In this document: positions 1 to 64,000 of the stretch, piece by piece
How the letters are laid out: every line of letters begins with the position of its first letter
Position numbering within the stretch: the stretch's first letter is position 1
Assembly: GCA_965223725.1 (NCBI GenBank)
Contig: CBDCXE010000005.1
Location: 248,001-312,000 of the forward strand
Length of the DNA: 64,000 nucleotides
Direction: 5' to 3'
Source: CBDCXE01 sp965223725 [NCBI: Nitrospinota bacterium]
GTDB lineage: Bacteria > Nitrospinota_A > UBA7883
Made by a program: the position numbers and the translations under genes
Notes under the pieces: generated by a model
What the model was told of the DNA's origin: nothing
Databases searched by the model: none
What the model saw: only the letters and a program-made list of their open reading frames with translations

Positions 1-365
1 TGGCCCGCGCCAATGTGGGTATAGCATTGGCCAGCGGAGCGGATATTTCATTATCCAGTGCAGATATTATTGTGACCGGAGAATCATTGTTGAAAATAAA
101 CGATGCAATACGACTGGCAAAACGAACGGTGAAGTATATAAAAATTAACATGTCGCTGTCGGTGGCGTACAACTTGCTGTTCGTGCCATTGGCGATGGCT
201 GGATATCTGACGCCGGTGATAGCGGCGGTTGCAATGCCGATAAGCTCGCTGATGGTGATCGGTGTATCGAGCATGATAAAAACCGGATATAAAAATGAAA
301 AACTGAATGCTGTCATCAAAAAAGTAGAGTATGGGAAAAAGAATTTAGTTCTGGAGCATGCGTGA
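1..365 (+). CDS. ccoI: Copper-translocating P1B-type ATPase, C-terminal fragment (CcoI/FixI-like)
   Basis: The frame is open to the left window edge, so only about the last 120 residues are seen. They show the end of the P domain (GIALASGADISLSSADI) and the last two membrane helices with the AMPISSLMV motif typical of heavy-metal P-type ATPases. These pumps move Cu(I) across the inner membrane; the CcoI/FixI branch supplies copper for cbb3 cytochrome oxidase. The branch is assigned from the next gene, ccoS, whose ATG overlaps this stop codon (TGATG). On sequence alone it could be a general CopA, but the ccoI-ccoS junction is characteristic. The first ATG/GTG inside the window is not the true start. 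Confidence 0.86.
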   Translation, partial: ARANVGIALASGADISLSSADIIVTGESLLKINDAIRLAKRTVKYIKINMSLSVAYNLLFVPLAMAGYLTPVIAAVAMPISSLMVIGVSSMIKTGYKNEKLNAVIKKVEYGKKNLVLEHA

Positions 366-532
366 TGGATACGATCTATGCGCTGATACCATTGATGATC
401 GTCGTTGGATTGGCGATGGTGGCGCTTCTGGCTTGGGCTATTAAAAATGGGCAGTATGAAGATATGGAGAGCCCGGCCCACCGCATTTTGATGGATGAGG
501 ACGACCCGCTATTGCCGAAAAATAAAAAGTGA
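365..532 (+). CDS. ccoS: cbb3-type cytochrome oxidase assembly protein CcoS
   Basis: This 55-codon gene starts with MDTIYALIPLMIVVGLAMVA. It has one N-terminal membrane helix, then a short acidic cytoplasmic tail (GQYEDMESPAHRILMDEDD). The YED-x5-(H/R)-x-L-x-D tail is the signature of CcoS, a small membrane protein needed for haem/copper maturation of cbb3 oxidase. The start ATG overlaps the stop of ccoI and the end overlaps the GTG start of the next gene (GTGA), so the three are translationally coupled. Structural ccoNOQP genes are not in the window. Confidence 0.9.
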   Translation: MDTIYALIPLMIVVGLAMVALLAWAIKNGQYEDMESPAHRILMDEDDPLLPKNKK

Positions 533-1767
533 ATATCAGCGTCGCCTTTTTCATGGGATTTGTTGGCGGCATGCATTGCATAGGGATGTGCGGGCCGATA
601 GCCGCCGCCTTGACCATTGGACAGAAGCGCTCTTTTACTTTCGGAGTGACCCTCTACCACCTTGGCCGTATATTTACCTACGCCGTTCTTGGGTTCCTGT
701 TCGCTTATATCGGGAGTCTTCTATCATCCGCCGACCTGTTTCTATCCGCTCAAAAAGTGTTATCGGTCATTGCCGGGCTGGCCATGATTGCCTTTGCGCT
801 GATCATAGGCGGCTGGGCGCCAGATCGATTTGGCAAACTTTCGTTTATTTCGATACCGGCCAGCGCATTAACCGCAGCGTCGAGGGAGAGCTCGAGCATG
901 GCGTGGCTGGTCGTTGGGCTGGTGAACGGGCTGCTGCCGTGCGGACTGGTGTACGCGACGTTGGCCCTGGCCATTAACGCTGGCACACCGGTTGAGGGGG
1001 CGCTGTTAATGGCAGTTTTTGGGATCGGCACGGCGCCTTCATTATTGGGGGTTTCCTTTTTAACGAAATTTATTTCTTCCGCTTCCCGAACGTTGCTGCT
1101 AAAGATTGCCGCCGTCGGGCTTGTCCTGTTCGGTGTTTTCATGGTTGCCAAGGCGTTGTTCCTTATGGGTGACATGCCGATCAAAAAACATGAGAAAACA
1201 TTAAACCAATTGTCGATAGATAAGATCGAACAGAAGGTGCCACAAACTCCGTGGGATATCCATGTCAATGATGATGGAACTGTTGATGTGTTTGGGCTGA
1301 CTGTCGGCGCAAGCGATTTTAGTGATGCAAAACATACTTTCAACAGTGAGCCGAAGGTGGCGTTGTTCACCGATCCGGATGGCGGAAAAAGTCTGGAAGC
1401 CTATTTTGGCAAGGTAGTAACTGGCGGAATAACAGGGAAAGTAATCGCCACTATGGTTATGGATGACGGTTGGGCAGATCGGGCCATTGCCGAAGGTGTG
1501 GATCAGCAGCCGGCGTCGAACGGCTCTGTCCAGCACTTTCTGACGCGCAAGCATTACCTGGATGCGTCGCAGTTCCCCATCGCCAGCCTGACATTTATCC
1601 CATCGGTGAGTCTGGACGAGCAGACCATACAAAGCAGGTTTGGTACACCATATAAAATCGAACAGCTAGACGATGATCGATTGATCTATATCTATCCAAA
1701 TATTGGATTAAAAATCACACTGGGCGAAGGAAAAGAAATCCTCGAATATACCCGCCGATCTTTATAA
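529..1767 (+). CDS. TauE/SafE-like (COG2836) membrane protein with extra C-terminal soluble domain
   Basis: Residues 1-215 are a polytopic membrane domain with two related halves, each with the conserved turn GFVGGMHCIGMCGP (N-half) or GLVNGLLPCGLVYATL (C-half). These are the cysteine-bearing motifs of the sulfite exporter TauE/SafE / DsbD-like group that follows ccoS in many proteobacterial cco regions, where a role in copper or thiol handling for oxidase assembly is suspected. Residues about 220-412 form an added non-membrane region (start HEKTLNQLS, no recognised fold), which makes the protein longer than typical members (about 230 residues). The GTG start overlaps the ccoS stop. Function of the tail is unknown. 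Confidence 0.78.
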   Translation: MNISVAFFMGFVGGMHCIGMCGPIAAALTIGQKRSFTFGVTLYHLGRIFTYAVLGFLFAYIGSLLSSADLFLSAQKVLSVIAGLAMIAFALIIGGWAPDRFGKLSFISIPASALTAASRESSSMAWLVVGLVNGLLPCGLVYATLALAINAGTPVEGALLMAVFGIGTAPSLLGVSFLTKFISSASRTLLLKIAAVGLVLFGVFMVAKALFLMGDMPIKKHEKTLNQLSIDKIEQKVPQTPWDIHVNDDGTVDVFGLTVGASDFSDAKHTFNSEPKVALFTDPDGGKSLEAYFGKVVTGGITGKVIATMVMDDGWADRAIAEGVDQQPASNGSVQHFLTRKHYLDASQFPIASLTFIPSVSLDEQTIQSRFGTPYKIEQLDDDRLIYIYPNIGLKITLGEGKEILEYTRRSL

Positions 1768-1907
1768 GCTGTTAAATCGTTATTCCGCCAGGATACGCTT
1801 GCGCCCCATGCTAAAATTAAATGTATGAATGCTGGTTCCGTGATGGTTTTGTGATGTTTTTGTTCTATCGTAAAAAAAGATAACCGATCGACCCTTGGAA
1901 TAAAGCA

Positions 1908-2624
1908 ATGAAAAAGAAAGTTCTGGTAATCGAGGATAGCAAGGATATTGCCGGGCTGGTCACCATGCATCTGAAAGATATGAACTGTGATGTCAATCAC
2001 GCCGCCGATGGTAATGAAGGGCTGGAGGAGGCGGAGAGTAAAAACTACGACCTGGTGATCCTCGACCTGATGCTGCCCGGCCTTGACGGACTGGAGATAT
2101 GTCGCCAACTCCGCAGCAAGGAGCAATACACACCCATCCTGATGCTGACCGCCCGTTCGACAGAAGTCGACCGGGTGGTAGGGCTGGAGATGGGCGCCGA
2201 TGACTATCTGGTCAAGCCATTTTCCATCAGCGAATTACTGGCGCGCGTGAAGGCCATTTTCCGGCGGGTGGAGGCGTTCAGCGGTAAGCCGGAAGGGAAG
2301 CAACAGACTATCAACCATAACGATCTGCATATAGATATCGATGCGCGATCTGTGACCATTGCTGGCCGCCATGTGGACCTGACCAGCAAGGAGTTCGATC
2401 TGTTGACCCATTTCGCCCGGCATCCTGGGTGGGTATACACACGGGCGCAACTTCTGGACACAGTATGGGGCTATGGCCATGAAGGCTATGAGCACACTGT
2501 AAATTCACACATAAACCGTTTGCGCGCGAAGATAGAAAAAGATCCGTCAAAGCCGAACTATGTGTTGACCGTATGGGGCGTGGGGTACAAGTTCAACGAC
2601 CAGCTGGAGCCGAGTGGAAAATGA
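1908..2624 (+). CDS. OmpR/PhoB-family response regulator
   Basis: A 238-residue two-domain regulator. The receiver domain (1-120) has the acidic pair near residue 10, the phospho-acceptor Asp in DLVILDLMLPGLDG, and the conserved Lys in VKPF. The C-terminal winged helix (about 140-235) contains LTSKEFDLLTHFARHPG and ends in GVGYKF, typical of OmpR-type DNA-binding domains. Its stop overlaps the ATG of the following sensor kinase (ATGA), so the two are a cognate pair. The signal is not evident. A 140-bp gap precedes it and probably carries its promoter, but I see no convincing -35/-10 pair. Confidence 0.92.
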   Translation: MKKKVLVIEDSKDIAGLVTMHLKDMNCDVNHAADGNEGLEEAESKNYDLVILDLMLPGLDGLEICRQLRSKEQYTPILMLTARSTEVDRVVGLEMGADDYLVKPFSISELLARVKAIFRRVEAFSGKPEGKQQTINHNDLHIDIDARSVTIAGRHVDLTSKEFDLLTHFARHPGWVYTRAQLLDTVWGYGHEGYEHTVNSHINRLRAKIEKDPSKPNYVLTVWGVGYKFNDQLEPSGK

Positions 2625-4108
2625 AAGGCGCCTTACATCGTAAGCTGATCTGGGTCTTGATCACCCTGCTGGGGATCTCCGGCGTCCTCTACATCGCGCT
2701 GACCCTCTACGCCACCCAGAAGTATCAGCAGGAGGTGTCGCAAAGGCTGAACCAGAGCCTGGCAGAGCATATAGTAAACGAAAAAATCTTGATGACCGAC
2801 GGAGGGATCAATCAGGATGCGATGGAAGATATCTTCCACATGATGATGGTCATCAACCCCAGCATCGAGTTTTATCTGGTCGATACCAAGGGCGCGCTGG
2901 TGGCCTATTCCGCCAAACCGGGCAGAGTGAAACGGGAAAGCATCGATCTGGCCCCGGTAAAGCAGTTCCTCTCCACACCGAACCAGGTATTTCCTCTTTT
3001 CGGTGACGACCCGAGGGACCCGGCAGGCAAAAAGGTTTTTTCCGCCGCGCGGGTTGAAAGTGATGGCGCCTTGCAGGGATACCTGTACGTTGTGCTTGGT
3101 GGCGAAGAGTACGACTCGGTGGCCCAGATGCTGCGCGTCAGTTACATCGTCCGTTTGGTGGCCATCGTCGCTGCCATCGTTCTTCTTCTCACGCTCCTGG
3201 TGGGCGCATGGTCGTTCACCCACCTGACCAGGCGCCTCCGGAACCTATCCGACACTGTGCAGAAATTCAGGGATAGCGATTTTCATGAGCCGGTAACCAT
3301 AGAGTCGTTAAGACGCGATGAGGGCGGAGACGAGATCGACCGGCTGGGGCTGCAGTTCGAGCGGATGTCGAACCGTATTATCGAGCAGTTCCAGCAAATA
3401 AAGGAGGCGGACACATCACGCAGGGAGATGATCGCCAACATATCCCACGATCTGAAAACGCCGTTGGCGTCGTTGCAAGGCTATTTGGAGACGCTGATCA
3501 TGAAAAATGACGTGTTGTCTGATCAGCAAAAAAGCGCGCATCTGGAAACATCGCTGGGGCACGCCCGGCGTCTGGGGCGATTGATCGAAGAGCTTTTCGA
3601 GCTGGCCACGCTGGAGGACCGCAACGCCAGCATCCAGTTCGAGCCCTTCTCTTTGGCGGAGTTGGCGCAGGATGTGACCCAGAAATTCTCCAACATAGCG
3701 CAACAGAAAGGCATCACGCTGTCGGCCGACATCCCGTCGGACGCGCCATTTGTGGCGGGGGATATCGGTCTGATCGAGCGGGCGCTGGATAACCTGATCG
3801 ACAACGCGCTGAAGTTCACGCCGGAGGGGGGCAACGTCACGTTATCCCTGATATCTGCCGGTAATTCATTGGTGACAACGGTCCAGGACTCCGGGCTGGG
3901 CATACCGGAGGAGGAACTGCCACATATATTCGATCGTTTCTATCGGGTGGAGCGCCACGATAGCGACTCGCCCGAAGGGACCGGCCTCGGGCTTGCCATC
4001 ACCCGCCGCATCATGCAGTTGCACGGGACCGACCTGGTGGCCAAAAGCGCGCCCGGCGCCGGCGCCCAGTTTTCATTTCCAATGAACGTTATATCCGCGT
4101 CCTCCTGA
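2621..4108 (+). CDS. Membrane sensor histidine kinase (HAMP-HisKA-HATPase)
   Basis: A 495-residue kinase. TM1 lies at about 8-30, a periplasmic sensor region at 31-170 and TM2 at about 173-197. A HAMP linker, a HisKA domain with the phospho-accepting His in SHDLKTPLASLQG (about residue 275) and a HATPase domain (N box NLIDNALKFTP, G1 DSGLGIPEE, G2 GTGLGLAI) follow. The ATG at 2621 is chosen over an in-frame upstream start at 2573 because it overlaps the regulator stop codon and begins directly with a basic n-region and TM1. It phosphorylates the upstream OmpR-type regulator. The short periplasmic domain gives no clue to ligand. Confidence 0.92.
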   Translation: MKGALHRKLIWVLITLLGISGVLYIALTLYATQKYQQEVSQRLNQSLAEHIVNEKILMTDGGINQDAMEDIFHMMMVINPSIEFYLVDTKGALVAYSAKPGRVKRESIDLAPVKQFLSTPNQVFPLFGDDPRDPAGKKVFSAARVESDGALQGYLYVVLGGEEYDSVAQMLRVSYIVRLVAIVAAIVLLLTLLVGAWSFTHLTRRLRNLSDTVQKFRDSDFHEPVTIESLRRDEGGDEIDRLGLQFERMSNRIIEQFQQIKEADTSRREMIANISHDLKTPLASLQGYLETLIMKNDVLSDQQKSAHLETSLGHARRLGRLIEELFELATLEDRNASIQFEPFSLAELAQDVTQKFSNIAQQKGITLSADIPSDAPFVAGDIGLIERALDNLIDNALKFTPEGGNVTLSLISAGNSLVTTVQDSGLGIPEEELPHIFDRFYRVERHDSDSPEGTGLGLAITRRIMQLHGTDLVAKSAPGAGAQFSFPMNVISASS

Positions 4109-4286
4109 TCCTGCTTCAATCCCACTAAACCCACTTCATTCGTGTTGTGACACTTTTGTTAGAAATGCGTGAAACCGCTGTGACCCGCATAACTGAAAAT
4201 CTTTCTATAGAGAAATTGGCGCCGGAGATGTTCATGGCGTTTCCAGGTTGATACAGAAGATAAAACAAACATTGGAGGTAAACAAA

Positions 4287-4946
4287 ATGAGAGCAAAAAC
4301 CGGAATCATTGGAGCAGTAGCCGTGCTGTCACTTTTTTTAATGTCGTGCGGAAGTGACTCAAGCAGCACCCAGAGAATATACGAGATCCTGGTTACCAAC
4401 AACACCGGAGGCCAACCGGTCACTCCTCCGCTGATAGTTGCGCATAATGTGGGGTTTTCACTTTTCACCCCGGGCCAGCCCGCATCGGCCGGTATAACAT
4501 TGCAGGCGGAGGATGGCGACCCATCCATGGCAAAGGCGGAAGCGGACGCTGGCGGAGCGGTGGCCAGTATCACCGGGTCTGATGTGATCTTGCCGGGCGG
4601 ATCGATGTCGTTTGATCTGGCTTTGGATGGTGATGATGGGGGGTTGTTGACGGTGACAGCCATGCTGGCGACAACCAACGATGCATTCGTTGCAGTGGCA
4701 GGCGCGCCACTTCCCGCATCTGGCAGCGCCACATTCAACGCCAAAACCTATGACGCAGGCACGGAGATGAACACAGAGTTGTGCGCCCACATCCCTGGGC
4801 CGCCCTGTGGCAACGGCGGCGTCCGCGCCGGTGGTGGTGAAGGTTCTATCCAGGGCCATGGCGGCATCAAAGGCAATGGCGACCTGACCGTGGCCGACCA
4901 GGGCTGGACCGAGCCTGCTGTTACTGTGACTGTGACCCGAAAATAA
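4287..4946 (+). CDS. Spondin-type domain lipoprotein
   Basis: A 219-residue secreted lipoprotein. The ATG at 4287 is preceded by a good GGAGG and starts a clear type II signal peptide ending in the lipobox LMSC; an in-frame start at 4248 would bury it. The mature part reads YEILVTNNTGGQPVTPP, then NAKTYDAGTEMNTELCAHIPGP and a glycine-rich stretch ending in PAVTVTVTR. This is the pattern of bacterial spondin-N-domain proteins, found on cell surfaces with unknown function. It stands alone, 178 bp after the sensor kinase, and could be a target of that system (inference). Confidence 0.8.
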   Translation: MRAKTGIIGAVAVLSLFLMSCGSDSSSTQRIYEILVTNNTGGQPVTPPLIVAHNVGFSLFTPGQPASAGITLQAEDGDPSMAKAEADAGGAVASITGSDVILPGGSMSFDLALDGDDGGLLTVTAMLATTNDAFVAVAGAPLPASGSATFNAKTYDAGTEMNTELCAHIPGPPCGNGGVRAGGGEGSIQGHGGIKGNGDLTVADQGWTEPAVTVTVTRK

Positions 4947-4961
4947 TTTGGTAATGCGAAT

Positions 4962-5030
4962 CCCTATTAGATCGTGCCGGGTCACCCTAATAGGGCCAGG
5001 TGGTGAAGTGTTTTTGTTAGCGCTTCACCA
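4962..5030. terminator. Two consecutive inverted repeats between convergent genes
   Basis: Stem 1 pairs CCCTATTAG (4962-4970) with CTAATAGGG (4987-4995), nine perfect pairs. Stem 2 pairs TGGTGAAG (5001-5008) with CTTCACCA (5023-5030). They lie between the lipoprotein gene ending at 4946 (plus) and the outer-membrane gene ending at 5037 (minus). They probably act as bidirectional terminators, although neither has a strong U-run. Confidence 0.5.
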
Positions 5031-5036
5031 CAAACT

Positions 5037-5980
5037 TTAATACTCTGCGCCCAACGCTATTTTGAAAGAGTTGTCGCTGTTGACTTTGCCGGTTGGCGGG
5101 TTCCTGTCGTAATCAATCCTGTATTTAAACGAAAGCGACAGCGTATCGGTCAACGTGAAATTCAAGGCCAGGTCAGTCTCCATCAGATAGTCGGATGTGG
5201 GATCCAGGTTGTTAAGAAACTCGAGACCGGTGGTGAAGCTGGTTTTGTCTGTGATATTGAGTAAAAGTTTTATCCCCAAAAGCATGGAGTTTACATTCTG
5301 CCTGGTTTTGGAGTTGGGTGGGGCATCGCCTGTATCATCATCCAGACCGTCGTCCGCGCCATCCATGTTATCAGAGCCATCATCGAAATCTAAATCGCTA
5401 TCATCATTTAATGTCTCCTCGCTGGAGGCGTCATACCCCCCTTCGAACCGGAGCACGACCTTATCGTTCTGCATGGGAATACACCGGCCCCAGCGCGGAG
5501 CGCCCTTCTGCTTTCCAGTCCTGCCGGCTTGTTCTGCTTCAGTTTGCCGCCTATGAAGGCGTAATATTTTTCGTGGAAATGCCACTCGACAATGTCCTTG
5601 ATCCTGTACTTTCTACTGGTCACCGCATCGGACCCGGAGTCGTCCCGGCTTTCGCTATAGCTGTATAAACCATCGATATTGTTCCTGAACTTGTTCAATG
5701 TTGACACAAGCCCAATCTCGATATCTAGGTCGATTTCGCTGAAATTGCCGCTGTCTTGTGAGAAACCTACGCTGGGCGAAAACGAGTGATCCCATTCTTC
5801 CGACAGTTCATTGTAATGGGGGCTATAAAAGAAAGCGTCGTTGAACGTGCTGTCACTTTCCAGATCGACTGCGTCCGGGTTCCTTGCCAGGTCGTCATCA
5901 TCGGCAAGGTCGTCGGCGATGGAAAGGACCGGAAAGACTAATACGGCGAACGCCAGTGTTGTCAAAAGCAGTTTTCTCAT
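5037..5980 (-). pseudogene. DUF481-like outer-membrane beta-barrel protein, frameshifted
   Basis: Two overlapping minus-strand frames together make one protein. The first (from ATG at 5980) has a signal peptide ending SIADD, then long alternating strands such as NNIDGLYSYSESRDD and WHFHEKYYAFIGGKL. Coding sense continues through ALRAGAGVFP and then moves to another frame at MQNDKVVLRFEGGYD (about 5470-5476), ending in KIALGAEY with a C-terminal aromatic residue typical of barrels. One extra base near TTCCC-ATG would restore a single product of about 310 residues, the size of DUF481/YdiY-like porins. The second half contains an Asp-rich insert (about 27 residues, half of them D). It may be a true mutation or a sequencing/assembly error. 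Confidence 0.68.
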
Positions 5981-6056
5981 TGATCACCACCTGATAATGG
6001 TAATGGCGCCGCGCAAAGGAATGTTAAATACAACGGCGCCATACCCAGAGGAGTTG

Positions 6057-6356
6057 CTATTTGCACTCTTCCTTTACTTTTTTGCCCCAATGGTTGGCAT
6101 GGCTCTGCGCCTTTTCGGCATGCTCGTGCACTTTTTCACAAGCCTTTTTGATTTCAGGTGAAATCCATTCAGTCGCCTTACACCCGCCATACTGCGCCCA
6201 CAATTTATCGGCCCTGCTCTGGTAATGTGCGGCTCTTGCCATTGCGTGGGTACAATCCTTCACTTCGCTACCAATAGAAGAAGCTGTGGCCGAGGTCGGC
6301 GCATAAATTCCCCAGGTTGCCACTATTACCGCTACAATCAACAGATACTTACCCAT
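6057..6356 (-). CDS. Small secreted protein, unknown
   Basis: A 99-residue protein with an N-terminal signal peptide (MGKYLLIVAVIVATWGIYAPTSATA). The mature part is short and rich in His, Lys, Ala and Glu, with four Cys (DCTH, GGCK, KACEK, EECK) that could form two disulfides. A GGAGAA Shine-Dalgarno lies just upstream of the start. I do not recognise a family. It sits between the broken outer-membrane gene and the hybrid kinase, and its likely location is periplasmic. Confidence 0.62.
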   Translation of the reverse strand: MGKYLLIVAVIVATWGIYAPTSATASSIGSEVKDCTHAMARAAHYQSRADKLWAQYGGCKATEWISPEIKKACEKVHEHAEKAQSHANHWGKKVKEECK

Positions 6357-6538
6357 AATCTTTTCTCCTTATTTAATGTGATACAAATATCAGTTTGAAA
6401 ATTATGAAAAGATTATCCCTTGTGACCCCCATCACTATTCAATCCCTATTTATAGGGATGGCGTAGATTGAGAATATGTGAATAATTAAACAAAGTTAAT
6501 GTTACCCTGCAGGAACTCTTTATTGGAGAACGCGAAAC

Positions 6539-8230
6539 TTGAAACTGGAACTTAAAACAGCCAGAGAGAAAATCAGGCTATCGTGGGAGCAGTTACCCAA
6601 TGTTCTTATCTCTTCGCTGGTCATTGCCGTTGTAATACTATTTGTTTTCAGGGGTTTTGCGCCACCCTATCTGCTCGCCACATGGTTTGCAGTTTACATA
6701 GCCGTGTCTATCACCAGGTATTATCTGTATCTGATATTTAAAAAAGAGATCGACTCTGAGTTTAATATCAATAAGTGGATCTATATTTTTTATATTGGCG
6801 CCGCCACCGCCGGGGTGGTGTTTGGCTCCACAGCGTTGCTGTTTTGGCCTGACGGCAGCCCTGGGCATCAGTCTGTTCTGGCGTTGATAGTGGGCGGTAT
6901 GGCCGCGGCCACCACGGTATCCCACTCTTCACTTATGCTCGCTCCAACCACGTTTATTATTCCTGCCATATTGCCGACAAGCATTCGATTTTTCCAAGTG
7001 GGTGGCGAGACAGGGTATGTCATGGGCTTATTATGTCTGTTCTATCTCATTGTCATGACCGCATATTCCTTACGATTGCATAAAACCATCACATCTGCGA
7101 TCGTCCTGAAATTCGAGAACATCGATCTGTTGGAGGATCTGGCGCAAAGTAAAGAGAAAGCGGAAAAGGCGACCCGGCAAAAGGACAAGTTTGTATCGCT
7201 GGTTTCCCACGATTTGCGCTCACCCATCATCAGCATCAAGTCTGTTATAGAAGCTATCAATGGAGAGAGTAAACTAAAAATAGACGATAAACGAAAGCGC
7301 GCGCTGTTGGACAATGTCGTATCCTCCTCCGATGGGCTGCTGACACTGATTGATCGGCTGCTCGACCTGGGCCGGCTGCAGACCGGCGCAATCGACATTG
7401 AAAAAAAGTATTTTAGTAGCTTGAGTCTGCTCCAATCGTTGATGCCATTTTTGCAAAACCTGGCCAGTGCCAAAGATATCTCCTTAACAGTAGATTTGCC
7501 TGAATACCAGAAACTTTATGCAGACAAGCAGCTGATAGGGCAGGTGATACAAAACCTGGTGGCCAACGCCATTAAGTTTACCAACAGAGGCGGCGCCGTG
7601 AAAATATATTCTCCAGCGCCGGACAGGGGTGTGGTGGCGATCGAGGACAATGGTGTAGGGATCGATCCGGAGATCGCGCACCATCTTTTCCGGCAGGATG
7701 TGAAGACCATATGCTTCGGAACCGAAAACGAGAAGGGCAACGGGCTGGGGCTGTTGCATTCCCACGACATAATAAAGGCGCATGGGGGAGAGATAACTTT
7801 TACAACTGAAGTCGATGTGGGCACAACGTTTTATTTCAGCATACCGGCCAAAACGCCGAAAGTGCTTCTGATAGACGACCAGGATATACAGAGGAGTATT
7901 GCCCGGGAGTATCTCTATAAAGTGGGTGACGTGGAGATCACAGAAGCGGAAAACGGTTACGAAGCATTGAAAATGCTGGATGACCTGACACCTGATCTTA
8001 TAATCTCTGATTTGCAAATGCCTGAGATGGATGGATTATCTTTTTTGAAAAATATCAGGCAAACACCAAGGCTCAGCTTCACACCGGTGATCCTGGCTTC
8101 ATCAGAAATCAGGGGCAAGAACCAGGCGGAGGTCACGAATGAGCATTACGAATATGGCGCCGATCTGTTTCTGCAAAAACCGTTTTCTGAAGATGAATTT
8201 CTTTCAAGCGTCAGGCGGTTCATCGGCTAG
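6539..8230 (+). CDS. Membrane hybrid histidine kinase with C-terminal receiver
   Basis: A 563-residue protein started by TTG with GGAG about 12 bases upstream. Residues 20-190 hold about six membrane helices (sensor of the MASE-like kind). HisKA follows with SLVSHDLRSPIISIKS (about 220), then HATPase (NLVANAIKFTN, DNGVGIDPE, GNGLGLLHSHDI) and a receiver domain (about 440-563) with LLIDDQD, the phospho-Asp in DLIISDLQMPEMDG and the Lys in LQKPF. Its stop lies four bases from the end of a convergent LuxR-type regulator, a plausible partner. Confidence 0.9.
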   Translation: MKLELKTAREKIRLSWEQLPNVLISSLVIAVVILFVFRGFAPPYLLATWFAVYIAVSITRYYLYLIFKKEIDSEFNINKWIYIFYIGAATAGVVFGSTALLFWPDGSPGHQSVLALIVGGMAAATTVSHSSLMLAPTTFIIPAILPTSIRFFQVGGETGYVMGLLCLFYLIVMTAYSLRLHKTITSAIVLKFENIDLLEDLAQSKEKAEKATRQKDKFVSLVSHDLRSPIISIKSVIEAINGESKLKIDDKRKRALLDNVVSSSDGLLTLIDRLLDLGRLQTGAIDIEKKYFSSLSLLQSLMPFLQNLASAKDISLTVDLPEYQKLYADKQLIGQVIQNLVANAIKFTNRGGAVKIYSPAPDRGVVAIEDNGVGIDPEIAHHLFRQDVKTICFGTENEKGNGLGLLHSHDIIKAHGGEITFTTEVDVGTTFYFSIPAKTPKVLLIDDQDIQRSIAREYLYKVGDVEITEAENGYEALKMLDDLTPDLIISDLQMPEMDGLSFLKNIRQTPRLSFTPVILASSEIRGKNQAEVTNEHYEYGADLFLQKPFSEDEFLSSVRRFIG

Positions 8231-8234
8231 GCTG

Positions 8235-8858
8235 TTACAGGAGCCCTTTCTGCCTCGCCTTGGCCACCGCTTCTGTCTTGTTCCTCGCCCGCAACTTTTC
8301 GAATATTTTTTTTACATGGGTGTGGACGGTATGGATGCTGATATCCAGCTTGTCCGCGATCTCCTTGTAAGCCAGGCCGTTTTCCGCTTCCAGCAACACG
8401 ATCCGCTCTTTCCCGGTCAACACCACAGGCGGCGCTTCATCGGCGCCCTGAAACTCTTTGATAATGGCCCGGGCGATGGTGGGGGACATGGGAGCGCCAC
8501 CTCTGTTCAGCTCCTTTAGGGCGGTTATCAGTTCGTTCGATGACGCGCCTTTCAGCACATAGGACGCTGCGCCAGCCTTGATGGCGGAAAAGACCGTGTC
8601 CATATCATCATGAATTGTGAACGCCATGATATCGATATCAGGCGCGATCTGCTTCGTTTTTTTTATCAGGTTGATCCCACCCATGCCCGGCATATTAATA
8701 TCGGTCAGCAGTATATCCGGATTATCCAGACCAATAGCGTCGAACGCTTCGTCGGGCGAAGTGTAGGCGCCCTTGATTTTAATGTCCGGCTCCGACCCGA
8801 GAACTATCTGCAGCCGCTCCAGTTGCAGATGATCATCCTCAACGATTACCAAATCCAC
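8235..8858 (-). CDS. NarL/LuxR-family response regulator
   Basis: A 207-residue regulator. The receiver (1-120) starts DLVIVEDDHLQLERLQ, has its phospho-Asp in PDILLTDINMPGMGG and the conserved Lys in VLKGASS. The C-terminal LuxR helix-turn-helix (about 145-205) reads LTGKERIVLLEAENGLAYKE followed by IHTVHTHVKKIFEKL. It is convergent with the hybrid kinase at 6539-8230, which could be its cognate sensor (inference). The upstream side faces a 247-bp gap before the tRNA. Confidence 0.92.
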   Translation of the reverse strand: MDLVIVEDDHLQLERLQIVLGSEPDIKIKGAYTSPDEAFDAIGLDNPDILLTDINMPGMGGINLIKKTKQIAPDIDIMAFTIHDDMDTVFSAIKAGAASYVLKGASSNELITALKELNRGGAPMSPTIARAIIKEFQGADEAPPVVLTGKERIVLLEAENGLAYKEIADKLDISIHTVHTHVKKIFEKLRARNKTEAVAKARQKGLL

Positions 8859-9018
8859 CAGGTTCCTTCCGGTTAGTTAAATATACTGATTGAAAGTTTA
8901 AACCATTTTGAGGTTCATCACCTTCAATTTCTACACATGGGCGGGCAGGTTATCAGGTTTTTACGACTAAAATGGAGTGTGCATGTATCCCGACAGGGCC
9001 TTTGCACTGCCCACGGCA

Positions 9019-9047
9019 GCAGGCAGTGGCGAAGCCACGCTTCCTGC
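9019..9047. repeat. GC-rich imperfect palindrome downstream of tRNA-Gln
   Basis: Outer arms GCAGG (9019-9023) and CCTGC (9043-9047) enclose an inner perfect stem GTGGC (9026-9030) / GCCAC (9034-9038) with a GAA loop. The motif CCTGCGCG occurs again about 25 bases later. It resembles a REP-like or processing hairpin; there is no U-run to make it a standard terminator. Confidence 0.35.
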
Positions 9048-9105
9048 GCGGATTGAGAAGAATTGAGCCTGCGCGACAGCGTAGCCCGCTACAGGCCGGG
9101 CCTTT

Positions 9106-9179
9106 TGGCTGGCCCCCGAGGATTCGAACCTCGACATATAGATTCAGAGTCTACCGTCCTGCCATTAGACGAGGGGCCA
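9106..9179 (-). tRNA. tRNA-Gln (anticodon CTG)
   Basis: Read on the minus strand, the gene begins TGGCCCC and ends GGGGCCA-G-CCA, giving a seven-pair acceptor stem, discriminator G and an encoded CCA tail. The T arm CGAGG-TTCGAAT-CCTCG is perfect. The anticodon arm GTAGA-CTCTGAA-TCTAT places CTG at positions 34-36, reading the glutamine codon CAG. The U1-A72 pair is also typical of tRNA-Gln. Confidence 0.95.
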
Positions 9180-9279
9180 TTGTTTTGTGAGCCAGAAAGC
9201 CATTCTATTGAAAAAACAGATCACACACAAGACAATATCCAAAAGTGTTAGAATATAGTGTTAAATAAAGGCAATAGTT

Positions 9280-11502
9280 ATGACACAGATGATAAGGCTT
9301 GAATACATCATAGAAGAGTTGCGCAGCTATATGCCAGACGCCGACTTCGACATGATCTGGAAAGCCTACGCCTTTGCCGCAAAATGCCATAAGGGCCAGA
9401 AACGGGTCTCTGGCGAGCCATACCTCAGCCACCCCCTGGAGGTCGCCAACATACTGACCCAGATGAAGCTGGGCCATGTCTCGGTCTCTGTCGGGCTGCT
9501 CCACGACACAGTGGAAGATTACGACACGACGGTGGAAGAGATAGAAGAGCTGTTCGGGGATGAAGTCGCCCATATTGTGGACGGTGTAACCAAACTGTCG
9601 TTGTTGCAGTTTTCCAGCAAAGAGGAGCAACAGGCGGAAAATTTCCGAAAAATGATCCTGGCCATGAGCAAGGACCTGCGCGTTATCCTGATCAAACTGG
9701 CCGACAGGACCCATAACATGCGTACCCTGAACTTTTTAAGGCCGGAAAAGCAAAGGGCCATCGCCCAGGAAACCCTCGATATCTATGCCCCCCTGGCCAA
9801 CCGGCTGGGCATTGGCTGGATCAAGACCGAGCTGGAAAACAACGCTTTCAAATATCTGTGGCCGAAAGATTATTACGAAATCAGGAAAAAAGTGAAGGAG
9901 GTGGAGGGCAAACGGGATGAATATATCAAACAGATAGTGGATGATGTGAAGGAGTATCTGTCGGCCGAAGGCTTCAAGGTGGAAGTGGCGGGAAGACCAA
10001 AGAATTACTACTCGATTTTCTCCAAAATATACCGGCAGGGGATAAGCTTCGACGAAGTGCTGGACCTTATGGGCATCAGGATAATCACACAAACAAAAGA
10101 AGAGTGCTATACGATCCTGGGCCATCTGCACACAAAATACAAACCAATCCCCGGCAAGCTGGACGACTACATCGCATTGCCCAAGGCCAATATGTACCAG
10201 AGCCTGCACACCACCACCGTTGGCCCGGAAGGCAAGCCGGTGGAGTTCCAGATCAGGACCCGCGCCATGCATGCGGTTAGTGAAGAGGGGATTGCCGCCC
10301 ACTGGAGATATAAAGACGGCGTTACCAAAGAACGGAAGCATGACGACCAGATCATCTGGCTCCGGCGTCTGATGGACTGGCAACAGGATGTGAAGGACCC
10401 GCGGGAGTTCCTGGAGTTTGTAAAGATCGATCTGTTTCCGGATGAAGTATACGTGTTCACACCACAGCAGGATGTGAAAGCATTGCCGCAAGGGGCGACC
10501 CCGATAGATTTCGCGTACGCCGTGCATACCGATGTGGGGCACCACTGTATCGGGGCCAAGGTGAACGGGAAGCTCTCCTCGCTGCGGCAGGAGCTGAAAA
10601 ACGGAGACATCGTCGAGGTGCTGACCAGCGTCCAGAGCCACCCCAACAGGGATTGGCTGAAGTTCGTGAAGACCTCCAAGGCGCGGACCAAAATATCCCA
10701 TTACATACATCAGGCGGAAAGAGAGCGCGGGCTGGAGCTGGGTAAAGAGCTGTTTGAGAAGGAGCTGACAAGGCTAGGGCTGGAAACCAAAAAATATATG
10801 ACCGAGGAGATGCTGCTGCCCCATGCCCAGTCCCATGGGTATATGTCGCTCGACAGCATGTATATAGCCATCGGGCTGGGCAAGGTAAAGGTGTCGCAGA
10901 TCCTGGCCAAGGTGGCCCCGCGGGAGACCGCCTCCGCTTACAAGAAAAAAATGTCACTGGCTGGGACCATCAAAAAGCTTATTACAAAACCGCTGGAAAA
11001 AGCCCAGACCTCCGGTGTTCGGATACAAGGTATGGACGACCTGCTGATCCGTTTTGCGCAATGCTGCAATCCGGTGCCTGGCGATGAAATACGGGGCTTC
11101 ATCTCCAGGGGCAGGGGCCTTATCGTCCACACAGTCGACTGCCCGAACGCTGTGGCCATAGGTCTTCGATCGGAGCGGAGCGTCGATGTGGAGTGGGATA
11201 TAAAAGAAAAGGAGAAAGAGAAACGGCTCGTCATGGTGAAAGTCAACACCGAGAACAAGCCGGGTATCCTTTCCAGGGTCAGCGGTATTATAGCGGAGCA
11301 TGGGTCCAACATCAGCGAGGCCAGCGTCCGGGCGGATGAGGGGAGCCATGGCAACCTGTATATAACATTGGACGTTTTCGACCTGGCCCAGTTACGCCGG
11401 TTGATGGAGGCGATTGATAAGCTGCCCGGCGTGAAATCGGTGGAAAGAATCAAGGACCGGAGCGCATTCCAGCTTACCCGGGCCCCGAAAAAATCGAACT
11501 GA
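9280..11502 (+). CDS. spoT: Bifunctional (p)ppGpp synthetase/hydrolase (RelA/SpoT family)
   Basis: A 740-residue long RSH protein that makes and degrades the stringent-response alarmone (p)ppGpp in the cytoplasm. The N-terminal HD domain is intact (HKGQKRVSGEPYLSHPLEVA, LLHDTVED), so hydrolase activity is expected. The synthetase domain has GRPKNYYSIFSKI, IALPKANMYQSLHTTTVG and EFQIRT. The TGS domain (VYVFTPQQDVKALPQGATP) follows, and an ACT domain ends the protein (NKPGILSRVSGIIAEHGSNI). Length and order match SpoT/Rel. The start ATG at 9280 is preceded by AAAGG. It is probably expressed alone or with the small gene after it. Confidence 0.95.
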   Translation: MTQMIRLEYIIEELRSYMPDADFDMIWKAYAFAAKCHKGQKRVSGEPYLSHPLEVANILTQMKLGHVSVSVGLLHDTVEDYDTTVEEIEELFGDEVAHIVDGVTKLSLLQFSSKEEQQAENFRKMILAMSKDLRVILIKLADRTHNMRTLNFLRPEKQRAIAQETLDIYAPLANRLGIGWIKTELENNAFKYLWPKDYYEIRKKVKEVEGKRDEYIKQIVDDVKEYLSAEGFKVEVAGRPKNYYSIFSKIYRQGISFDEVLDLMGIRIITQTKEECYTILGHLHTKYKPIPGKLDDYIALPKANMYQSLHTTTVGPEGKPVEFQIRTRAMHAVSEEGIAAHWRYKDGVTKERKHDDQIIWLRRLMDWQQDVKDPREFLEFVKIDLFPDEVYVFTPQQDVKALPQGATPIDFAYAVHTDVGHHCIGAKVNGKLSSLRQELKNGDIVEVLTSVQSHPNRDWLKFVKTSKARTKISHYIHQAERERGLELGKELFEKELTRLGLETKKYMTEEMLLPHAQSHGYMSLDSMYIAIGLGKVKVSQILAKVAPRETASAYKKKMSLAGTIKKLITKPLEKAQTSGVRIQGMDDLLIRFAQCCNPVPGDEIRGFISRGRGLIVHTVDCPNAVAIGLRSERSVDVEWDIKEKEKEKRLVMVKVNTENKPGILSRVSGIIAEHGSNISEASVRADEGSHGNLYITLDVFDLAQLRRLMEAIDKLPGVKSVERIKDRSAFQLTRAPKKSN

Positions 11503-11532
11503 CCGGGATGATTAATGGGGTATAATTATAAA

Positions 11533-11931
11533 ATGATATCCAGATTATTTATGTTGAGTGTGGTCCTATGTTTTTTTGTGGTTCCATTCTCTTACGCCGA
11601 TGACGATTCCGCCAAGGAGCGGAAAATCCAGCGTAAAGCCAAAGAGAGGGCGGAACAGGTGAAGCTGAGAGAGGATACGGAGGAAGGATCGCATCGCATC
11701 GATAACAAAATAATTTCCAGCCGTGACTCTGGTGTCAAGATCAATGATCAGAAATATGTCTCCAGTGTTATAGCAAGGGAACGGGAAGAGTTTAAAGAGG
11801 ACGCCACCTTGCGTGAAGAGGAGGAACTACGTAAAGCTCAAAAGGCTGCCGCGCAACAAAAGAAAAATATCGATGAGGAAAACCGGATAATTCGCAAAAA
11901 GAAACAAAAACAATTGCAGTTTGTTGATTAA
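11533..11931 (+). CDS. Small exported, highly charged helical protein, unknown
   Basis: Starting at ATG 11533 gives a clean signal peptide (MISRLFMLSVVLCFFVVPFSYA) followed by about 110 residues very rich in Lys, Arg and Glu (for example KERKIQRKAKERAEQVK), which predicts a long helix or coiled coil. An in-frame ATG at 11515 is possible but would put GYNYK ahead of the signal. It begins 30 bp after spoT. No family is recognised; a periplasmic location is inferred from the signal peptide. Confidence 0.6.
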   Translation: MISRLFMLSVVLCFFVVPFSYADDDSAKERKIQRKAKERAEQVKLREDTEEGSHRIDNKIISSRDSGVKINDQKYVSSVIAREREEFKEDATLREEEELRKAQKAAAQQKKNIDEENRIIRKKKQKQLQFVD

Positions 11932-11986
11932 ATTGCTAAACTACTGAAAGCAAATATAACGAATAATATAGTTGGGGAGATTTTCA

Positions 11987-12502
11987 ATGGGTATAGTACG
12001 CAGACTCACTCTGTTAACCACAATTGTTTCTATGGCTTTCACGCCATTGCTGACCGGGATGTCTTATGCCGCAAATAATGCGGTTTTCAAGACTGGCGTT
12101 GTATCTGGCACAGTGTTGAGCGATTCAGGATCCGCCGTTCCAGGAGTTTTGGTTTCTGTGCATGGTTCTGATGGCTCGGTTGTTGGCAAAAGTATATCGG
12201 GCTCCGATGGATCATTTACGTTTCCTGAAATTACAGAAGGCGATTATCATCTATCCATCAAAGGCCAGAAGCTTGCGTTTGCGACAAGCAACAACGCCAA
12301 AATATCCGCAATGAAAATTCTTGTCCCTGGTGAAGAAGGCGCGCCTGCGGACGAAGCGCCAGGAGGCTTTGCCTGGTTTCTTGAAAATGGTGTCTGGGTT
12401 TTGGTTCCTATCGCTTTATTAGCGTTTTTAATTGCTAACCGTAGCAGTAGCGATGATAATGATTCCGGTTCCCCTGGGACGGGCCCCACGACAAGCCCAT
12501 AA
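11987..12502 (+). CDS. Exported protein with carboxypeptidase-regulatory-like domain
   Basis: ATG 11987 follows a GGGGAG Shine-Dalgarno. The 171-residue product has a signal peptide ending near SYAANN and a beta-sandwich of the CarboxypepD_reg type (VSGTVLSDSGSAVPGVLVSV, GSDGSFTFPEITEGDYHL). A C-terminal membrane helix (WVLVPIALLAFLIANR) is followed by a short Ser/Asp/Gly/Pro tail. It directly precedes the polysaccharide export genes, in the same orientation, so a role at the cell envelope in exopolysaccharide assembly is plausible but unproven. Confidence 0.68.
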   Translation: MGIVRRLTLLTTIVSMAFTPLLTGMSYAANNAVFKTGVVSGTVLSDSGSAVPGVLVSVHGSDGSVVGKSISGSDGSFTFPEITEGDYHLSIKGQKLAFATSNNAKISAMKILVPGEEGAPADEAPGGFAWFLENGVWVLVPIALLAFLIANRSSSDDNDSGSPGTGPTTSP

Positions 12503-12602
12503 GCATTTTAATTTTAAGTGTTTTATTGGATTAAGATAACCGATATTGGCCACTTTGCAAAATTACTGGCGCCCGCTCGTTTGCAACTTCAGGCAGGGTA
12601 AT

Positions 12603-13682
12603 ATGAAAGTATATCTACCGTGCCTTATGTTGTTGCTTTCTATCATTGCCCTCAATGGATGTACGAGCTCTGGCGCCGCTCCAACTGTTCAACAAAATAT
12701 CCTGGATGTTTCGGCGGAGCGTGTGTCCCCCAGCGATGACGTCAGTCGACTGATCGCCCTTAATTCCCTTGATAAAGTGTCGGAGAAGAGCAAAGACTAT
12801 GTGATCGGCCCTGGTGATGTGTTGGAAGTCAGCATATTCGAATGGGAGCTTCGGGAAGAAACAAAGACCGCCACGTTCCGTGTTGCGGAGAGCGGGGTCA
12901 TCGCGCTTCCAGTGATTGGAGAGCTTGAAGTAGGTGGCAAAACGGTCCGTGCTGTGAAAAAAGACCTGGAGAATACCCTTAAAAGAGGGCGTTTTATAAA
13001 AGATCCAAAGGTTAGCATCGACATTGCTGAATTTCGTAGCAAGCGTGTGGCAGTGATCGGCGCGGTTCGTGATCCTGGCGTGTATACATTGAGGCAGAAT
13101 GTCACCACATTCCTGGATATCGTTTCGCTGGCTGGCGGTTTGTCCGAGCAGGCGGGGTACGAGGCTTATGTTATCCGCTCTGGTGGGTTTGCCCGCTCCA
13201 AAGTATCGGATGAAGACCGGGTTTTGGCAAAAGGCAAAACCTATGATGGCAATGATTCGATAACAATAGATATGTATGAGCTTTTGGAAGAGGGTAACCT
13301 TGATCTTAATATGGTGATTGATGGCGACGACATTATTAACATACCGGAAGCGCAGAGCTTTTCTGTCATTGGCTATGTCCGGGGCCCGGGCAAGTTTCCA
13401 CTGCGTAAACCGATGACAGTGCTGGAAGGTATCGCCATGGCCAACGGCCTTATGGACGATAAAGCCTCCCCGGAGGATGTGGTTGTAAAACGATTAACAA
13501 AAAATGGTGAAGTTCTTATTAAGCTTAACCTGTCGCATATATCAGAAGGTAAAAAACCGAATATATTCTTGCAACCAAACGATATTATCGATGTGCGCCA
13601 GTCTCCAGGTCGAAGGTTCGCTTTGGGAGTTTTCGATTTGGTCAAAAATATTTTCAGTTTTACATACAGGGTAAACCAGTAG
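12603..13682 (+). CDS. Polysaccharide export outer-membrane lipoprotein (Wza-like)
   Basis: The 359-residue product from ATG 12603 starts with a lipoprotein signal ending LNGC; a TTG start at 12546 would place 19 odd residues before it. Domains: polysaccharide export domain (YVIGPGDVLEVSIFEWE, RVAESGVIALPVIGELEVGG), then two SLBB domains (RVAVIGAVRDPGVYTL; FSVIGYVRGPGKFPL). Wza-type proteins form the octameric outer-membrane channel for capsule or exopolysaccharide. It is followed after 76 bp by its usual inner-membrane partner, a Wzc/GumC-type protein. Confidence 0.9.
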   Translation: MKVYLPCLMLLLSIIALNGCTSSGAAPTVQQNILDVSAERVSPSDDVSRLIALNSLDKVSEKSKDYVIGPGDVLEVSIFEWELREETKTATFRVAESGVIALPVIGELEVGGKTVRAVKKDLENTLKRGRFIKDPKVSIDIAEFRSKRVAVIGAVRDPGVYTLRQNVTTFLDIVSLAGGLSEQAGYEAYVIRSGGFARSKVSDEDRVLAKGKTYDGNDSITIDMYELLEEGNLDLNMVIDGDDIINIPEAQSFSVIGYVRGPGKFPLRKPMTVLEGIAMANGLMDDKASPEDVVVKRLTKNGEVLIKLNLSHISEGKKPNIFLQPNDIIDVRQSPGRRFALGVFDLVKNIFSFTYRVNQ

Positions 13683-13758
13683 CGCACGGTGATGGCCGGG
13701 CGTCGAGCGCCTTGCCGCCGGCTGTCCCTGTTAAACAAACAATTTCAATGAAATAAAA

Positions 13759-15927
13759 ATGAATATAGTAATGGGCCATACAGCCCACCTGAAAGATTAT
13801 ATTCGTGTTTTAATAGCGCGCCGGTGGATAGTGATCAGCGCGGTCACCCTTGCCGTCCTTGGCATGGCCACATACGTGCTCACCGCCACGCCGGAATATC
13901 GCGCAAAGGCGACGCTGCTCATTGAGCCGTCTGCAATAAAGCTGATGGAGTTTAGCGATGTGTATGACCCTACGCTTTCTGGAATGACTGGAGAGATTGC
14001 GCGACGTGAATTTTATGCGACTCAACATACACTTATCCTGAGCCGACAGCTACTGGAGAAAACTTTTGAAAAGTTCAACTTTTCCAGATTTGAAGAATTT
14101 AGTGACGCAACAGATCCGATAGATAAATTCGGAGAGTATTTCCATGTGGCGCCGGTTCGAGGGACCCGGTTGGTTGATGTTACGTTCGATTGGAAAGATC
14201 CAAAATTGGCTTCAAAGGTTTTGGCCTACCATGTCGACTCGTATATCCTGTCATATCGTCAAAGGTCTTTAGGTGTATCACTTGGAGGTATAGACACCTT
14301 GAAGCGGAAATCGGTTGAGCTGAAGCCAAGGGTGGAGGAGGCGTCGGATAAGCTTCAGAAATTCATGGTCGAAAACAACATGGTGTCACTGGAAGAATCG
14401 CAAAATATCGTGGTAGAGCGCCTCAAGGAGATCAGTAAAAACCTTACAATAACCGAAAACGATCGGATAAAGTATAAAAGTGTTATCGACAATATTTCCA
14501 ATGCGCTAAAAGTGCGCGGCACACTGAAAGACATCCCGGAAGTAGCGGATAGTAAAATCATCCAGCACCTGAAGGTCGAGTATATTCAGGCGAAGAAAGA
14601 GCTGGAGGATTTGTCGGAACGGTTCGGAGTGAACCATAGTGAGGTCAAAGCTGTAAGCGCCCGCCTTGGCGCCATATCACGTAAAATGACCAGCGAAATG
14701 CGGAGTATTATGGTATCCGCCCAGGCCCAGCTGGAACGGGCCGAAAAGCAGACCACGGACCTTAAAGAAGAGCTTGCCAAACAGGAGAAAAATGTTCTGG
14801 AGCTAAACAGCATCGCCGGCAAATATAACTTGTTAAAAGAGGCGCATGAAACATTGCGCGCAACATATCAGACCATCGACAAGCGGGTTAAAGAGATTGA
14901 AATATCCCTGGCCGCCGGTTCCCAGCATGACAATATTTTCATTATACAAAGCCCGGAAGTTCCACTTGAACATGAAAATCCAAAACGTCTCCAGCTGATG
15001 TTTACCGCCATAGTCACTGGCGCCTTGGCGGGAATATTGCTGGCGTTTTTTATAGATTATCTCGATACTTCTTTAAAGACAAAAGAAGAAACAGAAAAAC
15101 TTCTGGATTCTCCGGTGATTGGTTTTGTCCCTGGCATTGATAAAAGCGCCGAGCAGAATGGTTCTGTGTCGTCCACTACGACGGGGTATCTGCATGCGTT
15201 AAACAACCCCAGGTCAGCGACCACAGAGTCGTTTCGATCGATACGCACAGCATTGGAATTCACGCATATAAATAGTGAGTTGAAAACCTTTCTGGTTACC
15301 AGCGCGTCACCGTCAGAGGGGAAAACATTTATTAGCTTGAATATCGCAATCGCTATGGTGAAAGCTGGGAAAAAGGTGTTGCTGGTGGACGCCGACTTGA
15401 GAAGACCGCGCTTGCACAAAGTATGCGGAACAGCGCTGGTCCCTGGGTTGAGTAACTTGCTGGCAAAGGGTGAAACAGCAGGTGTTTTGCGTGAAAGGGC
15501 GCTCGACCTGTCTAACCTGACGTTGATACCCGCAGGCGACGTGCCCCCTAATCCGGCGGAATTGTTGGGTAGCCTCAGGATGAAAGAGTTTATAGAGACG
15601 ATGAATAGAAAGTTCGATATTGTCATCGTAGACACTCCGCCCACAGTAATGTTCACCGACGCTTCGATACTGTGCAAATATATCTCATCGGCGATCCTTG
15701 TTGTGCGCAGTTTTTCTACTCAGCGCGATTATGCCAAAGCGGCCAAAGAGTCTATTACACAGTCAAGAGAGACAAAATTAGGGGTGGTTTTGAATAACGC
15801 CGACGCGCCATATGATGGGTATTATTCCTACACCAGCGACTATCACAAGTACTATTACGACAATGACGATCAGACCAGCTCTGCAAAGAGCAGTAGCAGG
15901 TCACGGAAAATAAAGAAAAAGGCTTGA
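13759..15927 (+). CDS. Polysaccharide co-polymerase with BY-kinase domain (Wzc/GumC-like)
   Basis: A 722-residue inner-membrane protein controlling polysaccharide chain length and export. TM1 (about 20-40) begins the Wzz domain, a long periplasmic coiled coil runs to about 410, and TM2 is at about 412-432. The cytoplasmic tyrosine kinase follows: Walker A in TSASPSEGKTFISLN, Walker A' in VLLVDADLRRPR and Walker B in FDIVIVDTPP. The C-terminus has the autophosphorylated tyrosine cluster (APYDGYYSYTSDYHKYYYDN). No glycosyltransferases follow, so the sugar-assembly genes must be elsewhere. Confidence 0.93.
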   Translation: MNIVMGHTAHLKDYIRVLIARRWIVISAVTLAVLGMATYVLTATPEYRAKATLLIEPSAIKLMEFSDVYDPTLSGMTGEIARREFYATQHTLILSRQLLEKTFEKFNFSRFEEFSDATDPIDKFGEYFHVAPVRGTRLVDVTFDWKDPKLASKVLAYHVDSYILSYRQRSLGVSLGGIDTLKRKSVELKPRVEEASDKLQKFMVENNMVSLEESQNIVVERLKEISKNLTITENDRIKYKSVIDNISNALKVRGTLKDIPEVADSKIIQHLKVEYIQAKKELEDLSERFGVNHSEVKAVSARLGAISRKMTSEMRSIMVSAQAQLERAEKQTTDLKEELAKQEKNVLELNSIAGKYNLLKEAHETLRATYQTIDKRVKEIEISLAAGSQHDNIFIIQSPEVPLEHENPKRLQLMFTAIVTGALAGILLAFFIDYLDTSLKTKEETEKLLDSPVIGFVPGIDKSAEQNGSVSSTTTGYLHALNNPRSATTESFRSIRTALEFTHINSELKTFLVTSASPSEGKTFISLNIAIAMVKAGKKVLLVDADLRRPRLHKVCGTALVPGLSNLLAKGETAGVLRERALDLSNLTLIPAGDVPPNPAELLGSLRMKEFIETMNRKFDIVIVDTPPTVMFTDASILCKYISSAILVVRSFSTQRDYAKAAKESITQSRETKLGVVLNNADAPYDGYYSYTSDYHKYYYDNDDQTSSAKSSSRSRKIKKKA

Positions 15928-16086
15928 TTATGCCCTGGGGGGCAGAGGACCCAGCCAGTTGCATCGCGTGTTAATCGCCTGAAAGTGGCCCTTTGCGCTG
16001 GCGCTAAATATGATCACAGCACCAACCCTTGAAACTGACAGTTGCGCAAGCGTTGTAATGGTTCATCGCTGGGCCAAAGCAATACA

Positions 16087-16473
16087 TCATGATTTGGAGA
16101 CCAGCTTTTTCAAAAGACTTTCCAGCAGCTCAATATCATCAGTGTTGTTCTTTTTATATACTTTTTTGATCTGTTTGATGGTAGTGGTCAACTTGATAAT
16201 GTTCTGTCCATGTTCCGGGCCGGTTACTTTTTTCATGGGCAGATCCTCGATCTGTCCAAACGACAAATCACGGCCAGTGAGCAGCCAATCGAGAGAGCAC
16301 CCGCTATATCGTTGTATTTTAAGCAGATTTTCGTATGTAGGGATCTTTTCCCTTTGCCAATAGTACTGAAACAGACCCTTCTCTATGCCGACCCGCCTGG
16401 CCCAGGTATATGGCTTCTCACCCCGCATTAATATTTTCAACCGGTCTCTAAATGTCTGTTGAGGTTTGCTCAT
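16087..16473 (-). CDS. Small CI-repressor-like HTH transcriptional regulator
   Basis: A 128-residue protein. Residues 8-70 form an XRE/CI-type helix-turn-helix (FRDRLKILMRGEKPYTWARR, then GIEKGLFQYYWQREKIPTYENLLKI, split here as seen) that ends in SGCSLDWLLTGRD, a hallmark of Cro/CI-type N-terminal domains. The remaining part is Lys-rich and helical. There is no peptidase domain, so it is not a full LexA-like repressor. It faces a 529-bp AT-rich region with palindromes that may include its operator. No phage genes are nearby. Confidence 0.78.
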   Translation of the reverse strand: MSKPQQTFRDRLKILMRGEKPYTWARRVGIEKGLFQYYWQREKIPTYENLLKIQRYSGCSLDWLLTGRDLSFGQIEDLPMKKVTGPEHGQNIIKLTTTIKQIKKVYKKNNTDDIELLESLLKKLVSKS

Positions 16474-16522
16474 TTTATTTCCTTAATAAAATTAAACTTC
16501 CAAGGTTGTTGTACTGTTAAAT

Positions 16523-16588
16523 CAATATTACTACTTCATTTAATCATATAATGTAGAAATTATATATGATTATCGGCAATATTACTAC
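16523..16588. promoter_or_regulatory. Candidate operator: palindrome flanked by direct repeats
   Basis: TAATCATATAAT (16541-16552) is mirrored by ATTATATATGATTA (16559-16572) around a 6-base centre. This palindrome is flanked by two identical copies of CAATATTACTAC at 16523-16534 and 16577-16588. It begins 50 bp upstream of the HTH regulator start, the normal place for an autoregulatory operator. Confidence 0.45.
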
Positions 16589-16750
16589 ATACTTTAATAA
16601 TGCAGTTAAACCGCCCCTGTTTTTATCTGAATGGCCTTAAACATGTCGATAGCATCTACCATACAACATCCTATAGTTATCCCCCCTATATTACCTTTAA
16701 TTTACAATAGAAAGCGTGGCTGGTCAAAATATATTATGCAAAAAATGCTG

Positions 16751-16785
16751 TTTTTCGAATTATTTGCATACACAATTTTTCGAAT
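16751..16785. repeat. Direct repeat TTTTTCGAAT, two copies 25 bp apart
   Basis: Copies lie at 16751-16760 and 16776-16785, start to start 25 bp, followed by AT-rich sequence in each case (TATTTG and AATTAT). They are upstream of comM and could bind a regulator on nearly the same face of the helix. Confidence 0.3.
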
Positions 16786-17002
16786 AATTATATAGGATAA
16801 TGTCGTTTATTTAACTAATTCCAAATATTCCAACTGTCTATCGACAAGAACCTGAGTTATTTCCAGCAGCGCGCTTCATAAACAACATTTATATAATACA
16901 CCGCTATAAAAATTGCATCTCAGTAAAAATGCTGTAATATTGAAAAACCATATTTGTAACAAATACTAAACTGTAAAAAACATAGGTACCATCAGGACTC
17001 TT

Positions 17003-18532
17003 ATGGCAGTATCAAAAGTGTTAAGCGCCGCGGTCTACGGTATACACGCATACACAGTGGAAGTGGAGGTCGACCTGACACCGGGGGCTCCTGTCTATTC
17101 GACTGTCGGGCTTCCGGACGCCGCCGTCCGGGAGTCGCAAAACAGGGTTCTGGCCGCGCTTTCCAACTCTGGGTTTGAGGTACCCATAAAGAAGATAACA
17201 GTCAACCTGGCGCCTGCCGATATACGCAAAGAGGGGTCTGCTTTCGACTTGCCGATCGCCATCGCGATTCTGAAAGCCGAAAGGCTCCTGGACGCGCCGC
17301 TGGACGATACGATGTTTTTTGGTGAGCTTGCCCTGGACGGCAGGGTAAAGCCGATCCGCGGGATCCTCAGCGCGGCTATGCTGGCGAAGGATGAAGGTAA
17401 GCGAAGGGTTATTGTCCCGATCGAAAACGCCAACGAAGCAGCGGTGGTGGAGGGTATAGATGTGAACGGTGTCAGCTCGTTGCCCCAGTCAATTCAATAT
17501 TTAACTGGAGCCGAATCGATCGAACCAACCAGTGTGAACAGAGATAAAATATTTGTTTCAAGCGTGTCTAGCAGCCTGGACTATGCTGATGTGAAAGGGC
17601 AACAGCATGTAAAGCGCGCGTTGGAAGTGGCGGCGGCAGGGGGCCACAACCTGTTGATGATAGGGCCGCCCGGTTCTGGCAAATCTATGATGGCCAAACG
17701 ACTGCCCACAATATTGCCAGACCTGGCGTTCGAGGAAGCGTTGGAAACCACCAGAGTGCACTCGGTTTCAGGTAAGCTGGAAGCGAACCGGCCGCTAATC
17801 ACACAAAGGCCGTTCCGCTCGCCGCATCACACCATATCCGACGCGGGGCTGATCGGCGGTGGCACGATACCGATGCCTGGGGAAGCGTCGCTGGCCCACA
17901 ACGGCGTGCTGTTTTTGGACGAGCTGCCGGAGTTTCGGCGCAACGCTTTGGAAGCGCTCCGCCAACCGGTGGAAGATGGCAAGGTCACCATCAGCCGATC
18001 CGCGATGTCTGTCACGTTCCCATGCAAGTTTCTGCTGGCCGCCACGCTGAACCCTTGTCAATGCGGATATTATGGCGACAGCGTTCGTGAGTGCAAATGC
18101 AGTATGCAGATGATACGTAAATATCGCAGTAAAATCTCCGGTCCGTTACTGGACAGGATAGATTTGCACATCGATGTGCCGGCGGTGAAATATAAGGAGA
18201 TGATGACGGAATCGGAGGGTGAACCATCGAAAAATATTCTGGAGCGGGTGAACATCGCCCGGCGCATCCAGTCGGCAAGATTCGCCGGCGCCGGCATTTT
18301 CTGCAACGCCCAGATGGATACAAAAAAAATTAAAACCGTTTGTAAAATTGATAACACATCACAATCGATATTAAAATCCGCCATTGAAAAGCTGGGCCTC
18401 TCCGCCCGCGCCCATGAAAAAGTATTGAAAGTCGCCCGAACCATCGCCGACCTGGCGCAGGAGGAGAATATACACCCAGAGCATATAGCCGAAGCCGTCC
18501 AACTGCGGTCCCTGGACAGAGAGATATTTTAA
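17003..18532 (+). CDS. comM: ComM/YifB-family Mg-chelatase-like AAA+ ATPase
   Basis: A 509-residue protein. The N-terminal ChlI-like domain (1-170) starts VLSAAVYGIHAYTVEVEVDL and includes VGLPDAAVRESQNRV. The AAA+ domain has Walker A GPPGSGKSMMAKRLP and Walker B NGVLFLDELPEF, and a C-terminal Mg-chelatase lid (RAHEKVLKVARTIADLA). ComM is a hexameric helicase that promotes branch migration during integration of transformed DNA; the family is widespread also in non-competent bacteria. Length is normal for the family and the gene stands alone. Confidence 0.95.
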   Translation: MAVSKVLSAAVYGIHAYTVEVEVDLTPGAPVYSTVGLPDAAVRESQNRVLAALSNSGFEVPIKKITVNLAPADIRKEGSAFDLPIAIAILKAERLLDAPLDDTMFFGELALDGRVKPIRGILSAAMLAKDEGKRRVIVPIENANEAAVVEGIDVNGVSSLPQSIQYLTGAESIEPTSVNRDKIFVSSVSSSLDYADVKGQQHVKRALEVAAAGGHNLLMIGPPGSGKSMMAKRLPTILPDLAFEEALETTRVHSVSGKLEANRPLITQRPFRSPHHTISDAGLIGGGTIPMPGEASLAHNGVLFLDELPEFRRNALEALRQPVEDGKVTISRSAMSVTFPCKFLLAATLNPCQCGYYGDSVRECKCSMQMIRKYRSKISGPLLDRIDLHIDVPAVKYKEMMTESEGEPSKNILERVNIARRIQSARFAGAGIFCNAQMDTKKIKTVCKIDNTSQSILKSAIEKLGLSARAHEKVLKVARTIADLAQEENIHPEHIAEAVQLRSLDREIF

Positions 18533-18702
18533 TCAATAAACAGGCGCCGGTTCCTGTATTATCACATCGTCTCCTCGAAATAATTAGATTGATACTGACC
18601 CTCAAATTCGATCTATATTTTATTACTATGGAATATGTGAAAAAAGTGATATTATCTAAAAAAAATGTACATATAATCTTTTGTGAGGGTTTAGAGTAAA
18701 CG

Positions 18703-20106
18703 ATGCAGTCAGGCAAACTTGTATTTATATTAATAATATTAGCACTAGCGGCCGGCGCTATCATTCTCGGTTCCGAGTGGTACACCTCAAGGCCGAATTT
18801 TTGCGGCTCATGCCATATTATGGTGAAATATCACAAGTCGTGGTCCGATTCAAAACATAAAGATATTGCCTGTGTCGATTGTCACTATGCTCCTGGCGAA
18901 CAGCACTCTGTCGCGGCAAAATTCAAAGGATTGTCACAGCTGTTTTCCTATTTCGGCAGTGGCGACTCGTTGGTCCGCAAAGAGGCAACCATATCTGACG
19001 AATCTTGCACAAAGGTCGGGTGCCACGTGCAGGATGAAAAGTTTGGCGAGAAAAAAATCAGCTACCTGGATTCCATGACATATGACCACAAAACCCATTT
19101 TGACAAAACCATCGAGGGGCAGAAGCTGCATTGCAACACTTGCCATACCCATTCAACTAATGTTAAGCATTTTGAAGTAGCCAAGGAAACCTGTTATCTA
19201 TGCCATTTCAAAAATGTCGATTTCAACAAGGGGCGGGGCAACTGCAAGCTTTGCCATGTTTTGGATGATACGCCGCTGCAGTCACAATTCAAGGATGACC
19301 CGGGCCGGACAGATATAAAACCGATCACCCACGTATCATTGGAAACCACAGGCGTTTCGTGTGTATCGTGCCATCTTTATATAGTCGAAGGGGATGGCGC
19401 CATCAAGGAGGAGGATTGCCTGGATTGTCATGAAAATGGCGATGTGTTGGAAAAGGCTGATGATAAAAAATTGATGCACGAAAAACATGTGGCGGGGCAG
19501 GAGGCGAAATGCTTCGATTGCCACAGCCCGATCATGCATAGCAATAAAGAGAATTTCCTGGCGGCCAACAGGGCCGATTGCCAGTTGTGCCATGAAAATC
19601 ACCATATGGGCGAGTTGGCGCTGTTGAAGGGGGCTGGCATAAAAGATATTACTGGACCACCAGCGCTTATGAACAAATCGCAGACAAGTTGCGCTGGCTG
19701 CCATGTAAATGATGACCATGACAAAACCGGCCAACCATTATTGAAGGCCACATCGAAGGGGTGTGTCGATTGTCATGGCATGGAATATAAACAGAAATTT
19801 GATACTGACAAAGCCCAGCTATCGGCCGCGTTGGAGGAAGCGAAAACCCTTGGGTCGGAAGCTTTGGCGGCGATTGAAAAGGGCGTTGGAATCGCCTCCT
19901 CGGAAGATATCGACGAAGCCAGGGAGATGTATGACAAGGGTAAAGAATATTTGAGCGCTATTGAAATGGCCCATGGTGTGCACAACAAAAAATATTCAAT
20001 CAAAATTATTGATGAGGCCCTTGGATATTTCGAGGATGTTATCGACGAAATGGAAGAAGTGATAGACGAAATGGAAGAAGCGACTATAAAAAATAGTGCA
20101 AATTAG
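18703..20106 (+). CDS. Membrane-anchored dodecahaem cytochrome c with NapC/NirT-like N-terminus
   Basis: A 467-residue protein. One N-terminal helix (about 5-24) anchors it to the inner membrane, and the first haem site follows at Cys34 (FCGSCHIMVKYHKSW), as in NapC/NirT quinol dehydrogenases. I count 11 CXXCH motifs (CGSCH, CVDCH, CNTCH, CYLCH, CKLCH, CVSCH, CLDCH, CFDCH, CQLCH, CAGCH, CVDCH) and one CX4CH (CTKVGCH), so up to 12 haems. After about residue 365 a haem-free, acidic helical tail ends with a repeated VIDEMEE. It is the first gene of the molybdoenzyme module and probably carries electrons between the quinone pool and the periplasmic enzyme. Confidence 0.9.
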   Translation: MQSGKLVFILIILALAAGAIILGSEWYTSRPNFCGSCHIMVKYHKSWSDSKHKDIACVDCHYAPGEQHSVAAKFKGLSQLFSYFGSGDSLVRKEATISDESCTKVGCHVQDEKFGEKKISYLDSMTYDHKTHFDKTIEGQKLHCNTCHTHSTNVKHFEVAKETCYLCHFKNVDFNKGRGNCKLCHVLDDTPLQSQFKDDPGRTDIKPITHVSLETTGVSCVSCHLYIVEGDGAIKEEDCLDCHENGDVLEKADDKKLMHEKHVAGQEAKCFDCHSPIMHSNKENFLAANRADCQLCHENHHMGELALLKGAGIKDITGPPALMNKSQTSCAGCHVNDDHDKTGQPLLKATSKGCVDCHGMEYKQKFDTDKAQLSAALEEAKTLGSEALAAIEKGVGIASSEDIDEAREMYDKGKEYLSAIEMAHGVHNKKYSIKIIDEALGYFEDVIDEMEEVIDEMEEATIKNSAN

Positions 20107-20179
20107 CCACTTACCATACCTGACAGTTTTTGACGAAGCATCAGGGATGAATACCATACCGTACTTAAAGGAGAAACAG

Positions 20180-21034
20180 ATGAGAAAAGCGGGAAAACAA
20201 ACACGACGAGACATTTTTAAAGTCGCAGGCTACGCTTCTGCTGGGGCCGCGGCCGCGCTGGCTTCAGGCTCGGCGACTTCACTGGCTGCGGAAAAGAAGG
20301 CGCCCAGGTGGGCGATGGTCATGGATTTGCGCCGGTGCACCGGGGTGCGGGCATGCACAGTCGCGTGTAAATCAGAATATGACACACCACTCGGGTCGTG
20401 GAACACTGTGGTCAAGGAAGTTGCGTATGGAAACTATCCAGACAGGAAAAAAGATTTTCTTCCCCGGCTTTGCAACCATTGCGAGGGCGCAAAGGATGAT
20501 GGGGGTCCACCTTGCGTAAAAATCTGCCCTGAAAACGTATCTGGCGATCGAGCGAAATATGTCACCCCGTCCGGAGATAAGATCCGCTACCGAACCGGCG
20601 CCACCTATAAGCGCCCGGACGGCGTTATCATGTTCGATAACTCTCTTTGCATCGGCTGTGGTAAATGCATCGACGCCTGCCCATATGGCGCCCGGTCGTT
20701 TAACCAAAGGCTGACCTCTGGCAAGGACAAGGGAAAAAATGGAATATCCAAATGTTCGTTTTGCGCCCATAGAATCGACAATGGTGTGGAACCTGCGTGT
20801 GTGAACACATGCCCGAACGACGCCCGTATTTTCGGTGATTTGAACGACCCGGCCAGCGAAGTGGCAAAACTTGTGAAAAAGCACAAACTTATGGAGAAGT
20901 CCAAAGAGACAACCTTGCTGGCGGACGAAGGAACATTGCCGCAGGTGTTTTATATCGACCCGAATGGTTCGGTGAAGCGGTATTCCATAACCAAGGAAAA
21001 CAAGATGGAGCAGTTCCGCGACATGATCGTCTAG
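20180..21034 (+). CDS. Tat-exported four-cluster ferredoxin subunit (PsrB/DmsB/NrfC-like)
   Basis: The 284-residue product from ATG 20180 has AAGGAG upstream and a Tat signal (TRRDIFKVAGYASAG). Four Cys clusters follow: C53-TG-V56-RA-C59-TVA-C63 (canonical second Cys is Val), LCNHCEGAKDDGGPPCVKIC, LCIGCGKCIDAC, and KCSFCAH with ACVNTCPND. This is the electron-transfer subunit of DMSO-reductase-family enzymes and pairs with the Mo subunit 50 bp downstream. Its exported form and the absence of an NrfD/PsrC membrane subunit imply that the multihaem cytochrome is the membrane partner. The Val substitution suggests one altered cluster, such as [3Fe-4S]. Confidence 0.9.
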   Translation: MRKAGKQTRRDIFKVAGYASAGAAAALASGSATSLAAEKKAPRWAMVMDLRRCTGVRACTVACKSEYDTPLGSWNTVVKEVAYGNYPDRKKDFLPRLCNHCEGAKDDGGPPCVKICPENVSGDRAKYVTPSGDKIRYRTGATYKRPDGVIMFDNSLCIGCGKCIDACPYGARSFNQRLTSGKDKGKNGISKCSFCAHRIDNGVEPACVNTCPNDARIFGDLNDPASEVAKLVKKHKLMEKSKETTLLADEGTLPQVFYIDPNGSVKRYSITKENKMEQFRDMIV

Positions 21035-21084
21035 CGTCGCCTGTTATTTAAAACATATATAAAAATTATACTGGAGATAGAACA

Positions 21085-23604
21085 ATGTCGAATATAAATC
21101 GACGAAATTTGATAAAGATGGCCGCTTTGGCCGGTGTGGCGCTTGGTGGAAACCTGGCGTCGGGGAAAAATGCTTTTGCTGGAACGATAGACCTGGCCAA
21201 GGGTGGGAAAGACTTTTCTCCATCCACAGGCGCGCAACGAGAAAAAATAGCCACCGCATGCTGGTCCTGTGTCACCCGTGACCCAATGGTCGGGTATGTA
21301 GAAAATGGACGGCTGGTTAAGCTGGAGGGCAACCCTGACTCTGTCCGTACAAATGGGAAAATATGCGCCAAGGGTCAGGCCGGTGTCAACCAGGTATACG
21401 ACCCGGATCGTATATTGCACCCGCTTAAACGGGTTGGTAAAAGAGGTGACGGGAAGTGGAAAAAGATTTCATGGGATGAGGCTTTGACGGAGATATCTGG
21501 GCGGTTGAAAAAACTGCGGGACGCGGGAACACCGGAGAAATTCATGTTCCACTACGGCCGTATGAAAAGCTCCAACAGCAAGATGATTAAAAGCGTTTTC
21601 CTCTCCACCTATGGAACGAAAACCATCGGCAACCATACATCGATTTGTGAAGGAGCCAAGTGGGTGGGCCAGGAGCTGACCTGGGGAAAACATTACGACA
21701 ATTGGGATTTTGACAAAACCAAATATATCCTGAATTTCGGCAGCGCTGTGCTGGAATCGCACACGAACCATATACCGATGTCGCAACGGTTTATGAAAGC
21801 AAGGGTGGATCGTGGTGTAAAGGCGGTGACCTTCGACGTTCGTCTATCCAATACCGCCGCGAAGTCTGACGAGTGGATACCTATAAACCCAGGAACCGAT
21901 GGCGCCGTGGCATTGGCCATGTGCAATGAGGTGATGCAAAACAACTGGTACGATAAAAGTTTTCTGGAATATGTGAAAGCCACAGCCAATATTGACGACA
22001 CGGTAGACACCAAAGCCGCCACGTTGAAAAAACATTTCGCGCAATACACCGCCGAATGGGCGGAGAAAGTATCCGGCGTGCCGGCGTCAACCATCAAACG
22101 GGTCGTCAAGGAATTCGCCACCGCAAAACCGGCGGTGGTTATAAGCTATCGCGGCGCTGTCGCCCATTACAACGGGTCGGAGAATGAGCGGGCGATCCAG
22201 ACATTGGCCGCATTGACCGGCAACATAGACAACCCTGGCGGCCGTTGCCGCGCGGTGGCCCCAAAGTGGAAATACCATAAAGGCCCAAAGGATAAGCCAA
22301 AAGCCAAGGCGCTGAAGATCCTGAAAGGCTTTAAGGGTGATATCGCCTATGCCACCCATGGGGCGAACCATCAAGTCTTTAAAATGATCAAGGATGGCAG
22401 CGCTGGCCGGCCGGAAGTCTATATGTGGTATTGCTATTCGCCGGTCTATTCCAACTGCGATTGTAAAGAGAATGTGGAAGTATTAAAGGATGAGAAGCTT
22501 ATCCCATTCTCTGTCTGCGTTAACCCCTTTTATGACGAGGCGGCGGCGCTGGCGGACATTATACTGCCAGATGTCACCTATCTGGAAAAATGGGACTGGG
22601 AAGATGGTGTTGGGCCAGACCAGATCGCCGAATATTATACCCGTCAGCCATTGGTCAAACCGTTGGGTGAGGCCCGCGATTTTTGTGATGTTGTGTGCGA
22701 CCTGGCCGACCGTATGGGGATGCCGTTAGGGTTTGGATCGAAAAAAGAGTTTGTCCAATACTCATGCGAGCATACCCCTGGTGTGAAAGAGGCAGGCGGT
22801 TTTGACTATATGATGAAGCATGGAATTTGGCGCGACAAAAAGGCGAAAGGGAAATATTTCGGCTATAAAGCCGAGGTGTCACCGAAAAAGCTGAAAGCTG
22901 ATGGTGTCGTCCTGGACGAGGCCACCGGAACTTACTGGAACTGGAAAAAGGCGCATGCCAAAGGACCGGATGAAGGATATACGACGACTAAAAACGCATA
23001 TAAAGGTTATGTGGGGCAGAAGGTCGGGGGTAAAGTTGTAAAAGGCTTTAAGCCAGACAAACTGAATAAATCAGGATACTTTGAAATCTATTCCGGATTT
23101 ATGGAAGCTAAAGGGCACAACCCGCTGCCTAGCTATATCCCGATTCCTGAGCATCAGAGCAAGAAGAGTAATCAACTGATTCTGACAACTTATAAGGTGC
23201 CGGTGCAGATACACTCGCGCAGCGCAAATTGCAAATGGCTGACCGAGATATATCACGAAAACCCTGCCAAGATTAATCCTTCCACGGCAAAGTCGATGGG
23301 GATCAGCGATGGTGATAAGATCAAGGTCTCTTCGAACATCAATAATATTACCACCACAGCAAATGTTACTGATGAGGTGATCCCGGGTGTTGTTGCTATT
23401 TCGTTTCATTGTGGCCATTGGGAATATGGCAGATATGCGTCTGGCAAAAAATCGCCAATGGCTGGTGACAATGACCCAGACCTGAAACTGAAATGGTGGA
23501 AGGGAAATGGCGCTCATCCTAACTGGGTGATACCAAACTGGCCAGACCCGATATCTGGTCAGCAACGAACTATGGATCAGCTTGTCAATGTTTCGAAAGC
23601 ATAA
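21085..23604 (+). CDS. Tat-exported molybdopterin oxidoreductase catalytic subunit (PsrA/PhsA/ArrA-like)
   Basis: An 839-residue protein with a Tat signal (INRRNLIKMAALAGVALGG). The N-terminal cluster motif is C59-x2-C62-x3-D66-x27-C94: spacing is canonical but the third Cys is Asp (GAC at 21280-21282). C188 in NHTSICEGAKW is the expected Mo ligand, as in polysulfide, thiosulfate and arsenate reductases. Molybdopterin domains continue (NPGTDGAVALAMCNE; GNIDNPGGRC), and the C-terminal MGD-binding domain contains NPSTAKSMGISDGDKI and AISFHCGHWEYG. Substrate cannot be told from sequence; polysulfide, thiosulfate, arsenic or selenium oxyanions are options. The chaperone gene follows after 9 bp. 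Confidence 0.88.
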   Translation: MSNINRRNLIKMAALAGVALGGNLASGKNAFAGTIDLAKGGKDFSPSTGAQREKIATACWSCVTRDPMVGYVENGRLVKLEGNPDSVRTNGKICAKGQAGVNQVYDPDRILHPLKRVGKRGDGKWKKISWDEALTEISGRLKKLRDAGTPEKFMFHYGRMKSSNSKMIKSVFLSTYGTKTIGNHTSICEGAKWVGQELTWGKHYDNWDFDKTKYILNFGSAVLESHTNHIPMSQRFMKARVDRGVKAVTFDVRLSNTAAKSDEWIPINPGTDGAVALAMCNEVMQNNWYDKSFLEYVKATANIDDTVDTKAATLKKHFAQYTAEWAEKVSGVPASTIKRVVKEFATAKPAVVISYRGAVAHYNGSENERAIQTLAALTGNIDNPGGRCRAVAPKWKYHKGPKDKPKAKALKILKGFKGDIAYATHGANHQVFKMIKDGSAGRPEVYMWYCYSPVYSNCDCKENVEVLKDEKLIPFSVCVNPFYDEAAALADIILPDVTYLEKWDWEDGVGPDQIAEYYTRQPLVKPLGEARDFCDVVCDLADRMGMPLGFGSKKEFVQYSCEHTPGVKEAGGFDYMMKHGIWRDKKAKGKYFGYKAEVSPKKLKADGVVLDEATGTYWNWKKAHAKGPDEGYTTTKNAYKGYVGQKVGGKVVKGFKPDKLNKSGYFEIYSGFMEAKGHNPLPSYIPIPEHQSKKSNQLILTTYKVPVQIHSRSANCKWLTEIYHENPAKINPSTAKSMGISDGDKIKVSSNINNITTTANVTDEVIPGVVAISFHCGHWEYGRYASGKKSPMAGDNDPDLKLKWWKGNGAHPNWVIPNWPDPISGQQRTMDQLVNVSKA

Positions 23605-23613
23605 TGACAAAGG

Positions 23614-24243
23614 ATGAGTATTGAAGAAGATTTAAACGTTACAATCGCCAGGGGCAAAATTTATATGCTCCTGGCGACCCTGTTTAAGAATACACCAGAC
23701 CAGGAAACAGCCGAGCTGGTTTTATCGGAAGAATTTCGTCATATAGCGAACAGTTCCGGAGTTGAACTGGAGCCAAGGGAGGCGGTTGTTGTGGATGAGG
23801 CTTGCCTTGAGGAGCTGTCCACAGAATTTACCAAACTGTTTGTTGGGCCTGGGCCCCATCTGTCGCCTCACGAATCGGTTCAGCGTGAGCTGCCAGATGG
23901 TAAATGGGGGACATTGTGGGGCGATTCTGCGGTGGCTGTGAATCAATTCTATGAATCGGTTGGACTGAAACTACCTGATGAAGAGAAACGTCTGCCAGAT
24001 AATCTGAGCCTTGAATTCGAGTTCATGTCAATGCTTCTCGCGGAAGAAGAAGAACTTATGAATAATAGCGCCAACAGTGAAGAAGTGGATAAAATAAGGT
24101 CTACACAGCAAGCGTTTTTAAAAGAGCACCTTCTTTCATGGGTTCCCCGGTTTATGGAACGGGTTATAGAAACCAGTGAAAGCAACTTTTTTATTGATGT
24201 GGCGCAGCTTACAAAAAATTTTTTACAAAGCGAAAAAGTTTAA
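23614..24243 (+). CDS. TorD/DmsD-family molybdoenzyme chaperone
   Basis: A 209-residue all-helical protein starting nine bases after the Mo subunit. It shows the TorD-like pattern: RGKIYMLLATLFKNTPD near the start, then ELSTEFTKLFVGPGPHLSPHESV with the conserved Y/F-x-x-L-F-x-G-x-G-P and P-x-E/H-S motifs, and LSLEFEFMSMLLAEEEEL. Such chaperones bind the Tat signal of the catalytic subunit and help insert the Mo cofactor before export. Placement next to a Tat-dependent Mo enzyme supports the role. Confidence 0.88.
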   Translation: MSIEEDLNVTIARGKIYMLLATLFKNTPDQETAELVLSEEFRHIANSSGVELEPREAVVVDEACLEELSTEFTKLFVGPGPHLSPHESVQRELPDGKWGTLWGDSAVAVNQFYESVGLKLPDEEKRLPDNLSLEFEFMSMLLAEEEELMNNSANSEEVDKIRSTQQAFLKEHLLSWVPRFMERVIETSESNFFIDVAQLTKNFLQSEKV

Positions 24244-24450
24244 TCAGACCCAGTAATATGCTATCCATATAACATATTGATTTCATGGGGTATTTATCAA
24301 CACCTTAATGCTCCAGCTTTAAGCCGACCCAAATTACAATCTCTGATCAAGAAACTAAAGAAATTAAATTACTTATTTGTTACTATTTAACCCTTTTACA
24401 ATGACAATCGAATGTTATAAGCTAAGTACTAAGTAGAAGGAAGGTATGAT

Positions 24451-24789
24451 ATGGAACACAGCATTACAGCGATTCTTAACTCGGCTCGCACTTTGAAGCA
24501 GGGCACAACAATGCATATAAGCAAAGATGCGCCCGAGTATATTGAAGCCATAAACTATATTGGCGCGAATGAAGCCGATATGGAAAAAGCTGGGTTGAGC
24601 GATGGCGATGAAGTGAATGCCAGCTCGGATTTCGGCACTGTCACGCTGCCCATAAAGCAGATGGATCTAGCGCCTGGTTGCGCATTCATGCCGCTGTCAT
24701 ATCTTGCCAACAGGTTGGTGTCTCCAGATACCAAAGGGACTGGAGTGCCTGGGTTCAAAGACACACAAGTTACAATAACCAAAGCTTAA
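24451..24789 (+). CDS. fwdD: Formylmethanofuran dehydrogenase subunit D (MGD-binding domain)
   Basis: A 112-residue protein equivalent to FwdD/FmdD, which closes over the molybdopterin guanine dinucleotide of the B subunit. Features: LNSARTLKQGTTM at the start, EADMEKAGLSDGDEVNASS (typical of the dinucleotide-binding beta-barrel), and APGCAFMPLSYLANRLVSPD with the TKGTGVPGFKDTQVTI end. AAGGAAGG precedes the ATG. It leads the four-gene fwd operon. Methylotroph Fhc complexes lack this subunit, so its presence argues for a cofactor-containing, redox-active enzyme. Confidence 0.88.
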   Translation: MEHSITAILNSARTLKQGTTMHISKDAPEYIEAINYIGANEADMEKAGLSDGDEVNASSDFGTVTLPIKQMDLAPGCAFMPLSYLANRLVSPDTKGTGVPGFKDTQVTITKA

Positions 24790-24824
24790 GAGGTATTAAG
24801 CTCTAAACGCTTAGGAGGTTCATT

Positions 24825-26147
24825 ATGGCATCAGAAGTTGCAACTTTAGAAGAGACGACTGATAAAGTAAAAACATATGAAAATATTGTCTGTCCGTTTT
24901 GCGCCACTTTATGTGACGATATCAAGGTGGAAGTTACGGACAACGTGGTCACAAAGGTAAATGGATGTAACCTTTGCAAAGGTGTTTTCCTGAACGCCCA
25001 CAAAGAGTGGACAGTACCAATGATCAACGGCAAAGAGGTGGCCTATGACGACGCTGTGGACAAAGCGGCGGAAATCATGGCGGCGGCCAACAATCCGCTG
25101 ATTTATGGCCTGGCCGCGACAGATGTCGAAGCGCAGAAAATGTGCATCGAGCTTGCGGACATGACCGGAGCGAACCTGGATAACGCTTCGTCTGTTTGAC
25201 ACTCACCGACAATGGTGGCATTACAGCTCGGCGGTGCGCCGGCGGCCACTTTGGGAGAGGTAAAGAACAGAGCCGATCTCATAATTTTCTGGGGGTCCAA
25301 TCCAGCGGAGTCTCACCCGAGGCATTTCACCCGATATTCCGGGACCGTCAAAGGTAGATTCACCAAAAGAGGACGTAAGGACCGGCATATAGTCGTGGTC
25401 GACATCCGCAAAACTCCGTCTGTTAAATATTCAGATGAGTTCATCCAGATAGACCCAGGGACCGATTATGAAGTCCTGAACGCTATGAGGATGCTGACCA
25501 ACGGAATGAAACCGGACGCTGACATGGTTGGCGGTATAAAGATAGAAGTACTGGAAGAGCTGGTGGAACGATGTAAAAAAGCCAAGATGGGCGTTATGTT
25601 CTTCGGTCAGGGCATCACCGAGACCAGGGGCAAGCACCAGAACTCATCCGGCATATACCAGTTCGGTAAAGACATGTCGCGCCATTCGAAGTTTCTGACA
25701 TTGCCGATGCGCGGGCATTATAACGTTGTCGGCAGCGGCAACACCATGTGCTGGCAGACCGGCTATCCGTTTGCGGTGAACTTTGGCAGAAGCTTTCCGC
25801 AGTTTAACCCGGGCGAGTTTTCCGTGGTTGATTTGTTGCTTAGAAGAGAGCCGGACGCAGCGATGATTGTGGCGGCGGAGCCGATGGACCATTTGCCATA
25901 CGAAGCTGCGCGGCACCTGGAGAACATCCCGACAATTGTGCTGGATCCGCGGGAGACGCTGACCACCAAGATCGCAGATGTTGTGATCCCGGTCAAGCAT
26001 GCCGGGATTTCGGTGGAAGGGACAGCCTACAGGATGGACCATATACCACTCAAAATGGCAAAAATTATGGATTCACCCTGGCCAAAAGATGATGTGCCGC
26101 TAGGGCGTATCATCGAAAAGGTTAAAGAAATGAGGGCTAAACAGTAA
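24825..26147 (+). CDS. fwdB: Formylmethanofuran dehydrogenase subunit B, predicted selenoprotein (in-frame TGA)
   Basis: A 440-codon frame continuous except for TGA at 25197-25199 (codon 125); AGGAGG precedes ATG 24825. The frame resumes directly as HSPTMVALQLGG, so SV-TGA-HSPT matches the family motif SV(C/U)HxPT, where Cys or selenocysteine binds W/Mo (Cys118 or Sec in methanogen FwdB). The N-terminus has the [4Fe-4S] motif C23-x2-C26-x3-C30 with C48 or C51. Later family blocks are intact (FWGSNPAESHPRH, VDIRKTPSV, FFGQGITETRGKHQN). FwdB is the CO2/formate-reducing subunit of formyl-MFR dehydrogenase. I read TGA as Sec; a nonsense mutation, or a TGC/TGT-to-TGA sequencing error, remains possible. 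Confidence 0.86.
25197..25199 (+). other. In-frame UGA, predicted selenocysteine codon of fwdB
   Basis: Codon 125 of fwdB. Both sides are coding in the same frame and the position is the metal-ligand Cys/Sec of the FwdB family. No frameshift is needed to join the halves. Confidence 0.8.
25206..25231 (+). promoter_or_regulatory. Candidate bacterial SECIS hairpin in fwdB
   Basis: Upper stem AATG (25211-25214) pairs with CATT (25219-25222) around loop GTGG (25215-25218), which offers the GU needed for SelB binding. Counting the T of TGA as 1, loop GU is at 19-20, near its place in E. coli fdhF (23-24). An outer pairing CCGA (25206-25209) / TCGG (25228-25231) could extend it with an internal loop. 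A second possible hairpin CGGC-GGTGC-GCCG lies at 25229-25241, with GGU at the start of its loop; the two overlap and are exclusive. Confidence 0.5.
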
Positions 26148-26149
26148 TT

Positions 26150-27793
26150 ATGGGAATACGTATAGATAACGGCGAGGTCGTTGACCCCGCGCATAATGAG
26201 GACATGGTCAAGCGATCTGTCCATATCAAGGATGGAAAGATCGTTAAAGACTCTGGCAAGGACGCCCATGTCATAGACGCGACCGATTGTGTGGTTATGG
26301 CAGGCGGTGTGGATATCCACACCCATGTTGCCGGGCCAAAAGTTAACTTTGCCCGGCTGATGTTGCCGGAGGATCATCGGTATGAGCATGTCTCCCGCGA
26401 GGACGGATACGAGCGATCCGGCACCGGCGGTGTGGCGGCGACAACGTTTGTGACTGGCTATCGTTATTCCGAAATGGGTTATACAACAATTGTGGAGCCT
26501 GCGGTGCCGCCGCTCGGCGCGCGGCATGCGCATGACGAGCTTGTGGATATACCGCAGGTCAACAAGGCGATTTTCGTTTTGTTGGGCAACTCTGAGATTG
26601 TGTATCAATACCTGGAAAAGGGCGAAAAAACCAAGCTGCAGGAATATCTGGCCTGGATTGTTGACGCGACCAAATCTTATTCGGTCAAGATCGTTAACCC
26701 GGGCGGGACGAACCTTTGGAAATATCGGGGCAACCTGAACAGTATCGACGAGAAGCTGCGTGACTTTGATATTACACCGCGGGACATTGTGGTGTCGATA
26801 TCAGATGCCATGACAGCTTTGGGCATGCCGCACCCGCTTCATTTGCACTGTAATAATCTGGGCATCCCAGACAGCTACAAGGCAGTGGTCGAAACTGTGA
26901 AGGCCATGGAGGGCAGGCCGTTGCATCTGACGCATTTGCAGTTCAACAGCTATGGCAGCTCTGGCAAACGCAAGTTCAACTCCGAAGCGCCGAGGCTGGC
27001 CGACATTGTCAACTCGAACAAAAACATATCTATCGATGTGGGGCAGGTGGTGTTTGGTAAAACAACCACGATCACCGCCGATGGCCCGTTCGAGTTTCAT
27101 CTGCATAAACTGACCGGCGGCAAATGGTATAACGGCGATGTGGAGTGCGAGGATGGTTGTGGTGTTGTGCCATACGACTATAAACGCAAATCGTTTGTTA
27201 ACAGCATCCAGTGGGCGGCCGGGCTGGAGCTGTTTTTGCTGGTGGACGATCCGTGGAGGGTATACCTGACCACGGACCATCCGAACGCCGGGCCGTTTAT
27301 CTCCTACCCGTTTATTATTCGCATGCTGATGGACAAGGATTTTCGTAAGGAGCAGATCTCGAAGATATCCGCAGAGGCCAGCTCTGAAATACCGCTGAAG
27401 GTTGTAGAGCGGGAATATTCATTATACGAAATAGCCGTCATCACCCGCGCCGGCACTGCTAAAAGGTTGGGGCTGGTGGATAAAGGGCACATCGGACCGG
27501 GCGCAGATGCGGATGTCACCATATACAGGAAGAACTCGAACTATGAAGATATGTTCGCCAAACCTGCTTATGTGATTAAAGATGGTGAAATCGTGGTCAA
27601 GGATGGAAAAGTTTGCAAGCAGGTGTTTGGGAGCACGTTTCATCTCCAGCCAGAGCGTGGCGCTGCTGATATACAGTCTGACCTGGAAGATTTCTTTGCC
27701 GAGTTTTATACGGTGAACATAAAGAACTATCCGGTCGGCCTGGAATATCTACCTAATTCGGAACTGGTCCCTTGCAATGGAGTTGTTGAATGA
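26150..27793 (+). CDS. fwdA: Formylmethanofuran dehydrogenase subunit A (amidohydrolase)
   Basis: A 547-residue amidohydrolase-fold subunit. The metal-binding HxH is in GGVDIHTHVAGPKVNF, the carboxylatable Lys in SVKIVNPGGTNLWK, further ligands are in LHLHCNNLG and LHLTHLQFNSYG, and the catalytic Asp in YLTTDHPNAGPF. In archaeal Fwd, subunit A transfers formate, made at the FwdB site, onto methanofuran; in methylotroph FhcA it runs the reverse hydrolysis. It begins two bases after the fwdB stop and overlaps fwdC by four bases, so translation is coupled. Length matches FwdA/FhcA (about 550-580). Confidence 0.93.
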   Translation: MGIRIDNGEVVDPAHNEDMVKRSVHIKDGKIVKDSGKDAHVIDATDCVVMAGGVDIHTHVAGPKVNFARLMLPEDHRYEHVSREDGYERSGTGGVAATTFVTGYRYSEMGYTTIVEPAVPPLGARHAHDELVDIPQVNKAIFVLLGNSEIVYQYLEKGEKTKLQEYLAWIVDATKSYSVKIVNPGGTNLWKYRGNLNSIDEKLRDFDITPRDIVVSISDAMTALGMPHPLHLHCNNLGIPDSYKAVVETVKAMEGRPLHLTHLQFNSYGSSGKRKFNSEAPRLADIVNSNKNISIDVGQVVFGKTTTITADGPFEFHLHKLTGGKWYNGDVECEDGCGVVPYDYKRKSFVNSIQWAAGLELFLLVDDPWRVYLTTDHPNAGPFISYPFIIRMLMDKDFRKEQISKISAEASSEIPLKVVEREYSLYEIAVITRAGTAKRLGLVDKGHIGPGADADVTIYRKNSNYEDMFAKPAYVIKDGEIVVKDGKVCKQVFGSTFHLQPERGAADIQSDLEDFFAEFYTVNIKNYPVGLEYLPNSELVPCNGVVE

Positions 27794-28584
27794 TCAAACT
27801 TACGTTAAAGGAAGCGCTTACCATACCAGCGGAGGCTGACTGCATTACGCCGGATAACCTTCATAACAAATCGAACGACGAGATAAAGAGTCAACCGGTC
27901 TATTGGGGCAACAAGAAGCTGACCCTGGGCGATCTGTTCGATGTGGAAGGTGAGAAATCGGATGAAATAACCGTTATAGGCGATTGCGACAAAGTGAAGC
28001 TCATTGGCAGCCAGATGAGCTTTGGGTCGATCCATGTCAAAGGTAATGTCGGTTTTAACACTGGATCTTATATGACCGGAGGCAAAATCACGGTTGATGG
28101 AGACGCCCGGGATTATCTGGGCGCCATGATGGAAGGCGGCCTGGTTGTATGTAAAGGTAACGCGGGCAACTTCACTGGTGGAGCTTATAAAGGCGAGATG
28201 GCGGGGATGCAAGGCGGCGAGATTATCGTGCATGGCAACGCCGGGATGGAGACCGGCTGTTTCATGCGTCGCGGGTTGATAGTGATCGGCGGCGACACGG
28301 ACGATTTTGCCGGGGTGTTCATGCTGGCGGGCACCATCCTGGTGCTGGGTAACGCAGGTTTGCGCGCCGGGGCCAATATGAAACGCGGGACCATCATATT
28401 AATGAACGAGACTGATGTACTGCCTGGATTTTATGAAGGGTGTGAGTTTGAATCGCCTGCTATATCGATGATACTCAAACGGGCGTCCACCTTCGGGTTT
28501 GATACTCCTGACAGCTCTGCTTTCAAACGCTTTTATGGTGATGTTACTTCCCTGGGCAAAGGCGAGATACTGATCAGAGCGTAA
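27790..28584 (+). CDS. fwdC: Formylmethanofuran dehydrogenase subunit C (beta-helix)
   Basis: A 264-residue protein starting in the ATGA overlap with fwdA. It carries a run of Gly-rich beta-helix repeats (GGKITVDGDARDYLGAMMEG, GLVVCKGNAGNFTG, GGEIIVHGNAGMETGCFMRR, GTILVLGNAGLRAG), the fold shared by FwdC, FhcC and the C-terminal domain of glutamate synthase. FwdC is the scaffold that holds A, B and D. It is the last gene of the operon; no ftr/fhcD, fwdE, fwdF or fwdG follows. Confidence 0.93.
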   Translation: MIKLTLKEALTIPAEADCITPDNLHNKSNDEIKSQPVYWGNKKLTLGDLFDVEGEKSDEITVIGDCDKVKLIGSQMSFGSIHVKGNVGFNTGSYMTGGKITVDGDARDYLGAMMEGGLVVCKGNAGNFTGGAYKGEMAGMQGGEIIVHGNAGMETGCFMRRGLIVIGGDTDDFAGVFMLAGTILVLGNAGLRAGANMKRGTIILMNETDVLPGFYEGCEFESPAISMILKRASTFGFDTPDSSAFKRFYGDVTSLGKGEILIRA

Positions 28585-28751
28585 AGGCAATATTCCCCCT
28601 CGCTATTTTTTTGGCGTTATTGTCAAAAAAACAGGATAAAGATTATAAAACAGCAACCTTTTTGTCATACAATATTAAGGTTGCGTCTTAACGTAATTTA
28701 AACAACAGTCATGATTTGTAAAAATTAACAGAAAATCTTTTGGACATAATA

Positions 28752-30251
28752 ATGACAAAGCTTCTTTCTGCATTGCAGGAAAACTTTCTTGGTCATTCAC
28801 CTACCTGGTACGAGCGTACCATTCTCATTTTTCTGGTGATAAATCCAGTTCTGTTATACACGGTTGGCCCTTTTATAACCGGATGGGCGATCATGGCGGA
28901 GTTTATTTTCACGTTGGCAATGGCATTAAAATGTTATCCTCTCCAACCGGGGGGGTTGCTGGCGATAGAGGCGATAGCCCTCGGTATGGCGTCACCAGAG
29001 GCTGTATATAAAGAAGCTCTATTAAATTTTCCTGTGATCCTTCTGCTTATATTCATGGTGGCTGGAATCTATTTTATGAAAGAGTTTCTGCTATATATTT
29101 TTGGCAGCCTGATTGTAAAGGTACGATCAAAAATATTACTGTCGCTGCTGTTTTGCTTCTTAGGAGCGTTTCTATCAGCGTTTCTGGACGCGCTGACGGT
29201 CACCGCTGTGATCATATCTGTGGGCATTGGTTTTTTCAGCGTGTACCACAAATTCGCCTCATCAAAACAATCGATACAAACATATGATGGCAAAGATGAC
29301 GCCCATATCGATAGCATAGACAAGGAAGATTTATACAAATTTCGTGGCTTTTTGCGCAATATACTAATGCACGGCGCCGTGGGCACCGCGTTGGGTGGCG
29401 TCACCACATTGGTTGGCGAACCACAGAATTTGCTGATAGCCCATGTTATGGAATGGCATTTTGTCGAGTTTTTTATAAAAATGGCGCCTATAACCATGCC
29501 CACCCTAGTTGTCGGATTGGCAACCTGTGTCCTCGTGGAAAAGCTGGGTATATTTGGTTATGGTTACGAGCTACCGAAAAAAGTGCGCATGGTGCTGGAA
29601 GAGTATTCAGCCAAGGAATCGGCTAAAAGGGACGACAAAGGAAGAGCCCGACTGATTGTGCAAGCGGTGGTGGGTGTTTCTCTCATCCTGTCGTTGGCGT
29701 TTCATATTGCTGAAGTCGGCATCATTGGCCTGATGATAATTATTATGCTCACCGCGCTGAATGGGATCACAGAAGAGCATCAGATCGGAAGGGCGTTCGA
29801 AGAGGCCTTGCCGTTCACGGCATTGCTCGTTGTATTCTTTTCCATAGTTGCTGTCATCCATGAACAGCACCTGTTCACACCGATAATAGACTGGACACTA
29901 ACCATGGAAGGCCACACCCAGTTGGTGGCGTTTTTTTTGGCCAACGGTATATTGTCGATGATTAGTGACAACGTGTTCGTCGCGACTATTTATATCAGCG
30001 AGGCGAAGGCGGCGTTCGACGCAGGCAGCATTACCCAGGATCAGTTCGACCTGATCGCAGTGGCCATAAATACCGGCACAAACATACCAAGCGTCGCCAC
30101 ACCGAACGGTCAGGCGGCGTTTCTGTTTCTTCTTACTTCCGCTGTATCAGCCCTGGTACGGCTTTCTTATATCCGCATGATAATCATGGCTTTACCTTAC
30201 ACTTTATCAATGAGCATAACGGCGCTGTTGGCGACCATATATTTACTGTAG
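28752..30251 (+). CDS. nhaB: Na+/H+ antiporter NhaB
   Basis: A 499-residue polytopic inner-membrane protein with about 12 helices. Sequence blocks such as [54 protein letters not shown] and [20 protein letters not shown] are characteristic of NhaB, an electrogenic sodium/proton antiporter. ATG 28752 is preferred to a TTG at 28740 four codons earlier. It follows the fwd operon after 167 bp and directly precedes glyS by five bases, so those two may share a transcript. It suggests a saline or Na+-dependent habitat. Confidence 0.93.
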
Positions 30252-30256
30252 ACAAA

Positions 30257-32332
30257 ATGAATGAATTACTAATAGAAATAGGAACAGAGGAAATACCTTC
30301 CAGCTATATTATTCCAGCTGTGGAAGCGTTGCAAAAAACATTGGCGCAAAGGCTGGAAAGTTTGGGGATGCCATTCGACGACCTGCGTCCGTTTTCATCC
30401 ACGCGCCGATTGGCGGTTTCTGCGCTGAATATCCCGGCGCAACGCCCCATGAAAAAAATAAAAGCGTATGGCCCACCTAAAAAAGCTGGTTTTGCTCCGG
30501 ACGGCTCCGTTACCAAAGCGGCGATAGGGTTCGCCAAAGGCAAAGGTGTGGATGTTGCCGAATTAAAAGTGGAAAATACAGAGAAGGGCGAGTACCTGTT
30601 TGTGGAGATTGAGGAGGGTGGAGATAATTGCGCTGATATCCTCGCTGTGGAACTACCGAAACTGATCAGAGAGATTCCGTTTCCAAAATCGATGCGATGG
30701 GGGGCGGATGATTTTCTGTTTACCCGGCCGATCCATTGGATAGTCGCGCTATTCGGTGGTGAAATTATAAAGTTTGACATCGCCGGTGTACAGTCTGGCA
30801 GTACTACCCGGGGGCACCGGTTCCTCGGTTTGCAGTCGATCAAGGTAACCGGTAGGGATGATTATATCGAAAACCTGCAAAACAATTACGTCATTGTGGA
30901 TCAAGAGGAGCGGAAAGCTCAAGTGGCCCAAATGGTAGAGAGCGCCGCCCAGGAAAATGGCGCAGGGGTGCTGGTTGACGATGATCTGGCCGAGACCGTG
31001 GCCAACCTGACAGAATGGCCGATAGCGCTTTGGGGCTCTTACGACGAGCAGTTTCTGACTCTGCCGGATGAGTTGCTGATAGCGTCGATGAAAAACCATC
31101 AGAAAATGTTTAGTGTGGTGGGTGAAAATGGCAAGCTGACCAACGGATTTATCGGTGTGTCGAACATGAAGGTTGAGGATAACGATGTGGTGGTGGCCGG
31201 TTATAAGCGCGTATTGCGCGCCAGGTTGTCGGACGCCAAGTTTTTCTTCGATGAAGATTTAAAAACACCCCTGGGCGATTTCGCAAAACGGCTGGACAGT
31301 GTGGTCTACCAGAAAAAGTTGGGGACCGTTGGCGCCAAAATCGGGCGGTTCACAAACCTTGCGGAACAGCTTGCAATTATGATCAAACCGGAATTAAAGG
31401 ATCAAGTGGTCACAACAGCGCGTCTGTGTAAAGCAGACCTGGAGACACTGATGGTGTACGAGTTTCCGGAGCTTCAAGGCGTCATGGGGCGGGAATACGC
31501 AAAAGCGGCAGGTGAGCCAGAGGAAATATATAACGCGATATTTGAGCATTATAAACCACGATGGTCAGGCGATAGCACACCACCATCCGATGTTGGCGCC
31601 ATAGTGGGTATCGCTGACAAGCTGGACACACTGGCAGGATGTTTTAGCATCGGACTTATCCCCACTGGCGGGGCGGATCCATTCGCTTTGAGGCGAGGCG
31701 CGCTCGGCATTATCCAGACAATATTTGATAAGCAGTATCCACTAGACCTGGGAGCGCTGATAGATTTCGCCCTAGGGCAATTGGACGACAAAGCCGAAGG
31801 GAAACCTGAAGAAATCAAGCGGAAGCTTATGGAGTTTTTTGAAGGTCGACTAAAAAATTTCTGGACTGGTAATGGCGTGTCGTATGATGTGGCGGACGCG
31901 GTTCTTTCCGCCGGGTTTAACGATATGGCATCCGCCAACCTGCGTTGCGAAGCGATGACCGAGCTGCGAAGGCGCGACTTTTTCGAACCATTGGCCATCA
32001 CTTTCAAAAGGGCGGCGAACATCACAAAAGATCACACAGCTGGCAAAGTGGACGAGAGCTTGTTTGAAAATGATCATGAACGGAACCTCCATAATGCGAT
32101 AGTTAACCTGGCTGGCGATGTGGATTCTATGATAAACGATAAGCAATACCTTGCAGCCCTGGAAAAAATCGCTACACTGCGCAATAGTGTGGACAGTTTG
32201 TTTGATAATGTGATGGTTATGGCAAAGGAGGATAGCATCAGGGTCAATCGGCTGAATCTGCTTAGTGAGTTGACTGGCCTATTCGACAGGATCGCAAATT
32301 TCTCTAAACTGGCCGGGGCAGAGAGTAACTGA
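30257..32332 (+). CDS. glyS: Glycine-tRNA ligase beta subunit
   Basis: A 691-residue protein matching bacterial GlyS over its full length: LLIEIGTEEIPSSYI at the start, FSSTRRLAV, PKSMRWG, FTRPIHWIVALFGG, TRGHRFL, HD-like core KADLETLMVYEFPELQGVMG and GADPFALRRGALGI, and the C-terminal anticodon-binding DALR-like part. With GlyQ (alpha) it forms the alpha2beta2 enzyme that charges tRNA-Gly. glyQ is not in the window, which is unusual because glyQ and glyS are often adjacent. Confidence 0.97.
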   Translation: MNELLIEIGTEEIPSSYIIPAVEALQKTLAQRLESLGMPFDDLRPFSSTRRLAVSALNIPAQRPMKKIKAYGPPKKAGFAPDGSVTKAAIGFAKGKGVDVAELKVENTEKGEYLFVEIEEGGDNCADILAVELPKLIREIPFPKSMRWGADDFLFTRPIHWIVALFGGEIIKFDIAGVQSGSTTRGHRFLGLQSIKVTGRDDYIENLQNNYVIVDQEERKAQVAQMVESAAQENGAGVLVDDDLAETVANLTEWPIALWGSYDEQFLTLPDELLIASMKNHQKMFSVVGENGKLTNGFIGVSNMKVEDNDVVVAGYKRVLRARLSDAKFFFDEDLKTPLGDFAKRLDSVVYQKKLGTVGAKIGRFTNLAEQLAIMIKPELKDQVVTTARLCKADLETLMVYEFPELQGVMGREYAKAAGEPEEIYNAIFEHYKPRWSGDSTPPSDVGAIVGIADKLDTLAGCFSIGLIPTGGADPFALRRGALGIIQTIFDKQYPLDLGALIDFALGQLDDKAEGKPEEIKRKLMEFFEGRLKNFWTGNGVSYDVADAVLSAGFNDMASANLRCEAMTELRRRDFFEPLAITFKRAANITKDHTAGKVDESLFENDHERNLHNAIVNLAGDVDSMINDKQYLAALEKIATLRNSVDSLFDNVMVMAKEDSIRVNRLNLLSELTGLFDRIANFSKLAGAESN

Positions 32333-32372
32333 ATAACCAACCAATAGCGGAATTTATTGAGGGGGCAGCAGA

Positions 32373-35006
32373 ATGACAAAAAGAAAGTTTGTTTTCTTTT
32401 TTGGTAAAGGTGGCGCCGATGGATCGGCCGATATGAAAGACCTGCTGGGCGGCAAAGGCGCCAACCTGGCGGAAATGTGTAACCTGAAAATCCGCGTGCC
32501 GTCCGGTTTTACCATCTCTACACAGGCCTGTGTAGAATATTTTAAATCGGACTCCAAATGGCCCAGTGGGCTGGAGGGCGAAATTAATAAAAATATTGCT
32601 CGATTGGAAAAGGAAATGGGTAAAAAACTAAACGACCCATCAAACCCGCTTCTCCTTTCTGTCCGCTCTGGCGCCCGCGCGTCGATGCCGGGCATGATGG
32701 ACACCATTCTGGACCTGGGGCTGAACGATAAATCGGTGGTGGGCCTTGCGGAAAAATCGAATAACGAATGGTTCGCTTACGATTCCTATCGCCGGTTCAT
32801 CATGATGTTCGCTGATGTGGCGTTGGGTGTGGATCGCCACAAATTTGAAAAAGAGATTGTTGCAGAAAAGAAGAAATACGATTTGGTTACTGACACCCAG
32901 CTATCTGTCAAATCACTTCAGAAGCTTGTGACCAAATTCAAGGCTATTGTAAAAAAAGCGACCGGCGCTCCGTTTCCACAAAAACCGGAGGAACAACTAA
33001 TAAAAGCTATCAACGCCGTGTTCGCCTCCTGGATGAATAATAGAGCGATAGAGTATCGCAGGCTTTACAATATACCAGAATCGTGGGGTACCGCTGTGAA
33101 TGTGCAGTCGATGGTGTTCGGCAATATTGGCGACGATTCCGGAACTGGTGTGGCCTTCACTCGAGACCCTGCCAATGGCAAACGGAAATTTTATGGTGAG
33201 TTTCTGTTCAACGCCCAGGGTGAAGATGTAGTGGCTGGCATACGCACGCCGCTCTCTGTCAGTCAGATGGGTAAACGGCTGCCGAAGGCGCAAAAAGAGC
33301 TGGATAGAACATACAAGAAGCTGGAAAAACATTATCGCGATATGCTGGATATCGAGTTCACGGTGGAGCGGGGCAAGCTGTATATGCTCCAAACCAGGGT
33401 TGGCAAACGGACCGCCCATGCGGCCGTGCGGATTGCCACTGATATGGTAAACGAGAAGATGATCAGTAAAAAAGAGGCAATCCGGCGCATCCAGCCTGAA
33501 CAGCTCGACCAGTTGCTGCACAACACAATCAACCCGGCGGCCCATGTAAAGGTGTTGACCAAAGGATTGCCAGCGTCACCTGGCGCAGGTGTGGGCAAGG
33601 TCATCTTTACATCGGAGGAAGCGATCGATCTGGCCGCCAACGGTGAGCAGTTGATTCTTGTGCGGCAAGAGACCAGCCCGGAAGATATCGGCGGTATGAA
33701 CGCGGCCCAAGGGATCCTGACGGCCACGGGAGGGATGACGTCCCACGCCGCTGTAGTCGCCAGGGGTATGGGAAAATGTTGTGTGGCTGGCGCCGAAGAG
33801 CTGAAAATATCTATCCGTCAAGGGATGTTCACCGTTGGATCCACCGCTGTGCATAAAGGCGACTGGATAACCCTGGACGGCTCCACCGGCCGGGTGATAC
33901 TGGGCAAGGCTCCTCTGGTCAAGCCGAAGCTGTCTAGCCATTTCCACACATTGATGGGGTGGGCGGACCAGATGAGATCGCTGAAAGTTCGCACCAACGC
34001 CGACACACCGAACGACGCAAAAATCGCCCGCGAATATGGCGCGGAGGGGATAGGGCTGTGCCGGACAGAGCATATGTTTTTCGAGGGCGACAGGATAATT
34101 GCGGTACGGGAAATGATCCTGGCGGACAGCGCAAAGGCGCGTCAGAAAGCGCTGGCAAAAATTTTGCCTATGCAGAAGAAAGATTTCGTCGGTATATTCA
34201 AGGCGATGCAAGGTCTGCCGGTCACGGTTCGTCTACTTGATCCGCCACTGCATGAGTTTCTGCCGAAGACAGAGGTCGACTATGCCATGCTGGCGAAGGA
34301 TCTGAATGTTTCTATTCTTGACCTTAAAAAACGGGCGGAATCGTTGCACGAATTCAATCCGATGCTTGGTCATCGTGGTTGCCGGCTGGGTATCACATAT
34401 CCGGAGATATACGATATGCAAGTGCGGGCCATTATTGGCGCGGCGTGCGAGCTGGTGAAACGAAAGATCAAGGTTAAGCCGGAGATAATGATACCGCTGG
34501 TGGCGCATACGGAGGAGCTGGCCCGTCTGCGGGTCAGGGCCAGCGAAGTGGCAAAGGAAGTCATCAAAAAAGCTGGCGTTCGCCTCAAATATCAAATCGG
34601 CACCATGATTGAGCTGCCCCGGGCGGCGGTGACTGCCGACAAGATCGCGAAGGAGTCAGACTTTTTCTCGTTTGGCACCAACGATCTTACGCAGACGACG
34701 TTTGGTTTGTCGCGGGATGATTCGGGCAGGTTCATGCCCCACTATGTGGAAACGGGGATTTTATCGGGTGATCCGTTTGTGTCTATCGATGCTGATGGCG
34801 TGGGCGAGCTGATAAAAATTGGTGTTGAAAAAGGGCGCAGTATCAAACCTGAGCTTAAAATAGGGATATGTGGTGAGCATGGCGGAGAGCCGAAGTCTGT
34901 GGAGTTTTGCCATTTTAACGGCTTTGATTATGTTTCCTGCTCACCCTACAGGATACCGATCGCCCGATTGGCGGCTGCGCAAGCGGCGCTGGATGGAGCT
35001 GGCTGA
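32373..35006 (+). CDS. ppdK: Pyruvate, phosphate dikinase
   Basis: A full-length 877-residue PPDK converting pyruvate, ATP and Pi to PEP, AMP and PPi. The N-terminal ATP-grasp begins VFFFGKGGADGSADMKD and LLGGKGANLAEM. The phosphorylated His is in TGGMTSHAAVVARGMG. The PEP/pyruvate barrel contains IGLCRTEHMFF, GHRGCRLG, FFSFGTNDLTQTT, and ends in GICGEHGGEP with the catalytic Cys nearby in SVEFCHFNGFDYVSCSPYR. A purine-rich GAGGGGG site precedes the ATG. With ATP-citrate lyase encoded nearby it fits PEP synthesis from reductive-TCA pyruvate. Confidence 0.97.
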   Translation: MTKRKFVFFFGKGGADGSADMKDLLGGKGANLAEMCNLKIRVPSGFTISTQACVEYFKSDSKWPSGLEGEINKNIARLEKEMGKKLNDPSNPLLLSVRSGARASMPGMMDTILDLGLNDKSVVGLAEKSNNEWFAYDSYRRFIMMFADVALGVDRHKFEKEIVAEKKKYDLVTDTQLSVKSLQKLVTKFKAIVKKATGAPFPQKPEEQLIKAINAVFASWMNNRAIEYRRLYNIPESWGTAVNVQSMVFGNIGDDSGTGVAFTRDPANGKRKFYGEFLFNAQGEDVVAGIRTPLSVSQMGKRLPKAQKELDRTYKKLEKHYRDMLDIEFTVERGKLYMLQTRVGKRTAHAAVRIATDMVNEKMISKKEAIRRIQPEQLDQLLHNTINPAAHVKVLTKGLPASPGAGVGKVIFTSEEAIDLAANGEQLILVRQETSPEDIGGMNAAQGILTATGGMTSHAAVVARGMGKCCVAGAEELKISIRQGMFTVGSTAVHKGDWITLDGSTGRVILGKAPLVKPKLSSHFHTLMGWADQMRSLKVRTNADTPNDAKIAREYGAEGIGLCRTEHMFFEGDRIIAVREMILADSAKARQKALAKILPMQKKDFVGIFKAMQGLPVTVRLLDPPLHEFLPKTEVDYAMLAKDLNVSILDLKKRAESLHEFNPMLGHRGCRLGITYPEIYDMQVRAIIGAACELVKRKIKVKPEIMIPLVAHTEELARLRVRASEVAKEVIKKAGVRLKYQIGTMIELPRAAVTADKIAKESDFFSFGTNDLTQTTFGLSRDDSGRFMPHYVETGILSGDPFVSIDADGVGELIKIGVEKGRSIKPELKIGICGEHGGEPKSVEFCHFNGFDYVSCSPYRIPIARLAAAQAALDGAG

Positions 35007-35013
35007 TCAAGGT

Positions 35014-35544
35014 TTAGTATGTTGGCTTTGCCAGGTTAGGCATGTATTTACGCCAGCAGGCCAGATGACTCTCCGGTATGTTCTCCGGTAGATGGTTCAG
35101 GTATGGATAATTTGGCTTGCCCGGCTTTCTGACAAGACGCATACCAGACTCTTCCAGGGTCCTGCTCCCTTTTTTCAGGTTGCATTTTCGGCATGCGGTT
35201 ACCAGATTCTCCCAGGTGGACTCGCCATCGAGCGCCTTTGGGTGGACATGATCCATCGTTAGTTCCACACCCCGCTTACCACAATATTGGCAGGTGTGGT
35301 TATCGCGCCTTAAAATATTTTTCCGGGAAAAAGCTATATACGATTTGAATGGGCGCTTAATAAACCGGTTGAGTTTTATGACCGTGGGCAACCGGTACGA
35401 CGCGCTGGTCGTCCTGATATGGAACCCGTCATACTCCAACGCTTCCGCTTTACCCAGCAACGCCAGGACAAAAGCCCGTTTTGCTGTTGTAAACTGCAGC
35501 GGCTCGTATGTGCTGTTTAACACCAGCGATTTTAAATGCTCCAT
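35014..35544 (-). CDS. HNH endonuclease-family protein
   Basis: A 176-residue protein. The C-terminal HNH domain has two zinc CxxC pairs and the HNH core: NHTCQYCGKRGVELTMDHVHPK and NLVTACRKCNLKKGSRT are read as adjacent blocks. The N-terminal part (SLVLNSTYEPLQFTTAKRAF) is typical of the widespread stand-alone bacterial HNH proteins of unknown role. ATG 35544 is chosen; a TTG four codons upstream is possible. It is convergent with ppdK, seven bases away. Confidence 0.85.
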   Translation of the reverse strand: MEHLKSLVLNSTYEPLQFTTAKRAFVLALLGKAEALEYDGFHIRTTSASYRLPTVIKLNRFIKRPFKSYIAFSRKNILRRDNHTCQYCGKRGVELTMDHVHPKALDGESTWENLVTACRKCNLKKGSRTLEESGMRLVRKPGKPNYPYLNHLPENIPESHLACWRKYMPNLAKPTY

Positions 35545-35652
35545 GTTATACACCAAATCTGAATTTCGGGATATTCTAAGCGTTTGGGTGTATGGAAGTC
35601 AAACGAACCAGGGCGACCCCTTTGGAATCAAGGCGGTTAGACTATAGCCTGT

Positions 35653-36666
35653 TCACCGGCGCATCGACTGGGCCACATCTTCAATCCTGCGGATCGCTTC
35701 GCTGTAATAGCGTGACATTTTGGAGCGATGATCCGCCCACATAGAGGCGCCATCCCCCCGCTCTACCCACCATGGGTTAAAAACAATCGCGGCGTTCAAA
35801 GAGTCGATAGCAACCGTCATATTTTCATCAGCGCCTTTATCCATTTCTTTTTTGAAGGCATTAAAAAGCACTGTCAGCGCATCCCGCGCCACAATAGCCG
35901 CTCCCTGGGCATAATATACCTGATCATCCAGCTCCAGGCTGGGGACATGGCGGCCCCGTTCCACAAGCCTGCCGTATGGTTCGCCCAATACACCATCTTT
36001 GATCTGGATAAGTATATCGTAGATATCTGCAGTTGTTATATTGATCCGTCCTTCACCACTCAGAAGCCGGGCCTGGTACGATTTGGTGAGTTCTATGCCT
36101 TCATAATAATATTTTTCGGAATTTGTAAACGCGTACCAACCCCAGTTATCTTCATCAAAAGCAAATTTGGACTGGCGAGCCTGTTTCATTTCCTCATCTT
36201 CCTTGCCGCCAAGGCCATATTTTGAAATTTTAACGGATAAGACAGAGGCCAATTCACGAACTCCATGGATCACGCCCTTCTGGCGGTTAAGCCTATTATC
36301 GAAAAACTGAAGACAACATAGGTCGTTTGGCGCCCACCCCAGTGGCGAATCGAGTTCCCGTTCAAGCTGTACGTAGATTGATTTCACTAACAGAGCGCCT
36401 TTTTCTGGTAATGGTTTTGCCCCAATCCCTGGTTCGGCAAATGCTGGGTCTATGGCATTAGTTGGGTAAGTAGCCTGATCGATGGCGACAAGCGCCCCTC
36501 CGATTAACAACAATACACCAACCGGGGTGAACAGGTAGAACGCAATCGCCAGCAATACTTTGGCGAACGGTTTGCGCGTTTCAGCAATTTGGGAATTGAC
36601 GAACCTGACATAGGCGGAAAAAATGTTCCAGTTTGAAGTCGCTGGCTCTGGATCCGATGATGGCAT
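35653..36666 (-). CDS. DUF2333-family membrane-anchored protein
   Basis: A 337-residue protein with a single N-terminal membrane helix (about 40-62, FYLFTPVGVLLLIGGALVAI) and a large helical domain. GWAPNDLCCLQFFDNRLNRQ followed by GVIHGVRELASVLSVKISKYG matches what I know of DUF2333, a family of unknown function in Gram-negative bacteria. It lies alone on the minus strand between the HNH gene and the aclBA terminator. Function is unknown. Confidence 0.72.
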   Translation of the reverse strand: MPSSDPEPATSNWNIFSAYVRFVNSQIAETRKPFAKVLLAIAFYLFTPVGVLLLIGGALVAIDQATYPTNAIDPAFAEPGIGAKPLPEKGALLVKSIYVQLERELDSPLGWAPNDLCCLQFFDNRLNRQKGVIHGVRELASVLSVKISKYGLGGKEDEEMKQARQSKFAFDEDNWGWYAFTNSEKYYYEGIELTKSYQARLLSGEGRINITTADIYDILIQIKDGVLGEPYGRLVERGRHVPSLELDDQVYYAQGAAIVARDALTVLFNAFKKEMDKGADENMTVAIDSLNAAIVFNPWWVERGDGASMWADHRSKMSRYYSEAIRRIEDVAQSMRR

Positions 36667-36712
36667 TAATCACTCCTTGTAATGATGTGATTATACTATC
36701 AAATCTACCAAC

Positions 36713-36746
36713 AAAAAACCGGCCGTCAATTTACTTGACGACCGGT
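36713..36746 (-). terminator. Intrinsic terminator after aclA
   Basis: On the minus strand the hairpin has arms ACCGG-C/A-CGTCAA (36718-36729 with 36735-36746): 11 pairs and one mismatch, loop of 5. It is followed by six U (A-run 36713-36718 on plus). It starts 31 bases beyond the aclA stop and closes the aclBA transcript. Confidence 0.88.
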
Positions 36747-36777
36747 TGTAAAATCTAAAATTCAAGTCAGGCTGAAG

Positions 36778-38607
36778 CTATTTTCTGTCTGGCACTTCCC
36801 GCTTTCTTTCAACAGCGAAGTTGATCAGATAGTTGAACATCCTGATCAGCCGACCGCCATTGCGTTTCTGGTCGCTCCAGTGGCCGATCATGCCAATGGT
36901 GCGCGCCAGTACGAAAAAGCCGTTGAGCGTATCATCCGGGAACCCAAGGTCCTTGAGGATACAACCCATGCATCCGTCAACGTTCAGGATAAGGTTATCC
37001 TTTTTCCCGGTGGTAACCTTCTCCACTTCAAGGGCATAATCAAGGTGCGGCGAGCGAAGATCCAGCTCTTTCACAGCCTTGATAAGCTCCTTGACGCGCT
37101 TGTCCGGGTTCTTCAACGATTTCACCCTGTGGCCGATACCAGGCACCGGACCCACATTCTTCTTCATGTAAGCCAGGAAACCGGGGATATCGTTCGGGTA
37201 GTTATTCAATCCATAGTTGAAATATTTCGCAGCGTCCGTAACCGCTCCGCCAAACCGTGGACCAATCATGATCAACCCGGCCGCGACCGACTGGGACATA
37301 CCGATGCCAGCGCATGCGGCCATGATAGTGCCGAAGGCGCCAGAGACGCAAGGTCCATGATCCGCCGCCAGCATGATAATGCGTCGGATAATATCCGCTT
37401 CCTTATCATTGATAAGCTTCTTGTTCCACAACAGGCCGATAACGTGTGGTATATCATAGCCCTTATCGATAAGCTCCGACGCCGGGTAACCGCAATAGAG
37501 CGGCTCTTCACCGCGATCATCGGTGATGGTCGATTTGAGCAAAGGCTGCACCATGACATCGCCTGTGCTGATAACCTCTTCGACTTTCCGTGGAAGGTCT
37601 GGCAGTTGCGAAAGAGGAATTTCTTCCTGCTCAACAATCACACCAGTGGCAATCATATCTTCATAGGATTGCTTGATGGCAGAGCCCAGGTCGCCAAAGG
37701 TCGGCGGCACAATTGCGCCCGCTTTTTTCAAGGCTTCACTCTTTGATCGGGCAGAGCCTTCGCCATGGGCGCCTTCCTTGGCGCCAGCGTGGCCAAACTT
37801 CATCCCCTTGGGCAGCGATTCCTGGCAAAAGCCGGAGATCGATGCGATGAGTTTTATCCTGCGTGGCTTCTCGGCGTACCATTCCGCCGCCTGCTCTTCC
37901 AGGTTGCCGCCCATCTCGCCAACGATGATCACAGCCTTGGTTTGCGGATCCTTTTCGAACAGCTCCAAATAAGTGATAAAGTCGGTGCAAGGATAGGAGT
38001 CGCCGCCAATACCGATGGTGGTGGTGATACCGTCCGCGAACTGGCTGACCAGCCACATGATCTCGTTCGACAGGCCGCCCGATTTGGTCAGCACACCGAA
38101 GGAGCCTTGGCGATGCAGCTTGGAGAGCTTCAGGTTGTTATACTCGCCGCCCACAACACCCAGCCGACACTCACCAGCGGACATAATGCCGATGGCGGAT
38201 GGGCCGTTTAACAGTTTGCCAACTTTTTTGGAATGCTTGATCAACAGCTTGGCGTCCTTCTCCGGCACACCTTCCGTGATCATGGATACGAACTGGATCT
38301 TGTCGTTATCCAGCGCGTCCATACAGCCTTGATAGGCCCGGTTGGCGCCGATATAGACCAACACCGTATTCGATTCCGGATGGTTGTCCGTGGCTTCTTG
38401 CAATGTTTTGTAAATCGGTATCGCCAGAAACTGCGAGCCAAACGGTATCTCCGCCGTTTTGCCTGCGTCCGGCGGATATACGAACGCTGTCACATTGAAG
38501 TCGAGCTTGCACAGATGCGAAAACTCCGCCATTCGTTTTGCAGCGTTCACTCCGGCCACGCCGCCCATGATTACAACTTTTGATTCTTTACTTGCTACAA
38601 TGCTCAT
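36778..38607 (-). CDS. aclA: ATP-citrate lyase large (alpha) subunit AclA
   Basis: A 609-residue subunit. The N-terminal succinyl-CoA-synthetase-like part (1-330) has the CoA-binding GGVAGVNAAKRMAEF, TKSGGLSNEIMW and the phosphohistidine loop FGHAGAKEGAHGEGS. The C-terminal citrate-synthase-like part has GPCVSGAFGTIMAACAG, GPRFGGAVTDAAKYF and PGIGHRVKSLKNPDKRV. With AclB it cleaves citrate with ATP and CoA to acetyl-CoA and oxaloacetate, the key step of the reductive TCA cycle. The size and the two-gene layout are those of Chlorobium-type ACL, not the fused eukaryotic enzyme. It starts two bases after the aclB stop. Confidence 0.95.
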   Translation of the reverse strand: MSIVASKESKVVIMGGVAGVNAAKRMAEFSHLCKLDFNVTAFVYPPDAGKTAEIPFGSQFLAIPIYKTLQEATDNHPESNTVLVYIGANRAYQGCMDALDNDKIQFVSMITEGVPEKDAKLLIKHSKKVGKLLNGPSAIGIMSAGECRLGVVGGEYNNLKLSKLHRQGSFGVLTKSGGLSNEIMWLVSQFADGITTTIGIGGDSYPCTDFITYLELFEKDPQTKAVIIVGEMGGNLEEQAAEWYAEKPRRIKLIASISGFCQESLPKGMKFGHAGAKEGAHGEGSARSKSEALKKAGAIVPPTFGDLGSAIKQSYEDMIATGVIVEQEEIPLSQLPDLPRKVEEVISTGDVMVQPLLKSTITDDRGEEPLYCGYPASELIDKGYDIPHVIGLLWNKKLINDKEADIIRRIIMLAADHGPCVSGAFGTIMAACAGIGMSQSVAAGLIMIGPRFGGAVTDAAKYFNYGLNNYPNDIPGFLAYMKKNVGPVPGIGHRVKSLKNPDKRVKELIKAVKELDLRSPHLDYALEVEKVTTGKKDNLILNVDGCMGCILKDLGFPDDTLNGFFVLARTIGMIGHWSDQKRNGGRLIRMFNYLINFAVERKREVPDRK

Positions 38608-38609
38608 TT

Positions 38610-39815
38610 CTAGTTGTCCTCCCCTTTCAATGCGAACTTCACGATGTCGGTAAGGGGTGTATACCGGTCATAAACGTGAATATCGAAGCCTTCGTCGGAA
38701 AGCTTTCTCATAAAGTCCAGACCCACGGCCTCGTTTGGCCCGCCACGGCGGACCCAGATTTTTACACCGTCCATCTTGCCCTGCTCCTTCGCTTTCCTGA
38801 ACCCGGCTATGATACCGGTGAATGTGGCTTTGACATCGGTGAAGTTGGCGATGGCGCCGCCCACGATAATATGCTTGATGCCGGGCAGTGAACAAATTTT
38901 GTCAGTCAAGGCTTCCACAGCCCAGGAGGGTGGATCACCAGAGTATTCTGAATAGTTGGCCAGAGTAGAACCCATGGCAATAACAGCGTCGGAGTAGAAA
39001 ACCGAGGCGCCGCCGCCAGCAGGCAACATGGCCACTTCGCCGCCTGGTATTTCGATCAGTTTCACAGAGCCTTTAACCCTGCTGTCTATCTCCATTATCT
39101 GTTTCTCATCTTCTGTATAAGCCCTGCCAAACTCCGGCGCGAACGAAAAGTTCCAGTCCGCATGGCGGAACCGGGCGTCGCCATCGAGCATAACCACTGC
39201 GTCCAGCGCGCACAGTTTGCCGTCGTTCGGGTTGATGATCAGCGGGTTGATCTCCATATAGGAGCCATCCTCGTTGTCGTAACATTCATAGAGCCGGTGC
39301 GCGAACTTGTTCATTTTTCCCACCAGTTCGCCGTCGAACCCGGCTGCTTTCGCGCAAGCGTCCAGCTGCTCATCGGTCGGTTTTTCACCAACCTCTACGA
39401 ATGTTTTGCTTACTTTTTCCCAGTTTTCCTCGACTTCGATACCGCCAAATTTAGCCATGAAAATCTCCGCCCCATCGCGGGTAGACTTTACGGCAAGGTA
39501 GTATTCATCATCGTGTGACAGCATCTCAGCGATAATAACCTGAGAGATGATCAACCCCTGGACCTCTTTATTCAGGATTTCTTTTGCCGCGGCAATAGCC
39601 TGATCGATATCCAGATCTACTTTTACCAAACCCAGTTTGAACCTGGACCCGATAGCTTCATGCGCTTTTACAACCATTTTGCATTCACGCATCCATTGAT
39701 TTGACTGAACCAGAGATTCGATCTGATCTGTAGTGGAAACAACAACGTGCCTGGGCGTTCTTATACCCCACTTGTTGAACAGTTCCATTCCCGGCCCTTC
39801 GAGCACCTTGGCCAT
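38610..39815 (-). CDS. aclB: ATP-citrate lyase small (beta) subunit AclB
   Basis: A 401-residue ATP-grasp subunit: MAKVLEGPGMELFNKWGIRT at the start, then KMVVKAHEAIGSRFKLGLVK, MEINPLIINPNDGKLCALDA and the CoA-ligase-like AMLPAGGGASVFYSDAVI with LPGIKHIIVGGAIANFTD. ATG 39815 is chosen because GGAGG lies just before it; an upstream start at 39878 has no such site. It precedes aclA in one operon and supplies the ATP-binding half of the enzyme. Confidence 0.95.
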   Translation of the reverse strand: MAKVLEGPGMELFNKWGIRTPRHVVVSTTDQIESLVQSNQWMRECKMVVKAHEAIGSRFKLGLVKVDLDIDQAIAAAKEILNKEVQGLIISQVIIAEMLSHDDEYYLAVKSTRDGAEIFMAKFGGIEVEENWEKVSKTFVEVGEKPTDEQLDACAKAAGFDGELVGKMNKFAHRLYECYDNEDGSYMEINPLIINPNDGKLCALDAVVMLDGDARFRHADWNFSFAPEFGRAYTEDEKQIMEIDSRVKGSVKLIEIPGGEVAMLPAGGGASVFYSDAVIAMGSTLANYSEYSGDPPSWAVEALTDKICSLPGIKHIIVGGAIANFTDVKATFTGIIAGFRKAKEQGKMDGVKIWVRRGGPNEAVGLDFMRKLSDEGFDIHVYDRYTPLTDIVKFALKGEDN

Positions 39816-39879
39816 GGTTTTTCCTCCATCTAAGGCATGAACTAAAAATTCAGGCAAACCGAAAACAGGTTTACCCAAT

Positions 39880-39902
39880 AAAAAAAGCGGCGCCTAAGCC
39901 GC
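39880..39902 (-). terminator. Terminator-like hairpin in the aclB leader
   Basis: On the minus strand GCGGC and GCCGC (39898-39902 and 39887-39891 on plus) form a five-pair stem with a six-base loop, followed at once by seven U. It ends 65 bases upstream of the aclB start and points toward it. It could be an attenuator of aclBA or the end of a small RNA. Confidence 0.55.
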
Positions 39903-40112
39903 GATCATCCCATCATTTTCTTTATGGTAAAAATGGGAAAACAATTAACTTCTTCCGGTCGATATGAGCAGAAAAAGCCCTTCAATCCTTTTCTTATAGC
40001 ATATCAACAAAGGCAATTGAAAATATATGATTCGCGCCGAAAAGTCAACTTTTCTTTCAAATCGTTCCGATTTATTGTGCCATTGTCGATTTATTTGATA
40101 TTATTCATATGC

Positions 40113-40135
40113 AGGGTGAGAGCACCCTTTTGTTT
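40113..40135 (+). terminator. Terminator-like hairpin in intergenic region
   Basis: AGGGTG (40113-40118) pairs with CACCCT (40123-40128) over an AGAG tetraloop, followed by TTTGTTT. It has the form of an intrinsic terminator on the plus strand although no plus-strand gene ends here. A short unannotated RNA could end at it. Confidence 0.45.
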
Positions 40136-40359
40136 GAAAATCAATGATATTGCTAGACATCAATATGGTGGCGCCTTTTTTGATGTGGGTATTCAGGATT
40201 GATAGAAAAGATTTCCGACAAAGCAAAGGGCGAATATAAAGGCTATTAATATATGCAGATTGCTTGGTCAAAATATAAGCGTGAGTTACCCGGATGTAAA
40301 TGCCACCGAAGCAAGTACAGTAAACTTTGGATCCTCTTTGACACTTCCCAGGTATAACC

Positions 40360-41709
40360 ATGGATGAATTCGGATCTTTAAATAATGGTCGATACAAAAT
40401 AGTCAGCCTGATCGGTAAAGGCTCCATGGGCGTTGTTTATAAAGCCTATGATACAGCGCTGGAGCGGGTTGTGGCCGTAAAAACCATAAGCGCCAATTTC
40501 CGGTCGGAAATTTTTGGCGCGCATGAATTTTGGGATGTGCTGCAGCGTGAAGCCAAAATAGCCAGCAGCTTGGGGCACCCGAACATCACTGCCATACATG
40601 ATATAGGCAGCGACAAGGGTACCCATTTCTTCATTATGGAATTTGTGGAAGGATTTACCATAGAGAGCATCAATAGAAATAAAACAATGATGCTGACGTT
40701 GACCGAGAAATTGAAAATTCTGGCTACCCTGGCCAAAACATTACAATTTGCGCATATGCGGTCTGTTGTTCACAGAGATATAAAACCGGACAATATTATG
40801 ATCCAGTCGGACAAAGAGCCAAAGATCATGGATTTTGGTATCGCGAAATTTCAGACCGGTAAAATGTTGAGCGAATCCAAGGAAGAGAGGCTTTTTGGAA
40901 GCCCTGCATATATGTCGCCAGAGCAAATCAAGGAAGAGCAAGTAGATTATAAAACGGATATATACAGCCTGGGAGTTCTTGCATATGAATTCCTGACGTT
41001 AAAACGACCTTTCCCATCGAAAGTTTTGCAAACGGTGCTGTTGGAAATATTAAACAACGAGGCGCCACCGGCCTCATCTGCAAACCCTGATCTGCCCCGG
41101 GAAATCGATAAAATCCTGGGAAAGGCTTTGCAAAAGGAGAAAGAGAAACGTTTTAACTCCGCTGGTCAATTTTCTGACGCTATTGAACTGTTGCTTAACA
41201 AACTGGGTGACGCGGCAGATCGTGGTGTATATGGCGATGATGTAGCCAACAAATCAAAAGTATTCGCCGCGCTGAAACAGAACTATTTTTTCTTCGCCGA
41301 GTTCGATGACAACGAAATTGTGGAAATCTTCAAGCTGTCGCTCAAAGAAGAGTATCTGGCAAACCAGGTTATATTCAGAAAAGGTGAGCTTGGCGATAAA
41401 ATGTATATCATCATGAGCGGGAGGGTCAAACTGACCCAATATGATCAGGATGGCAGGGAAACCGTGATGATGACCAGAGGGGAAGGCGAGTGCTTTGGTG
41501 AAATGGCGATTATCGATAATTCACCACGGTCGGCCTCTGCTGTAGCTTTGGAAGAGACTGTAGTTGTTTCGATCAATGAAATAATATTGAGAGTAACACG
41601 CCCTGAGATATGTGTGAAGCTGTATAGAAATCTGGCCGCTGTCCTCACCGAGAAGCTCCGGCAATCCAGCAAACGGATATGGGACTTGGAACATAGCAGA
41701 CGGTCGTAG
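40360..41709 (+). CDS. Ser/Thr protein kinase with C-terminal cyclic-nucleotide-binding domain
   Basis: A 449-residue cytoplasmic protein. The kinase domain (10-275) is complete: GKGSMGVVYKAYD P-loop, catalytic Lys in VVAVKTI, HRDIKPDNIM catalytic loop, DFGIAK, and GSPAYMSPEQ. From about residue 310 a CRP-like cyclic-nucleotide-binding domain follows (IFRKGELGDKMYIIMSGRVK, then the phosphate-binding cassette FGEMAIIDNSPRSASA with its Glu and Arg). There is no membrane segment or DNA-binding helix-turn-helix. A cAMP/cGMP-type ligand could control the kinase. It is not linked to a clear substrate. Confidence 0.92.
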   Translation: MDEFGSLNNGRYKIVSLIGKGSMGVVYKAYDTALERVVAVKTISANFRSEIFGAHEFWDVLQREAKIASSLGHPNITAIHDIGSDKGTHFFIMEFVEGFTIESINRNKTMMLTLTEKLKILATLAKTLQFAHMRSVVHRDIKPDNIMIQSDKEPKIMDFGIAKFQTGKMLSESKEERLFGSPAYMSPEQIKEEQVDYKTDIYSLGVLAYEFLTLKRPFPSKVLQTVLLEILNNEAPPASSANPDLPREIDKILGKALQKEKEKRFNSAGQFSDAIELLLNKLGDAADRGVYGDDVANKSKVFAALKQNYFFFAEFDDNEIVEIFKLSLKEEYLANQVIFRKGELGDKMYIIMSGRVKLTQYDQDGRETVMMTRGEGECFGEMAIIDNSPRSASAVALEETVVVSINEIILRVTRPEICVKLYRNLAAVLTEKLRQSSKRIWDLEHSRRS

Positions 41710-41753
41710 ACTGATTTGAATGTTCTTTCACATCTATAGCAAATAAGGTAAAG

Positions 41754-41993
41754 ATGATGAGACTAATTCTTGGTTTAGCTGTGGTTTCGGCCATTGTTTT
41801 GCTGGCAAAATCGATAATAAACAGTATTGCCGGTTCGCCTGAAAAAGCGGAAGGGGAGGGTGTATACGATATGGTTAAAGACCCGGTCTGTGGCAAATTT
41901 ATTCCAATGGAATCGGCGGTTGCGAAAAATATTGGCGAAGCGACCCGGTTCTATTGTAGCGACGCCTGCGCATTGAAGGATAACCGAGGTTGA
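41754..41993 (+). CDS. Small membrane-anchored YHS-domain protein
   Basis: A 79-residue protein. One N-terminal helix (about 3-20) anchors it, and a YHS-type metal-binding domain follows: VKDPVCGKFIP, then ATRFYCSDACALKD. Cys residues in DPVCGK and FYCSDAC suggest a copper or zinc site, as in TRASH/YHS domains. It lies 44 bp after the kinase gene and just before the molybdopterin gene. Role is unknown; metal sensing or delivery is a guess. Confidence 0.75.
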   Translation: MMRLILGLAVVSAIVLLAKSIINSIAGSPEKAEGEGVYDMVKDPVCGKFIPMESAVAKNIGEATRFYCSDACALKDNRG

Positions 41994-42014
41994 TTACAAA
42001 AGGAGAGTTTTTTG

Positions 42015-42551
42015 ATGATTCAGCAACTTTCTATCGCCTTGCTGGTGATCAGCGACAGAGCAAGCACAGGCGAGCGTGGAGATAAATGCGAGCCTGCAAT
42101 ACGAGGCTTTATCGAAGAGCGTGGATATAGCGTAAACCACACATCCATAGTCGCCGACGAGACCGACCAGATCCAAGCCGCCATCACTAAATGGGCCGAC
42201 CAGACCAGGGTCGATTTGATATTAACAGCGGGTGGCACCGGGCTGTCACCCAGGGATATAACCCCGGAAGCGACCAGAAGCTTGCTGGATAGAGATATCC
42301 CCGGTATACCAGAGGCGATGCGGTCAGCCTCGATGAAGATCACTCCATATGCCATGCTCTCCCGGGGGCTGGCAGGGCTCAGGAAAAACTCGATGATCGT
42401 TAACCTGCCCGGCAGCCCGAAAGCAGCGGTGGAGAACCTGGCAACAGTGTTCGACGCTCTTATGCATGGTGTGGCCAAGGCCCAGGGCGATCCTTCAGAT
42501 TGCAAACCATTGGCGGCTCAGCCAGAGCATAGCAAACCAAGTACATCTTAA
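42015..42551 (+). CDS. moaB: Molybdopterin biosynthesis protein MoaB/Mog
   Basis: A 178-residue MoCF-domain protein that adenylates molybdopterin before metal insertion. Motifs: LVISDRASTGERGDKCEP, LILTAGGTGLSPRDITPEAT (the conserved TxGGTG...D nucleotide-binding loop) and IVNLPGSPKAAVENL. AGGAGAG at the right spacing supports ATG 42015 over the TTG three bases before. It would supply cofactor for the molybdo/tungsto-enzymes at 21-26 kb. MoaB and Mog are too similar to separate here. Confidence 0.9.
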   Translation: MIQQLSIALLVISDRASTGERGDKCEPAIRGFIEERGYSVNHTSIVADETDQIQAAITKWADQTRVDLILTAGGTGLSPRDITPEATRSLLDRDIPGIPEAMRSASMKITPYAMLSRGLAGLRKNSMIVNLPGSPKAAVENLATVFDALMHGVAKAQGDPSDCKPLAAQPEHSKPSTS

Positions 42552-42638
42552 ATCCGGTTTGTTGAATCTTACGGTAACTGGTAGACTACAACTGATTTCA
42601 AGAAAGCTCATAATTGATTAAAGTCAGGAGGTATTCTG

Positions 42639-43271
42639 GTGGCGTTGGTAGTTCGGCTCAATGAAAGAGAAATAGAGGTCGACCTTGCCGTTGCATCCAA
42701 TCTTTCCGAACTGGTGGAGGAGGTCGCCAAAGAGCATTTTGGCGATCGGGAGATTGTATCCGGGCTAAGTGTGAACGGTAAAGCTGTGGAAGTTGATGAG
42801 ATAGACGAGACAGGCAAAATGGCTGTGTCAAAAATCAATGAGTTGCATATTTCCAGCATCAATGATCCAGCGCAAGAGGCGATCGAGCTGTTGCGACACA
42901 TGGGTTCTTATTTAAAAAGCTTCTCAGAGGGCGCAGAGGCTGTTGCGGCGCGGTTTCGATCTGGTGATCCTGGCAAAGCCAACGAAGTGTTGACGCAGGC
43001 TATCGACGGAATCAAGGCTTTTATCGAGCTGCTTAATAGTGTTCAGCTTTTGACCAGGTCCGACCTTACTCATCTTAAATCGGCGGGTGAAAGCTATGCC
43101 TCGAAGGAAGAAGCCCTGCTGGAAACAACCACAAAAATGATCACGGATCAGAAAAATCAGGACTGGATATCTGTGGCGGACACACTGGAGTATGAAATGG
43201 GCCCCTTGATGAAAGATTGGAGCGCTATTATCCCGCTGATAGAAAACGAAGTGGCGAAAGTGGACAATTGA
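42639..43271 (+). CDS. Unknown protein with ubiquitin-like N-terminus and helical C-terminus
   Basis: A 210-residue cytoplasmic protein started by GTG with AGGAGG upstream. Residues 1-75 (VVRLNEREIEVDLAVASNLS, GLSVNGKAVEVDEID) look like a small beta-grasp or similar beta domain; the rest is helical (EAIELLRHMGSYLKSFSEGA). No conserved catalytic motif is seen and I do not recognise a family. It stands between moaB and a lipoprotein gene. Confidence 0.65.
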   Translation: MALVVRLNEREIEVDLAVASNLSELVEEVAKEHFGDREIVSGLSVNGKAVEVDEIDETGKMAVSKINELHISSINDPAQEAIELLRHMGSYLKSFSEGAEAVAARFRSGDPGKANEVLTQAIDGIKAFIELLNSVQLLTRSDLTHLKSAGESYASKEEALLETTTKMITDQKNQDWISVADTLEYEMGPLMKDWSAIIPLIENEVAKVDN

Positions 43272-43358
43272 CGCATGCTCGTTTATTGCCAGTGGCGCCG
43301 CGATCTGTTATAACCAGTTCTGGCGATAACCTGTGATTTTTTTGGAGGAACGCTTGCG

Positions 43359-43946
43359 TTGAAACTAAACAAGATATTCATTATACCTGCCATCATTTTT
43401 ACAATATTCGTGGCCGGGTGCAAAAGTGGTGATTCACGGTCCAGCTATGACCTTTTCGAGCATCCGCTGGACGATGTTGTGGATGAATGGACACGCAGCA
43501 GCAAGGTGTATAACCAGTTGGATACAGCTATTATAGTTGATGTTATTTATAACAGCCAGCAACTTCGACAGGCTTGGGTGGCCGAGTCGGCGATGAGCCA
43601 GGAGCTGAGCTCAGACGAGGAGAGTGAGCTTCTGCAAAAAGAGTTGACTGAAGAGAAATCAGTCGCCCAGTTTTACCTGGCGTTCTATACCGCCTACCGA
43701 AAGTGGAACAACCTTGACGACATTGAGAGTGATTGGAAAATATTTCTGGATACAGCAAATGGTCCGGTAGGCCCGGTGTCGATAACGGAGGTCAAACCCG
43801 ACACGTTGCCGTGGCAAAGCAATCTGCCGTTTCGCACAACATTTCGGACCATTTACAAGGTCGATTTCCCCAGAGAGCAAGCAGGCGACGGACCACACAA
43901 ACTGGTGATCTCCAGCTTGCTGGGCAAAGCAGAGCTTGAATGGTAG
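43359..43946 (+). CDS. Predicted lipoprotein, unknown
   Basis: A 195-residue protein starting with TTG after GGAGG. The signal peptide KLNKIFIIPAIIFTIFVAGC carries a lipobox VAGC, so the mature protein is lipid-anchored. The mature part (YDLFEHPLDDVVDEWTRSSK, QFYLAFYTAYRKWNNLDDIE) has no family I recognise. The end PHKLVISSLLGKAELEW looks complete. It is followed after 50 bp by rimO, probably by chance. Confidence 0.7.
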   Translation: MKLNKIFIIPAIIFTIFVAGCKSGDSRSSYDLFEHPLDDVVDEWTRSSKVYNQLDTAIIVDVIYNSQQLRQAWVAESAMSQELSSDEESELLQKELTEEKSVAQFYLAFYTAYRKWNNLDDIESDWKIFLDTANGPVGPVSITEVKPDTLPWQSNLPFRTTFRTIYKVDFPREQAGDGPHKLVISSLLGKAELEW

Positions 43947-43996
43947 CGAGGCAGGCTAACATTAAATCTGACCTGGCCTGATCGAACAATCGTGTG

Positions 43997-45298
43997 ATGG
44001 GACCTTCGATATACATGATAACGTTGGGCTGCCCCAAGAACCGGGTAGATTCCGAGCAAGCGTTATGGCAGCTGCAAGAGAGCGGCGCAGACCTGACCAC
44101 CGATGAATCTGCGGCAGATATCCTGCTGGTAAACACTTGTGGGTTTATTGAGTCGGCCAAGGAAGAATCAATCGATACAATCCTGGAACTGGCCCAGATG
44201 AAACGAGCAAGGCCAGATGTGAAGCTGGCGGTTATGGGCTGCCTGTCGGGGCGGTATAAAAGCGAGCTGATGGCGGTTATTCCGGAGATTGATCACATTT
44301 TTGGTGTGGCGGATTTCAAATCCATCGTACAGCAGCTGACCCCGGTTGCAAATAACAACTTAACTGACCCGGATGGTTACCGGCGTGTGCTTACATCTTT
44401 GCCTCACACGGCGTATCTGAAGATTGCTGAGGGATGCTCAAACAACTGCAGCTTCTGCGTTATTCCCCAAATACGCGGGCCATTTATAAGCAGAAAGCCT
44501 GAAGATATTTTGTCCGAAGCAAGAATGCTGGTGGATATGGGAGCAAAAGAGCTTATATTGGTGGCGCAGGATACAACCCTGTATGGCGCTGATCTTAAAA
44601 TCGACAATGGCCTGTCGACCCTGCTGGAGCAACTAGCGGAAATAGAAAACCTGGATTGGATCAGGGTGATGTATATGTACCCAAAGCTTGTTACCACAAG
44701 ATTGCTCCGCTCATTTAGTAAGGTTGAAAAGGTGGCGCCATACTTTGATATTCCGTTTCAGCATGCCTCTGATAAAATCTTGCGATCCATGGGTAGGCCG
44801 GAAGATAATAAATATATAAGAAACCTGATTGACAGAATCAAAACAACGGTACCCGGCGCCGCCTTGCGCACATCGTTTATAATCGGGTTTCCGGGAGAAA
44901 CAGAAGACGACTTTTTGACGTTGCAAAACCTGGCAGAGGATGTTCAATTTGATCATTTGGGTGTGTTCGAATATTCTGCAGAGGAAGGGTCTGGGGCGTA
45001 TAATCTTGGTGATAGACCAGAAAACGGTATAGTGAAACAACGGGTCGATACTCTGATGAACAGACAGCGGGAGATATCTACTGAAAGATTAAAAGCGAAA
45101 ATTGGGAAAGTGATCGATGTGATGATCGATGGCTTTAATGAAGATGAAAACCTGCTAGTTGGCCGGGAAATAACGCAGGCGCCAGAGATCGATGGCTCTG
45201 TGATTCTGGACTCTCTGGAAGGGCAGGCGGGCGCTATCGTAAAAGTGAAAGTCACAGGATCCACTGATTATGACCTGATAGCGAAACCGATTGGCTGA
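43997..45298 (+). CDS. rimO: Ribosomal protein S12 methylthiotransferase RimO
   Basis: A 433-residue radical-SAM enzyme that methylthiolates Asp89 of ribosomal protein S12. The MTTase N-domain has LGCPKNRVDSEQ, VNTCGFIESAKEESID and MGCLSGRY with the three cluster Cys. The radical-SAM motif is EGCSNNCSFCVIPQIRGP, and a C-terminal TRAM domain (about 370-433) follows. The C-x3-C-x2-C motif and the CGFI sequence distinguish RimO from MiaB. cutA follows after 11 bp, in the same operon. Confidence 0.96.
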   Translation: MGPSIYMITLGCPKNRVDSEQALWQLQESGADLTTDESAADILLVNTCGFIESAKEESIDTILELAQMKRARPDVKLAVMGCLSGRYKSELMAVIPEIDHIFGVADFKSIVQQLTPVANNNLTDPDGYRRVLTSLPHTAYLKIAEGCSNNCSFCVIPQIRGPFISRKPEDILSEARMLVDMGAKELILVAQDTTLYGADLKIDNGLSTLLEQLAEIENLDWIRVMYMYPKLVTTRLLRSFSKVEKVAPYFDIPFQHASDKILRSMGRPEDNKYIRNLIDRIKTTVPGAALRTSFIIGFPGETEDDFLTLQNLAEDVQFDHLGVFEYSAEEGSGAYNLGDRPENGIVKQRVDTLMNRQREISTERLKAKIGKVIDVMIDGFNEDENLLVGREITQAPEIDGSVILDSLEGQAGAIVKVKVTGSTDYDLIAKPIG

Positions 45299-45309
45299 TA
45301 GAGATACTT

Positions 45310-45624
45310 ATGGATAAACTTGTAGCGCTCATAACAACTTCCGGCGAAGACGAGGCATTGAAAATAGCAAATGCGCTGGTGGAGGAAAAGCTCGCCGCTT
45401 GTGTGAACATTCTGCCTAATGTCCGCTCTGTCTATCGCTGGAAAGGCGAACTTTGTAATGATCAGGAGTTCCTATTGTTGGCCAAAACCGACATTACCAA
45501 ATTCGAGCGGCTAATGAATCAGGTAATCAAACTGCATTCGTATGACACACCAGAGATTATATCCTTGCCAATTACGGGCGGTTCCAGAAAATATCTAGAC
45601 TGGGTTGACGCTTCTCTGGATTAA
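45310..45624 (+). CDS. cutA: Divalent-cation tolerance protein CutA
   Basis: A 104-residue trimeric ferredoxin-fold protein: ALITTSGEDEALKIANALVE, KLAACVNILPNVRSVYRWKG and HSYDTPEIISLPITGGSRKY are the family's signature blocks. CutA is linked to copper tolerance and to metabolic signalling, with its exact role unsettled. It is close behind rimO and complete in length. Confidence 0.95.
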   Translation: MDKLVALITTSGEDEALKIANALVEEKLAACVNILPNVRSVYRWKGELCNDQEFLLLAKTDITKFERLMNQVIKLHSYDTPEIISLPITGGSRKYLDWVDASLD

Positions 45625-45717
45625 TCTCAGCCAATAAAGACCATAATATTACAACTTGACATTTAAATTGACTGCCCGATTATGTTAATGCTAAAAATAA
45701 GATAAGCTTAGCGCATA

Positions 45718-45748
45718 CGCTGTTAAGTTGATTGTTAACTTAACAGTG
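45718..45748. promoter_or_regulatory. Perfect 10-bp inverted repeat upstream of hybrid kinase
   Basis: CTGTTAAGTT (45720-45729) and AACTTAACAG (45737-45746) form a perfect palindrome around GATTGTT, with G-T and C-G continuing outward. It lies 87 bp before the kinase ATG in a 210-bp gap and lacks a U-run, so an operator is more likely than a terminator. Confidence 0.5.
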
Positions 45749-45834
45749 CGCAAGCAAGTATTATCAGGGAGGATATACGCCACCGCGGTTTAATATTCAA
45801 TGCGGTTGGTCATCGAAGTAAATGGGAAAGATGT

Positions 45835-48036
45835 ATGAATACCCTGTTGAGATGGCTTAAAAGATACTTTCAGCCTTCCTTAAGCGAAGATGTAAATCAG
45901 GATAAGCTCTTTACCGCTCAGGTGGAGATGATCTATGCGTTCAAAAGCAAGGGCCTAGCCATTGGTAGCCTGGTGGCCGGGGCGTTGCTGGTCGTTGTTC
46001 TGTATGTTGTCATCGAGGATAAACAGACGCTTTTTGTCTGGTACGGGCTGTTCGTGGCGCTGCAACTGCCCCGTATGTTTGTGACCAGAGCCTTTGCCTT
46101 ACGCAAACCACCCTTCGAAGAATACAAAAAGTGGGGCGCCTATATTCTGATGGTTCAGTTTCTGGTGGGTGTGTCCTGGGGTCTGCTGGGGATCATGGTT
46201 GTGCCGATCGTTCCCGATTTGTACAGACTGCTTATTATGGCGCTTCTGGCAGGGGTGGCGGGGCTGGTGGCGAACACCAGTTCGGTATGGATGACGGTCG
46301 CCACGGTGACCAACCTGCCTCTGCTAACGCCGGTAATCATTTATTTCTTTTTTTATGGTGATTATTTCCACTTTATGATGGGTTTGATGCTGATAGCACT
46401 TTTCATCATAAAGGCTGGGGCGATGATTAAACATAAACTGTTTTTTGTGCGGACAATTACGCTATCGCAACAGCTTAAAGATAGTGAAGAGAAATTTCGT
46501 CATGCGTTCGAGAAAAGCGTTGTCGGGATTGCGCTGGCCGACGCCGAAGGAAAGTTTATCAAAGTGAACAAGCCTTTTTGCGACATATTTGGTTATAGCG
46601 AACAGGAACTCCACAACCTGTCAATTAATAAGCTTACTCACCCGGACTATGTGCAGAATACGATGGAATCAATCAAAAAACTGTTAGTTGGTGAAGTCGA
46701 CTCTATCCAAACGAAAAAAAAATATATCAGAAAAGATGGTTCAACTATCTGGGGCAGGGTAAGCGTATCACTGGCCCAAGATACAGCCAGTAACATGATG
46801 TATTTAATCGCCCATGTTGAAGATATAACCGAACAGAAAAAAACTGAAGCGGACCGCAGGCAGCTGGAAGAGCAGATGCAAAAAGCTCAGACATTCAAAA
46901 GCATGGGTGTATTGGCGGGTGGTGTTGCGCACGATTTCAACAATATGTTGACCGCTATCCTGGGTAACGCCTATGTGGCTTTGATAGATCTGCCGGAAAC
47001 GGAGCCAGCGCGCAAGTATGTGGAAAATATCAAGGGCGCCGCCAAAAGGGCGACCGAGCTGAGTAACCAGATGTTGGCGTACTCTGGCAAAGGCAAGTTT
47101 GTTATCGATACAATAGACATTAATAAAATCATAAAAGAGATGACCAACCTCATAAGCTCCACAATTTCCAAAAAGATCGTGGTGCATTTCAAGCTCAAGG
47201 ATTCGCCACTGTTGATCGACGCAGACGCCACACAGATACGCCAGATTGTTTTAAACCTGATAACCAATGCGACAGAATCGATTGGCGATAATAGCGGCAA
47301 GATAATTTTGTCGACCAAAGCTGTGAAGTGTGATGAGGAGCAACTTCGGAATGTCTATTTTAACGAGGATGTGTCGGAGGGCGACTATGCAATGCTGGAA
47401 GTGACAGATACAGGAATGGGGATGGACAAGGAAACGCTGGAGAAAGTGTTTGACCCGTTTTTTACAACCAAGTTTACTGGCCGAGGCCTTGGTATGTCGT
47501 CAGTGTTGGGGATAATTAATGGCCATAAAGGCGCAATCAATGTGGAGAGCAAGCTGGGGCATGGCGCCAGATTTACCATATTGCTCCCAAGGTCAAAAGA
47601 AAAAAAACCGACCTTGAATAACTTCGATACAGAAGAATTAGACGATTGGAATGTTTCTGGAACAATTTTGATAGTGGATGACGAACAATCCGTATCGGAT
47701 GTGGCCAGCGATATGATCGAAAAGCTGGGGCTCAACACCCTTGTTGTCAATGATGGGTTGAGCGCCATTGAAATTTTCAGGAAAAACGCCAGTGTAATAG
47801 ATTGTGTGCTTCTCGACCTTTCCATGCCATTAATGGATGGAAAAGAATGTTTGAAGGAGCTGCAAAAGATCAGAAAAGATGTGAAAGTCATATTGACCAG
47901 TGGCTATGACAAGCATGAATTCAGCCAGCGCATGACCGATTCTGGCATTGTAGGATTTGTGCAAAAACCGTTTAGTATGGTCAGCCTGAAAAGAGCTATA
48001 ATGTCGGCTCTGGAAAGAAAAGTAGCCAACCCTTAG
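45835..48036 (+). CDS. PAS-domain hybrid histidine kinase with receiver
   Basis: A 733-residue membrane kinase. About six helices occupy residues 40-205, similar in layout to the sensor of the kinase at 6539-8230. A PAS domain follows (EKFRHAFEKSVVGIALADAE), then HisKA with GGVAHDFNNMLTAILGNAYV (the NtrB/GHKL-type H box), HATPase (NLITNATESIG, DTGMGMDKE, GRGLGMSSVLG) and a receiver with phospho-Asp in DCVLLDLSMPLMDG. It is the last gene before a convergent amidohydrolase. No cognate output regulator is adjacent. Confidence 0.93.
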   Translation: MNTLLRWLKRYFQPSLSEDVNQDKLFTAQVEMIYAFKSKGLAIGSLVAGALLVVVLYVVIEDKQTLFVWYGLFVALQLPRMFVTRAFALRKPPFEEYKKWGAYILMVQFLVGVSWGLLGIMVVPIVPDLYRLLIMALLAGVAGLVANTSSVWMTVATVTNLPLLTPVIIYFFFYGDYFHFMMGLMLIALFIIKAGAMIKHKLFFVRTITLSQQLKDSEEKFRHAFEKSVVGIALADAEGKFIKVNKPFCDIFGYSEQELHNLSINKLTHPDYVQNTMESIKKLLVGEVDSIQTKKKYIRKDGSTIWGRVSVSLAQDTASNMMYLIAHVEDITEQKKTEADRRQLEEQMQKAQTFKSMGVLAGGVAHDFNNMLTAILGNAYVALIDLPETEPARKYVENIKGAAKRATELSNQMLAYSGKGKFVIDTIDINKIIKEMTNLISSTISKKIVVHFKLKDSPLLIDADATQIRQIVLNLITNATESIGDNSGKIILSTKAVKCDEEQLRNVYFNEDVSEGDYAMLEVTDTGMGMDKETLEKVFDPFFTTKFTGRGLGMSSVLGIINGHKGAINVESKLGHGARFTILLPRSKEKKPTLNNFDTEELDDWNVSGTILIVDDEQSVSDVASDMIEKLGLNTLVVNDGLSAIEIFRKNASVIDCVLLDLSMPLMDGKECLKELQKIRKDVKVILTSGYDKHEFSQRMTDSGIVGFVQKPFSMVSLKRAIMSALERKVANP

Positions 48037-48037
48037 T

Positions 48038-48958
48038 TCACCATTTAATCCTATCATCCAGGCGAAACAGATCTCGAGTGTTTGCGCCAAGTATTAATTT
48101 ACGATTTTTTGCCGATATATTAAGCTGGCTAAGTATAGCAGTTTGTTCCCGCAGCACCTCGGTTCGATAGCCAGTTTTATCATTCAGAGCGGAATCGGTG
48201 CCAAACAGTATTCTTTCGGCGCCATAAACTTCTATGGTTCTTTTAAATACTTGCTTTAATGATATCTTATCCGGTGTATACAATCGCCAGTTATTGGTCC
48301 CCGATGTATCAACATAAATGTTGCGGGAGTGAAAACCCAGCAGCAGCACTTCCCGGAAAAACCCGGCGCCAAAATGCGCGATGATAAAATTCGTTTCCGG
48401 AAACAGTTTTGATGGAGCCTGGATATCGAGGGGGTTTGTATATCTATAATCGGAAACTGGAGCATGGGTTATACCGAAATGTATTAATACCGGTATATTA
48501 AGGGCGCCCGCCGCCTCGTACAATGGATACAGTTTTTTGTTTGCAGTGGAGTATTCATGCAAGCATGGATATAATTTTATACCGACAAACTTACCTGTTT
48601 TGGCCAATCGTCGAAGGGTCATCACCGCTTTTTTCTTGAGTGGATCGTCGAAAAACAGATAAGCGGAGAACCGTGAGGGGTTGTAATCTACAAATTCTTC
48701 CAGTTGGGAATGGCCGCCTGAGCCGATTGGCAGGAAACATGCGTGATCAATGTCATTTTTATCCAGCTCTGATTCCCATAATTGTGCTAATTCCAATACA
48801 CTCTTGCTGCTTAAAAAGTTAACAAAATCACGCTGAAAAAACTTTCCACCCACATTTTGAGCCCGTTTCGAATCGCCTGCAAGCATCCTATCTATTCTTT
48901 TTGCGGCCTTCTTTATCATGTCCGCTGTAATCAAATGTACGTGCGAATCAATTTTCAT
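48038..48958 (-). CDS. Amidohydrolase-2 family metal-dependent hydrolase
   Basis: A 306-residue TIM-barrel protein. It shows MKIDSHVHLITADM (HxH metal site), IPVLIHFGITHAP, FIIAHFGAGFFREV and ERILFGTDSALNDK (late catalytic Asp), which together define amidohydrolase/decarboxylase-like enzymes (COG2159). The substrate cannot be inferred. It converges on the hybrid kinase with a one-base gap. Confidence 0.85.
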   Translation of the reverse strand: MKIDSHVHLITADMIKKAAKRIDRMLAGDSKRAQNVGGKFFQRDFVNFLSSKSVLELAQLWESELDKNDIDHACFLPIGSGGHSQLEEFVDYNPSRFSAYLFFDDPLKKKAVMTLRRLAKTGKFVGIKLYPCLHEYSTANKKLYPLYEAAGALNIPVLIHFGITHAPVSDYRYTNPLDIQAPSKLFPETNFIIAHFGAGFFREVLLLGFHSRNIYVDTSGTNNWRLYTPDKISLKQVFKRTIEVYGAERILFGTDSALNDKTGYRTEVLREQTAILSQLNISAKNRKLILGANTRDLFRLDDRIKW

Positions 48959-49210
48959 ACTATGAATGATAGCAGAAAAAGCGATGATTCTCTATTTTCT
49001 GTAATCACCAAAGCAGTAATAAATTCATAAACAGACTAGAAGGTAGAGCTCATTCAGAAAAATAGGTTTTAATATATCGTTCAAAATGTTAATATAATCA
49101 GATGGATATATAAAATAGCATCGTACTTGTTTTGATTTTATCCGGCGTAAATGAAGGCAGTTAAAGATGTTAATAAAAACTGGCGATATTTGAAAGTAGT
49201 ATACTAAAAG

Positions 49211-50104
49211 ATGCAGGTACAATTTTGGGGTGTGAGGGGTTCCATACCATCTCCTGGCCCTGATACTGCCCAGTTTGGCGGAAACACTCCATGTGTGGAA
49301 GTCAGAATAGAGGACGAACCTTTAATCATCCTGGACGCCGGTACAGGCATCAGAAAGCTTGGTCAGGATATAGTCCAAAACCGCTCTGTCAGCGATATAT
49401 TCCTGTTTTTCTCTCATACTCATTGGGACCATATACAGGGCCTGCCATTTTTTACACCGCTGTTTTTGCCTGACTATACAATCAACTTGTATGGCCCTGT
49501 TCATTATTCAGAAAACCTGGAGCAGATTCTTAGCAAACAAATGGAATACACCTATTTCCCTGTTAGGGTTAAGGAACTGAAAGCCAATATTTCATTTCGA
49601 GATCTATCTGAAAAAGAATCGATCAGGGTTGGCGAAAGTGTCATCGTAGAGACGAAAAGAGTGAACCATCCTGTGGTTTGTTTGGCATATAAGGTTACAC
49701 ATAAGGGTAAATCGTTCGCTTATGTTACAGATCATGAGCCATATTACAATCTTTTCGCCAGCAGCGATGATGAAGAGAAAGATAATGGCCTTAAAATAGC
49801 GCAAGAGCAAACCCAGGCATTGATAGATTTTCTGGAAGGCACAAATGTCGTATGTATAGACGCTCAATATACCCCATATGAATATGAAACAAGAGTAGGG
49901 TGGGGCCATTCCTCGGTTGATTACGCATACCAGCTTTGCAAAGAGGCAAATGTGGGCGAGGCTATTCTATTCCACCATGAGCCAGACAGGACAGACGCTG
50001 ATTTGCAGAAAATTATGAACAGTCTGCAGGACCGGTCCTGGAACCCGTTGTCAAAGACGATACCGGTCCGTCTCTCCAGAGAAGGACTTGTCCTGGATTT
50101 GTAG
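49211..50104 (+). CDS. MBL-fold metal-dependent hydrolase
   Basis: A 297-residue metallo-beta-lactamase-fold protein. It begins VQFWGVRGSIPSPGPDTAQF and GGNTPCVEVRIEDEPLIILD, and the metal motif HTHWDH is in FSHTHWDHIQGLPFF. Later ligands are in VTDHEPYYN, VCIDAQYTPYEYE and ILFHHEPDRTD. The opening is shared with the PhnP/ElaC-like cyclic-nucleotide phosphodiesterase-like branch of MBL proteins, so a phosphodiester substrate is possible. It begins a 2-gene plus-strand run with a DUF502 protein. Confidence 0.88.
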   Translation: MQVQFWGVRGSIPSPGPDTAQFGGNTPCVEVRIEDEPLIILDAGTGIRKLGQDIVQNRSVSDIFLFFSHTHWDHIQGLPFFTPLFLPDYTINLYGPVHYSENLEQILSKQMEYTYFPVRVKELKANISFRDLSEKESIRVGESVIVETKRVNHPVVCLAYKVTHKGKSFAYVTDHEPYYNLFASSDDEEKDNGLKIAQEQTQALIDFLEGTNVVCIDAQYTPYEYETRVGWGHSSVDYAYQLCKEANVGEAILFHHEPDRTDADLQKIMNSLQDRSWNPLSKTIPVRLSREGLVLDL

Positions 50105-50125
50105 CGACAAACCGGTGAGTCACAT

Positions 50126-50809
50126 TTGAAAATTATACTTCAAAAAATACGTAGAGTATTTTTAACCGGCCTGCTGGTCAGCCTGCCGCTGATCATTACC
50201 ATTGTGGTCTTCAGGTTCGCTTTCACCGCATTGGACAACTTTCTTGGTCCGCTTGTCACAAAGCTACTCATTGCAATAGGGGTTCCAATAGGGAAAACCT
50301 ACCAGATACCTGGCATTGGTGTTGTCACCACATTAGTGCTTGTTTTCCTGATTGGCCTGTTTACAAGGAACTTCGTTGGCAAACGGCTCTGGGCGTTAGG
50401 GGAATGGGTGGTTCACCAGATTCCAATAATCCGCTCCGTTTACATCGGTGTAAAGCAGATAATCGACACATTTGCAGTGGGTGGCAGCCAAAACTTTTCG
50501 AAAGTTGTTTTGGTAGAATACCCAAGGAAAGACCTTTATTGTCTGGCGTTTATAACAGGTAGATCAACTGGAGAAGCGCCTGCTCGTATCGGGCGGGGGT
50601 TAACCAACATATTTCTGCCAACAACACCCAACCCTACATCCGGTTTTTTCCTGCTGGTGCCGAATGAAGATCTTATCGAGCTGGATATGAGCGTTGAAGA
50701 TGGTATCAAGATGATCGTCTCTGGCGGACTTGTCACTCCGGAATTTAATGGTAAGGTAGAGGCTAAAAGCAAGCCTAAACCGCAACCTCAAGGTGTAAAG
50801 CAGACTTAA
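50126..50809 (+). CDS. DUF502-family membrane protein
   Basis: A 227-residue protein from a TTG start. It has two membrane helices (about 12-34 and 62-82), then a soluble domain with FTRNFVGKRLWALGEWVVHQ, IPIIRSVYIGVKQIIDTF and TPNPTSGFFLLVPNEDLIEL. This is the typical pattern of DUF502 (COG2928), a widely conserved membrane family of unknown function. It ends nine bases from the convergent ATP-grasp gene. Confidence 0.9.
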   Translation: MKIILQKIRRVFLTGLLVSLPLIITIVVFRFAFTALDNFLGPLVTKLLIAIGVPIGKTYQIPGIGVVTTLVLVFLIGLFTRNFVGKRLWALGEWVVHQIPIIRSVYIGVKQIIDTFAVGGSQNFSKVVLVEYPRKDLYCLAFITGRSTGEAPARIGRGLTNIFLPTTPNPTSGFFLLVPNEDLIELDMSVEDGIKMIVSGGLVTPEFNGKVEAKSKPKPQPQGVKQT

Positions 50810-50818
50810 CCGACCCCG

Positions 50819-52069
50819 CTATTGCTTTCTGGCCATATCAGTTGCGATTTCGATCAGGTGGCTTCGGTGATCTTTATCCTTCCCGTTGATGACCGCTTCC
50901 AGGCTTTCGTTGCGGCAATCATATGGCAAGATCCCAAGTCCGCTATCCTGGTTAAACGCATTCCGTCCAAACAGATCTAACCATTCCATGGCAGACAGGT
51001 TTTTGGTGGAGTCAAGCTTTAAAAAACATGCCCGTCCAGCATCGACCGGAACAAATGGATCATTATTGGAAAAGCGGTTCAAAAACCATAATGCATGGGT
51101 TGATGTGTTGTGCCGCGCATTTATTTCCACAGGATACAGTTCATTTTCACTGCTTACTATAAAATCTATACCCAATACACCACGATATCCCATCGACGCC
51201 GCTTCCAGCGCCAGCGCCTTGCCCTGCCAGAGTAATGACTCGTTCAGGGTTGCATCTTCAAGTGGATCGAAAATGTTGCCGAAATGAGAAATATTATCGT
51301 GTAAATTCTGGATCGTTTGACCCAGCAGACAGATATTACCTGGCCCGATATAATATTGCAGGTTTGGTGATACAGCAGTCTCTATATACGGTTGTATTAG
51401 AAACATCCCGCTTCGATACTTCTCTATTTCCTTTCCTAGCCGCTGGCGCTGCCTTGCGTCCTTTCCTATCCATACGCCAAACCCGCCAATGCTGCCTGCC
51501 CGTTTCACTATCACCGGCCCAGAGCTGCTATGTAACAGCTTTGCGGACGCGGCGTCGGGCGGCCCGATAAATGTTTCGATGCAAGGTAGCCCCAGGTCTT
51601 CGATTATTCGTGTGAAGAAGACCTTGTCATTTAGAAGGGCTGTCACCGCAGACGTACAAGTTGTAAATTCTGCTGAAACAGTTTTGGAGAGTATTTCCTC
51701 CTTTTCAGAGATCATATAAGTCTCGACATCGCCATCCCAGCCTTCAATATAATCCAGAATTTTCCTGCTCTTCATCACATCATCTGTCAAGCAGGATCCG
51801 CTATCATTTTCTGGCGCCAGGTGAGCCCTCCCCCCAGCCCCGCAACTGTTTAGCAAGGAAAGGTAATCCTTGTCCGGGATTTTGTTCAGTATCACCGTGT
51901 CTGCTGGCCCCGCCATTAGTAGCGAGCGTTGAGATAATCGTTTAAAACCGATTTCCATGTCGGTATATACCGCTTTGGTGACAGAGAAGATATCGGATCC
52001 GTTGGCAAAATGAATACTCGGTAGATGTAAAACCGGCCTTGATGGATGACCCGTCGAATAAATGTTCAA
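50819..52069 (-). CDS. ATP-grasp ligase-like protein
   Basis: A 416-residue protein. The ATP-grasp core lies at about 150-330: TALLNDKVFFTRIIEDLGLP, PVIVKRAGSIGGFGVWIGKD (ATP-binding Lys and Gly loop), FLIQPYIETAV, and GVLGIDFIVSSENELYPVEINARHN read in two blocks (Mg-binding Glu and Asn). Such enzymes join a carboxylate to an amine or thiol with ATP. Its ATG overlaps the TolC stop, so it is the last gene of a pilB-tolC-ligase operon. Substrate is unknown; a peptide or cofactor ligase is possible. Confidence 0.8.
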   Translation of the reverse strand: MNIYSTGHPSRPVLHLPSIHFANGSDIFSVTKAVYTDMEIGFKRLSQRSLLMAGPADTVILNKIPDKDYLSLLNSCGAGGRAHLAPENDSGSCLTDDVMKSRKILDYIEGWDGDVETYMISEKEEILSKTVSAEFTTCTSAVTALLNDKVFFTRIIEDLGLPCIETFIGPPDAASAKLLHSSSGPVIVKRAGSIGGFGVWIGKDARQRQRLGKEIEKYRSGMFLIQPYIETAVSPNLQYYIGPGNICLLGQTIQNLHDNISHFGNIFDPLEDATLNESLLWQGKALALEAASMGYRGVLGIDFIVSSENELYPVEINARHNTSTHALWFLNRFSNNDPFVPVDAGRACFLKLDSTKNLSAMEWLDLFGRNAFNQDSGLGILPYDCRNESLEAVINGKDKDHRSHLIEIATDMARKQ

Positions 52070-53628
52070 GGCTTCGTGTCCAGCGTTATCCCTTCAGTCT
52101 CCAGCGCTTTTCCCACTGCATTTTCCAGCAATGCGACCGCTTTCAAATAATCGGTTTTCGCCAGCATTTCATTGCTTTTTTCCACGGCCAGATCGATCTG
52201 GAACTGAAGAACATTAAAAGCGGTAGAGGTGCCCACATCGAACTTGCGCTGCTCCGCGTCAAGTTTCTGTTCTGCCAGGTCCCGCGCGGCCTCTGCGGCG
52301 ACGATCTGTTTCAGCCCGTTTTCCACCTCCCGGGCAGCGTTGCGAACCTGCAGGGTGATCTCCCGTTCAAGGTTTTTCAGCTTGATAATTGCAGTCTGCG
52401 CGTTGAACGAAGCAATCGCCCAGGAGCTTTTTGCGCTGCGATTGCCCAAAGGATGTGTTAACTGCAAACCAAGGAAATAATCGTAATGAGAGCCAGAGAG
52501 CGAATCTGAGATACTGTCGTTCAACCCACCATCAAGGTCAGAGACTATAGCTTCACCAGTGGAGAGATTAACAACAGGCTGGGCCTCTCCTCTTATACCG
52601 TTTAGCTGCAATGTCGCCAGAACATCCAATGACAGTTGGTTCTGGTTCTCGTAATAGGCCAGCTCGATATTTCTGTTTTCGATCTCTTTTCTTGCTTGTA
52701 AGATTTCTGGCCTGTTCTCCAGCGCCAGAGCGATTGCTTTGTGTGTATCGAAATTTAGCGGCTCTACCACAGGCGAGTCTTCAGGGACAAGCTGCATGTT
52801 CCATAGCGGTGAATCATCACCAGGGTTTATCAGGCGCATCAGCTGGTCGGCCACCTGATCGAGTCGGTTGTCAGCGGTAAGCACCGATACCTCCCTGGAC
52901 GCCACAGAGGCCTGCGCCTGCACGATCTCTATTGGAGCCAGCGAACCCACATCTACCTGGATCCTGACTTTTCGCTCCAGATCCTTTGCGCGCATTAAAA
53001 GATCCTGCGCAACCGTAAGGTTGTTTGTGGAGAATACCAGCTCCCAATACGCCTCTTTTGTTTCAGTGATTACATCGCTGATTTTTGCTTTCAGCCTTTC
53101 TTTGGAGATCGCTTCATTATTGGCCCCGATATTTACTCTCCACAGGTTACCGCTCCGCCCGGCGTTTTTCAGCAACGGTTGAGTCGCTTCCAGCCTCAAA
53201 GCTGTGTTGTAGCTGGGGTCCAGGCTTTGGAATGTGGAGTTGGTTTCATATTTATCCGCCGTTACAGACAGTTTGTATGTGCCACCCAGTGAGGTTTTCC
53301 GGGAAGCGGATAGTTCTACACCGACAGAATTGGACTCGTTGGTATCCGGGTCGGACAAAGCTGATGTAGCCCGGTTTTTACTGGCGTCTGTTGATACCAG
53401 CGCGCCCAATGATGTGTCAAATTCTGACTCAGCGATAATCTTGTCTTGCTCGGCGATTTGAGTTCCAATACGCTCCAGCGAAATATCAAAGTTGCGCTTC
53501 ACAGCGTTCAATACAGCTTCTTTCAGAGAGATGCGGCTTTCCGGTTTCTGTTCGGCCTGGCTCTGTTCGGCCGTGATAGTAATCAGCAGGATTGAAATAA
53601 TCAGCAATAGCCTGAGTGATAGGGACAT
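52066..53628 (-). CDS. TolC-family outer-membrane channel protein
   Basis: A 520-residue protein with a signal peptide (LRLLLIISILLITITAEQSQA) and the two OEP repeats of TolC-like channels: helical stretches with ISLKEAVLNAVKRNFDISLE, RIQVDVGSLAPIEIVQAQAS, KAIALALENRPEILQARKEI and RKFDVGTSTAFNVLQFQIDL. TolC trimers connect an inner-membrane transporter to the exterior. No ABC or RND transporter is adjacent; instead an ATPase of the PilB type lies 14 bases upstream and an ATP-grasp gene overlaps downstream. Confidence 0.9.
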   Translation of the reverse strand: MSLSLRLLLIISILLITITAEQSQAEQKPESRISLKEAVLNAVKRNFDISLERIGTQIAEQDKIIAESEFDTSLGALVSTDASKNRATSALSDPDTNESNSVGVELSASRKTSLGGTYKLSVTADKYETNSTFQSLDPSYNTALRLEATQPLLKNAGRSGNLWRVNIGANNEAISKERLKAKISDVITETKEAYWELVFSTNNLTVAQDLLMRAKDLERKVRIQVDVGSLAPIEIVQAQASVASREVSVLTADNRLDQVADQLMRLINPGDDSPLWNMQLVPEDSPVVEPLNFDTHKAIALALENRPEILQARKEIENRNIELAYYENQNQLSLDVLATLQLNGIRGEAQPVVNLSTGEAIVSDLDGGLNDSISDSLSGSHYDYFLGLQLTHPLGNRSAKSSWAIASFNAQTAIIKLKNLEREITLQVRNAAREVENGLKQIVAAEAARDLAEQKLDAEQRKFDVGTSTAFNVLQFQIDLAVEKSNEMLAKTDYLKAVALLENAVGKALETEGITLDTKP

Positions 53629-53642
53629 TGCTGATTTCTTGA

Positions 53643-55853
53643 TTAGGCCTTGTCACCCACTTTGCACAATTTTTTGTCCGCTTCTGTAAGACGTGTAACC
53701 AAGGTACGGATAATTTTCAGCGCAATTTCGGGATAGTTTTCTATTGTCTGGTTCAGCTTGTCGCCCGGGAAGACTTTTACCACGCTTTTGCCGTTTGACT
53801 TCAGAGTCGCCGACCTTGGTTGATCGAGCAATGCGGACATTTCGCCAAAATAGTCGAGCGGTTGGGTGATTTCACCCACAATCCTGCCGTTTTTGATTAT
53901 GGTCAGGCTGCCTTGCAGCAGTTGATAAAAGTTTTTGTCTGTGTTGCCTTCCTTAATAATCAGGTCGCCATCGGAGAAGGTAAGCTCATCCGGATTAAGC
54001 AAGTATGCGGGCAACGCTTCCTTAACCAACACTGTCTTGGCAAGTACTTCTTCCATGGTGGTCAACCCTTCATTTACTTTGGCCAGAGCGTCGCGGCGCA
54101 AGGTGACCATACCACCTTTAATGGCGATCTTACGCAGTTGTGATTCTGGCACCTGTGCGGTAATAGCGTCCCGTAATGCAGAAGTATTCTCCATCATTTC
54201 GAATACACCTAACCGGCCTTTATATCCTGTGCCGGAACATTTGGCGCATCCTTTCCCTTTGTAGACTTTGAAACCCTTGGTTTCATCTTTCTCCAGTCCG
54301 GCGTCGATCAAGTGCTTGCGTTTCACACCCTTCACTTCCACTTTACAGTCGGTGCATATACGCTTGAGCAGACGTTGCGCCAGCACCACGGTCAGTGATG
54401 ATGAGATCATATAACCCGGTATGCCAATATCTAGCAAACGGCCAATGGTAGAGGCGCAATCGTTGGTATGCAGGGTGGAAAAAACCATATGCCCTGTCAT
54501 GGCGGCTTTCAGCGCGATCTCCGCTGTTTCCAGGTCCCGGATCTCACCTAACAGGATGACTTCCGGGTCCTGGCGCAAAAATGCGCGCAACGCGGAAGCA
54601 AAGTTCAACCCCACTTCCGGTTTTACGTTGACCTGATTGATACCTGGAAAGTTAAACTCCACAGGATCTTCGGCCGTCAATATCTTTACATCCGGCTTGT
54701 TCAGGATATTCACAGCAGAGTAAAGAGTGTTCGTTTTACCAGAGCCGGTGGGGCCGGTAACCAGGACAAGGCCTTGGGGCCGCTCGATCAGCTTCAAAAA
54801 TGTTTCCAACACTTCTGGTGTAAACCCAAGCTTGGTCATGTCTATCTGTAATTTACTCTGATCCAACAGCCTGAGAACTATCGATTCGCCAAAAAGTGTT
54901 GGCAGAACACTTACGCGAAAATCGATTGCCTTGCTTCGGCCCAGCTTCAGCTTGATTCGTCCATCCTGTGGACGGCGTTTCTCAGCGATGTTCAGATTCG
55001 ACATAATTTTGAATCTGGATATCAACGCCGATTTGATGGTCGTAGGCAGGTTCATCGATTTGTGCAGAGAACCATCTTTCCTGAACCGCACCTGAAAGCT
55101 TTTTTCAAATGGTTCAATATGAATATCGGACGCCCCTTCATTTACGGCCTTTAAAAGGATGCTGTTAACCAGCTTTATTATCGCCGCGTCACCTGCGCTG
55201 CCCAGCTGATCTGCGTCCTCTGCGCTTTCGCTGCCGTCTTCGATTTCCAGCTCTTCTGTAGCGTCAGAAATTATCCCGCCAATATCGCTATAGTTATCCA
55301 TGTTGACAGATTCTTCAACGCTGTCTTCGCCAACATCCGCGCCTTTAACCAGCTCTTCATATTCAGTATCAGATATTTTGTAATATTTCCTGAAAGCGTC
55401 CGCCAGATTCTTTTCGTAAGTGACCACAGGTTTAATCGTCTGGTTGGCTTGCGCGCCAAGTTGTTCGATGGCGCCATAGTTTGTGGGGTCAAGCATGGCT
55501 ATGCGCAAGTTTTTACCATCCGATTTAATCGGGAACGCGAAATGCTCTTTCGCCATTTCAATAGGGATTAACTTGAACACTTCATCTTCCGGCTTGTCGT
55601 CCTCTATATTGCTGATCGGGACAGGGAGCTGGCGGGAGATGAACTTTACAACTGAGTCTTCATCAATATAACCAAGACGTTCGAGAACCTTACCGATTCT
55701 CTCATTTGTTTTTTTGCTTAACTCTTCCGCTTCTTTCAGTTGAGACCTGGTTATCTGCCCATCTTTACTGAGCATTTGCCCAAGTACACTAACGTTGGAC
55801 GTATCCTGGATATTCTTTCTGAAACTGGATTTCTTTTCAGCTACTTGAGCCAT
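53643..55853 (-). CDS. PilB/GspE-type ATPase with C-terminal cyclic-nucleotide-binding domain
   Basis: A 736-residue protein. The N-terminal MshEN domain (LGQMLSKDGQITRSQLKEAE, RLGYIDEDSVVKFISRQLPV) is the known c-di-GMP-binding type. The GspE/PilB ATPase core has Walker A VTGPTGSGKTNTLYS, Walker B DPEVILLGEIRDLETAE, the His box STLHTNDCAST and four zinc Cys (ICTDCK, GCAKCSGTG). From about residue 610 a CRP-like cNMP-binding domain is fused (FSDGDLIIKEGNTDKNFYQL, YFGEMSALLDQPRSATL). Such ATPases power type IV pilus extension or type II secretion. The C-terminal fusion is not standard. No other pilus genes are nearby. Confidence 0.9.
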   Translation of the reverse strand: MAQVAEKKSSFRKNIQDTSNVSVLGQMLSKDGQITRSQLKEAEELSKKTNERIGKVLERLGYIDEDSVVKFISRQLPVPISNIEDDKPEDEVFKLIPIEMAKEHFAFPIKSDGKNLRIAMLDPTNYGAIEQLGAQANQTIKPVVTYEKNLADAFRKYYKISDTEYEELVKGADVGEDSVEESVNMDNYSDIGGIISDATEELEIEDGSESAEDADQLGSAGDAAIIKLVNSILLKAVNEGASDIHIEPFEKSFQVRFRKDGSLHKSMNLPTTIKSALISRFKIMSNLNIAEKRRPQDGRIKLKLGRSKAIDFRVSVLPTLFGESIVLRLLDQSKLQIDMTKLGFTPEVLETFLKLIERPQGLVLVTGPTGSGKTNTLYSAVNILNKPDVKILTAEDPVEFNFPGINQVNVKPEVGLNFASALRAFLRQDPEVILLGEIRDLETAEIALKAAMTGHMVFSTLHTNDCASTIGRLLDIGIPGYMISSSLTVVLAQRLLKRICTDCKVEVKGVKRKHLIDAGLEKDETKGFKVYKGKGCAKCSGTGYKGRLGVFEMMENTSALRDAITAQVPESQLRKIAIKGGMVTLRRDALAKVNEGLTTMEEVLAKTVLVKEALPAYLLNPDELTFSDGDLIIKEGNTDKNFYQLLQGSLTIIKNGRIVGEITQPLDYFGEMSALLDQPRSATLKSNGKSVVKVFPGDKLNQTIENYPEIALKIIRTLVTRLTEADKKLCKVGDKA

Positions 55854-56102
55854 AACTTATACACATCCCAAAAAACTACACATGGGTAATGAGGCTGATA
55901 TACAAAGCACATTAATTTATTGATAATTTTACATTATAGAGTATATATCCATAAACGTCCAGTCTCTCTCTTCTCTTTTCGGTAAATTATATTCGATTTT
56001 GATTTTACCTACGTTTGGTGGCGTCTTGATTCCTTAAACTGATTGAAACCGCTGTTATTTATATGAGATGATATAAAATTACAAAGGATAATCAGAACAA
56101 AT

Positions 56103-58088
56103 ATGTATGAGATACTCAACAAAATAGCCAGCCCTGCGGATATTAAGGGGATGAGCTTTGATGAGCTTGACGCCCTGGCTGACGAAACAAGACGCCGGAT
56201 CATCGATGTGGTTTCACGCTCCGGCGGCCACCTGGCGTCCAGCCTGGGTGTGGTAGAGCTCACGATAGCGCTGCACTATGTATATGACACACCCAAGGAT
56301 AAAATCGTTTGGGATGTGGGCCACCAATGTTACGCCCACAAAATATTGACCGGTAGAAACGAACGGTTCGACACATTGCGACAGACCGGGGGTGTTTCCG
56401 GCTTTCCAAGGGTAGAAGAGAGTCTGCACGATTGTTTCGATACCGGGCACGCGGGAACTTCCATATCAGCCGCCCTAGGGCTGGCTCAGGCGCGTGATCT
56501 TAAAAAAGAGGATCACAAGGTGCTGGCGGTTATTGGTGATGGATCGTTGACAGCGGGTATTGCCTTTGAAGGGCTCAACCACGCGGGCTCCATGCATACC
56601 AACCTTACGGTCGTACTTAACGATAACGAGATGTCGATTTCCAAAAATGTTGGCGCCATGTCGCAGCACCTTAACCGTATGATCACCCGCAAGTGGTATC
56701 TACGTATCGAAGAGGAATGGGACCAGGTGATGAGCGCCCTGGCGGGTGATCAGGCGGTTCAGTTCTCCCATAATTTCAGAGAAGCTTTGAAAGGGTTTAT
56801 TGTCCCGGGCAAATTGTTTGAAGAGCTGGGCTATAAATATGTAGGCCCCATCGAAGGACACGATATTTCATATCTGGTGGATACCTTCCGGGCTGTGAAA
56901 GATATCAAAGGGCCCAAACTGGTCCATGTGCTCACCACAAAAGGCAAAGGGTATCAGCCAGCGGAGGAGAAAGCGCACTCGTTCCATGGGGTGTCACCTT
57001 TCCATCCTGCCACAGGTTCATCCATTAAGAAAAAAACAGCGGTCACATATACAGATGCATTTTCTGACGCTCTCCTTGGCCTTGCGGAGAAGGATGAACG
57101 GGTCGTGGCGATCACCGCAGCTATGCCGGACGGCACCGGGCTAACCAAGTTTGCCGAAAAATATCCGGATAGATTTTTCGATGTGGGCATTGCCGAGCAG
57201 CATGCCGTCACATTTGCTGCTGGGCTCGCTCGGGCCGGGTTGAAGCCGGTGGTGGCCATATATTCAACATTTATGCAAAGGGTGTTCGACCAGATTGTCC
57301 ATGACGTGTGTCTTACCGATTTGGATGTAACCTTCGCCATAGACCGGGCAGGGATAGTTGGCGAAGATGGCGCCACGCATCAGGGAACTTTCGACCTAAC
57401 CTATTTCAGGTGTGTGCCTAATATGGTTGTTATGGCGCCCAAGGATGAACGGGAGCTGGAAGCCATGCTTAAAACTGCGTTGGAGTATAACGGGCCAGCG
57501 GCGCTGCGTTATCCTAGGGGGGCCGGTATTGCCGCCACCATCAAATCGGATATCGATGCGATCCCTGTGGGCAGGGCGGAGCTAATGAACGATGGCTCCG
57601 ATCTTGCCATCCTGGCAGTGGGCAACCTTGTATATCCTGCCGTGGAAGCGGCCCGGCGGCTGAAGCATGAAGGGTTCAGTGTCGCGGTGGTCAATAGTCG
57701 CTTCATTAAACCATTGGATGAAGATATGATTAGTGAAATCGGCTTGCGTTGCGGTAGGATCATGACGGTCGAAGAGAATATTTTGGCTGGTGGGTTCGGC
57801 TCTGCTGTGCTGGAGATGCTTGAGGCGAGCGACGTTTCTGAAGTAATGGTCAGGAGGATAGGGGCGCCAGACCAGTATGTGGAGCATGGCTCTGCAGATA
57901 CAATCCGAAAACAACTTGGGCTGGACATCGATGGCATCGAAAGCGCTGCGCGGAAATTTATTGCAGAGACCAAGGGCGCCAATGGTGTAAACCGGAAAAA
58001 CGAGGCGCGCGTTGTAGGGAACAATAAACTTCACCTGGCCAGATCCATTAAGCATGCCAAAAAAGCGGCTGGATCTTCTTCTCGCTGA
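56103..58088 (+). CDS. dxs: 1-deoxy-D-xylulose-5-phosphate synthase
   Basis: A 661-residue thiamine-diphosphate enzyme making DXP from pyruvate and glyceraldehyde-3-phosphate, the first step of the MEP isoprenoid pathway. Motifs: SRSGGHLASSLGVVELTIAL, WDVGHQCYAHKILTGR, the ThDP site IGDGSLTAGIAFEGLNHAG, and FAIDRAGIVGEDGATHQGTF. The last 30 or so residues (RKNEARVVGNNKLHLARSIK) extend beyond usual Dxs and overlap the start of tlyA by 35 bases. It is divergent from the PilB-type gene with a 249-bp gap. Confidence 0.97.
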   Translation: MYEILNKIASPADIKGMSFDELDALADETRRRIIDVVSRSGGHLASSLGVVELTIALHYVYDTPKDKIVWDVGHQCYAHKILTGRNERFDTLRQTGGVSGFPRVEESLHDCFDTGHAGTSISAALGLAQARDLKKEDHKVLAVIGDGSLTAGIAFEGLNHAGSMHTNLTVVLNDNEMSISKNVGAMSQHLNRMITRKWYLRIEEEWDQVMSALAGDQAVQFSHNFREALKGFIVPGKLFEELGYKYVGPIEGHDISYLVDTFRAVKDIKGPKLVHVLTTKGKGYQPAEEKAHSFHGVSPFHPATGSSIKKKTAVTYTDAFSDALLGLAEKDERVVAITAAMPDGTGLTKFAEKYPDRFFDVGIAEQHAVTFAAGLARAGLKPVVAIYSTFMQRVFDQIVHDVCLTDLDVTFAIDRAGIVGEDGATHQGTFDLTYFRCVPNMVVMAPKDERELEAMLKTALEYNGPAALRYPRGAGIAATIKSDIDAIPVGRAELMNDGSDLAILAVGNLVYPAVEAARRLKHEGFSVAVVNSRFIKPLDEDMISEIGLRCGRIMTVEENILAGGFGSAVLEMLEASDVSEVMVRRIGAPDQYVEHGSADTIRKQLGLDIDGIESAARKFIAETKGANGVNRKNEARVVGNNKLHLARSIKHAKKAAGSSSR

Positions 58089-58803
58089 TCTGGGTCTGGC
58101 GGAAAACAGGACCAAAGCGCGTGCCATAATCTTGTCGGGCAAGGTATTGGTCGGCGGATCGAAAATCGATAAAGCGGGGGCGCTGGTCGATGATCAACTG
58201 CAAATAACAGTTCTTGAAAAATCACACCAGTATGTATCAAGGGGTGGTGTAAAGCTGGCCCATGCTCTGGATAGTTTTGGTGTAACGCCGATCGGCAAGA
58301 TTTGTATGGATGTCGGCTCTTCCACTGGTGGATTTACCGATTGTTTGCTGCAACGGGGCGCTGTGAAAGTTTGGGCCATCGACTCTGGCACGAACCAGAT
58401 GGATTATCGTCTTCGGATCGATCAGCGGGTTGTTCTGATGGAGAAAACAAACGCCAGAAACCTTGACCCGGAAATGGTAAAGGATTCTATTGACCTGTTG
58501 GTGGCCGATGTCTCGTTCATTTCGCTGAAGCTGGTAATCCCACCTCTGATCCTCTGCCTGAAACCTGGCGCCGAGCTTGTTTTGATGGTGAAGCCGCAGT
58601 TTGAAGCAGGGCGCGATGTTGTGGCCAAGGGTGGTGTTGTGCGGGATGAAGCGGAGCGGATAAAAGCAGTTGAAGGAGTCGTCGATTTCTTCACAGACCT
58701 GGGGATGGAATATAAAGGCGCCTGCGACTCACCCATAGCCGGACCGAAAGGTAACATAGAGCGGTTTATCCATTTGGTGTGGCAGAGAGGCTTTCCGCAT
58801 TAA
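58054..58803 (+). CDS. tlyA: TlyA-family rRNA 2'-O-methyltransferase
   Basis: A 249-residue protein. The N-terminal S4 RNA-binding domain (RLDLLLADLGLAENRTKARA, GKVLVGGSKIDKAG) precedes a SAM-binding FtsJ-like domain: RGGVKLAHALDSFG, MDVGSSTGGFTDCLLQRGAV, ADVSFISLKLV and KPQFEAGRDVVAKGGVV. TlyA methylates 16S and/or 23S rRNA riboses. It overlaps the end of dxs by 35 bases; dxs-tlyA linkage is common. Confidence 0.95.
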   Translation: MPKKRLDLLLADLGLAENRTKARAIILSGKVLVGGSKIDKAGALVDDQLQITVLEKSHQYVSRGGVKLAHALDSFGVTPIGKICMDVGSSTGGFTDCLLQRGAVKVWAIDSGTNQMDYRLRIDQRVVLMEKTNARNLDPEMVKDSIDLLVADVSFISLKLVIPPLILCLKPGAELVLMVKPQFEAGRDVVAKGGVVRDEAERIKAVEGVVDFFTDLGMEYKGACDSPIAGPKGNIERFIHLVWQRGFPH

Positions 58804-59417
58804 CTTTCCTTTCCTGGGAACTCTCCTGACAATTTTTTAGAGCCTTTGCGCCGTTTCATCAGAATAAACACAAACACCCCTGCCGCGACCAGTATGGAAG
58901 TGGCGACCAGCGTCATTCCGCCCAGTATCACCCGGAGCAGCTCTGTCAGGAAGCCTTGCCCGATGGAGAGGATAGCCTCTGGCCCGCTGGCTCCATTTTC
59001 ATAGGAGCATGCGAAGAAATAGCGGCCCGGCTTGTCGATAACGAATTTGTAAACGGATCTGCCGGAGCGTTCGCCAATGGAATATTTATAGTTGCCTGTG
59101 GGCGCCACCAAAGTTATGCCCTGGCCTGACGAAGATTCCAGCGAACAGCCTAATCCAGCCAGCGGTTGCTCTGATGAATATATCCGCCCGTCCAAGACGC
59201 TCCTGTATTCATGGAACACAATATACTCATCCGGCGTGTCAAGGTCTATGTAATGGCCGCCAGGTATTGAGAGCTGAGTCATAGACGCGGCCAAGCTCAT
59301 GATATTTATATACAGGTATGCGCCGAAACCGATGAAACCGATAATAACGACAACTGCAGGTAGCGCATAGAACCAGCCACTTATCTGGCGGCGGTTTTGC
59401 TCTGATCTATCATCCAT
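58800..59417 (-). CDS. Two-helix membrane protein of unknown function
   Basis: A 205-residue protein with an N-terminal membrane helix (about 14-38, FYALPAVVVIIGFIGFGAYL), an extracytoplasmic beta-rich domain (IPGGHYIDLDTPDEYIVFHE, YKFVIDKPGRYFFACSYENG) and a second helix near the C-terminus (VATSILVAAGVFVFILMKRR) followed by a basic tail. The middle could be a small galactose-binding-like sandwich, but I do not recognise a family. It overlaps the tlyA end by four bases on the opposite strand. Confidence 0.7.
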   Translation of the reverse strand: MDDRSEQNRRQISGWFYALPAVVVIIGFIGFGAYLYINIMSLAASMTQLSIPGGHYIDLDTPDEYIVFHEYRSVLDGRIYSSEQPLAGLGCSLESSSGQGITLVAPTGNYKYSIGERSGRSVYKFVIDKPGRYFFACSYENGASGPEAILSIGQGFLTELLRVILGGMTLVATSILVAAGVFVFILMKRRKGSKKLSGEFPGKES

Positions 59418-59484
59418 GCTGCATATTATACCGTGATTATACGATGTAAGTTATACTACCACTCTTTTATTAACAGGATATCGA

Positions 59485-60300
59485 ATGCCATCAAAAAGAC
59501 TTTTGCTAATTGCGCTAATCATAATTCTTCTAGCTGCCTCTGCCCGGTCGCTGGTTAAATTAATGGAGCCAAAGATCCTGTTCCATCCCCAGACCGGCCT
59601 GACGCTCAGCCCGAAATTTTACGATCTCGAATTCATGGACGTTGTAATCAAGTCTGGCGAGTACAACATACATGGCTGGTATTTTCCTGGTGAGCGTGGT
59701 AAGAGGGTCGTAATTTTCTATCATGGCAATGCTGGTAACATGGCTAATAGGCTCCAGTTCATAAAGTTTTTACAGCCGCTGGGGCTGAACATATTGATGA
59801 TCGATTATCGCGGATACGGCAGGAGTGAAGGAGCCCCATCAGCCACAGGTATAGAAGCCGATGCGGTAGCCGCGCTGGAGTGGTTAACGGTGAAACAAAA
59901 AGTTTCGCCACGGGCGATAGTTTTATGGGGGCGATCCTTGGGTGGGGCCGCCGCTTTATACGCTGCTAGCCGCAATCCAAATATTGCAGGCGTTATTGTG
60001 GAATCGAGCTTTCTATCGGTTCGCCGGATGTCGATGGAGCTGTTTCGCTGGTTACCGGTGGCTTTTGTAACCAGCAGTTTGGATAACGCTTCTATAGTAA
60101 GCTCGCTGGCCATGCCGAAACTTTTTATCCATGGTTTGGAAGATACGCTGATACCGTTCAGCCATTCAGAAGAGCTTTACAACCGGTCGGCGGAGCCGAA
60201 ACAGATTGTTCCGGTGAAAGGGGCAGGGCATAATGATGTATACATAAAGGGCGGTGGTAAGTATCTTGAAATTGTGGGCCAATGGATAGCAAACCTGTGA
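59485..60300 (+). CDS. Alpha/beta hydrolase (BEM46-like)
   Basis: A 271-residue hydrolase with an N-terminal membrane or signal helix (LLLIALIIILLAASARSLVK). The fold's motifs are present: oxyanion loop FYHGNAGNMANRL, MIDYRGYGRSEG, nucleophile Ser in WGRSLGGAAAL, Asp in HGLEDTLIPFS and His in KGAGHNDVYI. This arrangement is typical of the BEM46/FrsA-like group acting on lipids or esters. It is followed 46 bp later by the HIT gene. Confidence 0.88.
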   Translation: MPSKRLLLIALIIILLAASARSLVKLMEPKILFHPQTGLTLSPKFYDLEFMDVVIKSGEYNIHGWYFPGERGKRVVIFYHGNAGNMANRLQFIKFLQPLGLNILMIDYRGYGRSEGAPSATGIEADAVAALEWLTVKQKVSPRAIVLWGRSLGGAAALYAASRNPNIAGVIVESSFLSVRRMSMELFRWLPVAFVTSSLDNASIVSSLAMPKLFIHGLEDTLIPFSHSEELYNRSAEPKQIVPVKGAGHNDVYIKGGGKYLEIVGQWIANL

Positions 60301-60346
60301 CCATACCACTGGTCATGGTCACACAAATTTACTACAGGAGTAAAAA

Positions 60347-60691
60347 ATGAACGATTGCCTGTTTTGTAAAATAGCGGCAGGAGATATTCCGTCATCGAAA
60401 GTTGAAGAGACAGATACATTGTTCGCTTTTGATGATATTGCGCCCCAGGCGCCTGTACACATTCTGATTATTCCTAAAAAACATGTGGTATCGAACCTTG
60501 GCCTGACCGACGATGATCGTGACCTGGTAGCCGACATCCATATGATGGCCAATAAAATCGCCAGGGATAAAGGGCTGGATAAATCAGGGTTTCGCCTGGT
60601 GACCAATATAGGAGCTGAGGCAGGACAGACCGTGTTCCATTTACACTATCACTTGCTTGGCGGCAGGGCCATGAACTGGCCACCCGGCTAG
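60347..60691 (+). CDS. hinT: HIT-family (HinT-like) nucleotide hydrolase
   Basis: A 114-residue protein with the full histidine triad: CLFCKIAAGDIPSSKVEETD at the start, APVHILIIPKKHVVSNL, and VFHLHYHLLGGRAMNWPPG, where HLHYH is the HxHxH active site. HinT proteins hydrolyse purine phosphoramidates. It has a GGAG site upstream and lies just before rsmB. Confidence 0.95.
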   Translation: MNDCLFCKIAAGDIPSSKVEETDTLFAFDDIAPQAPVHILIIPKKHVVSNLGLTDDDRDLVADIHMMANKIARDKGLDKSGFRLVTNIGAEAGQTVFHLHYHLLGGRAMNWPPG

Positions 60692-60713
60692 CAAATCCGG
60701 CGTATAACCATCG

Positions 60714-62087
60714 ATGGATAGATCAAGACAAATTGCGTTTAAGGCGCTTCTGCGGTTCGAGAAATATCAGGGAAAACCAGATTCTATAATTGAGCGCTTA
60801 ACTTGTAACGTTGGTATCGATGGGCGGGACAAAGCGTTTATCACAGAGATCGTGTATGGAGTCTTGCGATGGCGCCGCGCGCTCGACCTGATCGCAGGTT
60901 CGCAAAGTAGAAGGCCAATTTCAAAAATTGACGCGCCGGTGTTGACTTTATTGCGGATGGGGCTATATCAAGCCTTCGGTATGAGTAAAACTCCACGGTC
61001 TGCCGCAGTGAATGAAACAGTGGAGCTGGCAAAAGCGGATAACAGCACCAAACACACTTCAGGCTTTATCAACGCGGTAATCCGGGGCGCTATTCGAGCC
61101 GCAGGCGTAAACGAAAACGAGCCGATGCATATATCCCAGGTTGCGCTCTCTTTTATTGATGATGATCGAGCGCGACTGGGCGCCCAATATTCATTTCCCG
61201 ACTGGTTAGTCAAACGTTGGATAAATAATTTTGGCGAGCAAACCGCAGAGCGGATCATGGACGCCAGCAACCAGCGCGCTCCGGTTTTTCTCCGTGTTAA
61301 CCGATTGAAAATTGATAATAGCGGATTCGAAATGGCGCTGGCCAAATCTGGGCTGGAAGCGGAGCGGGTAGAGTGGGCGGATGACCTGTATATGCTGACC
61401 GAAGGGAGTTTGAGTCCCGATTCCGAACTGATCACCGATGGCCTGTGCAGAGGGCAAGACGGCGCTTCATACATATCAGCCGACCTGCTGTCGCCCGCTC
61501 CGCATGAGACGGTGGCGGATATATGTTGCGGCAAGGGGATCAAAACCGCGCTGTTTGCCGAGCGGATGGGTAATAGCGGATCTATATTCTGCGGTGATAG
61601 CAACTGCAATGCACTGGTGGAGCTGAACAGAAACCTGCGTAGTCTGGACGCGAAGATTCAACTCCCTGTCCAGATGGATGCATCAGATACCTGGCCAGTC
61701 AATCGCCTGTTCAACAAAATATTTGTCGATGCGCCCTGTTCAGGGACAGGTATATTGCGACGGCGCCCAGAGGGTAAATGGACAAAGTCGGAAAGTTTGG
61801 TAAAACGGATGGCGGAAATACAATCGAAAATACTTGATCAAGCTGTCGACCACCTTGCCGATGGAGGAGAGCTGATATATGCAGTCTGTTCCATCGAACC
61901 GGAAGAGGGCCAACTGCAAATTGAAAGACTATTAAAAAAGCTCCCCGGCCTTGCCCGGGTCGACATAACGAAAGAACGCCCGGAGTATGCGCAATTTATT
62001 AATGATCAAAGCGAATTTTACAACCTGCCTGGCTCTGGAAACATGGATGGATTTTACGCTGCTAAACTCTCGTCCCGCCGCTGGTGA
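60714..62087 (+). CDS. rsmB: 16S rRNA m5C967 methyltransferase RsmB
   Basis: A 457-residue protein. The N-terminal NusB-like domain starts DRSRQIAFKALLRFEKYQG and has GRDKAFITEIVYGVLRWRRA. The SAM-dependent Nol1/Nop2/Sun domain contains VADICCGKGIKTALFAERMG, FVDAPCSGTGILRRRPEGKW (catalytic Cys) and IYAVCSIEPEEG (second Cys), as expected for RsmB. Length is normal. Convergent with the surface-protein gene that follows. Confidence 0.95.
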   Translation: MDRSRQIAFKALLRFEKYQGKPDSIIERLTCNVGIDGRDKAFITEIVYGVLRWRRALDLIAGSQSRRPISKIDAPVLTLLRMGLYQAFGMSKTPRSAAVNETVELAKADNSTKHTSGFINAVIRGAIRAAGVNENEPMHISQVALSFIDDDRARLGAQYSFPDWLVKRWINNFGEQTAERIMDASNQRAPVFLRVNRLKIDNSGFEMALAKSGLEAERVEWADDLYMLTEGSLSPDSELITDGLCRGQDGASYISADLLSPAPHETVADICCGKGIKTALFAERMGNSGSIFCGDSNCNALVELNRNLRSLDAKIQLPVQMDASDTWPVNRLFNKIFVDAPCSGTGILRRRPEGKWTKSESLVKRMAEIQSKILDQAVDHLADGGELIYAVCSIEPEEGQLQIERLLKKLPGLARVDITKERPEYAQFINDQSEFYNLPGSGNMDGFYAAKLSSRRW

Positions 62088-62129
62088 ATGATGTTTCATT
62101 ATCCATAAGCGCAATGTGCTATGACCTGG

Positions 62130-62151
62130 TTGCTTGCTCCGGAGCTAGCAA
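62130..62151. terminator. Inverted repeat between convergent genes
   Basis: TTGCT-T-GCTCC and GGAGC-T-AGCAA form a near-perfect 22-bp palindrome that touches the stop codon of the minus-strand surface-protein gene and follows rsmB by 43 bp. There is no U-run, so its role as terminator is uncertain. Confidence 0.35.
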
Positions 62152-63417
62152 TTAATTCAGCTTACTTTCCAGCTTTGTCAGCCTTGCTTTCAGCTCTGTA
62201 ATCTCGGCCTCTTTTTCCTTCAAAACAGTATACAACCCCTGAATAGCGGCCAGCGCCACGCCATCGGTATCCAGGGTAGATATGCCTTTATCATCGGAGC
62301 CAAGCTTATACGCATTATAAAAATCTTGAGCCATCGGGCCCATATGCCGCACCGGTGTATCAACGCCCTTATACTGCCATGTGGTGATCTCCATCTTTGA
62401 CAGCTTGTCCAACACTTCACGGCTGTCCACTTTAATGATTTTCTCCTTGGAATTGCGGTCACTTAAGGCGACCCAAGCAGTAGCGCCAGGATTGAGCCGC
62501 GCCCCGAGGCTAGCCGCTGCGTTGGTGAAAAACAGATAACCACCCCTGGCTCTGAAGGTGACCTGATTATGATAAGAGGACCTAATATCAGCATTTGTGC
62601 TGTCTCCCCAGACAAAAGCTCCCGAATGGAGTGCTTTTGCCCTTTTACCTGCCGCAAAACTGTAATGGGCCGCCACATTGCCATGCCCACCCGGTATGGT
62701 GGAGAACAGGCCGTAAGCTTTGTTGAAGGCGCCGCCACTTACGGAAGCGTAACTGTTGCCAGCTCCGTTGTTCCGTCCACCACCCACGGTGGAATTACTG
62801 CCACTGGCTCTGTTATTTTGCCCGCCTGCCACAGCTGATTGCGGGCCGCTGGAAACATTGTTCCAGCCACCAGCAACAGTAGAAATGTAGCCACTGGCAG
62901 TGTTGCCAGCGCCCCCGCCAACGGAAGACCAACCACCGTCAGTCACAGACCCGGCCTTGTTTCCGGCTACGTTTCTGTATCCGCCACCCACAGTGCCATA
63001 AGCGTCATTCACTTCATTTTTATCTACGCTTGACCCACCGCCTCCGATAGTAGCTCCGAAAACTCCAGCGGCTACGCTATTATCCGCGTGTCCACCAATT
63101 ATATTAGGGCTGGTATCGTCTCTGCTCATCCTCAGCATGCCGGCTACCAGAAAATTGCCACCAACGAAATATCCGCTGTAACCTGCCGCGCTGTTGGTAA
63201 CGCCTTGAACACCAATGTTGTTGCCACTACTGTCGCTGGCTTTGCCCAGGACGCCTATGCCGGCCGCGCCGCTATTTGTGCCTTCGAACGCCGCCCTGTT
63301 ATCTACACTGATGCTGTTGGTAACCGGCTGCGCATTTGCTTGATTAACTGTGATGACCATGAATATGATCACGAGAACAATTGATGTTAGTGTCTGTGTG
63401 GTTTTGATCGGAAGCAT
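62152..63417 (-). CDS. Surface/fibre protein with YadA-head repeats and S74 chaperone domain
   Basis: A 421-residue exported protein (signal peptide ends QANAQ). Residues 140-260 contain short repeats of the YadA/Hia head type, with the pattern (A/S)-x-V-x-G-G-x-x-N-x-A-x-G (for example SSVGGGAGNTASGYISTVAG, SAVAGGQNNRASGSNSTVGG). The C-terminus is a peptidase-S74 intramolecular chaperone: LSDRNSKEKIIKVDSREVLD, then HMGPMAQDFYNAYKLG, and a coiled-coil end with EITELKARLTKLESKLN. S74 domains trimerise and often cleave themselves off. It resembles tail-fibre or bacterial trimeric surface proteins; no membrane-anchor barrel is seen. Confidence 0.85.
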   Translation of the reverse strand: MLPIKTTQTLTSIVLVIIFMVITVNQANAQPVTNSISVDNRAAFEGTNSGAAGIGVLGKASDSSGNNIGVQGVTNSAAGYSGYFVGGNFLVAGMLRMSRDDTSPNIIGGHADNSVAAGVFGATIGGGGSSVDKNEVNDAYGTVGGGYRNVAGNKAGSVTDGGWSSVGGGAGNTASGYISTVAGGWNNVSSGPQSAVAGGQNNRASGSNSTVGGGRNNGAGNSYASVSGGAFNKAYGLFSTIPGGHGNVAAHYSFAAGKRAKALHSGAFVWGDSTNADIRSSYHNQVTFRARGGYLFFTNAAASLGARLNPGATAWVALSDRNSKEKIIKVDSREVLDKLSKMEITTWQYKGVDTPVRHMGPMAQDFYNAYKLGSDDKGISTLDTDGVALAAIQGLYTVLKEKEAEITELKARLTKLESKLN

Positions 63418-63848
63418 TGCGGCCTCTCTGTTAGTTTAATCTGTTTCAGCCATATGTTAGATACAAATATCAAAGATAATTTATATCTTGGATATTATAA
63501 CCAAATACGACAAGAAAGCAAACTCCCTGTTGTGGTTAGGCGCCGTAACGGCGCTTTTAAACAGTGTCGTGTTGGCATGGTTCTATTATATTCACGCAAT
63601 ACGCTTCGCTTGCTTGCAGTATTATTATTTTGTACAAGGGCCGCCCAGCCTGCTATATCAACTAAAAAGCGTTTTAACCTGCCCTGACTGGGGTAATTAC
63701 ACTGACCATGCCAGCGCTGTTCCGGCGTCTCCAAACTCTTCATCTTGCATCGTCGTACGTGATGCGATGTTAACTGCAGATATGAAAACAGCAGATAAAA
63801 GTTATAGCGTGAGGAATAGTGTCGCGAATTGGGCCGGATTCATCATTT
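63418..63848. other. Region without a confident gene
   Basis: These 431 bases upstream of the S74 protein gene presumably hold its promoter. The only longish frame, a TTG-started 122-codon stretch on plus from 63488, has no Shine-Dalgarno, no family pattern and odd composition, so I leave it out. Confidence 0.5.
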
Positions 63849-64000
63849 ATGTTTAAGCGATTACGAAAAAAAATGATCAAATTCAATACTCAGCGGATCA
63901 TGATTATGATAGCCTGTACGTGTATTGACCTGACTTTAAACCCGCCTGCGCGCGCTGTGTCGGCGAGGTGGTTTACCGGGCGCTTTAAAATTCGCAGAAG
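63849..64000 (+). CDS. Possible start of an exported protein (truncated by window end)
   Basis: The frame from ATG 63849 stays open to the window edge (50 codons). It begins MFKRLRKKMIKFNTQRIMIM, with a basic n-region, a hydrophobic stretch and a small-residue end (PPARAVSARW) that looks like a signal-peptide cleavage site. An internal ATG at 63873 is an alternative start. No family can be assigned from so little sequence. Confidence 0.35.
   Translation, partial: MFKRLRKKMIKFNTQRIMIMIACTCIDLTLNPPARAVSARWFTGRFKIRR

What the first reader, a model, noticed from the sequence alone, without database searches (positions are those of the whole stretch)
24825..26147. Bacterial FwdB with an in-frame UGA at the metal-ligand position: a predicted selenoprotein
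Directly visible: the frame is intact before and after TGA 25197-25199, with no indel, and the following codons read HSPT. Known: in FwdB the residue of the SV(C/U)HxPT motif binds W or Mo and is Sec in some methanogens. Inference: this bacterial enzyme uses selenocysteine and is catalytically active in CO2/formate chemistry. A simple annotation pipeline would report two broken genes. A selenocysteine FwdB outside archaea would be unusual, to my knowledge.
Basis: partly seen in the sequence, partly recalled or inferred. Interest (0 to 1): 0.92.

Follow-up and report, generated by a model that had tools for sequence, protein, structure and literature searches.

The report
Selenocysteine FwdB enzyme in Nitrospinota bacteria
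An apparently broken bacterial gene is almost certainly intact: its early stop codon is read as the rare amino acid selenocysteine in an enzyme that interconverts carbon dioxide and a one-carbon unit, a use of selenium known mainly from methane-making archaea and, in my searches, reported for bacteria in only one earlier paper.

Summary
Confirmed. fwdB (24825-26147) has one in-frame TGA (25197-25199) at the Mo/W-ligand position; the frame is otherwise intact. All six relatives found, in six Nitrospinota-type MAGs, have TGA at the same codon (one also has a frameshift further on). Their genomes carry tRNA-Sec (6 of 6), selD (6), selA (5) and selB (5, plus a fragment). A hairpin after the TGA meets the published bacterial SECIS rules, and six successive codons in it are synonymously frozen in 7 of 7 (permutation p 5e-5). 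TGA is an ordinary stop elsewhere in the window. I read it as a selenoprotein; the window's own genome is not held, so its sel genes are inferred.

It is not the first bacterial case: PMC4807772 (2016) predicts planctomycete Sec-FmdB in a DBAC operon. New, as far as I could search: Nitrospinota; a second bacterial clade (6 of 95 genomes of another, unnamed phylum) with another SECIS; rejection of a single bacterial Sec clade (p-AU about 0.001). Relatives link FwdB to H4MPT enzymes and a corrinoid methyltransferase operon, and lack acetyl-CoA synthase, so methyl oxidation to CO2 is the likeliest role (inference).

The parts
24825..26147 (+). fwdB, formylmethanofuran dehydrogenase subunit B, 440 aa with Sec at residue 125
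25197..25199 (+). in-frame TGA read as selenocysteine, the expected Mo/W ligand (SV-U-HSPT)
   Evidence: same codon TGA in 6 of 6 relatives
25214..25250 (+). predicted bacterial SECIS: lower helix of 6 bp and upper hairpin of 7 bp with one bulged U; 13 of 13 pairs form in 7 of 7 sequences
   Evidence: 12 of 13 pairs never vary, so there is no covariation support
25226..25243 (+). upper SECIS hairpin, loop GUG at 25234-25236 (34 nt between UGA and loop), bulged U at 25228
   Evidence: codons +9 to +14 (25224-25241) synonymously invariant
24451..24789 (+). fwdD (molybdopterin dinucleotide-binding subunit)
   Evidence: PF01568 50.5 bits, over cut-off; NF042908 FwdD 74.5 bits, below that model's cut-off of 175
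26150..27793 (+). fwdA (amidohydrolase subunit that carries formyl between formate and methanofuran)
   Evidence: TIGR03121 707.5 bits, cut-off 392.75; aligned to 9sw6 chain I
27790..28584 (+). fwdC
   Evidence: TIGR03122 267.3 bits, cut-off 130.65

Best explanation
The locus encodes a selenocysteine-containing formylmethanofuran dehydrogenase, FwdDBAC, of a Nitrospinota bacterium. The UGA at 25197 is decoded as selenocysteine by the bacterial machinery (SelA, SelB, tRNA-Sec, SelD), directed by an in-frame stem-loop 15-51 nt after the UGA. The Sec should ligate W or Mo of the bis-pterin cofactor. FwdB interconverts formate and CO2, and FwdA interconverts formate and formylmethanofuran. In these bacteria the complex most likely runs in the oxidative direction, as the last step of methyl-group oxidation on tetrahydromethanopterin (methyl donor, corrinoid protein, H4MPT, MtdB-like, Mch, FhcD/Ftr, Fwd, CO2). 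Shown: the UGA in 7 of 7 genes, machinery in relatives, SECIS-like conservation, gene content of relatives. Inferred: incorporation of Sec, metal, activity, direction, and sel and H4MPT genes in the window's own genome. The confidence given is for a Sec-containing FwdB; for the methyl-oxidation role I would say about 0.65.
For: Decoding: TGA in 6 of 6 relatives plus the window. In the six relative genomes, tRNA-Sec over the Rfam cut-off in 6 of 6 at 74-79 bits, selD over cut-off in 6 of 6, each with its own TGA, selA in 5 of 6, selB in 5 of 6 plus a C-terminal fragment in the sixth. Only 17 of 175 conserved degenerate codons are synonymously invariant, yet +9 to +14 are six in a row, permutation p 5e-5. 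7 of 7 meet the bSECIS rules of PMC13188914 (legend read), against 67 of 1338 control codons of the same operon. Enzyme: TIGR03129, TIGR03121 and TIGR03122 over cut-off; CxxCxxxC plus a further Cys in 7 of 7. Pathway in the six relatives: mch over cut-off in 6 of 6, Mpt_N/MtdB-type domain in 6 of 6, FhcD over cut-off in 5 of 6 and in two pieces in the sixth, an H4MPT-biosynthesis-like cluster beside mch in G001, fhcD in a conserved operon with two MtaA/CmuA-like methyltransferases, a corrinoid protein and a corrinoid activase in 5 of 5 loci not cut by a contig end, CdhC acetyl-CoA synthase in 0 of 7 genomes.
Against: No genome is held for the window, so its own sel and H4MPT genes are untested. 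The SECIS helix shows no covariation, the fold of the window stretch alone is not exceptional (z -1.35; 21 of 200 shuffles fold as well), and Rfam's SECIS_3 scores only 11.5 bits, E 9.8. selA was not found in G005, and G003 has only a selB fragment; these are fragmented MAGs. G005's fwdB also has a frameshift. No FwdF/FwdG lies in the window operon; the best FwdF match is the upstream Fe-S protein at 21.6 bits, cut-off 375, so the electron partner is unknown. The corrinoid and H4MPT-biosynthesis names rest mostly on matches below the curated cut-offs. The methyl substrate and the direction are inferred from gene content; Mer and MtrH were not searched for.
Confidence: 0.93

Rival explanations
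1. Pseudogene or sequencing/assembly error: the TGA is a real or false nonsense mutation of a Cys codon, giving two broken ORFs.
For: Standard translation gives ORFs of 124 aa and 311 aa; the stop differs from a Cys codon by one base; one relative, G005, has a frameshift in the same gene.
Against: The same TGA occurs in 7 of 7 sequences at 76-79% protein identity; the downstream frame stays conserved in 6 of 7; six successive codons are synonymously frozen.
Confidence: 0.02
2. UGA is read as another amino acid by a changed code or a suppressor tRNA (for instance Cys or Trp), not Sec.
For: A TGA alone does not tell the residue; tRNA-Sec could not be sought in the window's own genome.
Against: 14 of 36 long window ORFs end in TGA; tRNA-Sec and selD are in 6 of 6 relative genomes; a SECIS-type element follows the codon; Sec is known at this position in archaeal FwdB (PMC13188914, table passage).
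Confidence: 0.03
3. The protein is a bacterial Fhc-type scaffold (FhcB) without metal chemistry; the complex only hydrolyses formyl groups.
For: It is bacterial and its relatives hold H4MPT enzymes; Fhc complexes do this in methylotrophs (PMC10100899, passages). The CxxCxxxC motif does not discriminate, since the divergent rows L033, L035 and L036 have it too.
Against: The ligand is kept as UGA in 7 of 7 and as Cys in the other close bacterial rows, whereas the divergent rows L033, L036, L037, L134, L135 and L136 gave no match to my ligand pattern and L035 has Ser there. The protein is about 180 bits above the TIGR03129 cut-off. Keeping Sec in an inert scaffold would be hard to explain.
Confidence: 0.04
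4. The enzyme is a Sec selenoprotein as described, but works in the reductive direction (CO2 to formyl-H4MPT for biosynthesis) rather than in methyl oxidation. This is a variant of the best explanation and overlaps with it.
For: Archaeal Fwd reduces CO2 in methanogenesis; the enzyme is reversible (established knowledge).
Against: CdhC acetyl-CoA synthase in 0 of 7 genomes; Nitrospinota fix CO2 by the rTCA cycle (PMC10839748, passages) and the window holds ATP-citrate-lyase-like genes; fhcD sits with corrinoid methyltransferase-like genes in 5 of 5 loci not cut by a contig end.
Confidence: 0.25

Closest known systems
Sec-containing FwdB of methanogenic archaea (Methanopyrus kandleri, cited in PMC13188914; probably also 9sfi, whose residue is X)
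   Same: Subunit family, Sec/Cys ligand position, FwdA/C/D partners
   Different: Archaeal SECIS elements lie in the 3' UTR (PMC1088965, passages); here a bacterial in-frame SECIS-type hairpin follows the UGA. No FwdF/G in the window operon.
Sec-FmdB of planctomycete P2 (Rhodopirellula) and two unclassified bacteria (PMC4807772, 2016, passages)
   Same: Bacterial Sec-FmdB; [quoted passage not shown] predicted from UGA, homology and SECIS
Sec fwdDB of the G377 phylum (6 of 95 genomes)
   Same: In-frame TGA at the same ligand, bacterial
   Different: In G377 it is a second copy beside a Cys-FwdB operon and next to ModE- and TupA-like genes; SECIS loop 18 nt rather than 34 nt after the UGA (5 of 6); separate clade
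Bacterial formyltransferase/hydrolase complex Fhc
   Same: Works on H4MPT-bound formyl groups; FhcD present in relatives
   Different: FhcB lacks the Mo/W cofactor (PMC10100899, table passage); here the metal ligand is kept

Membership tests
Bacterial selenoprotein | In-frame UGA aligned with Cys/Sec in homologues | tested here: met
Bacterial selenoprotein | SECIS stem-loop just downstream (loop 3-9 nt, stem 4-16 bp, G in first two loop positions, 16-37 nt from UGA, MFE at most -7.5) | tested here: met
   7 of 7 met; control 67 of 1338 codons; rules from PMC13188914 legend
Bacterial selenoprotein | selA, selB, tRNA-Sec, selD in relatives with the same gene | tested here: met
   6 genomes: tRNA-Sec 6, selD 6, selA 5, selB 5 plus one fragment
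Bacterial selenoprotein | selA, selB, tRNA-Sec, selD in the window's own genome | not testable with these tools
   no genome held; the window itself holds one tRNA, tRNA-Gln
Bacterial selenoprotein | Selenium in the full-length protein | not testable with these tools
   needs 75Se or mass spectrometry
FwdB / formylmethanofuran dehydrogenase subunit B (TIGR03129) | Score over the curated cut-off | tested here: met
   510.2 against 327.8
FwdB / formylmethanofuran dehydrogenase subunit B (TIGR03129) | [4Fe-4S] Cys motif and Cys/Sec metal ligand | tested here: met
   ligand roles from PMC7331816 passages; the Fe-S motif alone does not discriminate, divergent rows have it too
FwdB / formylmethanofuran dehydrogenase subunit B (TIGR03129) | Genes for FwdA, FwdC and FwdD alongside | tested here: met
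   FwdD only by PF01568, the W-specific FwdD model is below cut-off
Archaeal Fwd holo-complex with FwdF/FwdG | Polyferredoxin subunits | tested here: inconclusive
   none among the nine proteins at the operon that were scanned (best FwdF match 21.6 bits, cut-off 375); genomes were not searched
Fhc (FhcB without cofactor) | Loss of the metal ligand | tested here: not met
   ligand present as UGA in 7 of 7

The most novel reading that the evidence does not exclude
Bacteria acquired Sec at the FwdB metal site at least twice independently (Nitrospinota, and the phylum of G377), each time by building a new in-frame SECIS at a different place inside the coding sequence. In Nitrospinota the Sec enzyme is the only FwdB over cut-off in each of the six MAGs and finishes a corrinoid-fed methyl-oxidation pathway on H4MPT.
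Probability: 0.5. Interest if true: 0.65.

Novelty: new member of a known kind. Interest (0 to 1): 0.5.

Why it matters
It moves a catalytic selenoprotein thought of as archaeal firmly into bacteria and shows that ordinary annotation will split this gene into two. The apparent double origin with unlike SECIS elements makes testable how a gene family whose archaeal members use a 3'-UTR SECIS becomes a bacterial selenoprotein. The gene context predicts that uncultured relatives in Nitrospinota oxidise methyl groups; in the 2024 survey of the phylum (PMC10839748) my word searches found no 'tetrahydromethanopterin', 'H4MPT', 'formyl-' or 'selen-'.

Tried and rejected
Pseudogene, sequencing error, changed code and Fhc scaffold were tested and set aside (see rivals). 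Rfam gave no usable SECIS match. Covariation of the SECIS could not be shown, because 12 of 13 pairs never vary. tRNA-Sec lies on other contigs than selA and selB in the relatives (contig numbers), and the ORFs around it, judged by eye, did not look like sel genes. A selB-fwdB link was considered: selB lies upstream of fwd in G004, with about 1.3 kb and two predicted small ORFs between selB and fwdD, and a selB fragment lies upstream in G003, but in G001 the two are about 118 kb apart on one contig and in the other three they are on different contigs, so it is no general rule. Whether Nitrospinota FwdB groups with archaea or with other bacteria is unresolved: 97/93 with other bacteria in the full tree, but 45/5 after long rows and the SECIS columns were removed. 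Rows dropped: L033, L035, L036, L037, 7bkb and 9sw6. L138 was left out of both trees as too short. The group for the one-clade test was chosen after the first tree was seen. The name of the G377 phylum was not available; its gene content recalls Methylomirabilota, which is a guess from memory. For earlier reports of bacterial Sec-FwdB I saw the listings (top rows only, except the papers named) and found PMC4807772 alone; PMC5029168 and PMC12013277 hold no 'formylmethanofuran' or 'FwdB' in their main text.

Full report
OBSERVATION. The stretch 24825-26147 (+) reads as one frame with a single TGA at 25197-25199. Read through, it is a 440-residue protein that matches formylmethanofuran dehydrogenase subunit B over the whole model (TIGR03129, 510 bits, cut-off 327.8) and aligns along its length with archaeal FwdB of known structure (best 5t5i_B, 413 bits). 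The TGA falls on the metal-ligand column, which is Cys in four of the five alignments shown and X, a non-standard residue, in 9sfi. Before it lies fwdD (24451-24789), after it fwdA (26150-27793) and fwdC (27790-28584).

WHO HAS IT. No genome is held for the window. A scan of the 84,980-species collection gave 6 relatives, 76-79% identical in the best segment; all are MAGs, five titled Nitrospinota or Nitrospinaceae and one Nitrospirae, the last falling in the same phylum set as the others. All 6 have TGA at the same codon; one, G005, also has a frameshift after about residue 339. Within that phylum 6 of 24 genomes have FwdB over the TIGR03129 cut-off, all with TGA; a seventh, G024, gave only a weak partial match. 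An independent gene of the window, glycyl-tRNA synthetase beta, is 53-63% identical to nine genomes of this phylum, the six among them, and at most 46% to the other matches listed, those of the rest of the phylum included (the list was cut at its lower end). So the window is from this group.

MACHINERY. In the six genomes tRNA-Sec is over the Rfam cut-off in 6 of 6, selD in 6 of 6 with a TGA of its own in each, selA in 5 of 6 (not G005), and selB in 5 of 6, with a C-terminal fragment in G003. Across the 24 genomes selB is over cut-off in 10, selA in 9 and selD in 10; 13 of the 24 have none of the three over cut-off, and none of those 13 has FwdB over cut-off. TGA is an ordinary stop in the window: it ends 14 of 36 long ORFs.

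SECIS. Columns 18-54, counted from the T of the TGA, form a lower helix of 6 bp and an upper hairpin of 7 bp with one bulged U and loop GUG; all 13 pairs form in all 7 sequences, and 12 never vary, so covariation is silent. Constraint shows at synonymous sites instead: of 175 degenerate codons with a conserved residue (codons taken without gaps, -95 to +204), 17 are invariant in 7 of 7, and six of these are the consecutive codons +9 to +14 (permutation p 5e-5). The element meets the four published bacterial SECIS rules (PMC13188914, figure legend read) in 7 of 7, while 67 of 1338 other codons of the operon also do. Against: the fold of the window stretch alone is not remarkable (z -1.35), and Rfam's SECIS_3 scores 11.5 bits, E 9.8.

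A SECOND BACTERIAL CASE. In a wider set of 385 genomes, one (G377) has two FwdB copies, one with and one without TGA. In its phylum 17 of 95 genomes exceed the TIGR03129 cut-off and 6 carry a TGA copy, one of them partial. In G377 that copy is a fwdD-fwdB pair beside ModE- and TupA-like genes, with no fwdA or fwdC seen among the ORFs of the 20-kb locus, while a second locus holds fwdB with Cys among ORFs that I name by eye as fwdD, fwdA, fhcD, fwdC and mch. The hairpin loop of the TGA copy lies 18 nt after the TGA, not 34, and has another sequence; 5 of 6 meet the rules in my test, L132 does not. In the tree of 42 proteins the 7 Nitrospinota proteins and the 6 others form separate clades, both at 100/100, the latter among Cys proteins. 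Forcing all 13 into one clade is rejected (p-AU 0.0008; 0.0014 after removing six long rows and the SECIS columns), and the fewest Cys/Sec changes on the tree are 3, one of them for the archaeal row. Sec thus seems to have arisen in bacteria at least twice; the root and the place of Nitrospinota relative to archaea stay open (97/93 with other bacteria, 45/5).

PATHWAY. The six relatives carry mch (6 of 6), an MtdB-type Mpt_N domain (6 of 6) and FhcD/Ftr (5 of 6 over cut-off, in two pieces in G003). FhcD alone is not special to them, being over cut-off in 19 of 24 genomes of the phylum. In G001 mch is followed by genes like MptN, a dihydromethanopterin-reductase-like flavoprotein, a dihydropteroate-synthase-like protein and beta-RFAP synthase; all four are below the curated cut-offs of those models. 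In 5 of 5 loci not cut by a contig end, fhcD shares an operon with two MtaA/CmuA-like methyltransferases, a corrinoid protein, an AcsV/RamA-like corrinoid activase and a Gfo/Idh-type dehydrogenase; two contig-edge loci (G003, G024) show the fhcD-side part. In G001, where they were scanned, one methyltransferase exceeds a curated cut-off (NF004889) and the other methyltransferase, the corrinoid protein and the activase stay below theirs. CdhC acetyl-CoA synthase was found in 0 of 7. Together with the rTCA cycle reported for the phylum (PMC10839748, passages) and ATP-citrate-lyase-like genes in the window, methyl oxidation to CO2 is likelier than CO2 fixation. This step is inference.

LITERATURE. 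Wells 2020 wrote of the absence of bacterial FwdB representatives (PMC7331816, passages); Wells 2023 found 149 bacterial FwdB and searched by BLASTX because of Sec (PMC10100899, passages). The 2026 review speaks of FwdB in methanogenic archaea (PMC13188914, passages). But PMC4807772 (2016, passages) predicts Sec-FmdB in planctomycete P2 and two unclassified bacteria, with operon fmdD-B-A-C in P2 and one of them, and notes that some organisms, P2 included, have both Sec and Cys forms. No paper in the held library has both 'Nitrospinota' and 'formylmethanofuran' or 'selenocysteine' and 'Nitrospinota'. Bacterial Sec-FwdB is therefore a known kind; the Nitrospinota case, the second SECIS type and the methyl-oxidation setting are the additions.

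Noticed in passing
18703-24243: Directly upstream of fwdD: cytochrome with 11 CxxCH motifs, Fe-S protein like DsrO/TtrB, PhsA/ArrA-like molybdoenzyme (839 aa, no stop) and a TorD-like chaperone: a probable respiratory reductase of unknown substrate.
   Followed up: partly
36778-39815: Two minus-strand genes, one like a succinyl-CoA-ligase alpha/citryl-CoA-lyase fusion and one like a ligase beta subunit, all matches below the curated cut-offs: ATP-citrate-lyase-like, fitting an rTCA cycle.
   Followed up: partly
28740-30251: NhaB Na+/H+ antiporter right after fwdC; in relative L001 the following gene differs, so probably no functional link.
   Followed up: no
L055 7067-10365 and onward: In genome G377 a Sec fwdDB pair sits beside ModE-like and TupA-like genes and further genes that look by eye like molybdate/tungstate transport, suggesting regulation by metal supply.
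   Followed up: partly
L142 8270-15402: Conserved operon: two MtaA/CmuA-like methyltransferases, corrinoid protein, AcsV/RamA-like activase, Gfo/Idh dehydrogenase, fhcD; methyl substrate unknown.
   Followed up: partly
L088, L089, L091, L092: selD of these phylum members is itself a UGA gene. My motif found the UGA context in these 4 of 7 selD loci examined; in 3 of the 4 (not L089) the hairpin after it has a GGA loop, closer to the UGA than in fwdB.
   Followed up: partly
L005 from about 11017: fwdB of G005 changes frame after about residue 339: assembly error or a decaying copy, not resolved.
   Followed up: no
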